Source: Gammaproteobacteria bacterium
GTDB taxonomy: Bacteria > Pseudomonadota > Gammaproteobacteria > Steroidobacterales > Steroidobacteraceae
NCBI GenBank assembly: GCA_020029535.1
Contig: JAIBJM010000050.1
Location: forward strand, 1-39,991
Reading direction: 5' to 3'
DNA length: 39,991 bases
The notes beneath the pieces are model-generated. The model worked only from the letters and a program-made list of their open reading frames with translations. It was not told where the DNA came from and did no database searches. The translations under genes were made by a program, and so were the position numbers. Of this stretch, positions 1 to 39,991 are shown piece by piece (the stretch's first letter is position 1; the number at the start of each line of letters is the position of its first letter).

Positions 1-2958
1 GATGGCTATGTGCTCGAACCGGCTCACGGCTTCGACCGCGAGAGAGCCATCTTTCCCGAAACGGTGCTGGAGTTTATTCGCACCACCCAGCCCAAGGAAT
101 GGAAAGCCTTGGAGGTGCTGCATGGCGAGAAGACCGGCGCGCAGATACTGACAGACCTGACGAAATGGATGGATCGCGAAGGTTCTCTTGCCACCATACG
201 TCATGGCTTCAAATGCTTTGGAAGAACTCTGCGTGTTGCCTATTTTAAGGCAGCGCACGGACTTAACCCTGAGCTAGAGGCTCTGTACGCCGCAAATCGA
301 GTCGGCGTGACGCGGCAACTGAAATTCTCGAAGTCATCAGAGAAGTCTCTAGATGTTGCGCTTAGTGTAAACGGCATCCCAATTGCGTCGGTCGAACTCA
401 AGAATGCAATGACCGGCCAAACCGTTGAGAACGCGCTGCGTCAATACCGGGCAGACCGCGATCCGCGCGAGCCGATATTCGAATTCAAGCGGCGCATGCT
501 GGTGCACTTCGCGGCTGACACAGACACCGTGTTTATGACCACGCGCCTAGCGGGATCGGCGACCCACTTCCTGCCCTTTAACAAAGGCTCCAATGGCGGC
601 GCGGGCAATGCGCCCGATCCAAAAGGGCGTAGCTATCGCACCGCGTATCTCTGGGAAGAGGTCTTACAGCGGGACAGCTTGCTAGACATGCTCGCGCGCT
701 TCATCCACCTGCAGGTCGAAGAAAAGCGGGATGACCAAGGCAGGAAGGTCAAGAAAGAGACGCTCATATTTCCTCGCTACCACCAGCTTGAAGCAGTGCG
801 ATCTCTTGTCGAACAGGCGCAGCGCGAAGGCGTCGGCAACAACTATCTGATTGAACACTCGGCGGGCAGCGGAAAGAGTAACACCATCGGGTGGCTCACC
901 CACCGTCTGGCGTCGCTGCATAACGACCAGAACCAACGGATTTTCGACAGTGTGATCGTGATCACCGACCGCGTGGTTCTTGATAAGCAGCTCCAGGACA
1001 CCATCTATCAGTTCGAACACAAGCACGGCGTGGTGCAAAAGATCGACGAGAGCTCGCGGCAGCTTGCGGAAGCTCTTGAAAGCGCTGTGCCGATTATCAT
1101 CACCACGCTGCAGAAGTTCCCATTCGTGTCCCGTCAACTCGCGAAGATGGCCGAAGAGCGTGGGGATCTAGATGGTGGAACACTAAAGTCACGACGTTGC
1201 GCTGTGATTATCGACGAGGCGCACAGCTCGCAGGGCGGAGAAACCGCTACCGATCTCAAGGAAGTTCTTGGCGGACAAGGCCTTCGCGAAGAGGCCGCAC
1301 AATACATGGTGGAGAATGACGACAGCAATGTCGAAGAACTCTACCGCTCGATGGCTAAGCGGGGTCGGCAGACCAACCTCAGCTTCTTCGCCTTCACTGC
1401 GACTCCGAAGCACAAAACACTCAAGGTTTTCGGCCGCGACGGCAAGCCCGCGCATCGGTACACGATGCGGCAGGCGATTGAGGAAGGCTTCATCCTGGAT
1501 GTACTGAAGTACTACACCACCTACGCCACATACTTTCGTCTCCTGAAGGCGAGCGAGGATGATCCTAGCGTTGAGCGGAAGAAAGCCGCGCGCGCGCTAG
1601 CGCGTTTCCTCAAGCTTCATCCGCATAACATCGCTCAAAAGACAGAAGTGATGGTGGAGCACTTCCACGCCGCGACCCAGCACAAGATCGGTGGACGGGC
1701 AAAAGGCATGGTAATCACGGGATCGCGCCTGGAAGCGGTTCGCTATAAGCAAAGTTTTGATCGCTATATCAAGGAGAAGGGCTACGCCATTAAGTCACTG
1801 GTGGCCTTCTCTGGAGTCGTAACGGACGACCAGATTAAGGATGTGACCTACACCGAGGAGGGTATGAATCTCGGTGTTCGTGAGAAGGAGCTGCCAGAAG
1901 TGTTCGCCGGTCAGGAGTACCAGGTGCTGCTCGTTGCCGAGAAGTATCAAACTGGATTCGACCAACCTCTTCTACACACGATGTATGTTGATCGCAGACT
2001 TGCAGGTATCCAAGCGGTGCAAACGCTGTCACGTCTGAATCGTATTCACCCCTTGAAGGAAGATACGTTTGTTCTCGATTTCGTCAACGACCGCGAGGAA
2101 ATACGCGAAGCGTTCAAGACCTACTTTGAAGGCGCTGAGATGGGTGAAGAAGTGGACCCGGCGCGAATGTACGAGATCAAGAGCGAACTGGACGCCGACG
2201 GCGTTTACGAATCCGCAGATGTCGGGCGCTTTAGTGCCGTTTACTTCAAGCCTAGGCAGCGCCAAAGTCCGAATGATCATCAGCTAATGAATGCAGCGCT
2301 TGATCCATGCGTAGTCCGCTTCAATGAACTTCAGACGACCGCACCCGACGAGGCAGAACTGTGGCGTGGCAAAATGCTTGCGTTCTGTAGCCTCTACAGC
2401 TTTCTGAGTCAGATAATTCCCTATCAGGATTCTGATCTTGAGCGTCTCTACGTTTTCCTGCGCCACCTTGCGAGGAAGTTGCCAAAACGTGGCAGTGGTC
2501 CATCCTATCAGTTTGATGAAGAGGTGCGGTTGGAGTACTACCGCCTTCAGAAGATCAGTGAGGGATCAATCAGTCTCTCTGACGGACAGGCCAATCGGAT
2601 TGACGGTCCGTCAGAGGTTGGCACGGGCGTTCTTCATGAAGAGGCGGTTCCGCTCTCCCGTCTCATCGATGTAGTCAATGACCGGTTCGGCACTGACTTC
2701 AATCAGGCCGATCAGCTTTTCTTCGACCAGATAGTAGAGGCGGCTATCGCGGATGCGGCCTTGAAGCAGGCGGCAATCGTCAATCCTGGGGACAAGTTCA
2801 AACTCGTTTTCAAGAACCTGCTCGAAACTCTGTTCGTGGAGCGCATGGACCAGAACGAGGAGATATTCGCTCGGTTCATGAATGACAAGTCGTTCCAGTC
2901 AATTGTGACTGGTTGGCTTGCTTCGGAAGCCTACAGAAAACTTCGAGAGACGGACTGA
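1..2958 (+). CDS. hsdR: Type I restriction enzyme R subunit (HsdR), 5'-truncated by window edge
   Basis: This is the motor and nuclease subunit of a type I restriction-modification complex, which translocates and cleaves unmodified DNA together with HsdM and HsdS. The frame is open to base 1, so the true start lies outside the window. A GTG at 10 exists but is probably internal, because family members carry some 50 or more extra N-terminal residues. Counting from that GTG, a PD-(D/E)xK nuclease core is seen at D115 and ELK 129-131. Walker A (SAGSGKS) lies near residue 284 and a DEAH box near 402, followed by the second RecA-like domain (QTLSRLNR region) and a C-terminal domain. No stop or frameshift interrupts the 982 codons. 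Partner genes hsdM and hsdS are not in the window and should be upstream. It is the only rightward gene in the first 7.5 kb, so it is not part of the conjugation operon that follows. Confidence 0.95.
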   Translation, partial: DGYVLEPAHGFDRERAIFPETVLEFIRTTQPKEWKALEVLHGEKTGAQILTDLTKWMDREGSLATIRHGFKCFGRTLRVAYFKAAHGLNPELEALYAANRVGVTRQLKFSKSSEKSLDVALSVNGIPIASVELKNAMTGQTVENALRQYRADRDPREPIFEFKRRMLVHFAADTDTVFMTTRLAGSATHFLPFNKGSNGGAGNAPDPKGRSYRTAYLWEEVLQRDSLLDMLARFIHLQVEEKRDDQGRKVKKETLIFPRYHQLEAVRSLVEQAQREGVGNNYLIEHSAGSGKSNTIGWLTHRLASLHNDQNQRIFDSVIVITDRVVLDKQLQDTIYQFEHKHGVVQKIDESSRQLAEALESAVPIIITTLQKFPFVSRQLAKMAEERGDLDGGTLKSRRCAVIIDEAHSSQGGETATDLKEVLGGQGLREEAAQYMVENDDSNVEELYRSMAKRGRQTNLSFFAFTATPKHKTLKVFGRDGKPAHRYTMRQAIEEGFILDVLKYYTTYATYFRLLKASEDDPSVERKKAARALARFLKLHPHNIAQKTEVMVEHFHAATQHKIGGRAKGMVITGSRLEAVRYKQSFDRYIKEKGYAIKSLVAFSGVVTDDQIKDVTYTEEGMNLGVREKELPEVFAGQEYQVLLVAEKYQTGFDQPLLHTMYVDRRLAGIQAVQTLSRLNRIHPLKEDTFVLDFVNDREEIREAFKTYFEGAEMGEEVDPARMYEIKSELDADGVYESADVGRFSAVYFKPRQRQSPNDHQLMNAALDPCVVRFNELQTTAPDEAELWRGKMLAFCSLYSFLSQIIPYQDSDLERLYVFLRHLARKLPKRGSGPSYQFDEEVRLEYYRLQKISEGSISLSDGQANRIDGPSEVGTGVLHEEAVPLSRLIDVVNDRFGTDFNQADQLFFDQIVEAAIADAALKQAAIVNPGDKFKLVFKNLLETLFVERMDQNEEIFARFMNDKSFQSIVTGWLASEAYRKLRETD

Positions 2959-3290
2959 AGCGCAGCCAAGAGCGCGGGCCGTGGGCGAATCTCTGCTTCG
3001 AGATTGCGGAGCGATGACAGGGCGTCGCGGCGCTCTTGCGTGCCGTGCGCAGCGGTTGAAGGCTTTGACACCAGACTGGCGCGATCACGACGTTTGTCGT
3101 TAGCCCGAGTCCTTACATGAGGTAGAGCATTTCATCGTGCCGAACCACAGCGAGAAGTACAGGACGTTACTCGACCAGAACATGCCGGGCTGGCGCAGCA
3201 TCCGCGACCGCCTCCATGAAGGGCTCGTTGTCAGCGATCGATTAGCGAAAACGCTGCTGTGCGCGGCGAAGCCTGCGGTGGTAAATGGCG
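2959..3290. other. Intergenic stretch between convergent hsdR and DUF2188 gene
   Basis: About 330 bases between two convergent genes. A weak 6-bp hairpin (AATCTC/GAGATT, 2988-3005) just after hsdR lacks a T-tract. A GTG-started frame from 3137 gives some 50 protein-like residues but runs into the DUF2188 gene on the other strand and has no clear ribosome-binding site. I see no supported gene here. It may be degraded accessory DNA. Confidence 0.4.
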
Positions 3291-3536
3291 TTAGTGCTCG
3301 CGGTCTTTCGGCGGATTTGGATCGCTTCCCGGATAGATCGTATCCTTGCTGCGGATCAGCCCGTCGCGTCCTTTGATCGACAGCTCGCCGCCATGCTGGT
3401 TTTGCAGCATCTCGCGCGCGGCATCGACGGCTTCCTTTTGAGTGCCATGCACGCTTGAGGCACGGTCGCTGTCATTGCGCTTGTTGACCCACTCGCCATC
3501 ACGGCGATAAACGGTACGGTCTCTATCTTTGCTCAT
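3291..3536 (-). CDS. DUF2188 small protein
   Basis: An 81-aa hydrophilic, charged protein. Its pattern (V-x-R-R-D-G-E-W-V-N-K near the start, then a stretch ending in Q-K-E-A-V-D-A-A-R-E and a C-terminal segment containing G-R-D-G-x-I-R-S-K-D-T) matches DUF2188, a family of short proteins of unknown function common on mobile elements and in stress loci. The ATG at 3536 is preceded by AAGGA about 8 bases upstream. It starts 27 bases after the stop of the DUF6527 gene and reads the same way, so it is probably the last gene of the ubiquitin-like operon or a hitchhiking neighbour. No catalytic residues are evident. Assignment to the family is by recall of its conserved pattern; a role in the conjugation system is only inference. 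Confidence 0.75.
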   Translation of the reverse strand: MSKDRDRTVYRRDGEWVNKRNDSDRASSVHGTQKEAVDAAREMLQNQHGGELSIKGRDGLIRSKDTIYPGSDPNPPKDREH

Positions 3537-3563
3537 ATTTTCATTCCTTCTCTATCAACACAA

Positions 3564-3956
3564 TCACGCTCGCCACGATCCTTGAATGAAATCGGGCTTC
3601 TTGCCGGTATCGGCGCACCATAAAACTTTTCCGCTTTTGATCCAGAAGTGCGCGTATGAACCTTCCATCTGCCGCACCGAAGGATCAACTGTGGGACGGC
3701 CGAGGAAGTCGGCTCGCACTTGCCAGCGCGGGCGGTGTTTGACTTGAAGTGATAGCTGGATAACGTCACCGTTCCCGCTCGGGCAGAGCAGATACGCCCA
3801 CTTCTGATAGCCGGGTCCGCCGACAACGTAAATCCAGCCCGCCGTCATCTGCTCACGGCCCGGATGATCGGCGACGATCTGCATCAGGAAGTCCGGCTTC
3901 GGAATGAAGCCGAGCCAGACCAGAAGAGAGCGGAGGAGTGCCTGAAACGCTTCCAT
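3564..3956 (-). CDS. DUF6527 protein, candidate Ubl-processing/deconjugating peptidase (BubE-like)
   Basis: A 130-aa protein. After a hydrophobic N-terminal segment (residues 6-18) it shows the DUF6527 layout: a CPSGNGD segment near residue 58, L-S-L-Q, R-P-R-W near 76, a G-R-P-T-x-D-P-S segment near 86, and A-H-F-W-I-K-S-G-K-V-L-W-C near 103. Members of this family are linked to bacterial ubiquitin-like operons, where I recall a proposed deconjugase/peptidase role. Candidate catalytic residues here are the Ser and His of the P-S and S-Y-A-H segments. The chosen ATG lies 2 bases after the JAB-E1 stop (TGA TC ATG), with AAGGA upstream inside the preceding gene, which indicates translational coupling. 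An upstream in-frame start would add 22 arginine-rich residues inside the JAB-E1 gene and is unlikely. Family assignment is good; biochemical function is inferred. Confidence 0.78.
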   Translation of the reverse strand: MEAFQALLRSLLVWLGFIPKPDFLMQIVADHPGREQMTAGWIYVVGGPGYQKWAYLLCPSGNGDVIQLSLQVKHRPRWQVRADFLGRPTVDPSVRQMEGSYAHFWIKSGKVLWCADTGKKPDFIQGSWRA

Positions 3957-3958
3957 GA

Positions 3959-5380
3959 TCAATCGATCCTTCCGAGGAACGGATCGACATCGCCCGCTCC
4001 CCACAAACCATCGCCGCCGCAAATCCGGCAGCTCGCGCCCGGCTGGTGGCCGGGCCGCCTGTCCTCGCCAAGATGAAATTTGCGCACGCGGTTCGCGGCT
4101 GCGCCGTTTTCGCCCTTGAATCCCTGCATCCGGTGAATCAGCTCATTCACCGCCATGCAGGCAAGCTCCGTTGTGAACGTGACCACGGCGGGAGTCGGAT
4201 TACCTTCGCCGACAACATAGGATTCGGCCTTGCGCTGCTCGTACTCTTCCGGGTTCTCGCGCCGCATCGTCTCACTGCGCGCAATCTCGGGATCAATGAC
4301 GCCGCGGCAGAGAAGGCACGTGTGATGCGGCGAGAGAATTGTCACCCGCCCATCGAGCGCCTTCAGCTCCAGCGCATCCTTCTCACCCGGATCAATGGCC
4401 AGGCCGATGTCGATTACGGGGCTGAGGTAGTAGTAAGCGAAACGGTTGAGAAAGAGACGGCCTTCGTGGTCATCGGTGCAGCCGAAAATGATGTCGGAAG
4501 ACCGCAGGACATCGCGGCACCCCGGATCGCCGACCCATGCCTCGATTGGCACAACGCGAATGCCAAGCCCCATTTCGGCAATGGCGTTGGCAACGACTTG
4601 CACTTTTGGCCGCATGGCATCCGCGTCTGCTTGCCGCGATCCATGCAGGCGATTGAGATTGGTCTGATCAACGATGTCGTTATCGATGAGCGCCAACTGA
4701 CCCACGCCCAGCCGCGCGAGCAGCATGGCAACGGCGCTGCCCGTCCCGCCGCAGCCGACGATGGTGACGCGCAAGCGGCGGAGGTCCTGATTGAGCGCGT
4801 GGCCGAAGGCGAGGGCCTGCCGATGAAAGGAGGGCATCGAGACTTCAGCGCCGCGCCCCGGGTAGTGCAGATCGAAGCGCTCGCCGATAACACGCACCGT
4901 GCGCATAGGCTCGTATCCTTTTTTCGAAGGGTGAAGCCATGCGCGCCCTGTCAGGTGGCCGTCAGCGGTCAGGATCACACTCAACATGTTTGTTCCCGCA
5001 CCATTGCGGTTGACGGCGAGCTGTACGAGGTCCGGCTCGTTCGAGTCGTCCTGTGCCGAGAACATCGTCATGCCAGCCGGGTGACTGTGCACAATGCCGA
5101 TGGTCTGCCCCTTTGCAGCGGCCTGCTTGAGCGCGAAAACAAATGACGCGGTTTGCCACGTAATGAGATTTTCCGTCCGTTCGATAACCTGATCGTCGGG
5201 TACGGGAATGATCTTCGCCGAAAGAAATTTTGTATGGGCCTGACGATCCCACGGATCGTGGCGGCTGGATGCCTTGTTGCAGAGGATATAGGCGGCGTGC
5301 TCACAGCCGTCATCGCGGATGAGATGAGTTTTCAACTGATCAAGATGCGCGCGCTGAAGCGTCAAGCTGTAGGTCGTCAT
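3959..5380 (-). CDS. JAB/JAMM-ThiF fusion: E1-like activating enzyme with N-terminal JAMM peptidase
   Basis: A 473-aa fusion. Residues 1-150 are a JAB/JAMM isopeptidase-like domain with an intact metal motif: E27, H98-S-H100-P, seven residues, S108 and D111. Residues 200-420 are a ThiF/MoeB/E1 adenylation domain: G-x-G-G-T-G at 209-214, the acidic D233-x-D235 for ribose/ATP, T-N-L-N-R at 240-244, and two Cys pairs (C355/C358 and C451/C454) fit the structural zinc site. The E1 part would adenylate the C terminus of the neighbouring ubiquitin-like protein and pass it to the E2; the JAMM part would process or remove it. The ATG at 5380 overlaps the E2 stop (ATGA), so translation is coupled and the longer upstream reading is excluded. 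A single adenylation domain fused to JAMM is typical of bacterial, not eukaryotic, E1 systems. Confidence 0.92.
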   Translation of the reverse strand: MTTYSLTLQRAHLDQLKTHLIRDDGCEHAAYILCNKASSRHDPWDRQAHTKFLSAKIIPVPDDQVIERTENLITWQTASFVFALKQAAAKGQTIGIVHSHPAGMTMFSAQDDSNEPDLVQLAVNRNGAGTNMLSVILTADGHLTGRAWLHPSKKGYEPMRTVRVIGERFDLHYPGRGAEVSMPSFHRQALAFGHALNQDLRRLRVTIVGCGGTGSAVAMLLARLGVGQLALIDNDIVDQTNLNRLHGSRQADADAMRPKVQVVANAIAEMGLGIRVVPIEAWVGDPGCRDVLRSSDIIFGCTDDHEGRLFLNRFAYYYLSPVIDIGLAIDPGEKDALELKALDGRVTILSPHHTCLLCRGVIDPEIARSETMRRENPEEYEQRKAESYVVGEGNPTPAVVTFTTELACMAVNELIHRMQGFKGENGAAANRVRKFHLGEDRRPGHQPGASCRICGGDGLWGAGDVDPFLGRID

Positions 5381-5760
5381 GCGGCGGCCTTCTCCAGCGC
5401 ATCTTCGACGCGCTTTATCATCGTCCAGATGCCATCGACACCGGGCCGCCATTCCTTGTTATGGCGCGACCAGCGTTGCCATTTCTGACCTGCGAAGTCG
5501 AGAGCCTGATCCGCCTTCTTGGGATAGGTGTTCGACGGCACAAGCTTCACCCAAGGCGTCAGGTAGAACATGTCCGGCGCGACATCGGGATAGCCCTTCG
5601 GCAGCAGGATCAGAATATCGGCCTTCGCGGCATCGAACCGCCCGTTCGGCAGCGGGCGCTCCTTCAGGATGACGCCTTTCTTGCCATTCTGTTCGACCTC
5701 CTGAAAGGCGATGCCTTTCGAGGTCAGGTACTCAAGGTCTGCTGCCGGGAGAAAACTCAT
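5377..5760 (-). CDS. Prokaryotic E2 family E-like conjugating protein, cysteine-free
   Basis: A 127-aa protein matching the prokaryotic E2 fold family E: an N-terminal strand region, I-L-I-L-L-P-K-G-Y-P-D-V-A-P-D-M-F-Y (about residues 48-66, the E2 Y-P-x-x-x-P signature), then Q-R-W-S-R-H, W-R-P-G-V-D and a C-terminal helix. It should carry the activated ubiquitin-like protein from E1 to the target. It contains no cysteine anywhere, so a classical thioester is impossible; serines in P-S-N-T-Y-P or W-S-R-H are candidate acceptors. The start is the ATG at 5760, four bases after the stop of the ubiquitin-like gene. The same frame runs on upstream to 6012, but that extension only reads the ubiquitin-like gene out of frame and is arginine-rich nonsense. 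It ends by overlapping the JAB-E1 start by four bases. Confidence 0.88.
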   Translation of the reverse strand: MSFLPAADLEYLTSKGIAFQEVEQNGKKGVILKERPLPNGRFDAAKADILILLPKGYPDVAPDMFYLTPWVKLVPSNTYPKKADQALDFAGQKWQRWSRHNKEWRPGVDGIWTMIKRVEDALEKAAA

Positions 5761-5764
5761 TTCA

Positions 5765-6016
5765 CTACCCTTCCGTCGTCGTCTTCTTGCCGGTGAAGAA
5801 TTTTTCCGTGCCCTTCTCGGTGAGGTCCACTTTCTTGTCGTCCTCGATGAGCAGGTCTTCCGGCCCGCGAACGTCCTGCCAGGCGTCGTATGTGCCGGGA
5901 TCAACGCCAGCAAGCTTCTTGATCTCCAGCCCAGTAATAGCCGGCTTCGGCCAGTCATGGTGCTTCTGGTCAACCACGATCTTGAAGGTGTGGCGGCCCT
6001 TGTTTTCTTCACTCAT
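5765..6016 (-). CDS. Ubiquitin-like modifier, multiubiquitin-domain family (single copy)
   Basis: An 83-aa protein with one beta-grasp-like multiubiquitin domain (residues about 9-75: F-K-I-V-V-D, then I-T-G-L-E-I-K-K-L-A-G, then D-L-L-I-E-D-D-K-K-V-D-L, then K-F-F-T-G). Members often hold several tandem copies; this one has one. The C terminus ends T-T-T-E-G, so the last residue is glycine, as needed for adenylation by E1 without further trimming. A GTG six bases earlier (6022) is possible, but AGGAG sits 9 bases from the ATG at 6016 and only 3 from the GTG, so I chose the ATG. It is the first gene of the four-gene conjugation block and has its own candidate promoter. It is the predicted modifier attached to target proteins. 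No cysteines are present. Confidence 0.88.
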   Translation of the reverse strand: MSEENKGRHTFKIVVDQKHHDWPKPAITGLEIKKLAGVDPGTYDAWQDVRGPEDLLIEDDKKVDLTEKGTEKFFTGKKTTTEG

Positions 6017-6086
6017 CGTCACTATCTCCTACACTTGAGTTCGGTACGGAATCGGCGGATAACGCTTTTAAGCCGATCTGCTAATT

Positions 6087-6115
6087 AGCGTACTCAATCG
6101 CGCGGCATGTTGCAA
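6087..6115 (-). promoter_or_regulatory. Candidate promoter/operator of the ubiquitin-like cassette
   Basis: On the minus strand TTGCAA (6115-6110), a 17-base spacer and TACGCT (6092-6087) form a sigma70-like promoter about 70 bases before the ubiquitin-like start. The -10 overlaps AGCGTACT (plus strand 6087-6094), an 8-mer repeated in the XRE gene promoter, and lies against the palindrome GCTAATTAGC (6080-6089). An AACGCT half-site is at 6061-6066. This is compatible with binding by the adjacent XRE regulator. Seen in sequence; function inferred. Confidence 0.55.
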
Positions 6116-6149
6116 GCGAAAAAAACGCCGTCCAAAAATCAATCCTTCG

Positions 6150-6872
6150 TTACTGAGAAAAGAGCGAGCGCGATTGCGCTACGTCGCTCAGGATATTGAG
6201 CTTTGCCAGCCGCACGCGCGCGGCGTCGGCAGAGACTTCGAAACCGGCTTTGATCTCATCGATAAGATGCAAGGCCTCGGGGCTGGTATGGGCGACCGGC
6301 CCATAGATGCCGTGCTTCTCCTGGTAGGCCGCGACGATCCGGTTCACGTGCGTCACCGGCATCAGAATCGCGCCGCAGATATACCCCGCCTGCCATTCCA
6401 TCCAGTCGTACTGATTCGCGTTGAGGATGTCGTCGCGCTTGCAGATTTGCTTGTTGGCGTTGGGATGCGTCTTCAGGAAATCCTTCTGCGGCGGTTCCAT
6501 TTCCCACAGGTAGCCGTGAAACCTCACATGCCCGTATTCATGGGTGAGCGTCGTTCTCAACCTGTTCTTGTAACGCTCATCCCCGGAAAGTTTCTCGGAA
6601 ATCTTTACGGTCGGCTTCTTGCCAAGCCTGAACTCCGTGACGCCCTCGACGTCTGGCCCGAACTCCGTCAGGTCGGCGTAGAGGTCAAGGTCGTCCGTAT
6701 CCTGCTCGATCAGGCGGGTGAGGTCTTCCGTGGACACCGGAAACCGGATTTCGCCGTGACGTGATCGCAGAAACGCGCCGACAATATTTTCGCACTCCCG
6801 GTCAAGTTCACCGGGCTTGTAGTGCGGACGTTGCGAGAACCGCCCCGTCTTATCGGGCACGTACTGAACCAT
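6150..6872 (-). CDS. ImmA/IrrE-family metallopeptidase
   Basis: A 240-aa protein with the zincin motif H111-E-Y-G-H115 and a following E-W-Q-A-G-Y-I-C-G-A-I-L-M-P segment near residue 160, where the family normally supplies the third metal ligand and the L-M-P signature. ImmA/IrrE (COG2856) proteases cleave or inactivate a partner XRE-type repressor in response to DNA damage or other signals, as ImmA does with ImmR in ICEBs1. Here the start ATG overlaps the stop of the XRE gene by one base (TGATG), the classic coupled pair. A 133-base gap holding a promoter separates it from the ubiquitin-like gene downstream. Cytosolic: no signal peptide or membrane segment. Role as derepressor of the conjugation cassette is inference from position and shared promoter motifs. 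Confidence 0.88.
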   Translation of the reverse strand: MVQYVPDKTGRFSQRPHYKPGELDRECENIVGAFLRSRHGEIRFPVSTEDLTRLIEQDTDDLDLYADLTEFGPDVEGVTEFRLGKKPTVKISEKLSGDERYKNRLRTTLTHEYGHVRFHGYLWEMEPPQKDFLKTHPNANKQICKRDDILNANQYDWMEWQAGYICGAILMPVTHVNRIVAAYQEKHGIYGPVAHTSPEALHLIDEIKAGFEVSADAARVRLAKLNILSDVAQSRSLFSQ

Positions 6873-7201
6873 CAGCTTTTGCCTTTCTTGCTCCCGCCGC
6901 GGCGAAACGCCTGCATCGCCTGCGCCACGTCCTTTTCACTCAGCTTCTTGCCGCGAATGTCTTCCGGGAATCTTCCTGCAAGAAAATACAACCAGTCGGC
7001 GTCGATCTCCAATGCCTCGGCGAACTGCTGCACAAGCCGATCCGAAGAGGGGCTGCGCCGGTCGTGTTCAATGTCATTGAGGTACTGCGGCGAGATGGGT
7101 TCGCCGTCATCGCGGGGAATCCGCTCGGCCAAGTCCTTTAAGGCCCAGCCTTTCGCCTTTCTGGCGGTGCTTATGGCTTTTCCAAACGTCGTTTCAGTCA
7201 T
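6872..7201 (-). CDS. XRE-family transcriptional regulator
   Basis: A 109-aa protein with an N-terminal lambda-repressor-like helix-turn-helix: F-G-K-A-I-S-T-A-R-K-A-K-G-W-A-L-K-D-L-A (about residues 6-25) and S-P-Q-Y-L-N-D-I-E-H-D-R-R-S-P-S (about 37-52), followed by a short helical tail rich in lysine. I chose the ATG at 7201, which has GAGGA just upstream; a TTG at 7213 would add four residues. It is the first gene of the leftward block and is coupled to the ImmA-like protease. It probably represses its own promoter, which contains nested inverted repeats, and perhaps the ubiquitin-like promoter, which shares its -10 and AGCGTACT motif. Confidence 0.9.
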   Translation of the reverse strand: MTETTFGKAISTARKAKGWALKDLAERIPRDDGEPISPQYLNDIEHDRRSPSSDRLVQQFAEALEIDADWLYFLAGRFPEDIRGKKLSEKDVAQAMQAFRRGGSKKGKS

Positions 7202-7224
7202 GGTCCTCGGCAATCTGGTCAGTT

Positions 7225-7271
7225 AACGCTAATACGCGGATGAGCGTACTACAGCGTTGTGGAGGTGTAAA
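7225..7271 (-). promoter_or_regulatory. Candidate XRE-immA promoter with nested inverted repeats
   Basis: On the minus strand TTTACA (7271-7266), a 17-base spacer and TACGCT (7248-7243) form a promoter 40 bases before the XRE start. Inverted repeats surround the -10: AACGCT (7225-7230) with AGCGTT (7253-7258), and TACGC (7233-7237) with GCGTA (7244-7248). AGCGTACT at 7243-7250 also occurs at 6087-6094 in the ubiquitin-like promoter. This looks like an autoregulatory operator. Positions are seen directly; binding is inferred. Confidence 0.6.
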
Positions 7272-7625
7272 GAAAGAACTGGACGCCCGCGGCTTTCGCC
7301 GCATCGGGCTCTATTCCGCTTCGATTCACCGAGCCGCATTCCACGTCTCGGCCCATCCGGGTCACGATCCCTGGCGCAAGAAAAAATCGAATGAGCCGCT
7401 GATTGCTCCGGCCCCTTCGGCCCATCCGTCAAGGCAACCCTTCGGGCGGAAATCGCGGGACCGTGACTCGCCGCAAAAAGCGCGGCTGCGTCCGCACCAC
7501 TCCCTTTGCGATTTCCGGCCTGTGACGGATTTCCCCCGCTTGTTTGTTCGCACCCATCGGGGTGCATGCGCACCCCGCTTTCTCATTGCCTGAAGTAGGG
7601 GGCGTCAAGCGAAAGGAAGCGAACC
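7272..7625. other. 354-base region without a supported gene
   Basis: It lies between the divergent XRE gene and the hypothetical gene at 7626. Both strands have open frames of about 115 codons (starting 7240 plus and 7573 minus), but neither has a recognisable ribosome-binding site or known domain, and they mirror each other. It holds small hairpins, such as GCACCC-ATCG-GGGTGC near 7550. It could be a long leader or control region of the mobile element. I see no firm function. Confidence 0.35.
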
Positions 7626-8027
7626 ATGACTAACGAACAAATGTTGCAGAACGCCCTAAGAACCATTGCCGCAATCCCATTGTGGGGAGAGCCGATCACC
7701 AATTCCGAACACGGCGACAAGAGTGAACTCGCCGCAATCGGTGAATACGATCTTGAAGAGGATGCGTATAACCCTTGTTGCAGCGCTGAGTCAGATTGGC
7801 TCAGTCATGCGGTTGAAACGGCCCGCGCAGCGCTGGCAATGATTGAATATGTAGGCGCTATCGATGAAGCGATGAGTCAATTGTTTGGCCTCAACATGTG
7901 GGATGCGGGGATCGAACTGGAGCGTATTGAGCGCGCATATGCGGATGGCGAGACCCCCCAAGACTTTTCTCTTCGCTTCGGCGAGAAATATGGGCTGACG
8001 TTGCGTTCTGAATGGCAATTCCGCTAG
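7626..8027 (+). CDS. Hypothetical acidic protein on mobilizable element
   Basis: A 133-aa acidic protein that I do not recognise. It begins T-N-E-Q-M-L-Q-N-A-L-R-T-I-A-A-I-P and ends in a region with D-G-E-T-P-Q-D-F and R-F-G-E-K-Y-G-L. It has no signal peptide, membrane segment or obvious catalytic motif, and only two adjacent cysteines near residue 50. A strong ribosome-binding site (AAAGGAAG) sits 8-9 bases before the ATG, which makes it likely to be translated. It reads opposite to its neighbours on both sides, the regulator pair and the mobilization genes. Similar small acidic proteins are common cargo or accessory genes of plasmids, but that is context only. Confidence 0.65.
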   Translation: MTNEQMLQNALRTIAAIPLWGEPITNSEHGDKSELAAIGEYDLEEDAYNPCCSAESDWLSHAVETARAALAMIEYVGAIDEAMSQLFGLNMWDAGIELERIERAYADGETPQDFSLRFGEKYGLTLRSEWQFR

Positions 8028-8064
8028 CCGAGGCGCAGCCGTCATTCGGCGGCTGCGCCGGTTG

Positions 8065-8244
8065 CTAAGGCTGGAGCGTTCGCGAATTGATTTCAGCTTC
8101 GAGATTTTCCAGCGATGCGAAGCAAGTGCGTTGCGCGGCGCTGTGAGGCGCAGAGCAGGCAAGAGCGTTGAAGGTTTCGTGGTAGAGCGTGTGCAGCTCG
8201 TTAGTGCTGCGGGATGCCAGTTCAAATCGGGTGATGAGTTTCAT
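8065..8244 (-). CDS. Small conserved-looking protein near relaxase (59 aa)
   Basis: A 59-codon gene running from the ATG at 8244 to the TAG at 8065. It begins M-K-L-I-T-R-F-E-L-A-S-R-S-T-N-E-L and ends A-E-I-N-S-R-T-L-Q-P. GGAGG stands five bases before the ATG, the best Shine-Dalgarno site in this part of the window. The protein is mostly helical in character with three cysteines and no known domain that I can name. It reads the same way as the relaxase and MobC genes upstream of it, about 160 bases after the relaxase stop, and is preceded by a leader hairpin. Longer frames on both strands across this stretch lack such a start site. Function unknown. Confidence 0.6.
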   Translation of the reverse strand: MKLITRFELASRSTNELHTLYHETFNALACSAPHSAAQRTCFASLENLEAEINSRTLQP

Positions 8245-8275
8245 CGTTTCCTCCGTTTGTTAGAGGCCCCGACCA

Positions 8276-8296
8276 CCGGAGCCTTTCTGGCCCCGG
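8276..8296 (-). promoter_or_regulatory. Leader hairpin upstream of the small protein gene
   Basis: On the minus strand CCGGGGCC and GGCTCCGG form an 8-bp stem (one G-T pair) around an AGAAA loop, about 30 bases before the ATG at 8244 and just upstream of its GGAGG. It may be an mRNA leader structure or the terminator of the relaxase transcript. There is no T-run directly after it. Confidence 0.35.
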
Positions 8297-8403
8297 ACGA
8301 AAGACAATCACAGGCGAAAGGCCCGGATGGTCTGTGGGTCGAAAAAACGGATCAGGAAATGAAGGAAGTCAAAGAGCGTTGAACTGACAGGACGGGAGCT
8401 TGT

Positions 8404-9723
8404 TCAGCGTTCCAGCTCTGGGTCGCGATCACGATCATGTTTGCGTGTTTGGAGTCGCTCGTGCTGTCCATGAGCATCGCGAAAATGTTTGCGCAAGTCG
8501 GGTGGCTCTTTGCCAGCCATCTGCATGTAGCCCGCGATGTCGCGGTGAAGCTCTTCAAGCTCCTTAGTGTTTGCCTGCCGTCCCCATTTGATTTGCTGAT
8601 GCAGCGTTCGGCGTTCATCGAGTTGGCGGGAAATCAAACGCTCCTTCTCAGCGCGGTCGCGTTGCACGGATTGCGCCGTCTCGAATTCATTCTGCCGTTT
8701 CGCTTTTGCATGCTGGCCGATCAAGCGGTCCCACAATCCCCGGAATCCTTTCCGAAGTCGCTGGGAGCGCTCTACAGCTTCTCTTGCCGTGCGCTCCTCG
8801 TGAGACTTGTCCAGCGCGGTGCGCTCGGCTCTTTGCCTTTGCACAATCTCCGTTCTGCGAAAGGACAATGACGCAGAAGCTGCGTCGCGACGTTTCTCGA
8901 TTTCTTCCACATGCTGGCGGAGCATGTTCGACATGCGAGAAGAGATTGCGGTCTTTGCTTGCTCGACCGATGGCAGATTGCTGGCATCTCCAAGCCTGCT
9001 ACGGACCTGCTTTGTGCGAACACCGACATACTTGGCAATCGCATAGACTTCGCCGCGATAATCGACGGCGACATAGCCACGCCGGTCGCCGCGCGCCAAA
9101 TAGTAGCCCCGTGCCTGAAGCGCTTGCCGAAAGGCTTTGGGCGAATCCGATATGGACCAGCACTCCTGAAACATGCGTTTGAGCGCCTTCGGATCGTGTC
9201 CGGCGCGCTTGGCTTGTTGCCATTCATGATGCGTGAAATTGACAGGGTCGCGCTCCTTGCTATCGACGAACCCGCGCGGCATCTGCCATCCATGCTCAAG
9301 GTAAAGTTCTTTGGACACATCCCGGAGCTTCAGCTTGAAGTGCGGCAGATTGATGGCCTTCATTTTCTCGGCATCGATCCGCGACCACACGACATGCGCG
9401 TGCCTGCGCCCGTCCTTTTCGTGAAAGACGACGGCTCGGGGCTGGTCGTCTAGGCCGAGCTTCTGTTCGACTGTCTCGATAGCGGCCTCGAAAGTGTCGA
9501 TAGAAACCTTCTCGTTAGGCGGCGGGTTCAAGCTCAAAGAGAAGAGGAACTGCTTGGCACGAGTACCTCGGCTTACCGCATAGGTTTCATGGAACGCCGA
9601 TTTGAGATCGTCCGAGAGAAAGCCGCGCAGCTCGTGAACATGCACATGCTCATTGTCGGTCGTCTTCAGGAGGTGAGCGGCGAGCTGGTTGCCCCCGGCG
9701 CGCTGGCTGCCCTTCAGGATCAT
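8404..9723 (-). CDS. Relaxase / mobilization nuclease
   Basis: A 439-aa protein. The N-terminal 150 residues carry the relaxase signature: H-L-L near 17, a long strand-helix region, and H101 followed by R-R-H108-A-H110-V-V-W, the histidine triad that binds metal for nicking at oriT. The catalytic tyrosine is not certain; Y48 is a candidate. The C-terminal half is a highly charged coiled coil (about 260-439) rich in Arg, Glu and Gln, usual for mobilization proteins. The ATG at 9723 overlaps the stop of the MobC-like gene (ATGA); a start 14 codons earlier lies inside that gene and is less likely. It would nick and pilot the plasmid strand during conjugal mobilization. No transfer (tra/virB) genes are visible, so the element would need a helper. 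Confidence 0.85.
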   Translation of the reverse strand: MILKGSQRAGGNQLAAHLLKTTDNEHVHVHELRGFLSDDLKSAFHETYAVSRGTRAKQFLFSLSLNPPPNEKVSIDTFEAAIETVEQKLGLDDQPRAVVFHEKDGRRHAHVVWSRIDAEKMKAINLPHFKLKLRDVSKELYLEHGWQMPRGFVDSKERDPVNFTHHEWQQAKRAGHDPKALKRMFQECWSISDSPKAFRQALQARGYYLARGDRRGYVAVDYRGEVYAIAKYVGVRTKQVRSRLGDASNLPSVEQAKTAISSRMSNMLRQHVEEIEKRRDAASASLSFRRTEIVQRQRAERTALDKSHEERTAREAVERSQRLRKGFRGLWDRLIGQHAKAKRQNEFETAQSVQRDRAEKERLISRQLDERRTLHQQIKWGRQANTKELEELHRDIAGYMQMAGKEPPDLRKHFRDAHGQHERLQTRKHDRDRDPELER

Positions 9724-10163
9724 CCTTGAAGCCCCAAAGCCTCCAGAAGGGTTTTGCGCAGCCATTGGATTTCGGCGCAGGCTTCCCGGAGAGCCTTTTC
9801 GGTATCCGGGTTGACGGGAAGGGACCCGGAATTCACCGCCTTGGCGAGCTGGTTCAGGTTGTTAGCCAGTCTCGCCTTGCCAAGCTCGCCGAGGAGTTTC
9901 CCGAGGGCCTGATGGTCCTTGACCGGGCGTTTGCGCCTCCTGCGGGGCTTGGTCGGCTTACCATCGAACAGCTTGCCCCGGATATACGCCCCAATGGGCT
10001 GGTCGCCAGCTTCCTGCTCCAGCCTGGCCCGTTCCTCGAAGGTTAGGCGTAGGGAGAACGGCGGAGCGGTCGTTTCGCGTGCGCGGCGGGTTCCGGGGAC
10101 CGAGACCCCTTGGAAGGCCCCAGAGACAGGCAAATTGCCCGGTATGTCGCCGGGGGTCCTCAT
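9720..10163 (-). CDS. MobC-like relaxosome accessory protein
   Basis: A 147-aa basic protein. A ribbon-helix-helix-like segment, P-P-F-S-L-R-L-T-F-E-E-R-A-R-L (about 34-48), is followed by P-I-G-A-Y-I-R-G-K-L-F, a lysine/arginine patch (K-P-R-R-R-R-K-R), and L-A-N-N-L-N-Q-L-A-K-A-V-N, the signature of the MobC/bacterial mobilization family. It would bind near oriT and help load the relaxase. The ATG at 10163 has GGAAGGA about 6 bases upstream. It is coupled to the relaxase downstream by a four-base overlap and its own start overlaps the end of a short frame upstream. The oriT is expected upstream, between about 10,164 and 10,400, though I cannot identify a nick site. Confidence 0.83.
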   Translation of the reverse strand: MRTPGDIPGNLPVSGAFQGVSVPGTRRARETTAPPFSLRLTFEERARLEQEAGDQPIGAYIRGKLFDGKPTKPRRRRKRPVKDHQALGKLLGELGKARLANNLNQLAKAVNSGSLPVNPDTEKALREACAEIQWLRKTLLEALGLQG

Positions 10164-10267
10164 GCCGCGTCCTTCCGGTAGAGCGGGACATGGGCATTGA
10201 GATAGCTATTCCATTCCTCTAGGGTCTCGAAGAGCGCGTTCGAAGTTTCTACCTCCGGGCGCGCCAT
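10160..10267 (-). CDS. 35-aa frame coupled to mobC, possibly the tail of a truncated gene
   Basis: The minus-strand frame from an ATG at 10267 ends in a TGA that overlaps the mobC start. Its codons look protein-like (E-T-L-E-E-W-N-S-Y-L-N-A-H-V-P-L-Y) and the ATGA overlap resembles the other junctions in this block. The ATG has GAGG only two bases away, too close for a normal site, so the start is doubtful. It may be the C terminus of a mobilization gene cut off by the element's end. No family recognised. Confidence 0.35.
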   Translation of the reverse strand: MARPEVETSNALFETLEEWNSYLNAHVPLYRKDAA

Positions 10268-10367
10268 TCCTCAGCGCCATCGGAATGGTTACGCGGCGCA
10301 CGGATTAAAATGATGCGCCGGTGAATCCTGCAATTCCGTGAATCAGCCAACAACAGCTGTGCGATCG

Positions 10368-10381
10368 GCACGCTAGCGTGC
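10368..10381. promoter_or_regulatory. 14-bp perfect palindrome at the accessory/chromosome transition
   Basis: GCACGCTAGCGTGC is a perfect palindrome located 22 bases before the GTG start of the glycosyltransferase gene and within 110 bases of the last mobilization-type frame. It could be an operator for the polysaccharide genes or a recombination core at the element's end. No direct repeat partner was found. Confidence 0.35.
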
Positions 10382-10403
10382 GCACATTGGCCGAGGAATT
10401 CAC

Positions 10404-11816
10404 GTGCACACCGTCGATTCACTCAGACCGCCTGTTCATCAGGGTCCCTGCAGGCCTGCTGCGTTGCCGCAGCATTCAGGGCCACCCGCACAGCCACAGC
10501 GCTTGTACCTGCCGGTGCCAGCGAAGTTCACACTGGTGTTTTTCGCCGCCGCCGCCTGGGCGATGGCGAGCGTCCATCTGTCCATGCCGTGGATCGAAGA
10601 CCTGGCGACGGTAGTGGGTTTCTGGCTGGCGCTGTTCGTGATCACTTTCATTGCCTACGTGCCCGGGTTCATGAATGCCTTCCTGATTGGTTCCATTCTT
10701 CTGGATCGGCGTCCTCCTCGAGTGGCCATCGGTGAATACCCGGAAATCGATGTGCTGGTGGCCTGCTACAACGAGTCCGGCAACATCGTCGACACCATAG
10801 AGAGCCTTGCCCGGCAGGACTATCCTGGGCGGGTATCGGTGCTCGTCATTGACGATGGCTCGACGGATGGCAGCCTGATGCTCGCGCTCACGGCGGCCGC
10901 GCGGCTGTCAGGGCCGCGCATTCACATCGAAGTTCTGTCGATGCCGCGCAATGGCGGCAAGTCGCGTGCGCTCAATGCTGGACTCGCACGCACCACAGCA
11001 GCGCTGGTGGCAACTGTCGATGCCGATTCCTGGCTGCGAACCGATGCCCTGCGCAAGCTGGTGGAACGGTTCCTGTCCGATCCGCCCAATACGGTGGCGG
11101 TGGCCGGCTGCGTGCTGGTGCGGAATTCGCGGGTGAACTGGCTGACGCGCGCCCAGGAATGGGATTATTTCCATGGCATCGCCGCGGTCAAGCGCATGCA
11201 GAGCATGTACCACGGCACCCTGGTCGCCCAGGGAGCGTTCTCCTTGTATACGCGCGCAGCACTGGAGCGAGTCAGTGGCTGGCCCGAGTGCGTAGGTGAG
11301 GACATCGTGGTGTCGTGGGCGTTGCTCAGGGACGGGTCGCGCATCGGCTATTGCGAAGAAGCGTGCCTCTTCACAACGGTACCTGCCACCGTGAAACAGT
11401 TTGCCCGTCAGCGTCAGCGCTGGTCGCGCGGACTGATGGAGGCCTTCGCCCGTCACGGTCGCCTGCTGGTCCAGCCGAGGATGTCGACCTTGTTCATATG
11501 GTGGAATCTGCTGTTCCTGCCGCTTGACCTGGTTTACACGCTCGCATTCCTGCCCGGCCTGGTGCTGGCTTTGCTGGGTTACTACTGGATTGCCGGCGCA
11601 ATGACCTTGCTGGTGCTGCCGCTCGCGGCGATCTGGAACGCCGTGATCTTCAAAGTGCAGTCGAACATGTTCAAGAGCCAGCACCTCAAGGTCCGCCGCA
11701 ACATCGGCGGGTTCCTCTTTTACACGCTCGCTTACACGATGCTGCTGCAGCCCGTATGTGTGATGGGATATGCGGCCGAACTGCTGCGGTTGCGCAAGAC
11801 GTGGGGGACCAAATGA
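10404..11816 (+). CDS. Membrane GT2 polysaccharide synthase (PgaC/cellulose synthase-like)
   Basis: A 470-aa processive-type family 2 glycosyltransferase. Membrane segments lie at about 42-58 and 70-100, the catalytic domain at 113-340, and two or three further membrane segments at 358-460. The full catalytic set is visible: D150-D151-G-S-T-D, D206-A-D208, G-E299-D300, and Q336-x-x-R339-W340. Such enzymes polymerise a beta-linked polysaccharide (poly-N-acetylglucosamine, cellulose or hyaluronan-like) from a UDP-sugar and extrude it across the inner membrane. The GTG start has GAGGA about 6 bases upstream. The stop overlaps the start of the barrel protein gene (ATGA), so both are made together, suggesting synthesis plus outer-membrane export of a biofilm-type polymer. 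No deacetylase or c-di-GMP domain gene is adjacent, so the exact product is unknown. Confidence 0.88.
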   Translation: MHTVDSLRPPVHQGPCRPAALPQHSGPPAQPQRLYLPVPAKFTLVFFAAAAWAMASVHLSMPWIEDLATVVGFWLALFVITFIAYVPGFMNAFLIGSILLDRRPPRVAIGEYPEIDVLVACYNESGNIVDTIESLARQDYPGRVSVLVIDDGSTDGSLMLALTAAARLSGPRIHIEVLSMPRNGGKSRALNAGLARTTAALVATVDADSWLRTDALRKLVERFLSDPPNTVAVAGCVLVRNSRVNWLTRAQEWDYFHGIAAVKRMQSMYHGTLVAQGAFSLYTRAALERVSGWPECVGEDIVVSWALLRDGSRIGYCEEACLFTTVPATVKQFARQRQRWSRGLMEAFARHGRLLVQPRMSTLFIWWNLLFLPLDLVYTLAFLPGLVLALLGYYWIAGAMTLLVLPLAAIWNAVIFKVQSNMFKSQHLKVRRNIGGFLFYTLAYTMLLQPVCVMGYAAELLRLRKTWGTK

Positions 11817-12745
11817 CGGGGGCTCGCCGGCTCGCGGGCCTGGTCCTGATGGTCATTGCGACGATTGGCACAGCGGCAGAGGAAGCCTCGATGGCGGTGC
11901 GACCGGAAGCCTTTCTATCTTCCGACGCCGATGACAACGAAGTGCGGAAGATGAGCCTGGGCTGGGACTGGCGTCACAGCGATCGGGACCATTGGACTGG
12001 CGTTGACGTACAGCAGGTGCGCTTCTCGGACGCAGACTGGTCGCACAGCGAGCAACGGGTTTACGGTCGCGCAGCCAGCACGCTGGGCACCGGCGCAGTG
12101 ACCGATGCCACCTGGCGCTGGCGGGTCAAGCTCGGCAGCAATGGGCATACCGCCCTTGGCAGCATCGGCCTGAACACGGAAGGGCCGAACAGGCGCGAGA
12201 TATTTTTCGAGCGTGAGGCGCTGGAAACCCGTGCCGGCGTGGAGCGCCGGCAGATGTACAACTTCGCCGGCGCGGCATTCGACCAGCCCTTCAACACGCG
12301 CACCAGCGGCACCGTATTGGCAGGTCTGCAGACCTTCGGTGACGGTAACGAGCGCATTCATCTGCGCGGCAATCTGGTGTTCTCCGCCGTTCCCGAGCAG
12401 GGTCTGAGTCTGCAGGTCCGCAGCCGCTACTATCACAACAGCGACCCTTATCTGGGCGGCTATTACTCACCTGAATGGTATGGTGAAGCACTGGGCGTGC
12501 TGGCGCTGCGACGCGTGGTGCATGGTTACACCTGGCGCGGCGTTGCAGGTCTCGGCCGCCAGCGCAATGCCGACGAGGGCTGGAAGCGGGCGCGGCTGCT
12601 GGAGTTTGGCTTCGAATCGCCGCGCTGGCGGCAAAGCTGGCTGCGTCTGGTTGCCGGTTATACCGATACGCCGGTCGCCACCAGCAGCGGCACCGGAAGC
12701 TACAGCTACCGCTACGGCATGCTGGAGGCGGTCGCCGTCTTCTGA
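11813..12745 (+). CDS. Outer-membrane beta-barrel protein coupled to the GT2 synthase (YaiO-like)
   Basis: A 310-aa protein with a signal peptide (positively charged M-T-G-A-R-R, hydrophobic L-A-G-L-V-L-M-V-I-A, cleavage near T-A-A-E-E). The rest alternates polar and aromatic residues in many short strands (for example the stretches ending D-V-Q-Q-V-R-F and L-S-L-Q-V-R-S-R-Y-Y), ends in F, and has no cysteine, all typical of an outer-membrane barrel. Layout resembles YaiO-type barrels linked to polysaccharide synthases. The ATG at 11813 overlaps the synthase stop; an upstream in-frame ATG at 11756 lies inside the synthase and lacks a signal peptide. It probably forms the outer-membrane exit for the polymer. 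Family assignment is moderate; outer-membrane location is well supported. Confidence 0.72.
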   Translation: MTGARRLAGLVLMVIATIGTAAEEASMAVRPEAFLSSDADDNEVRKMSLGWDWRHSDRDHWTGVDVQQVRFSDADWSHSEQRVYGRAASTLGTGAVTDATWRWRVKLGSNGHTALGSIGLNTEGPNRREIFFEREALETRAGVERRQMYNFAGAAFDQPFNTRTSGTVLAGLQTFGDGNERIHLRGNLVFSAVPEQGLSLQVRSRYYHNSDPYLGGYYSPEWYGEALGVLALRRVVHGYTWRGVAGLGRQRNADEGWKRARLLEFGFESPRWRQSWLRLVAGYTDTPVATSSGTGSYSYRYGMLEAVAVF

Positions 12746-12761
12746 GGACTGCGGAAGCGGT

Positions 12762-13061
12762 TCATGGAATCCTGCGCGGGGCCCGTCCGCAACCCAATGC
12801 CGCATAGCGCTGCCGCACCTGTTCCACTTTCTGGTCCTCTCTGGCTTCGGCTGCTTCGGCGATTACCGGGAACGCAGAACTGCTGGCGGCCTCGCGGCGT
12901 GCGACTTCGCCGCGGTTGATCTCGATACGCAGCTGTTCGCATTGCGCGGCCATGTCGGCGTCGGTGACAGCAGGTTTGTCGCTGGCGGGCGGCGCCGTGG
13001 CGCAAGCCGACAGCGAGCAGATGGCCAGCGCGGCAGGCAATATGAGGTAGTGAAATTTCAT
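12762..13061 (-). CDS. Small lipoprotein
   Basis: A 99-aa protein with a lipoprotein signal peptide: M-K-F-H-Y, a hydrophobic core, and the lipobox L-S-A-C with the acylated cysteine at residue 20. The mature part is alanine-rich and mostly helical with two further cysteines (C41 and C91) that could form a disulfide, and is about 80 residues long. No family recognised. It is convergent with the barrel protein gene (16 bases between stops) and lies just downstream of the TetR gene on the same strand, after a hairpin. It is probably an envelope protein of unknown function. Confidence 0.72.
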   Translation of the reverse strand: MKFHYLILPAALAICSLSACATAPPASDKPAVTDADMAAQCEQLRIEINRGEVARREAASSSAFPVIAEAAEAREDQKVEQVRQRYAALGCGRAPRRIP

Positions 13062-13085
13062 CGCCTCATCTGTAGCACGATTCAG

Positions 13086-13110
13086 CGCTCTGCGCAGTCG
13101 GCGCAGAGCG
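13086..13110 (-). terminator. Hairpin after the TetR gene
   Basis: A perfect 10-bp stem CGCTCTGCGC/GCGCAGAGCG with an AGTCG loop starts directly at the TetR stop codon boundary. It lacks a T-tract, so it may be a weak or Rho-assisted terminator separating the TetR gene from the lipoprotein gene. Confidence 0.5.
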
Positions 13111-13695
13111 TCAGTGGCCCGTTACGGCAGGCGTATCCACGCCGGTGAGCGCATCGGCCAGTTGCAGCGCCACGCGCAACGCGGCCTGCTGCAGTCGCGC
13201 TTCGCTGAGCCGTCCGTTGCGCAATGTCAGTGTTGCCGCGTGCAGCGTCACCAGCGCCATCGAACGGCGCAGGCGCACTTCAGGCGGGTCGCCGGCGGAG
13301 TAGAACAGCCGCGACAGCAGCAGCATCTTCCTGCGCAAGCCGGCGATCTGCGGATGGCCGCGCAGCGCGGTCTGGTTGCGTTCCATGAAGCGCATCACTG
13401 CCGGGGGGCGGCTTTCGCGCAGCTGCGCGGCGAAGCGACGCAGGATCTCGGCGCGGGTGGCCGCGTTGCGTGGCTGCCGCCGTGCCCACCGCAGCAACGC
13501 ATCCATCGCTTCGATGCGGTCCTCCATCAGGCTGGCGATGATGTCGTCCTTGGTCCTGAAGTGGTAGTACAGCGCCGCCTTGGTGACACCCAGCTGCAGC
13601 GCAATCTCGCGCAGCGAGGTCGCCTCGTAACCCTGTTCTGTAAACAGCCTGAGGGCTGTCTGCTGGATGCGGGCGCGGGTGTTCGGTTCATTCAT
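13111..13695 (-). CDS. TetR-family transcriptional regulator
   Basis: A 194-aa repressor. The N-terminal helix-turn-helix is clear: I-Q-Q-T-A-L-R-L-F-T-E-Q-G-Y-E-A-T-S (about 10-27), then L-R-E-I-A-L-Q-L-G-V-T-K-A-A-L-Y-Y-H-F (28-46) and K-D-D-I-I. The C-terminal ligand domain is arginine-rich and variable, as usual. It is divergently transcribed from the MFS exporter gene with 88 bases between starts, and that gap holds a 22-bp palindrome, so it almost certainly represses the exporter and itself, with an exported compound as inducer. The ligand cannot be read from the sequence. Confidence 0.92.
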   Translation of the reverse strand: MNEPNTRARIQQTALRLFTEQGYEATSLREIALQLGVTKAALYYHFRTKDDIIASLMEDRIEAMDALLRWARRQPRNAATRAEILRRFAAQLRESRPPAVMRFMERNQTALRGHPQIAGLRRKMLLLSRLFYSAGDPPEVRLRRSMALVTLHAATLTLRNGRLSEARLQQAALRVALQLADALTGVDTPAVTGH

Positions 13696-13701
13696 GACGG
13701 C

Positions 13702-13731
13702 TTGACGGTGCTGCGGGAGCCCGCCTAGGAT
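13702..13731 (+). promoter_or_regulatory. Candidate promoter of the MFS exporter
   Basis: TTGACG (13702-13707), an 18-base spacer and TAGGAT (13726-13731) give a sigma70-like promoter whose start point would fall about 10 bases before or at the TetR operator. A bound repressor there would block initiation or clearance. Confidence 0.5.
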
Positions 13732-13740
13732 ACTTCCACA

Positions 13741-13762
13741 TTACTAGCCGGCCGGCAAGTAA
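13741..13762. promoter_or_regulatory. TetR-type operator palindrome
   Basis: A 22-bp inverted repeat of the form TTACT-N-GCCGGCCGGC-N-AGTAA with only one mismatched pair (13746/13757). Spacing and AT-ends/GC-core design fit a TetR-family dimer site. It lies between the divergent TetR and exporter genes, just after the exporter's candidate -10. Confidence 0.75.
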
Positions 13763-13783
13763 GTCACGGAGAGGTCAGGTTCA

Positions 13784-15367
13784 ATGGTCGATGAGACGGC
13801 AGTCGCCAAGGCGCGGCACCACGAAGTGATGGCGGTACTGCCGGGGCTGATGCTGGCCATGACGCTGGCGATGCTGGACAACATGATCATCGCCACCGCG
13901 ATGCCGCGCATCGTCGGTGAGCTGGGCGGGCTGGCGCATCTGTCCTGGGTGGTCACGGCCTATGTGCTGGGCACCACCGTGTCGACTCCACTGTGGGGCA
14001 AGCTCGGCGACCTGTATGGCCGCAAGAAGATCTTCATCGCCTCGATCCTGATCTTCCTGGCCGGTTCCACGCTGTGTGGCATGGCCGGCTCGGCGCTGCT
14101 GGGCGGCGCCGGCAACGGCATGATCCAGCTGATTGTTTTCCGCGCGCTGCAGGGTCTCGGCGCCGGCGGCCTGATGGTCAATGCCTTTGCCACCATCGGC
14201 GATCTGATGCCGCCGCGCGAACGCGGCCGCTACCAGGGCATCATGAGCGCCGTCATGGGACTGACGATGGTCGCTGGCCCCCTGGTCGGCGGTTTCATCA
14301 CCGATTATCTGAGCTGGCGCTGGGCTTTCTTCATCAATCTGCCGCTGGGCGCGGTGGCACTGGCGTTGTTGGTGGCCAACCTGCATCTGCCGGTGCGCCG
14401 CACCGAACACCGCATCGATTGGGCCGGGGCCGGCACCTTGACGGTTGGCATTTCCGCGCTGGTGCTGATCACCACCTGGGGTGGCAATCAATACCCATGG
14501 GCCTCGATGCCGATATGGTCGCTGGCGGGTATCGCAGCGGCGTCGCTGGTGGCCTTCCTGCGGATCGAACGCACTGCGGCCGAACCCATCCTGCCGCTGC
14601 ACCTGTTCCGGGACAACAACTTCACGCTGTCGGCGGTGGTCAGTTTCCTGCTGGGCTTTGCGATGTTCGGCTCGATGAATTTCATACCGCTGTTCCAGCA
14701 GATGGTGCAGGGCGATAGCGCCGCCCGTTCGGGCGTGTCGATGTTGCCGATGATGGTGGCCACGATGGTGGTGTCGATCGTCGTCGGTCAGGCCATCACG
14801 CGCACCGGTCGTTACCGGCACTTCCCGATCATCGGCGGCGTGGTCATCACCCTGGCCATGTGGCTGCTGTCGCTGCAACACAGCGATGCGACGCGACTAC
14901 AGACCGGCATCGCGATTGCACTGCTGGGTGGCGGCATGGGTTTCCTGATGCAGATCACCACGCTGATCTCCCAGAACAGCGTGCCGCAGAAGGACATGGG
15001 CGTGGGCAGCAGTGCCGCCACCTTCTTCCGCTCGATCGGCGGTTCTTTCGGGGTGTCGATGTTTGGCGCGGTGTTCAGCCATCGCCTGGTGGCCGAGCTG
15101 AGCGTCAGCATCGGCCCGGAAGCGGCCAATCGCATGGTTTCCACCGGTGGGTCGATCAATCCAGCCGTGTTTCACACCATGCCAGCGCAGTTGCGCACCC
15201 AGCTGGTGGACGCGCTGGCCACATCCATCGGTGCAGTGTTCGCTTGGGCGGTACTGTGTGCCGCGCTGCTGCCGGTGGTGGCCTGGTTCCTGAAACATGT
15301 GCCGCTGCGCGGCGCTGAACCGTCCCGCAAGGAAGATGCCCAGGACACGACGCCTGCTTTCGACTGA
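13784..15367 (+). CDS. DHA2-family MFS drug exporter (EmrB/QacA type)
   Basis: A 527-aa polytopic inner-membrane transporter, the usual length for 14-segment DHA2 drug:proton antiporters. The first helix carries L-D-N-M-I-I-A-T-A-M-P-R-I, the family D1 motif, and G-K-L-G-D-L-Y-G-R-K is the A motif in the loop between helices 2 and 3. R-A-L-Q-G-L-G-A-G-G matches motif B and the long stretch P-L-V-G-G motif C. It would export toxic compounds using the proton gradient. The ATG at 13784 has GGAGAGG about 10 bases upstream. Control by the divergent TetR is strongly suggested by the operator. It ends 7 bases from the convergent LysR gene. No adjacent membrane-fusion (EmrA) gene is present. Confidence 0.93.
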   Translation: MVDETAVAKARHHEVMAVLPGLMLAMTLAMLDNMIIATAMPRIVGELGGLAHLSWVVTAYVLGTTVSTPLWGKLGDLYGRKKIFIASILIFLAGSTLCGMAGSALLGGAGNGMIQLIVFRALQGLGAGGLMVNAFATIGDLMPPRERGRYQGIMSAVMGLTMVAGPLVGGFITDYLSWRWAFFINLPLGAVALALLVANLHLPVRRTEHRIDWAGAGTLTVGISALVLITTWGGNQYPWASMPIWSLAGIAAASLVAFLRIERTAAEPILPLHLFRDNNFTLSAVVSFLLGFAMFGSMNFIPLFQQMVQGDSAARSGVSMLPMMVATMVVSIVVGQAITRTGRYRHFPIIGGVVITLAMWLLSLQHSDATRLQTGIAIALLGGGMGFLMQITTLISQNSVPQKDMGVGSSAATFFRSIGGSFGVSMFGAVFSHRLVAELSVSIGPEAANRMVSTGGSINPAVFHTMPAQLRTQLVDALATSIGAVFAWAVLCAALLPVVAWFLKHVPLRGAEPSRKEDAQDTTPAFD

Positions 15368-15374
15368 AGCGGAG

Positions 15375-16283
15375 TCAGCTATGGGTTCCGAGCAGATGCA
15401 GCCTGTCCACCAGCGCCTTCACCTTCGCAGGCAAATGCCGGCGCTGGGGATAGACCGCCCAGACACCCTCATCCTGCGGGCGATGCTCGGCAAGAACCTC
15501 GATCAGCTCACCGCGCGCCAGGTGTGAGCGAACGTAGAAGTCGGGCAGCTGGCACAGGCCCAGGCCACTGAGGGCCGCGTCCAGCACGGCGTAGCCGCTG
15601 TTGCAGCGGAACCGGCCATGCGGCCGGTGATTATGAGGCTTGCCATCGCGGCTTAAGGGCCAGACTTCGACGGTTCCCCGCAGACAGGCGTGGTGAACCA
15701 GATCCTCCAGGCTGGTGGGGACGCCATTCCGATCGAGATAGTCCGGCGAGGCGCAGAGCAGGCGTGTGCGAGAGGCCAGACGAGTGGCGACCAGCCCGGA
15801 ATCGCGCAGCTTCCCGAAGCGGATCGCGAGATCGATTCCCCTGTCCACGAGATCGAGCACTTCATCCGTGAGCGTGATATCGATGCTCAGCCGCGGGTTC
15901 TCGCTCATTATCTGGTTCACGATGGGCACCACGAAGCGTTCGCCGTAGGCGACCGAGCATGTCATGCGAAGCTGGCCCCGCAGCTCGTTGCTGTCGTCGA
16001 GCATGGTCGCGAGCGCCTCGTCGCGCTCCTCCTGTAGCCGCCGGCAGTGCACAAGGAAACGGTCGCCTGTTTCGGTGAGGCTGACGCGCCGGGTGGTGCG
16101 GTAGAAAAGCCGCTGCCCGAGGCGGTCTTCCAGTTGAGCGATCTCGCGACTGAGCTGCGAGGTCGAACGTCCCAGCTTGGCAGCGGCCTGGGTGAAACTG
16201 CGCGTCTGAGCGACTGCCACAAACTCGTCGATGCCCGCCCATAGACCCATCCAAGGAGTGTCGCGCAGATTATCCCTATTCAT
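15375..16283 (-). CDS. LysR-family transcriptional regulator
   Basis: About 302 aa. The N-terminal winged helix is complete: F-T-Q-A-A-A-K-L-G-R-S-T-S-Q-L-S-R-E-I (about 30-48), then L-E-D-R-L-G-Q-R-L-F-Y-R-T-T-R-R. The remainder is the two-lobed effector domain (C-S-V-A-Y-G-E-R-F-V-V-P onward) of the kind found in CrgA/AaeR-like regulators. The ATG at 16283 is chosen over a TTG one codon earlier; no strong ribosome-binding site is seen, and an internal ATG near residue 12 remains possible. It is divergent from the PSD1 gene with about 115 bases between, so it likely regulates that operon, and it is convergent with the exporter gene. Effector unknown. Confidence 0.9.
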   Translation of the reverse strand: MNRDNLRDTPWMGLWAGIDEFVAVAQTRSFTQAAAKLGRSTSQLSREIAQLEDRLGQRLFYRTTRRVSLTETGDRFLVHCRRLQEERDEALATMLDDSNELRGQLRMTCSVAYGERFVVPIVNQIMSENPRLSIDITLTDEVLDLVDRGIDLAIRFGKLRDSGLVATRLASRTRLLCASPDYLDRNGVPTSLEDLVHHACLRGTVEVWPLSRDGKPHNHRPHGRFRCNSGYAVLDAALSGLGLCQLPDFYVRSHLARGELIEVLAEHRPQDEGVWAVYPQRRHLPAKVKALVDRLHLLGTHS

Positions 16284-16399
16284 CAATAATGTTTTGCGCC
16301 AACCCCCACTATTTCATAAGCTGGTTGCCCGGCAGACTGCGTGTCTGCTCGGTGGGTGGGTAGCCGTCGGCGCTTCGCTGACATCCAGGGGGGGATGTC

Positions 16400-20056
<3,657 letters not shown>

Positions 20057-20070
20057 GAGGAACACCCGGC

Positions 20071-21413
20071 ATGAAAAAGTCCGACCTGGACGCTGAACAG
20101 TTCGACCGCTTCGTCAATTTCGGTCGCCGCGCGCTGCTTGGATGCGGGGTCGGCCTGGGGGCCGTTGCTGCGGCGGAGATGCTCGGCATGACCCGGGCGC
20201 TGGGGAAGGCGGCGGCGCCCGCTTCTGGGGCCTCGGTATCCGGCCTTGCCGACAAGGGAACGCTGGGCGCTGGGCAGTTTCCGGGTAAAGCGAAGCGGGT
20301 GATCGCCCTGCACATGATGGGCGCGCCCAGTCAGGTCGACACCTTCGAGTACAAGCCGGCACTGTGGCAGATGCCGCCCAGATCGCCGACGAGCTGACCT
20401 TCATCCATTCCCTGCACACCGAGCACGTGAATCACGAGCCCGCTTCGGTCTTTATCCACACGGGATTTCAGCTTCCCGGACGTCCCGCGATGGGCGCCTG
20501 GATCAACTACGGTCTCGGCACCGACAACGCCAACCTGCCCAGTTTCGTGGTGATGAAGAGCCAGGGGGTCGGCGGAGGGGTGGCGGCCAACGTCAATATG
20601 TGGGGCGCCGGTTTCCTGCCGTCGCACTTTCAAGGGGTGGAGTTCCGTCCCGGCGCCGATCCGGTGCTGCATGTCTCCAGCCCGGACGGAATCAGCCAGA
20701 CGTTGCGGCGTGAGCAGCTCGACGCCATCGACGAGATGTCCAGGACCCAGTACGGGCTCAGCGGCGACCCGGAGATCATGTCCAAAATTGCCCAGTACGA
20801 AATGGCCTACAGGATGCAGGCCTCGGTTCCCGAAGTGGCCGATATCTCCGACGAGCCCCAGTACATCCTCGACATGTACGGGCCCGATGTGCATCGGCCC
20901 GGCTCGTTCGCGCGCAATGCGCTGCTGGCCCGCCGGCTGATCGAGCGGGATGTCAAGTTCGTTCAGCTGATCCACATTGGCTGGGACAGCCACGCCCTCA
21001 TCGCCACGCTGCACCCGCCGGAGTGCAAGCTTGTCGATCAGGCCCAGGCGGCTCTGGTCGCGGACCTCAAACAACGCGGCTTGCTGGACGATACCCTGGT
21101 CATCTGGGGCGGCGAGTTCGGCCGCACCTGCTACGCCCAGGGCGGCATCAACGAGCTTTCGGGCCGCGATCATCATGGCGGCAATTTCACGATGTGGATG
21201 GCCGGCGGCGGGCTGAAGCCTGGCATTGCCTACGGCAAGACTGACGATTTCAGCTACAACGTGGCCGAAAACCCCGTCTCACTGCACGACCTGCACGCAA
21301 CCATGCTCCATCTGCTGGGCATCGATCACACCACGCTCACCTACCACTATCAGGGCCGCGACTTTCGCCTGACTGATGTGTTCGGCGAGGTGATCAAGCC
21401 GATTCTGGCCTGA
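20071..21413 (+). pseudogene. DUF1501 protein, disrupted by an out-of-frame internal deletion
   Basis: The 5' part (20071-20397) gives a Tat-like start (G-R-R-A-L-L-G near residue 24) and the normal DUF1501 entry K-A-K-R-V-I-A-L-H-M-M-G-A-P-S-Q-V-D-T-F-E-Y-K-P (in pieces), then goes out of frame after K-P-A-L near 20,365. The other frame (20364-21413) carries the rest: A-D-E-L-T-F-I-H-S, N-H-E-P-A-S, G-W-D-S-H, G-G-E-F-G-R-T, D-H-H-G-G. Intact members are about 450-480 aa with some 60-75 residues between these points, so a piece has been lost together with the frame. Ribosome-binding site AGAGGA precedes the ATG. It sits between the intact PSD1 and b561 genes. An assembly error is possible; otherwise the protein is inactive. 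Confidence 0.8.
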
Positions 21414-21444
21414 CGCCACACCGTTTCAGGAGAGCGGATTCTGC

Positions 21445-23109
21445 ATGGATAACAAGATCGGGTCTTCCGCGTTGCCGGAACACGGCGAGCGTTATTCCAC
21501 CGTCGCGGTGGCGCTGCACTGGATCATCGCGGCCGTCATCGTGCTGCAGCTCTTCCTGGGCTGGCGCATGAGCGACCTCGATGGCGCCAGCCGCAGCTTC
21601 ATATTGCAGATCCACAAGTCGATCGGCATCACCATCCTGATCCTCAGCGTGGTGCGGCTGGTCTGGCGGCTGCGCAACTCTCCGCCTGCGCCCGACGCAA
21701 GTTTGAGCAGGGTCGAGCGTGTGCTGTCCACCTGGGTGCATCGCGGTTTCTACGTGGTCATGCTGGGCCTGCCACTGACCGGCTGGGCGATGATCTCCAC
21801 CACCCGCGGTGGGGCCATGACCCGCCTGTTCGGCCTGATCCCCTGGCCGCCGCTGCCGTTCCTGAACCGGCTCCCCGCCGGCCCCCGGGACGCGGTATCC
21901 GGTGTATTCGAAAGCGCTCACGGCGCGCTGGTCTGGATCGCCGTGGCGCTGTTCGCCCTGCACGTCGCCGGCGCGCTCAAGCATCACTTCATCTCGCGAG
22001 ATCGGGTGCTGGGGCGCATGGCCACCTGGGTGCGCCAGCCACGCCTGTTTGCCCCACGGTTCCTGGTTATCCCGGTGGTTGGAATACTGGCTGGAGCCCT
22101 GGCCTACGTGCCGCCGCTGCCCCCTGCCGCTGCGCCGCGGCCGAAGCCCATCGAGCTCGCCCAAGCCGACATCTACCTCGATGTGGTGGCGCCGGCGCTG
22201 TCGCGCCGCTGCGCGAGCTGCCACAACGATGACAGGACCCGCGGGGGTTTGTCGTTGCAGGATCACGCTGCGGTGATGGAGGGCGGGCTGCACGGCGACA
22301 CCGTGGTCCCGGGAAATCCGGAGCAAAGCGAGCTTCTGCGGCGTGTCACCCTGGCGAACTCCCACGAGGAGTTCATGCCCAAGGGCGGCCGCACGCCGCT
22401 GACGCCTGAACAGGTGACGGCGATCCACTGGTGGATCGTTCAGGGCGCGCCGCGCTCGGCCGCGGTCGGTAGCCTCGAGCTGACGTCAGCGGCCCGGTCT
22501 GCACTGGCCAACATCCTCGGCTTCGCATCCGGCGAGGTGCGGGTGGCCTCCGCCGACGACGAGAATGGGGATCTGCCCCGGGTGGAGGCCGCCGACCCCA
22601 AAGCGATCGCGGCGCTGGAAGCCAGCGGCTTCGTGGTCCGCCCGGTGGCCAAGGGCGAAACGCTGCTCGACATCAACTACGCCATCCTGCAGCCCTTGTC
22701 CGAGGACCAGATCCAGATGCTTGGCGCGGTCGCGCCCCAGGTGCTGCGGCTGAGCCTGCGTCAGGCCGACGTCACCAATGCCGGGCTCAAGACCATCGCG
22801 CGGATGACCAATCTGCGCCGGCTGCGGCTCGAGTCGAACCCGATCGACGATGCGGGGGTGGCCGAGCTGCAGGGGTTGAAGGAACTGCGCTACCTCAATC
22901 TGACCGGCACCCGGATCACTGACCGTGGCCTCGTTTCGCTCGGCAGTCTGCCCAAACTGCGCAGGATCTACCTCTGGAACACCTCGATCACACCGAACGC
23001 GGCGGAGGCCTTGAGGCGCAGCCGTCCGGAGCTGTTGGTCAACGTGGGGGCACAGCTCAAGCTGCTGCCGCCGCCAGCCTCGCCCGGCGGGCCGCCGCGA
23101 GCGCACTGA
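21445..23109 (+). CDS. Cytochrome b561-PSCyt1 cytochrome c-LRR fusion protein
   Basis: A 554-aa protein with three parts. Residues 15-200 form a cytochrome b561 domain of four membrane helices with histidines in A-L-H-W, Q-I-H-K, W-V-H-R-G and A-L-H-V-A-G as haem ligands, plus a further membrane segment near 210-230. Residues 240-340 form a PSCyt1-type cytochrome c domain with C-A-S-C-H near 257 and a P-G-N-P-E-Q-S-E-L-L motif. Residues 430-530 are three to four leucine-rich repeats (L-R-R-L-R-L-E-S-N and L-R-Y-L-N-L-T-G-T). It would pass electrons between the quinone pool and periplasmic c-type haem. AGGAG lies about 11 bases before the ATG. It follows the DUF1501 remnant by 31 bases and is probably in the same operon. 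Confidence 0.88.
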   Translation: MDNKIGSSALPEHGERYSTVAVALHWIIAAVIVLQLFLGWRMSDLDGASRSFILQIHKSIGITILILSVVRLVWRLRNSPPAPDASLSRVERVLSTWVHRGFYVVMLGLPLTGWAMISTTRGGAMTRLFGLIPWPPLPFLNRLPAGPRDAVSGVFESAHGALVWIAVALFALHVAGALKHHFISRDRVLGRMATWVRQPRLFAPRFLVIPVVGILAGALAYVPPLPPAAAPRPKPIELAQADIYLDVVAPALSRRCASCHNDDRTRGGLSLQDHAAVMEGGLHGDTVVPGNPEQSELLRRVTLANSHEEFMPKGGRTPLTPEQVTAIHWWIVQGAPRSAAVGSLELTSAARSALANILGFASGEVRVASADDENGDLPRVEAADPKAIAALEASGFVVRPVAKGETLLDINYAILQPLSEDQIQMLGAVAPQVLRLSLRQADVTNAGLKTIARMTNLRRLRLESNPIDDAGVAELQGLKELRYLNLTGTRITDRGLVSLGSLPKLRRIYLWNTSITPNAAEALRRSRPELLVNVGAQLKLLPPPASPGGPPRAH

Positions 23110-23278
23110 AAAAGAACGCGACGCCACAAACTTCGCGCATCCCGGGTCAGCCACGCTGCGCTTCTTCGAGGGCGGCGCAGTGGGATGGCGATCGGGAGTA
23201 ACATTTGTTGTCCCGCCCGGTAGCCATTCGGGCCTCGAACACGCTCTTGATACCTGAAAGGGGCACCCGGGGGGGTTA

Positions 23279-23791
23279 TTGAACGCTGAATCGAAGCAGG
23301 CGCTCGTTGCCGGGCTGGTTGCAAGCCACGGCACGCAACTGCGCCGTTTTCTCTTCAACCGCGTCCGCAACTCGGACGATATTCCGGACATCGTCCAGGA
23401 GGCGTTCCTGCGCCTGCTGCGCGTACCCGACCACGAAGCAATTCGCTCACCCGAGGCATATCTCTTCACGGTTGCGCGGCACGTTGCGCAACAACACGCT
23501 CTGCATCAGTCGACGGCAACCCTGTCGGTCGAGCTGCAGCACATGCTCACCGAACCCGAGACAGCACCCGATCCCGCGCTGGAGGTCAGCGCCCAGCAAA
23601 GCCTTGAGGAGCTGGAACGAGCGTTGCAACGGCTTTCGCCCAAGGCGCGCGCCACATTTCTCTGGCACCGCCGCGACGGACTCACGCTCGAAGAGATCGG
23701 CGATCGTCTGGGCCTCTCCCGGGCCATGGCCAAGAAGCATCTGGCCAAAGCGCTGCTCGAATTCCGCAAACTATTGGTCGAGACGGAGTAG
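23279..23791 (+). CDS. FecI-like ECF sigma factor
   Basis: A 170-aa extracytoplasmic-function sigma factor. Region 2 is at about 20-90 (R-R-F-L-F-N-R-V-R-N-S-D-D-I-P-D-I-V-Q-E-A-F-L-R-L), and region 4 at 115-165 (L-S-P-K-A-R-A-T-F-L-W-H-R-R-D-G-L-T-L-E-E-I and L-G-L-S-R-A-M-A-K-K-H-L). That K-K-H-L ending is typical of the FecI group. The start is TTG, preceded by a G-run three bases away (GGGGGGGTTATTG), an unusual spacing; no ATG is nearby. FecR follows after 16 bases and a TonB receptor after that, the full cell-surface signalling arrangement. It would direct transcription of the receptor gene when FecR signals. Confidence 0.88.
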   Translation: MNAESKQALVAGLVASHGTQLRRFLFNRVRNSDDIPDIVQEAFLRLLRVPDHEAIRSPEAYLFTVARHVAQQHALHQSTATLSVELQHMLTEPETAPDPALEVSAQQSLEELERALQRLSPKARATFLWHRRDGLTLEEIGDRLGLSRAMAKKHLAKALLEFRKLLVETE

Positions 23792-23807
23792 GGAAGCGCC
23801 AGGCTCC

Positions 23808-24902
23808 ATGAAAACTCTCGATCCCAACAAGCTCAACACACAGATCTATTCGGAAGCCTCCGAGTGGCTGGTTGCATTCCGGACCGGCGACATCGATCCC
23901 GCCGGCCGCAGGGCATTTGCTTACTGGCTGCGCACTTCACCGGAGCATGTGCGTGCCTACCTTGAACTCGCCGTCATCTGGAATGAAGGCAGCGGCCTCG
24001 ATCCCGAGCGAAAATTCGACGACGAGACGCTGGCTGGAACGGCGCTCGCGGAGGGCAACATACTTTCGCTGGATCGCCCGTCGGCGGCGCCTTCCCGCCA
24101 CGTACCGGGGCCGGGGAGGGCGGGCACCCGGCTCTTCGCCATCGCCGCCAGCGTCTTCGTTGCCGTGGTCGGGGCCGGTGTCTGGCTGTGGATCCAGCGC
24201 GACCTCTATACCACCGATATCGGCGAACAACGCTCCGTCACACTGGCCGACGGCTCTCACATCGAACTGAACGTCCGCAGCAGGATCCGCATTCATTTCA
24301 CCGCCACAGAACGTCGAATCGATCTTCTTGATGGACAAGCCTACTTTCACGTTGCCAAGGACAGGGCGCGACCGTTCATCGTCACCACCGATGGCACCAG
24401 CGTCCGTGCCGTAGGCACCCAGTTCGATGTGTATCGGAAAAAGAACGGCACCACAGTCACTGTGCTGGAGGGAACGGTGGCCGTGCTGTCGAGCAGCTTG
24501 CCGCTGCGGAACAGTCCTGAAACTCGCCGCCCCGGCACGGCGGCGACCCGGAACAGCGCTGAGTCCATCGAAACTGCGGAGCTCTTGCTCGCCGCCGGCG
24601 AGCAGGCCGTCATCACGGCGCAGGTCACCGAGCAACCTGCAAAGCCTGATATCGCGGCCGTCACCGCCTGGACCCGGAAAAGCCTGGTCTTCCAGTCCGC
24701 GCCACTCATCGAGGTTGCTGAAGAGTTCAACCGTTACAACCGGCGCCCACTGGTGGTTCAGAGCCCCGAGATCCACGATTTCCAGATCAGCGGAATCTTT
24801 TCGTCAGCCGACCCGTCAGCACTGCTGCGTTTTCTTGAAGCACGCCCCGGCATCGTCGTCATCGAGCGGGCGGACGACATCCTGGTCGCGCGCGAACCCT
24901 GA
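23808..24902 (+). CDS. FecR-family anti-sigma/sigma regulator
   Basis: A 364-aa inner-membrane regulator. The N-terminal cytosolic domain (about 12-60; A-S-E-W-L-V-A-F-R-T-G and R-R-A-F-A-Y-W-L) binds the sigma factor, one membrane helix lies at 107-129, and the periplasmic FecR domain (about 135-240: G-E-Q-R-S-V-T-L-A-D-G-S, then G-Q-A-Y-F-H-V-A and F-I-V-T-T) is followed by a C-terminal DUF4974/secretin-like segment (F-N-R-Y-N-R-R-P-L, Q-I-S-G-I-F). The ATG at 23808 follows the sigma stop by 16 bases; in-frame sequence further upstream is inside the sigma gene. It receives the signal from the STN domain of the receptor downstream. Confidence 0.88.
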   Translation: MKTLDPNKLNTQIYSEASEWLVAFRTGDIDPAGRRAFAYWLRTSPEHVRAYLELAVIWNEGSGLDPERKFDDETLAGTALAEGNILSLDRPSAAPSRHVPGPGRAGTRLFAIAASVFVAVVGAGVWLWIQRDLYTTDIGEQRSVTLADGSHIELNVRSRIRIHFTATERRIDLLDGQAYFHVAKDRARPFIVTTDGTSVRAVGTQFDVYRKKNGTTVTVLEGTVAVLSSSLPLRNSPETRRPGTAATRNSAESIETAELLLAAGEQAVITAQVTEQPAKPDIAAVTAWTRKSLVFQSAPLIEVAEEFNRYNRRPLVVQSPEIHDFQISGIFSSADPSALLRFLEARPGIVVIERADDILVAREP

Positions 24903-25047
24903 AATGTGGCATCGCAAGGACAATCTGAAAAATTCCCCTCCATCCGGTAGCCATTCGCGATTTCCAACGCTCTTATCCACCAGGGCGCTGCCGATTCGGA
25001 CAGCCGCCGACAAGAGCTCGGTCAGAAAAAGCAGGGGGAGAATTTTC

Positions 25048-27657
25048 ATGTACTTAGGTGCCACAACGGCGGCAGCGTGTCTGGCTGCCGCAAATCTGTC
25101 AGCCCGCGAAATCGCGGCGGCCTCGGTCCGGCGCGACACCAATATTCCGGCGCAGAATCTGGGTTCTGCCCTGGCGTATTTCGCGAAAGACCGCAATCTG
25201 CAACTGGTATACGCGTCACGGGAAGTCGACAGCCTGCGGACGCCCGGCGTCGTTGGTGCCGTAACCGCCAGCGAGGCGCTGGTGAAGCTGCTGAGCGGAA
25301 CCGGTCTGACCTACCGCTACCTGGACGAACAGACGATCACGGTGCAGCCCCTCGCAACAGGCGCTGGCAGCAAAAGAAGTGGCATCCGCGGCTGGTTCGC
25401 TTCGATCGCTACCGTCCTCGGCGCAGCCGCGGCTTCACAGGCGTATGCCCAGGAGCCGACTCGAGCGGCCACCGAGACCCTCGATGAGGTTGTCGTCACG
25501 GCACAAAAGCGCCAGGAGAGCGTGCAGAGCGTGCCGCTTGCAATCACCGTGCTGCCGGCCGAGCAGCTCGAGCGTCAGGGCGTGCAGACCATTGCCGATC
25601 TGTCGCGCATGAGTTCGTCACTTGAATTCACCTCAAGCTCCGCTCCGGGCGGCGGCGCCTTTGTGCGCGGCATCGGCACGGTGTCAAACAACCTGACCAA
25701 GACCCCGACGGGCTCGGTCAGCATCGTGCTCGACGGTGTGGTGCTCGGCAATACCAACATTTCCGACATCTTCGATATCGAGCGCGTCGAAGTCCTGCGC
25801 GGCCCGCAGGGCACGCTGTTCGGCAGTTCCGTTTCGGCCGGTGTCATCAGCGTGATCACCAAGGCCCCGGATCCGGGCGCCATGAGTGTAACCGTCAACG
25901 CGGAGTATGCGTCCGGCGACCTGGGATCGGAGTATCGGCGCGGCTCGCTGCGCACTGCCGTCAATCTGCCCCTCAGCGATATCTCTGCGCTGCGCGTCGC
26001 GTTCCACAGCGACAGCAACTCTGGCCTGTTCTATAACCCCTGGCAGAATTCCTCCAGCAGCGAGCGTTCCACCGGTATGCGTGCGCGCTATCTGCTCGCA
26101 CCGAGCGATGCTTTCACGATCAACCTGATCGCGGATTACAACCGTGCCGAGAGTAACGAACTACCGTTCAATACCTACCGGTACGCCCCGCCGGGCTCGG
26201 CACTGGCCACGGCGCTGGACGCCTGCGGCGTGACGGCGTCCGACTCCAACTTCGACACCTGTTCCGAGTACCACAACGTATCCACCCAGACGGATCGGGG
26301 CCTTTCGGCCCAGATCGACTGGAGCGTCCTCGGTGACGCAACGCTCACCTCGATTACTTCCTATCGCAAAGGTGACGCGGGCAGCCGCGGCGACATCATG
26401 GCGATCCCGTTCTCGATTGCGCAGAGCGCCTTTAGCGCCTCTGGGGGTTGCGGATTCGGGCCCAACCCCTGCAGACCGCTGAGCCGGATCCTGGGCGGCG
26501 GCATCAGTGCCCTGCAGACGCAGGCGCGAACGCAATATTCCGAAGAGCTGCGGCTCGCTTCGCCCTCCAACAAGCATCTCGAGTGGGTCGCGGGTCTGTA
26601 CTACCAGAACTACAAGCTCGACGATGCTTCGCCGGGACTGGTGACCATCGACTTTGGCGGCGGCCCGACCGACGTCGCAGCATCCTTCTGGGCCACCGTG
26701 CGCAGCGAAGAGTACGCCGGCTTCGGCAACCTGACCTGGTATCTGAACGACGCCACGCGCCTGATCGCCGGCGCGCGCTATACGCACAGCAAGGTCAGCG
26801 AGGACCGGATCGATCCGTACTCCACGGGTACCACAAACGTCTATTCCCTCTCGACCTCGGCCTCCAAGCCATCGTGGCGCGCTGGCGCGCAGCACGATTT
26901 CAACGCCAACACGATGGCGTATGCGACGGTCTCGACGGGATACAAGGCTCCGCTGATCAACGACGACCTGCAGAATGGCCGCCAGATGTACGTTGTGAAC
27001 CCGGAGCTGCCGATCAGCTACGAGCTCGGCGTCAAGCAGTCGCTGCTGGACAATCGGCTCGCCTTCAATGCAGCTGTCTTCTACGAGAAGGTGAAGGACT
27101 ATCAGGGTCAGTACTGCTCGCCGAGCGGCACCGGTACGATTCTGTGCCTGCCCACCAGCGTGTCGTCGGTGGTCACCAAGGGCATCGAACTCGATGTATT
27201 CGGTCGGCCCATCAAGGGTCTGACCGTGAATCTCTCGGCCATCTACAATCCCGCCGAGTTTCCGGGCGGCTATCTGGGCTCCGACGGCTCCGATCTGGGC
27301 GGCAAGCAGCTGTACTATGCGTCGAAGACCAAGGCCACGCTGTCGGCGGAACAGACCGTGCCGCTGACGGAACGATATTCCTTCGTCATCGGTGCCGACT
27401 ACACCTATCGTTCCGAGCAGCTGCAGTACACCTCGAGCCGGCCGGAATTCGTCGTGCCCGCGACGAATCTGTTCAACGCACGACTCGGTATACGCGCGGC
27501 CAGCAACTGGTCGCTCTATGTCTTCGGTCGCAACCTCGGCGACGAACACTTCACGCGTTCGCTGTCCACGACCGCATTCCAGGTGGGTGGCCTGACGCAG
27601 ACGTTTGATGCCAGCAGCAGGCGGCTGGTGGGCGTGCAGCTGGAGGCGAAGCTCTGA
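25048..27657 (+). CDS. TonB-dependent receptor with N-terminal STN signalling domain
   Basis: An 869-aa outer-membrane receptor. The start is the ATG at 25048, with GGGGGAG 7 bases upstream; an ATG at 24904 would add a low-GC3 stretch without a ribosome-binding site, though it would give more positive charge before the signal peptide. Order: signal peptide (1-23), STN domain (about 36-100), a second signal-peptide-like segment (110-135, R-G-W-F-A-S-I to A-Y-A-Q), TonB box near 143-150, plug (about 150-280; [11 protein letters not shown]), then the barrel ending V-Q-L-E-A-K-L. With FecI and FecR it forms a transenvelope signalling trio. The ligand is not readable; position after the PSD1 genes hints at a shared substrate. 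A hairpin follows the stop. Confidence 0.88.
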
Positions 27658-27682
27658 CGGAGGTCTTGCGCGTCTTCTGAAC

Positions 27683-27714
27683 AGCCCTGCTGGCGGGTAT
27701 CCGCCAGCAGGGCT
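27683..27714 (+). terminator. Hairpin after the TonB receptor gene
   Basis: A perfect 14-bp stem AGCCCTGCTGGCGG / CCGCCAGCAGGGCT with a GTAT loop lies 25 bases after the receptor stop and before the IorA start. It is very stable but has no T-run, so it is probably a terminator or transcript-end structure, leaving the oxidoreductase genes with their own promoter. Confidence 0.7.
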
Positions 27715-27751
27715 AGAGTCGGCCATCCGGAGCGTCATTCAGGGGGCCGCC

Positions 27752-28228
27752 ATGCTGCGTCTGAAGATCAACGGGCGGGAGCATGTCATCGAGCAGACAC
27801 TCGATGAATCCACGCCACTGCTGTGGGTACTGCGCGATCAGCTGGGGCTGGTGGGCACCAAGTTCGGTTGCGGCGGCGGCTTCTGCGGCGCCTGCACCGT
27901 GCATATCAATGGTGCGCCGACGCGTTCCTGCCAGCTGCGCGCCGCCGACATGGCGGATCTTGAAGTCACCACCATCGAAGGTCTGGCTGGTCCGGACGGC
28001 CGGCTGCATCCGCTGCAGCAGGCCTGGATCGATCATGACGTGCCGCAATGCGGCTATTGCCAGGCTGGCCAGCTGATGAGCGCTGCGGCGCTGCTGCGCG
28101 AGAAGCCGCAGCCCAGCGACGCCGATATCGATGCCGCGATGAGTGGCAACCTGTGCCGCTGCGGCACCTACACCCGCATCCGCAAGGCCATTCACAGCGC
28201 CGCCGCGGCGGGCCGGAGGCGCACATGA
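27752..28228 (+). CDS. IorA-like [2Fe-2S] subunit of molybdenum hydroxylase
   Basis: A 158-aa protein with both iron-sulfur clusters of the xanthine-oxidase family small subunit: plant-type C40-x4-C45-x2-C48 and C60, then C100-x2-C103 and C135-x-C137. It passes electrons from the molybdenum subunit to an acceptor, as in isoquinoline 1-oxidoreductase. The ATG at 27752 has AGGGGG 5 bases upstream; an upstream in-frame extension reads through the hairpin and is excluded. Its stop overlaps the start of the large subunit (ATGA). The long tail G-R-R-R-T is unremarkable. No FAD subunit gene is present, consistent with the two-subunit Ior type. Confidence 0.92.
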
Positions 28229-30495
28229 ATGCGCGCCTTGAACCACTGACCGATCACAGCGTGGCAGCGCTGATGCGCCAGGCCGAAGGCCATGGCAGCG
28301 TAATGCCGGTATCGCGCCGCGAATTCCTGACCGTCTCCGCGCTGGCTGGGGGCGGCATGCTGGTGATGCTGGGCACGCGTGGTGTCGCGCAAGCGCCGCC
28401 GGGAGGTGGGCCGCCCGGTGCGCCGCGTCCGGTGCAATCGCTGGCGCCCAATGCCTTCATCCGCATCGAACCCGACGGCGCCATCCGCATCCTGTCGGCG
28501 CGTCCCGATATCGGACAGGGCATCAAGACTTCCTCGGCGATGACCATCGCCGAAGAACTGGACGCCGACTGGTCGCGTGTCACCGTCGAGCAGGCGCCGG
28601 TGGATGCCTCGATCTACGGTTCGCAGAACGTCGGCGGTTCGCGCTCCACGCCGATGAGCTGGGATCCATTGCGCCGCTGCGGCGCCACGGCGCGTGCACT
28701 GCTGGTCGCGGCGGCGGCGCAGAGCTGGGGCGTGCCTGTCCCGGAATGCCGTACCGCGGCCAGCGTAGTGACGCATGTGCCCAGCGGCCGCCAGCTGGGT
28801 TACGGCGAGCTGGCGTCGCGTGCCGCGGCATTGCCGCCGCCCGATCCGGCGTCGCTGTCGCTGAAGCCGCGCAGCGAATACCGCATCGTCGGCACCCCGG
28901 TCGCCAGCGTCGACAATCGCAGCATCGTCACCGGTATGCCGCTGTACGCCATGGATGTGCGACTGCCCAACCTGCGCTACGCCGCGCTGCTGCGTGCGCC
29001 TGCATTGCGGGCCATACCGGTGTCCGGCAATTACGCTGAGGTGAAACGCCTGCCAGGCGTGCGCGATGTGTTCACCATCGAGGGCGCCGGCAATGGCGGC
29101 GGCGAAGCCATTGCCGCCGTGGCGGTGATTGCCGATTCCACCTGGGCCGCCTTCACGGCACGCAATGCGCTCAAGGTGCAATGGGATCGCAGCAAGGCGT
29201 CCACCGACAGCTGGAGCCAGGCCGGGCGCCGGGCCCGCGAACTGGCCAAGACGCGCGGCAGCCAGGTACTGCGCAGCGATGGCGATGTGAATGCCGCCTT
29301 CGCTTCGGCACAACGCACCGTGGAAGGTTTCTACAGCTACCCGTTTCTTTCGCATGCCACGCTCGAGCCGCAGGTGACAACGGCGTGGATGCATGATGGT
29401 GGCATTGAAATGTGGGCGCCGGCACAGACCGTGGATGTGGCGCGGCCATGGATCGCGCAGCTGCTGGGTTTGCCGCTGGAGAAGGTCACCGTGCATCTGC
29501 CGCGCATCGGCGGCGGTTTCGGCCGGCGGCTGATGTACGACTTCATGACCGAGGCGGCGCTGGTGGCGAAGCGTGTCGACGGTCCGGTGAAGCTGGTGTG
29601 GAGCCGCGAAGACGATCTGCAGTACGACTACTACCGCGTGGGTGGCTTCCATGCGCTGAAGGGCGCCGTCGATGCGCAGGGCAAATTGTCGGCCTGGCAG
29701 AATCACTTCATCAGCTTTTCAGCCGATGGCACCAGTCCTGCCTCGGGCGGCAACATGGAGCCGGCTGAGTTTCCGCTCGGCGCTCTGGCCAATGTGCATC
29801 TGAGCCAGACGCTGCTGCCGCTGCGTACGCGCACCGGTCCGTGGCGCGCGCCGCGCTCCAATGGTCTGGCCTTTCCGTCGCAGAGTTTCATTCATGAACT
29901 GGCGGTGGCCGCCAGGCGCGATCACGTGGAATTCCTGCTGGAACTGTTCGCCGGCATGCCGCAGAGCAGTGGTCAGGGACTGGATCCGGCGCGCGCCGCC
30001 GCCGTGATCAGGCTGGCGGCCGAAAAATCCGGCTGGGGCAAGAAGGTGCCGCGTGGTCGCGGACGCGGCATGGCGTTCTACTTCTCGCATGCCGGGCACT
30101 TTGCCGAGGTGGCCGAGGTCAGCGTCGATGCGCAGCGCAAGCTGACCGTGCATCGCGTGACGGTGGCCGGCGATATCGGGCTGATCGTCAATCCGCTGGG
30201 TGCCGAGCAGCAAGTGCAGGGCTCGGTGATCGATGGCTTGAGCGCGATGATGGGCCAGCGCATCACCTTCGAGGGTGGCGCCGTGCAACAGACCAATTTC
30301 GGCGACTATCCCTTGCTGCGCATCGCGGCAACGCCAGTGATCGACGTGCACTTCGTCCGCAGCGACGCGGCGCCCACCGGCGTCGGCGAACCAGCGCTGC
30401 CGCCGCTGGCGCCGGCGGTGTGCAATGCCATCTTTGCGGCCACCGGCGTCCGCGTCCGCGAATTGCCGTTGTCTCTGGCCGGTTACAGCGCCTGA
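28225..30495 (+). CDS. IorB-like molybdopterin-binding large subunit, Tat-exported
   Basis: A 756-aa molybdenum-binding subunit. The N terminus carries a twin-arginine signal, S-R31-R32-E-F-L followed by a hydrophobic stretch (to about residue 57), so the complex acts in the periplasm. Features of the family include [15 protein letters not shown] near 430, the region R-A-P-R-S-N (normally substrate side), and G-V-G-E722-P near the C terminus, the catalytic glutamate. It would hydroxylate an N-heterocycle or oxidise an aldehyde using water. The start overlaps the small-subunit stop. The next gene (hemA) starts 58 bases later. Substrate is not determined by sequence; isoquinoline, quinoline or aldehyde are all possible. 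Confidence 0.92.
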
Positions 30496-30553
30496 AAGCG
30501 TGATGACATGCCCGTGACATTGGCGGGCAGGTCGCCGACTACGCTTGGCAGCC

Positions 30554-31543
30554 ATGATGCTGCGCGAGCTCCAGGTCCTGCATGCCGATCAGGCCGTGGC
30601 GCAGTTGCCCGAGGCGCTGGTGCACGCCGCTGCCGATGGGCGCGCCTTCGTCATTCACACCTGCCAACGGCTGGTCGTCGTCAGCTGCGGCCGCGAATCG
30701 CGCGATGTATTGAGCCCGCTGCTGGAAGCGGCAACAGAGGTGCACGAAGGTCCGCGCGCCTATGCCTTCCTGCTGCGTCTGGCCTGCGGACTGGAAAGCC
30801 GGTTGCCGGGTGAAACCGAAGTGCTGGGTCAGCTGAAGCAGTGCTGGGTCGCTTTCGAAGCTTCGCGCTCGCTGCTGGCGCAGCAGCTCAGGCCATTCAT
30901 GCAATCGCTGTTTCGTGACGTGAAGGATGTGCGGTCGCGCTTCCTGTCCGGTCTGGGCAGCGCGTCCTATGGTTCGTTGGTGCGCCGGTTGCTCGATGCG
31001 CCGGGCGCGCCGGGGCCGGTGCTGCTGATTGGCGCCGGGCAGCTGGCCGAGTCGGTGGCGCCCTGGCTGCGCGGCAGCGAGTTGTGGATTGCCAACCGCA
31101 GCGAGCAGCGCGCGCAGCAGCTGGCCGGTCGTCTGCGCCAGCGCAATCCGGATCGTCCGGTGCGGGTGATCGAAAGCGGCGCCGAGGCAGAACTCGCGGC
31201 GTGGCGCGCGGCCCGCGATGTGGTGGTGTGCGTGCCCGGCGATGCTGCGCTGGATGTCGCTCGCGCGCAGGCCTGGCGCGCGCCGCGCGCGCAACGCGGC
31301 CAGCTGATCCATCTGGGCATCGATGACAGTGGCGATGCCAGCGACTGGGCCGGCGCGCCGGCCATGTTGAACCTGAGTGCGCTGTATGCGCTGCTGCGAC
31401 AGCACGACGAACTGCGCCGTGCCCAGCTGGCGCGCGCCGAGCGCGCCTGCACCGAGCGCTCCTTGCTGCGCGCTCTGGGCCACAGCGATTCCGAGCCGCA
31501 CGGCTGGGAAGACCTGGTCGGCATCCACAGTCTCGTTTCCTGA
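30554..31543 (+). CDS. hemA: Short divergent glutamyl-tRNA reductase (HemA)
   Basis: A 329-aa protein related to glutamyl-tRNA reductase, which makes glutamate-1-semialdehyde, the first committed step to haem. The family's catalytic region is recognisable: H-T-C37-Q-R (usually S-T-C-N-R), H64, and G-L-E-S-R-L-P-G-E87-T-E-V-L-G-Q, with the NADPH-binding region V-L-L-I-G-A-G-Q-L-A-E-S-V near 155. It is short: family members are near 420 aa, so the N-terminal strand and most of the C-terminal dimerisation domain are missing. Starts are ATG 30554 or 30557; a TTG at 30545 is also in frame. It begins a packed haem-synthesis run with hemC 4 bases downstream. It may work with a reduced dimer interface, or be a paralogue. 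Confidence 0.78.
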   Translation: MMLRELQVLHADQAVAQLPEALVHAAADGRAFVIHTCQRLVVVSCGRESRDVLSPLLEAATEVHEGPRAYAFLLRLACGLESRLPGETEVLGQLKQCWVAFEASRSLLAQQLRPFMQSLFRDVKDVRSRFLSGLGSASYGSLVRRLLDAPGAPGPVLLIGAGQLAESVAPWLRGSELWIANRSEQRAQQLAGRLRQRNPDRPVRVIESGAEAELAAWRAARDVVVCVPGDAALDVARAQAWRAPRAQRGQLIHLGIDDSGDASDWAGAPAMLNLSALYALLRQHDELRRAQLARAERACTERSLLRALGHSDSEPHGWEDLVGIHSLVS

Positions 31544-31547
31544 TCCG

Positions 31548-33104
31548 ATGACCTCGCGGTTGCTGCGGCTCGGTACCCGACGTTCGGCGCTGGCGCGCGC
31601 GCAGAGTGGCGCGGTGGCGCGCCGGCTCGAGCAGCTGCATCCGGGGTTGCGCGTCGAGCTGGTGGGCATCGATACCCGCGGCGACCGCATCCTCGATCAG
31701 CCGCTGTCGCAGGTGGATGGCAAGGAATTCTTCACCGCCGAGATCGACGCGGCGCTGCTGGCCGGCAGCGTCGATCTGACCGTGCATTCGTTCAAGGACC
31801 TGGCATTGCAGCGGCCGGCCAACCTGCATCTGGGTGCGGTGCCGGCGCGCGAGAATCCGCGCGACATCGTGCTGTTCGCTGCCGATGTGCACCAGCAGAT
31901 CGCTCGCGGCGCGCGGTTGCGCATCGGCTCGTCGGCGCCGCGCCGCGCGGCCTTCGTGCCCGCCTTTCTGCGGCAGGCGCTGCCCGGCGGCGCCGATGTG
32001 CAACTGGTTGAATTGCGCGGAAATATCGACGGTCGCGTGCGTCGCCTGCGCGAGCCGCGCGGCAGCGAGCGGCAGCTGGATGGTGTGGTGCTGGCCTTCG
32101 CCGGCCTGTCGCGACTGTGGCAGGACCCGGGCGAGGGTGGCGCGCTGCTGCGCGAGCTGCTGGCCGGACTGCCGCGCATGCTGCTGCCACTGACGGCCTG
32201 TCCCGCGGCGCCGGCGCAGGGCGCGCTGGCCATCGAATGCCGCGCCGATGACGATGCCACGCGCGCACTGCTGCGGACCATCGACGATGCCGCCACGCGC
32301 GCCGCCGTTGCCGCTGAACGCCTGCTGCTGGCCGAACGCGGTGGCGGTTGCCATCAGCGCTTCGGTGCCACACAGCGTACGGTGCCGGGGTTGGGCACTC
32401 TGCTGTACACGCGCGAGGGCGATGCAGCCGGCGGTGCCGGGCAGGGCGAACTGAACTGGCATGCCGAAGCAGCGCTGGCGCCGGCGCAGCAGGTGCGGTC
32501 GGTCTGGGATGGCAGTCGTCTGGCCGGTGAGGGCGCGCGCGAAACCACTGCCGCCGCGGCTGATTGCGCGACCGCATTGGCAACGGCGCCTGCCGCATTC
32601 ATCGCGCATCGTCATGCATTGCCCGTCGTTGCACAGTCGGTGTTGCAGGCAGCGCGGCAGGTGTGGGTACCGGGCACCGACACCTGGTTTGCGCTGGCAG
32701 CCCGCGGCCTGTGGGTGGAAGGTTGCGCCGAAGGTCTGGGTTTCGAAACCCTGCGCACCACGCTGGCCGAGCCGCTGCTGCAATTGCCACCCTCCGGCCA
32801 GTGGCTGGTGCTGACGCATGTCGAGGCCGCATCGGGCTGGCGTGAGGGGCAGGTGCTGGCCACCTATCGTCACACTGTCGCGCCTGCTGCAGACGAGGCC
32901 GCGACGGTGGCGGCCATCGCGACGGCCTCGCATCTGTACTGGCACAGCGGTGCGCAGTTCGAGCGTTGGGGGAAACATGCCGGGGCAGAAGCCCATCACG
33001 CCTGCGGTTTCGGGCGGACTGCCGCAAGGCTGCGGAATGCAGGTATTGTGCGCCTGGCAGTATTTCCGTCAGCGCGCGAATGGCGCACCTGGGTGGGTGC
33101 ATGA
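31548..33104 (+). CDS. hemC: Hydroxymethylbilane synthase (HemC) fused to a HemD-like domain
   Basis: A 518-aa protein. Residues 1-310 are porphobilinogen deaminase: L-G-T-R-R-S-A-L-A near 8, H80-S-F-K-D84 (usual A-V-H-S-x-K-D), I-G-S-S-A-P-R-R near 127, L-R-G-N-I-D near 156, and G-G-G-C268-H where C268 holds the dipyrromethane cofactor. Residues about 350-518 resemble uroporphyrinogen-III synthase (W-V-P-G-T-D-T-W-F-A-L-A-A-R-G and V-E-G-C-A-E-G-L-G), shorter than free HemD. It would make uroporphyrinogen III from porphobilinogen in one polypeptide. The ATG at 31548 is 4 bases after the hemA stop; it overlaps the kinase start. Fusion and shortened second domain are direct; HemD activity is inferred. 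Confidence 0.87.
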   Translation: MTSRLLRLGTRRSALARAQSGAVARRLEQLHPGLRVELVGIDTRGDRILDQPLSQVDGKEFFTAEIDAALLAGSVDLTVHSFKDLALQRPANLHLGAVPARENPRDIVLFAADVHQQIARGARLRIGSSAPRRAAFVPAFLRQALPGGADVQLVELRGNIDGRVRRLREPRGSERQLDGVVLAFAGLSRLWQDPGEGGALLRELLAGLPRMLLPLTACPAAPAQGALAIECRADDDATRALLRTIDDAATRAAVAAERLLLAERGGGCHQRFGATQRTVPGLGTLLYTREGDAAGGAGQGELNWHAEAALAPAQQVRSVWDGSRLAGEGARETTAAAADCATALATAPAAFIAHRHALPVVAQSVLQAARQVWVPGTDTWFALAARGLWVEGCAEGLGFETLRTTLAEPLLQLPPSGQWLVLTHVEAASGWREGQVLATYRHTVAPAADEAATVAAIATASHLYWHSGAQFERWGKHAGAEAHHACGFGRTAARLRNAGIVRLAVFPSAREWRTWVGA

Positions 33105-34069
33105 ATCTGGCCAGACTTCCCAAGGGGCAGGGCAATCTCAGCGTGCTGCCGGTACGGCGCACGCGCTGGATCGCCGCCATCGTCGGGCTGTGGCTGGTGC
33201 TGTTGCTGGCGCTGGCGGCGTGGTGGACCACACTGGTGTTCCAGCAGGCGCAGCGCATCGTCGAGCTCGAAGCTGCGATGGGCAATGTCGGCGACGCGCT
33301 GGTGCGCTGGGAGCGCACGCGGCTGATGCTGGTCGGTGAGTCATCCTTCTTCCTGTTCCTGCTGTTGGCGCTGTCGGCGGGCCTGGCCTGGCTGTACTGG
33401 CGCGAGAATCTGCGTGCCCGCAGCATGCAGGCCTTTTTCGCCTCGGTGACGCATGAGTTGCGCACGCCGCTGACCAGTATCCGCCTGCAGGCCGAGGCCA
33501 TCGCCGAGGGCGAACAGCGCGCCGAGCTGGCGCAGCGGTTGCTCGAGGATTCGCACCGGCTGGAGCTGCAGATCGATCGCACGCTGGAGCTGGCGCGCAT
33601 CGAAGGCGGCGGACCGCTGGCCGAACAGGCCATTCCGCTGCACAGCTGGCTGGAACGCGTGGCCGCCGACATCTGCGCAGTCTATGAAGAGCGCATCGAT
33701 CTCGAGGTGCAGCTGGACCCGCAGCTGCCGGCCATCCAGGCCGACTCGGCTGCCGTGCAGATGATTCTGCGCAACCTGGTCGAGAACTCGGTCAATCACG
33801 CCAATGTCAGTCCGGTGCGCGTGCAGCTCGCCGCGCGCGCCAACGGCGGCGAGGTGTCGCTGGATTACCAGGACAATGGTCGCGGCGTCGAAGGCGATGT
33901 GCAGCAGCTGGGTCGCCTGTTCGGTCGTGGTGCGGCGTCGCGCGGCACCGGCATCGGCCTGTACCTGGTGCGCGCGCTGATGGAGCGCATGGGGGGTCGC
34001 GTGCAGTTCCACAGCGTGCCCGGCAGCGGCCTGCGCGTGCTGTTGCACTTCAAGGCCGCGCAGGATTGA
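33101..34069 (+). CDS. Sensor histidine kinase
   Basis: A 322-aa membrane sensor kinase with two helices (about 24-46 and 80-100) enclosing a short periplasmic loop of some 33 residues (47-79), too small for a typical sensor domain. The transmitter is complete: H-box F-F-A-S-V-T-H118-E-L-R-T-P, N-box L-R-N-L-V-E-N-S-V-N-H-A, D-N-G-R-G and G-T-G-I-G-L-Y-L-V. The GTG/ATG overlap puts it immediately after hemC (ATGA), and the response regulator follows after 4 bases. Being inside the haem genes suggests a signal tied to haem or envelope state, but the stimulus is not readable. Confidence 0.9.
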   Translation: MNLARLPKGQGNLSVLPVRRTRWIAAIVGLWLVLLLALAAWWTTLVFQQAQRIVELEAAMGNVGDALVRWERTRLMLVGESSFFLFLLLALSAGLAWLYWRENLRARSMQAFFASVTHELRTPLTSIRLQAEAIAEGEQRAELAQRLLEDSHRLELQIDRTLELARIEGGGPLAEQAIPLHSWLERVAADICAVYEERIDLEVQLDPQLPAIQADSAAVQMILRNLVENSVNHANVSPVRVQLAARANGGEVSLDYQDNGRGVEGDVQQLGRLFGRGAASRGTGIGLYLVRALMERMGGRVQFHSVPGSGLRVLLHFKAAQD

Positions 34070-34073
34070 GCAT

Positions 34074-34781
34074 TTGGGCGCGCGCATCCTGATCGTCGAA
34101 GACGAACGCAATGTGGCGGAAACGCTGGCCGAGCGGCTCAGCGCCGCTGGCTACGAGGTACGTCTTGCCGACAGCGCCGCCGCGGCGCGCCGCGCCATCG
34201 AGGGTCCGGCATTGCAGTTGCTGCTGCTGGATGTGGGACTGCCCGATGGCAACGGCTTCGACCTGGCCGGCGAGTTGCGTGCGCGGCAGCCGGCTGCCGC
34301 AGTGATATTCCTCACTGCGCGCGGCAATCCAGAGGATCGCGTGCGCGGACTGGAGCTCGGCGCCGACGACTACCTGACCAAGCCATTCCATTTCCGCGAA
34401 CTGCTGTTGCGCATCCAGAACTGCCTGAAGCGCGCGCAGGATCTGGCGCAGCTGCCCGGCGAGATGCGCGGCACCGTGCGCATCGGCCGCGCGCGCGTGG
34501 ACTTCGAACGCTTTGCCGCCGAGGTCAACGGCGTGTGGCAGCCGCTGACGCACAAGGAGTGCGCCGTGCTGCGCCTGCTGGCCAGTCGTGCCGGCAAGGC
34601 TGTCAGTCGCGATGAAATCCTCGATCGCGCCTGGTCGGCCGATGAATTTCCGACCTCGCGCACCGTGGACAATTTCATCGTGCGACTGCGCAAGCTGGTT
34701 GAAGAGAATGCCGCCGATCCGCAGGTGATCCGCAGCATTCGTGGTGTGGGTTATCTGCTGACGGAGATTGCACGTGACTGA
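34074..34781 (+). CDS. OmpR-family response regulator
   Basis: A 235-aa regulator. Receiver domain (1-120): D10 and E11, phospho-acceptor D53 (L-L-L-D-V-G-L-P-D-G), T81, K103 (L-T-K-P-F). Winged-helix DNA-binding domain (about 135-233): E-V-N-G-x-W-Q-P-L-T-H-K-E, S-R-D-E-I-L, R-T-V-D-N-F-I-V-R-L-R-K-L and G-V-G-Y-L-L. The start is TTG at 34074, 4 bases after the kinase stop; an ATG is not available, and the start is weakly supported by a GGATTGAG upstream. It overlaps hemE by 8 bases. It would be phosphorylated by the upstream kinase and control unidentified promoters. Confidence 0.92.
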   Translation: MGARILIVEDERNVAETLAERLSAAGYEVRLADSAAAARRAIEGPALQLLLLDVGLPDGNGFDLAGELRARQPAAAVIFLTARGNPEDRVRGLELGADDYLTKPFHFRELLLRIQNCLKRAQDLAQLPGEMRGTVRIGRARVDFERFAAEVNGVWQPLTHKECAVLRLLASRAGKAVSRDEILDRAWSADEFPTSRTVDNFIVRLRKLVEENAADPQVIRSIRGVGYLLTEIARD

Positions 34782-35817
34782 AACCTTGTTGGCCGCGGCG
34801 CTGGCGCGACGCAATACCGGTCGGCCCCCGGTGTGGTTCATGCGCCAGGCCGGGCGTTATCACAGCCACTATCAGCAGCTGCGGGCGCGCCACGATTTCA
34901 TCGAGTTGTGCAAGAACCCGCAGCTGGCGACCGAAGTGACGCTGGGCCCCATCGAGGATTTTGGTTTTGATGCGGCCATCCTGTTCTCCGATCTGCTGTT
35001 TCCGCTCGAAGCCATGGGCATGGGGCTGAGCTATGAACCGGGTCCGAAGCTGGGCTGGCATCTGCGTGAAGTGGCGGATCTGAAGAAGCTGCAGGGCGGC
35101 GCTGCGCGCGCGACACACATGGAGTTCCAGGCCGAGGCGCTGCGTCTTCTGAAGCAACGTCTGCCGGCCAGCTGCGGGCTGATCGGCTTTGTTGGCGGGC
35201 CGTTCACGCTGTATGCCTATGCCGTGGCCGGTTCGCATGAGGGCTTCGCGCGTCGTGGTCTGGCAGGTCTCGACGACGGGCTGTATCAGGGCTTCTGCGA
35301 GCAGCTGATTCCGCTGCTGGTGGCCAACATGGTGCTGCAAGCCCGGGCGGGCGCCGATTGCGTGGCATTGTTCGACACCGCCGCAGGATCAGTGGAAGCG
35401 GCGCGGTTTGCCTCGCATGTGGTCACGCCGTTGGCGCAGGTGGTGGCGGAGTTCCGCAAGGTTTGCCCGGACACGCCGCTGATCTACTACTCGCGCGACA
35501 CCGGACCGGCCCACTGGGCGTATCTGACCGGCATCGATCTGCAATGCCTGGGCGTGGACTGGCGTCATGATCTGGCAGCCACGCTGCGCGCGCAGACGCC
35601 GCGCTGGGCGCTGCAGGGAAACATCGATCCCGAATGGCTGCATCTGCCGCCGGTGGAGCTGGAAACCCGTGTGCGCGCAGTGTTCGCGCGTGTGCGCTCG
35701 CTGCCGCCAGAGGTGCGGGCAGCCTGGGTGTGCGGTCTGGGTCACGGCGTGCTGCAGCAGACGCCTGAAGACAATGTGCGCCGTGTGCTGCGCATCCAGC
35801 GCGAGATGTTTGCGTGA
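34774..35817 (+). CDS. hemE: Uroporphyrinogen decarboxylase (HemE)
   Basis: A 347-aa enzyme converting uroporphyrinogen III to coproporphyrinogen III. Signatures: W-F-M-R-Q-A-G-R-Y near residue 21, F-S-D-L-L-F-P-L-E-A-M-G near 70 (the catalytic aspartate), F-V-G-G-P-F-T-L-Y, D-T-A-A-G, and C-G-L-G-H-G-V-L-Q-Q-T-P-E-D-N-V at the end. Length and motifs are normal for the family. GTG at 34774 is taken as the start; it overlaps the regulator gene by 8 bases. Its stop overlaps the hemN start (GTGA). It functions in the cytosol downstream of HemC/HemD. Confidence 0.96.
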   Translation: MTETLLAAALARRNTGRPPVWFMRQAGRYHSHYQQLRARHDFIELCKNPQLATEVTLGPIEDFGFDAAILFSDLLFPLEAMGMGLSYEPGPKLGWHLREVADLKKLQGGAARATHMEFQAEALRLLKQRLPASCGLIGFVGGPFTLYAYAVAGSHEGFARRGLAGLDDGLYQGFCEQLIPLLVANMVLQARAGADCVALFDTAAGSVEAARFASHVVTPLAQVVAEFRKVCPDTPLIYYSRDTGPAHWAYLTGIDLQCLGVDWRHDLAATLRAQTPRWALQGNIDPEWLHLPPVELETRVRAVFARVRSLPPEVRAAWVCGLGHGVLQQTPEDNVRRVLRIQREMFA

Positions 35818-37190
35818 ATGTGGCGTTGAACCTGCATCACGCGGCGACGACAGATCCGTTGATCGCCAAGTACGATGTCGCCGGCCCGCGCTACACCTGC
35901 TATCCCACGGTGCCGTACTGGGACAGCACTCCCGATGAAGCCAGCTGGCTGCAGCATCTGGAACGCGCCCTGCAGGGCGGCGAAGGCGCGGCCATCTATG
36001 TGCATCTGCCGTTCTGCCGACAGCTGTGCACTTTCTGCGGCTGCCACACGCGCATCGCGCGTACGCATGCCGTGGTTACGCCCTACATCGACGCGCTGCT
36101 GGCCGAATACGCCCTGTATCGCCAGCGTCTCGGCGTGGCGCGACCTCATATCGGCGAACTGTATCTGGGTGGCGGTACGCCCACCTTCCTGACGCCGGAG
36201 GAACTGGAACGCCTGCTGGGCGGCCTGCTGTCAGCCGCGGATCCGGTGCATGGCGCGCGGTTCTCCGTCGAGGTGGACCCGCGCGTCACACATCGCCGGC
36301 AGCTGGAAGTGCTGGCACGGCACGGCTTTCGGCGCATCAGTATCGGCGTGCAGGACTTCGATCCCCGTGTGCAAGAAATCGTCAATCGCGAGCAGAGCGA
36401 AGCGCAGGTGCGCGCCGTGACCGAAGCGGCACGCGAGCTGGGCTTTGACAGCGTGAGCTTCGATCTGATTTATGGCCTGCCACTGCAGACCCACCTCAGT
36501 GTTGAAGCCACGATGGATGCCGTGTGCCGACTGCGTCCGGATCAGGTGGCGCTGTATGGTTATGCGCACGTGCCGTGGATCAAGCCAGGCCAGCGCCGTT
36601 TCACCGAAGCCGATCTGCCGGAAGGCCATGAACGTCGCGCGCTGTATGAGCTGGCGCGCCAGCGGCTGCAGGCCGAGGGCTATGCCGGGATAGGCTTCGA
36701 TCACTTCGCGCTGCAAGGCGATGCGCTGTGGCAGGCCGCGCAGTGCGGCACGCTGCACCGGAATTTCATGGGCTATTCGGCAATTCCGACCCGACCGCTG
36801 CTGGGCCTGGGCGTGTCGGCCATCGGCGATGCCGGCGACGCCTTCGTGCAGAACGACAAGGATCTGCTGTCGTATCAGCAGCGCGTTGCCGAAGGCGAAT
36901 TGCCCATCCAGCGTGGCCATCTGCTCGGTGCGGAAGATGTCGTGCTGCGCCGGCATATCCTGCGGCTGATGACGCAGCTGGCGACGTCGTGGGACGGCGA
37001 GGACTACACGCCATATCTGGCTGAGGTGCCGGCACGACTGGCTGAGTTTGCATCGGATGGCCTGATCGAACTGCAGACCAATGGACTGCGTGTCACATCG
37101 CTCGGCCGCGCCTTCCTGCGCAATATCTGCATGGCCTTTGACGCGCGCATGGCACGGCAGAATCCCGGCAAGGCGCTGTTCAACCATTGA
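35814..37190 (+). CDS. hemN: Oxygen-independent coproporphyrinogen III oxidase (HemN)
   Basis: A 458-aa radical-SAM enzyme converting coproporphyrinogen III to protoporphyrinogen IX without oxygen. The iron-sulfur site C68-R-Q-L-C72-T-F-C75-G-C77 is intact and starts with the usual G-P-R-Y-T-C-Y-P at 24-31. Further signatures are G-G-G-T-P-T-F-L, I-S-I-G-V-Q-D-F-D, and the C-terminal domain with F-M-G-Y-S and L-G-L-G-V-S-A-I-G. Length is normal for HemN rather than the shorter HemW. GTG start overlaps the hemE stop. It ends at the arm of a long inverted repeat. HemJ, the next enzyme, is encoded on the other strand 300 bases away. Confidence 0.95.
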   Translation: MNVALNLHHAATTDPLIAKYDVAGPRYTCYPTVPYWDSTPDEASWLQHLERALQGGEGAAIYVHLPFCRQLCTFCGCHTRIARTHAVVTPYIDALLAEYALYRQRLGVARPHIGELYLGGGTPTFLTPEELERLLGGLLSAADPVHGARFSVEVDPRVTHRRQLEVLARHGFRRISIGVQDFDPRVQEIVNREQSEAQVRAVTEAARELGFDSVSFDLIYGLPLQTHLSVEATMDAVCRLRPDQVALYGYAHVPWIKPGQRRFTEADLPEGHERRALYELARQRLQAEGYAGIGFDHFALQGDALWQAAQCGTLHRNFMGYSAIPTRPLLGLGVSAIGDAGDAFVQNDKDLLSYQQRVAEGELPIQRGHLLGAEDVVLRRHILRLMTQLATSWDGEDYTPYLAEVPARLAEFASDGLIELQTNGLRVTSLGRAFLRNICMAFDARMARQNPGKALFNH

Positions 37191-37370
37191 GCCCGTCGGC
37201 TGGTTGGGTCAGCAGCTCACGGCAGCGCGCGGTTCAGAAATTTTCTGCGAAAATTTCTGCCGTCCCCTCGCGGCCGCCGGCATCTCGCAAGGCTAAAGCA
37301 TTGCTCGATGCTGTTCGGCGTCCGCTCGGCGCGCCGCAATTCGCTGCTGACCCAACCAGCCGACGAGCTC
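37189..37370. repeat. 182-bp element bounded by a 28-bp inverted repeat
   Basis: The left arm (37189-37216) and the right arm (37343-37370) are 28-base inverted repeats with a single mismatch (37193/37366). The left arm begins in the hemN stop codon. The interior, some 126 bases, has a perfect 11-bp hairpin at 37235-37259 and GC-rich segments. Short frames on both strands across this and the next 80 bases look like the spurious proteins made by intergenic repeats. It may be a MITE-like element, a structured RNA or a strong bidirectional terminator. I cannot check for other copies. Confidence 0.6.
37235..37259. terminator. Perfect hairpin inside the inverted-repeat element
   Basis: CAGAAATTTTC, a TGC loop and GAAAATTTCTG form an 11-bp perfect stem 45 bases after the hemN stop. 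The T-rich and A-rich halves give a short bidirectional terminator-like structure, suited to the convergent hemN and hemJ genes. Confidence 0.45.
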
Positions 37371-37489
37371 AACGGACTGAGCAGTCTCTCGCGGTGTTCT
37401 GTGCTGAGCAGCGCAAAGCGAGGGAATGGCCGTAGGCCATGCGCCGCCATGAGCTGTTCACCTCAGCTCGACAGCGGACGCATCACCAC

Positions 37490-37903
37490 TCAGTACGGCT
37501 TCATCACCACCAGCAGGATGATGGGAATCACGATCAGCAGCGGCGTCTCATTGAACAGCCGCAACTGCCAGGGTTTGGGCAACGGCTTGCCGGCATTGAT
37601 GCGCAGCAGGAAGCGGCGACACAGGTAGTGATACACCAGCAGCACGCCCACCAGTATCAGTTTCAGTTTCAGCCACGTGCCGGAGAAGCCATAGGCCAGC
37701 ACCAGCCAGAGGCCGAAGAACATTGCGAATATTCCCATCACCGTCATGAAGCCATACAGCCGCATGGCCATGGTCTGCAGGCGGCGTACGTCTTCACCGG
37801 CGCGGCTGCCTTCGGCGTAGTGGACGAAGATGCGGGGCAGGTAAAAAATCCCGGCGAGCCAGGCGATGACGCCCAGCAGGTGGAACGATTTCAGCAAGAG
37901 CAT
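37490..37903 (-). CDS. hemJ: HemJ-type protoporphyrinogen IX oxidase (CopD-like membrane protein)
   Basis: A 137-aa protein with four membrane helices. It fits HemJ, the membrane protoporphyrinogen oxidase of bacteria lacking HemG/HemY: H8 in K-S-F-H-L-L-G-V-I-A-W-L-A-G-I-F-Y-L-P-R is the conserved first-helix histidine, and T-W-L-K-L-K-L holds the conserved lysine. L-F-N-E-T-P is also typical. It would convert protoporphyrinogen IX to protoporphyrin IX after HemN. It reads opposite to the haem genes, converging on hemN with about 300 bases between stops, so it is separately transcribed, from the short gap (68 bases) shared with the acyltransferase gene. Confidence 0.9.
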   Translation of the reverse strand: MLLLKSFHLLGVIAWLAGIFYLPRIFVHYAEGSRAGEDVRRLQTMAMRLYGFMTVMGIFAMFFGLWLVLAYGFSGTWLKLKLILVGVLLVYHYLCRRFLLRINAGKPLPKPWQLRLFNETPLLIVIPIILLVVMKPY

Positions 37904-37971
37904 GCGCTAGCTTAGCCCAGCGGGGCCGCGGCCAGCTACACTGCGCCGCCGCGACATGCGTTCCGGCCAGC

Positions 37972-38892
37972 ATGGATTCACCCATCACAACACCCGAACG
38001 ACCAGGGGCTGATTCCGGGACCGCGCCGCCTTGGCTGCGGTGGCTGGCGGCCTTGCCGTATCCGTTGTTGCATGCCCTGGCAGGCACGCTGGCCTGGATT
38101 GCGCGCGTGCCGTTGCGCTTCCGGGTGCGCTATGGACGCGAGAACCTGCAGCGCTGCTTTCCGCAGATGACGCCCCGCGAACTGCGCCTGGCCATGGCGC
38201 GCCACTACCGCGCCATCGCCGATACCGTGCTGGAAATGACCAAGCTGGCGACGATGAGCGAAGCGGAGCTGTGCCAGCGCGTGGCGCTGCGCAATGCGGA
38301 GCTGGTGCATGCCGAGCTGGCCGCGGGCCGGCCGGTGATGCTGCTGTCGGCGCATCAGGGCAACTGGGAATGGCTGCTGCAGCGCGCGGCGGTGGAGTTC
38401 AGGTCCACGCCGTATTTCGGCGCCTACAAGCCGCTGCGCAGTGCGCGCTTCGATCGCGATCTGCTGTGGCTGCGGCAGCGTTTCGGTGCGCACATGGTGG
38501 CCGCCAAAGGGCTGATGCGTCCGCTGTTGCGTGCCAGGGGACCGCATGCGGTGGCCATGCTGGCCGACCAGGTGCCGTTGACCAGTCCGTCGCGCGTCTG
38601 GCTGCCCTTCATGGGTCAGCCCACGGCCTTTTATCCCGGGCCGGCCGAGATTGCGCGACGTTTCGGCTACTCGGCCTTTTTCTTTGCCATGCGTCCCACC
38701 GGCCCGGCGCGCTATGAAGTGGCCATCCTGCCGCTGGCATTGGCCGCGGAACAGGTGGATGTGGAAGAGTTCACGCGGCGCTATGCGGCGCTGCTCGAGC
38801 AGCAGCTGCGCGAACGTCCGTGGGACTGGGCCTGGGGGCACCGGCGCTGGAAGATCGTGCCGCCCGGCATCGAACCGCCCGACGCCGATTAG
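37972..38892 (+). CDS. LpxL/HtrB-type lysophospholipid (lipid A) acyltransferase
   Basis: A 306-aa inner-membrane acyltransferase. A hydrophobic N-terminal segment (about 20-50) precedes the catalytic motif S-A-H-Q-G-N-W-E near residue 125, the family's H-x4-E/D, followed by L-A-D-Q-V-P near 200 and Y-P-G-P-A-E. The C-terminal end W-x-W-G-H-R-R-W-K is typical of the LpxL group. It would transfer an acyl chain to lipid A, fitting a Gram-negative host. The ATG at 37972 is divergent from hemJ. Its stop overlaps the convergent hydratase gene by four bases. Confidence 0.9.
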   Translation: MDSPITTPERPGADSGTAPPWLRWLAALPYPLLHALAGTLAWIARVPLRFRVRYGRENLQRCFPQMTPRELRLAMARHYRAIADTVLEMTKLATMSEAELCQRVALRNAELVHAELAAGRPVMLLSAHQGNWEWLLQRAAVEFRSTPYFGAYKPLRSARFDRDLLWLRQRFGAHMVAAKGLMRPLLRARGPHAVAMLADQVPLTSPSRVWLPFMGQPTAFYPGPAEIARRFGYSAFFFAMRPTGPARYEVAILPLALAAEQVDVEEFTRRYAALLEQQLRERPWDWAWGHRRWKIVPPGIEPPDAD

Positions 38893-39671
38893 CCGTCGAA
38901 GTCCACCGACGCAGTACCCAGCCCCGCAAACTCAATCTGCGCGCGCTGTCCGACATCCAGCCAGCGGATGCCGTTGAAGCTGCCGGTGGTCACTACATCG
39001 CCGGCACGCAGACCGATGCCACGCGCCGCCAGATGATTGGCAAGCCCGAGCAGCGGCATCAGCGGGTCGCCGAGCGGATGACCGCCGCGCCCTTCATGCT
39101 GCAGCTCGCCATCGATGCGCAGGCGCAGTGGCAACTGCGTCAGGTCCAGATCGCGCCAGTCATGGCAGGGCGGGCCCAGCACCAGAGCTTCGCTGACAAG
39201 ACCGTCTGCCAGTTTGTCCAGCGAGGGCACACTGGCATTATCGACGAAGCGCGACGCACAGATCTCGATGACGGCATGCGCGCAGTCCACGGCATCGAGC
39301 ACTTCGGCGCGCCGATACAGCGCGCCAGGCCGCGGCGGCAACGCCTGCCGCAAACGAAACGCAAGCTCGGGTTCGATGCCGAAGCGGCGCGTGCCACGGG
39401 TCGCGGTGGTGGCCGGCGTGAGGCGCGCCGGCGAGTCCAGCAGCATGCCGGCCACGATGGGCGCCGACAGCATGGCGCCGCCATCGAGCATGGTGGCCTT
39501 CCAGCCGCCACCACGCGCCTGCAGCTGGCCCAGTACGGCCTGCTGGATGGCATAGGCTTCATCTTCGTTGCGAGGTGCCAGCGTGGCCGGCAACGCTGCA
39601 ATCGGGGCGGTCTGTCCGCGGCGGATGGCTGCCAGCAAGATGGCAGCGGCTTCGATGTTGCTGGATGGCAT
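38889..39671 (-). CDS. 2-keto-4-pentenoate hydratase / fumarylacetoacetate hydrolase-family protein
   Basis: A 260-aa protein of the MhpD-like hydratase group. It carries the metal ligands of this fold in G-I-E-P-E-L-A-F-R-L (near 100-110), the helix before it with K-A-T, and later D-x-V-x-T-G-S-F-N-G near 235. Members add water to 2-oxopent-4-enoate in the breakdown of aromatic compounds or decarboxylate 4-oxalocrotonate. No other ring-cleavage genes are adjacent, so the pathway is unclear. The ATG at 39671 is divergent from the GT2 gene at 39738. The stop overlaps the acyltransferase stop region, a convergent four-base overlap. Confidence 0.88.
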   Translation of the reverse strand: MPSSNIEAAAILLAAIRRGQTAPIAALPATLAPRNEDEAYAIQQAVLGQLQARGGGWKATMLDGGAMLSAPIVAGMLLDSPARLTPATTATRGTRRFGIEPELAFRLRQALPPRPGALYRRAEVLDAVDCAHAVIEICASRFVDNASVPSLDKLADGLVSEALVLGPPCHDWRDLDLTQLPLRLRIDGELQHEGRGGHPLGDPLMPLLGLANHLAARGIGLRAGDVVTTGSFNGIRWLDVGQRAQIEFAGLGTASVDFDG

Positions 39672-39737
39672 GGCGCGATTCTAGCTGCCACGCGCCCTTG
39701 TGCCACCGGCATTGATTCGCCAGAATGCGCCGCAATC

Positions 39738-39991
39738 ATGAAGCCGGCCTTGAGCGTCGTCATTCCCGTCTGCAACGAAGAGCTCAATGTGCAACCGCTG
39801 GCCAGCGAGATTGCCGCGGCGCTTCGTGGCACCGACATCGAAATCCTGTTCATTGACGACGGCAGCACCGATGGCACCGCGGCCGCGGTGCGCGCGGCGC
39901 GCGCCGTGAATCCTGCCATTCGCCTGCTGCGGCATTCCAGGCGCAGCGGCCAGAGCTCGGCACTGTGCAGCGGTTTTCGCGCGGCGCGTGC
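39738..39991 (+). CDS. GT2 glycosyltransferase, 3'-truncated by window edge
   Basis: The first 84 codons of a family 2 glycosyltransferase (S-V-V-I-P-V-C-N-E-E near residue 5 and L-F-I-D-D-G-S-T-D-G near 35, the nucleotide-sugar aspartates, followed by H-S-R-R-S-G-Q-S near 67). The pattern fits the DPM1/ArnC-like group that uses lipid-phosphate acceptors, near a lipid A acyltransferase. The frame is open to the last base, so the rest lies outside the window. The ATG is divergent from the hydratase gene, 66 bases away. Confidence 0.85.
   Translation, partial: MKPALSVVIPVCNEELNVQPLASEIAAALRGTDIEILFIDDGSTDGTAAAVRAARAVNPAIRLLRHSRRSGQSSALCSGFRAAR

What the first reader, a model, noticed from the sequence alone, without database searches (positions are those of the whole stretch)
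3291..7201. Complete ubiquitin-like conjugation cassette joined to an XRE/ImmA regulator pair
Seven leftward genes, mostly overlapping, encode repressor, ImmA-like protease, ubiquitin-like modifier, E2, JAB-E1 fusion, DUF6527 and DUF2188 proteins. The middle four have the order and families of bacterial ubiquitin-like (Bub-type) operons described in the literature. What stands out is the regulatory pair directly upstream: ImmA-type proteases remove an XRE repressor in response to stress, which would make protein conjugation an inducible defence response. It sits beside HsdR and mobilization genes, as expected in a defence island.
Basis: partly seen in the sequence, partly recalled or inferred. 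Interest (0 to 1): 0.85.

Follow-up and report, generated by a model that had tools for sequence, protein, structure and literature searches.

The report
Bacterial ubiquitin operon under phage-type switch
A bacterial gene cluster that probably tags proteins with a ubiquitin-like protein sits behind a repressor-and-protease switch of a kind also found beside phage genes; the pairing is already known in outline, but its likely DNA switch sites can now be named and tested.

Summary
The seven genes are there. Ubl, Cys-less E2, JAB-E1 fusion and DUF6527 form a Bub operon ("type 6e" of 2006; nearest solved structures Citrobacter BubB/BubCD). The XRE-ImmA pair is CapH/CapP-like (AlphaFold model's best PDB match: CapP). 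It adds that Bub has not been shown to protect against phage.

New here: (1) one predicted operator, TACGCTnATnnGC plus a further half-site, begins with the -10 box 17 bp after a -35, before XRE and again in the 133-nt gap before Ubl. A promoter+operator pattern written from these two sites has no other exact hit in 2.87 Mb; a motif trained on other loci ranks them 1 and 2 in the window region. (2) This ImmA groups with pairs beside phage-type genes that keep the operator, apart from 32 other Bub-linked ImmAs. (3) This clade adds DUF2188, has a one-domain Ubl and has lost Cys62/Cys100 of DUF6527.

Best reading: DNA damage activates ImmA, XRE is cut, both promoters open. Binding, induction and defence are untested. 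Side finding: an ImmA-UvrD-PDDEXK fusion precedes Ubl operons in seven loci.

The parts
7227..7271 (-). Predicted promoter/operator of the XRE gene: -35 TTTACA (7271-7266), 17-bp spacer, -10 TACGCT that is also the start of the operator TACGCTCATCCGCGTATTAGCG (7248-7227)
   Evidence: Pattern hit with 0 mismatches; rank 2 of 31,958 positions with a motif never trained on upstream sites. A TTGACA/TATAAT consensus scan found no promoter here. Binding not tested.
6872..7201 (-). XRE repressor, 109 aa, CapH-like
   Evidence: Pfam HTH_3; PADLOC HTH_VI 1e-10 and capH 9e-8; ISPQYLNDIE stretch invariant in the 11 sequences aligned
6150..6872 (-). ImmA/CapP-like zinc metalloprotease, 240 aa, HEYGH
   Evidence: Pfam M78; PADLOC capP 5e-8; AlphaFold pLDDT 88.5; best PDB match CapP 7t5t E 1.3e-6, then IrrE/PprI
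6071..6115 (-). Predicted promoter/operator of the Ubl operon: -35 TTGCAA (6115-6110), 17-bp spacer, -10/operator TACGCTAATTAGCAGATCGGCT (6092-6071)
   Evidence: Pattern hit with 0 mismatches; rank 1 in the leave-one-group-out scan. No consensus promoter found here either.
5765..6016 (-). Ubiquitin-like modifier, 83 aa, one Multi_ubiq domain, ends ...FFTGKKTTTEG
   Evidence: Pfam 4.5e-20; tail compared; PDB multi-ubiquitin proteins, best E 1.2e-12
5377..5760 (-). E2-like protein (Prok-E2_E), 127 aa, no cysteine, QRWSRH motif
   Evidence: Pfam 3e-48; Citrobacter BubB 9eae E 8.5e-10; sequence
3959..5380 (-). JAB isopeptidase-E1 fusion, 473 aa
   Evidence: Citrobacter BubCD 9ea4 E 2.4e-45; JAMM and adenylation residues conserved
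3564..3956 (-). DUF6527 protein, 130 aa; the family's Cys62 and Cys100 are Asn and Ser here
   Evidence: Pfam 4e-17; alignment of 44 sequences
3291..3536 (-). DUF2188 protein, 81 aa, last gene of the run
   Evidence: Pfam 2e-21; PADLOC PDC-S16 4e-21; the only DUF2188 match in its genome
10..2958 (+). Neighbour: HsdR type I restriction subunit, convergent
   Evidence: Pfam
8404..10163 (-). Neighbours: MobA/VirD2 relaxase (8404-9765) and MobC (9720-10163)
   Evidence: Pfam

Best explanation
A Bub operon (bacterial ubiquitination-like; 2006 type 6e) under a CapH/CapP-like switch that is kin to pairs beside phage genes. Resting state: the XRE repressor binds similar operators over the -10 boxes of its own promoter and of the Ubl promoter, so repressor, protease and conjugation genes stay low. 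Signal: DNA damage or phage attack makes single-stranded DNA, which activates the ImmA/CapP-like protease; it cuts XRE and both promoters open. Output: E1 adenylates the Ubl C-terminal Gly, and the Cys-less E2 helps transfer it to targets by a route that cannot use a Cys thioester on E2; JAB removes it; DUF6527 and DUF2188 are accessories. Shown here: genes, order, paired operator-like sites, family and fold. Inferred: binding, ssDNA trigger, cleavage, conjugation, and whether the result is anti-phage defence or a general stress response.
For: Families and nearest structures BubCD/BubB. The pair is CapH/CapP-like by PADLOC and fold. The promoter+operator pattern has 2 exact hits in 2.87 Mb, both in the window; the 5 other hits have 2 mismatches. 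The leave-one-group-out motif, trained only on post-ImmA sites, puts an upstream site in the top 3 in 9 of 13 loci, window rank 2 of 31,958. The same pair sits before Bub in 5 loci, and before other cargo with a recognisable post-ImmA operator retained. Published: CapH+CapP next to Bub, and ssDNA-activated cleavage of CapH by CapP (PMC13373217).
Against: No binding, cleavage or induction data. The upstream operator was not among the top ranks in L098-L100, and in L096 only on the opposite strand. PADLOC capH/capP scores are low (about 31 bits), and XRE scores better on HTH_VI; the CapP fold match is moderate (TM 0.52, 18% identity). A consensus promoter scan found none in 3000-7600. The operator core without the -35 is not specific (10 exact genome hits). 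Post-ImmA seed sites were picked by pattern, so their own rank 1 is partly built in.
Confidence: 0.72

Rival explanations
1. The conjugation cassette is a DNA-damage stress response or homeostasis system, not an anti-phage system; the switch works as described but the output does not stop phages.
For: [quoted passage not shown]
Against: Next to HsdR and mobilization genes; some relatives lie beside a restriction endonuclease, SAVED, DNA methyltransferase or cas6 genes.
Confidence: 0.4
2. Phage-cued alarm: because XRE and operator resemble those of a group of prophage-like elements, an incoming related phage's own protease or antirepressor triggers Bub, or Bub's XRE silences that phage (homoimmunity).
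For: Phage-gene-linked pairs L095 and L097 carry nearly the same post-ImmA operator; the XRE stretch ISPQYLNDIE is invariant across both kinds; the ImmA tree joins them, SH-aLRT 97.
Against: XRE identity to those proteins is only 49-51%; I looked for no such phage in this host; cross-binding untested.
Confidence: 0.15
3. The XRE-ImmA pair is a neighbouring mobile-element remnant that controls itself but not Bub.
For: The same pair occurs with phage-type genes, DUF3892 and another Ubl-like cassette.
Against: The operator sits at the promoter of the Ubl gene itself (window) or of DUF2188 just before it, in all five Bub loci of this clade.
Confidence: 0.08
4. The E2-like protein is catalytically inactive and the system does not conjugate protein (2006 view), for example it only binds Ubl.
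For: E2 has no Cys; PMC1779556 called these E2s likely inactive.
Against: QRWSRH is kept in the 41 E2s aligned (partly by selection); the Ubl tail ends at Gly; the JAB site is kept. The title of Ye et al. [quoted passage not shown]
Confidence: 0.07

Closest known systems
Bub operons (Gong et al. 2025, Ye et al. 2026, both not held and not read; named in PMC13373217); 'type 6e' operons of the 2006 Genome Biology paper (PMC1779556)
   Same: Ubl, Cys-less E2 fold, JAB fused to E1, metal-binding-type DUF6527 protein
   Different: Ubl here has one domain where 6e usually has two or three (the 2006 table notes a solo Ubl in one species); DUF6527 has lost Cys62 and Cys100; DUF2188 added; E1 keeps CxxC 355/358, absent in Citrobacter BubCD
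CapH+CapP regulator pair of CBASS and Bub (Lau et al. 2022, not held; described in PMC13373217)
   Same: Adjacent small HTH repressor and M78 protease upstream of the operon; CapP is the best fold match
   Different: Co-directional with a second predicted promoter after ImmA, whereas 23 of the 29 surveyed pairs are divergent; groups with phage-linked pairs, not with other Bub-linked ImmAs
Prophage/ICE immunity switches of ImmR/ImmA type (name recalled)
   Same: XRE plus ImmA with an operator; homologues beside integrase, Sak4-like, primase or SSB-like genes
   Different: Cargo here is a conjugation operon; no integrase or phage gene was found beside it
CapK+CapS (PMC13373217)
   Same: DNA-damage controller with sites at its own and the operon promoter, placed before Bub
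   Different: Kinase/STAS pair; a CapK/S-like pair precedes Bub in L044, not in the window

Membership tests
Bub (type 6e) operon | Multi_ubiq Ubl ending at a Gly | tested here: met
   Pfam; tail TTTEG, shared by relatives
Bub (type 6e) operon | E2 fold without catalytic Cys | tested here: met
   No Cys in window E2; no Cys column conserved at 80% in the 41 aligned
Bub (type 6e) operon | JAB fused to E1, intact JAMM and adenylation site | tested here: met
   BubCD match; residues
Bub (type 6e) operon | DUF6527-family gene after the E1 | tested here: met
   Pfam. But the metal signature that the 2006 paper describes for this protein is broken here: Cys62 and Cys100 are replaced, as in L003, L004, L007, L053 and L045; 38 of 44 keep both. 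44 of the 50 loci have a DUF6527 hit at all, so I count this as a variant, not as exclusion
Bub (type 6e) operon | Covalent conjugation to targets | not testable with these tools
   Needs biochemistry
CapH+CapP | Adjacent HTH repressor and HExxH M78 protease upstream of the operon | tested here: met
CapH+CapP | Sequence/fold of CapH and CapP | tested here: met
   PADLOC capH 9e-8, capP 5e-8, both about 31 bits (XRE scores higher on HTH_VI, 1e-10); fold best match 7t5t
CapH+CapP | Repressor site at own and operon promoter | tested here: inconclusive
   Matching predicted sites at both promoters; binding not testable
CapH+CapP | ssDNA-activated cleavage of repressor | not testable with these tools
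   Needs biochemistry
Prophage ImmR/ImmA-type switch | Pair placed beside phage genes | tested here: not met
   Not in the window's seven-gene run; met for homologues in L095-L098 and L100 by family hits, L099 only by likeness to L098. Kinship
Bil (ISG15-like) | E2 with catalytic Cys (recalled) | tested here: not met
   Window E2 has no Cys

The most novel reading that the evidence does not exclude
A prophage-type induction switch, operator included, is shared between temperate-phage-like elements and a ubiquitin-like conjugation operon, so the cell reads the same signals that wake prophages; shared operators let the Bub repressor and related phages cross-talk, making the cassette an alarm for a whole group of temperate phages.
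Probability: 0.15. Interest if true: 0.8.

Novelty: new variant of a known kind. Interest (0 to 1): 0.47.

Why it matters
What Bub operons are for is open. Two named 22-bp operator candidates turn the regulatory idea into direct tests (gel shift, reporter, base swaps), and removing the repressor should switch conjugation on at will, which would allow targets to be found. The kinship with phage-linked switches suggests how defence-like operons acquire their triggers.

Tried and rejected
DUF2188 as a YegP relative (YegP homologues follow capK/capS in 57 cases, PMC13373217): the AlphaFold model (pLDDT 77) had no PDB match at E <= 0.001, and YegP was not among the 50 matches listed of 552; dropped. 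DUF6527 against PDB sequences: no match at E <= 1. Viral contigs: 15 stretches matched a pattern, none encodes a relative; phage records: no match. tRNA in the window: none. The operator core alone is not specific: 10 exact hits in the genome, two of them in the window (at up to 1 mismatch 191 hits against 103 for the reversed control); only with -35 and spacing is it specific. A first MoeB alignment used a wrong reading frame and was replaced. The E2 and Ubl profiles merged because some loci fuse the two, so those labels are not separable there. Literature for the ImmA-helicase fusion: searches gave nothing relevant, so I say only that I did not find it. Malformed and not answered: 10, 112, 114. 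Chambers 2024, Ye 2026, Gong 2025 and Lau 2022 are not held and were not read. Seven genomes with weak ImmA matches (E 2e-9 to 5e-4) and five genomes with E2 matches below the cut-off were not followed.

Full report
What is there. Two of six junctions overlap, three have gaps of 27 nt or less, and 133 nt separate ImmA from Ubl. HsdR (10-2958, +), a relaxase and MobC flank the set.

The conjugation genes. Ubl is a single Multi_ubiq domain that ends ...FFTGKKTTTEG. In many relatives the same TTEG is the end of the free Ubl, is followed by a few residues, or runs straight into E2 in fused proteins; more distant ones have other tails. So Gly is the likely conjugating residue, and fused versions would need cutting. 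E2 has no cysteine; in 41 E2s aligned (picked by a WxRWS-like motif, so that motif is partly by selection) 10 have none and no cysteine column reaches 80%. In 48 of the 50 loci the JAB-E1 fusion could be aligned: JAMM residues E27, H98, H100, S108, D111 are kept in 45 of 48 each, and G209, G214, D233, R244, K259, D303 in 48 of 48. Against the MoeB-like protein of the same genome, the MoeB NCAEAG cysteine falls on window Lys384, near Tyr388, which is Tyr in 47 of 48 rows (one gap) (my reading of the alignment); Citrobacter BubCD has Tyr in the place of Tyr388. That NCAEAG holds the active-site cysteine of MoeB is recalled. Nearest solved structures are Citrobacter BubCD (2.4e-45) and BubB (8.5e-10). 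The block matches 'type 6e' of the 2006 paper: polyUbl, inactive E2/RWD-like domain, JAB fused to E1 and a metal-binding protein (PMC1779556, passages).

The regulator pair. XRE hits PADLOC HTH_VI (1e-10) and capH (9e-8); ImmA hits capP (5e-8). In 11 ImmAs aligned, H111, E112, G114, H115 and D156-W160 are invariant. The AlphaFold model (pLDDT 88.5) matches CapP 7t5t best (E 1.3e-6, TM 0.52), then IrrE/PprI including a PprI-ssDNA complex (E 2e-3 to 5e-3).

Survey. I examined 50 Bub loci: the window, all 14 from genome contigs, 15 of 20 non-window E2 matches from the genome search (the 5 left out were below the family cut-off), and 20 plasmid regions that I picked for diversity out of the 60 rows listed in each (124 and 63 records matched). 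Result (recounted): XRE+ImmA pair in 29 (5 co-directional of the window's subfamily, 1 other co-directional, 23 divergent); ImmA domain without detected XRE in 11, of which four are ImmA-helicase loci; no ImmA in 10, two of which have an XRE alone, and among which L044 has CapK/CapS-like and L050 WYL genes. In the 15 genome-search loci, the least biased, the pair is in 5. Loci are not all independent (L004/L007 and L008/L009 are near-identical). 'Without XRE' means no hit to my profile. DUF2188 is in 6 of 50 by profile plus L063 by annotation. In 40 related genomes only 3, the window's among them, have a DUF2188, and the window genome has just this one.

The operator. Upstream of XRE and between ImmA and the next gene lies a site of the form TACGCTnATnnGC followed by a further ATnnGC-like half-site, with the -10 hexamer as its first six bases and a -35-like hexamer seventeen bases upstream. 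A pattern of -35, spacing and core, written to fit the two window sites, has exactly two 0-mismatch hits in 2.87 Mb, both here; five more have two mismatches, and the reversed control pattern has four hits at up to two mismatches. The core alone is not specific (10 exact hits). A motif trained only on post-ImmA sites of the other groups ranks the window's two sites 1 and 2 of 31,958 positions (16 kb, both strands). Across 13 loci (10 groups) an upstream site, never used in training, is in the top 3 on the coding strand in 9 of 13, and on the opposite strand at rank 2 in L096; it is not found in L098, L099, L100. The post-ImmA seeds were chosen by regular expression, so their own ranks are partly built in. 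In 8 divergent loci looked at, other palindromes occur in the shared intergenic region in 7 (none listed for L070); I did not test these against shuffles. A standard consensus scan finds no promoter in 3000-7600; TACGCT is far from TATAAT.

Kinship of the switch. With the window ImmA as query, 14 of 398 phylum genomes match, the window's own included; six are strong (49-54% identity) and seven weak and not followed. The six were fetched as L095-L100. Family hits beside the pair: L095 Cas4-like exonuclease and primase/helicase; L096 phrog_37634; L097 phrog_37634, SSB-like and primase; L098 phrog_37634, Sak4-like and integrase; L100 phrog_37634; L099 resembles L098 by eye. Two plasmids carry the pair with DUF3892 (L093) and with another Ubl-like set including a Mov34/JAB gene (L094). 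All eight keep a recognisable post-ImmA site, L098-L100 with TACGTT. In a quick ML tree of 45 ImmAs (SH-aLRT only, long branches flagged; helicase fusions left out), the five Bub ImmAs of this clade, the two other-cargo and the six phage-linked ones form one group (97), which excludes all 32 other Bub-linked rows; the nearest of those, L046, joins it at 91. The direction of transfer is not resolved.

A clade with its own features. The window, L003, L004, L007 and L053 share the pair, DUF2188, a one-domain Ubl of 83-88 aa and the joint loss of DUF6527 Cys62 and Cys100 (N/S, R/T, S/S, S/S, R/T); 38 of 44 keep both, and L045 (T/M) is the only other without them; Cys58, Ser93 and His103 are invariant.

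What is known already. PMC13373217 (EMBO J 2026; [quoted passage not shown] So the pairing is known. The operator, the phage kinship and the Cys pair loss were not in the passages I read; 'DUF2188' occurs 0 times in that paper, and none of the 25 papers listed of 164 holds it. I have not read the main Bub papers, so any of these details may be in print there.

Side finding. In L048, L049, L069 (L068 split) an ImmA-UvrD-PDDEXK protein of about 1140-1160 aa precedes the Ubl genes (domains shown by Pfam for L048). Before it lie a gene of about 180-207 aa without a common domain and, in L048 and L049, a gene with weak Sigma70 region-4 matches. Searching 299 genomes with only the N-terminal 200 aa of the L049 fusion gave 3 genomes, and all 3 have the same trio before Ubl/E2- and E1-like genes. 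Over these five sigma-like proteins, 4 match Sigma70_r4_2 (best E 3e-5). HExxH is kept in the three fusions checked. This looks like another controller of Ubl operons; I found no report.

Noticed in passing
L048:8691-13435, L049:2362-7166, L069:114-4062, L068:87-4051, L106:7936-12730, L107:7978-13063, L108:7919-12625: ImmA fused to UvrD helicase and PD-(D/E)XK nuclease (split in L068), preceded by a ~200-aa gene in all seven and by a sigma-70 region-4-like gene in five (not checked in L068, L069), directly upstream of Ubl/E2- and E1-like genes in all seven loci and with no XRE profile hit in the first four; a possible unreported controller.
   Followed up: partly
L059:2595-3927, L061:2651-3975, L064:2664-3987, L038:8641-10043: Some divergent controllers of other Bub operons have two extra genes between XRE-ImmA and Ubl; in the annotated plasmids these are a CopG or regulator gene plus a GNAT or hypothetical gene (L038 read by eye).
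   Followed up: no
L063:1215-4010: Bub operon with an AAA ATPase and an S8 peptidase in the divergent upstream place and no ImmA: another peptidase-type neighbour.
   Followed up: no
L060:2741-8094: Two XRE-ImmA pairs flank one Bub operon.
   Followed up: no
L004:6124-6340 and L007:6124-6340: A tRNA-Phe-like sequence, read by eye and not run through a tRNA finder, lies just upstream of the XRE gene, suggesting an integration site.
   Followed up: no
window 7626-8027 (+): 133-aa ORF between the switch and the relaxase gene; no family search was run.
   Followed up: no
L094:7886-10783: Same XRE-ImmA pair before a different Ubl-like cassette: a 172-aa protein without Pfam match, DUF7665, a separate Mov34/JAB gene and a 464-aa protein without Pfam match.
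   Followed up: partly
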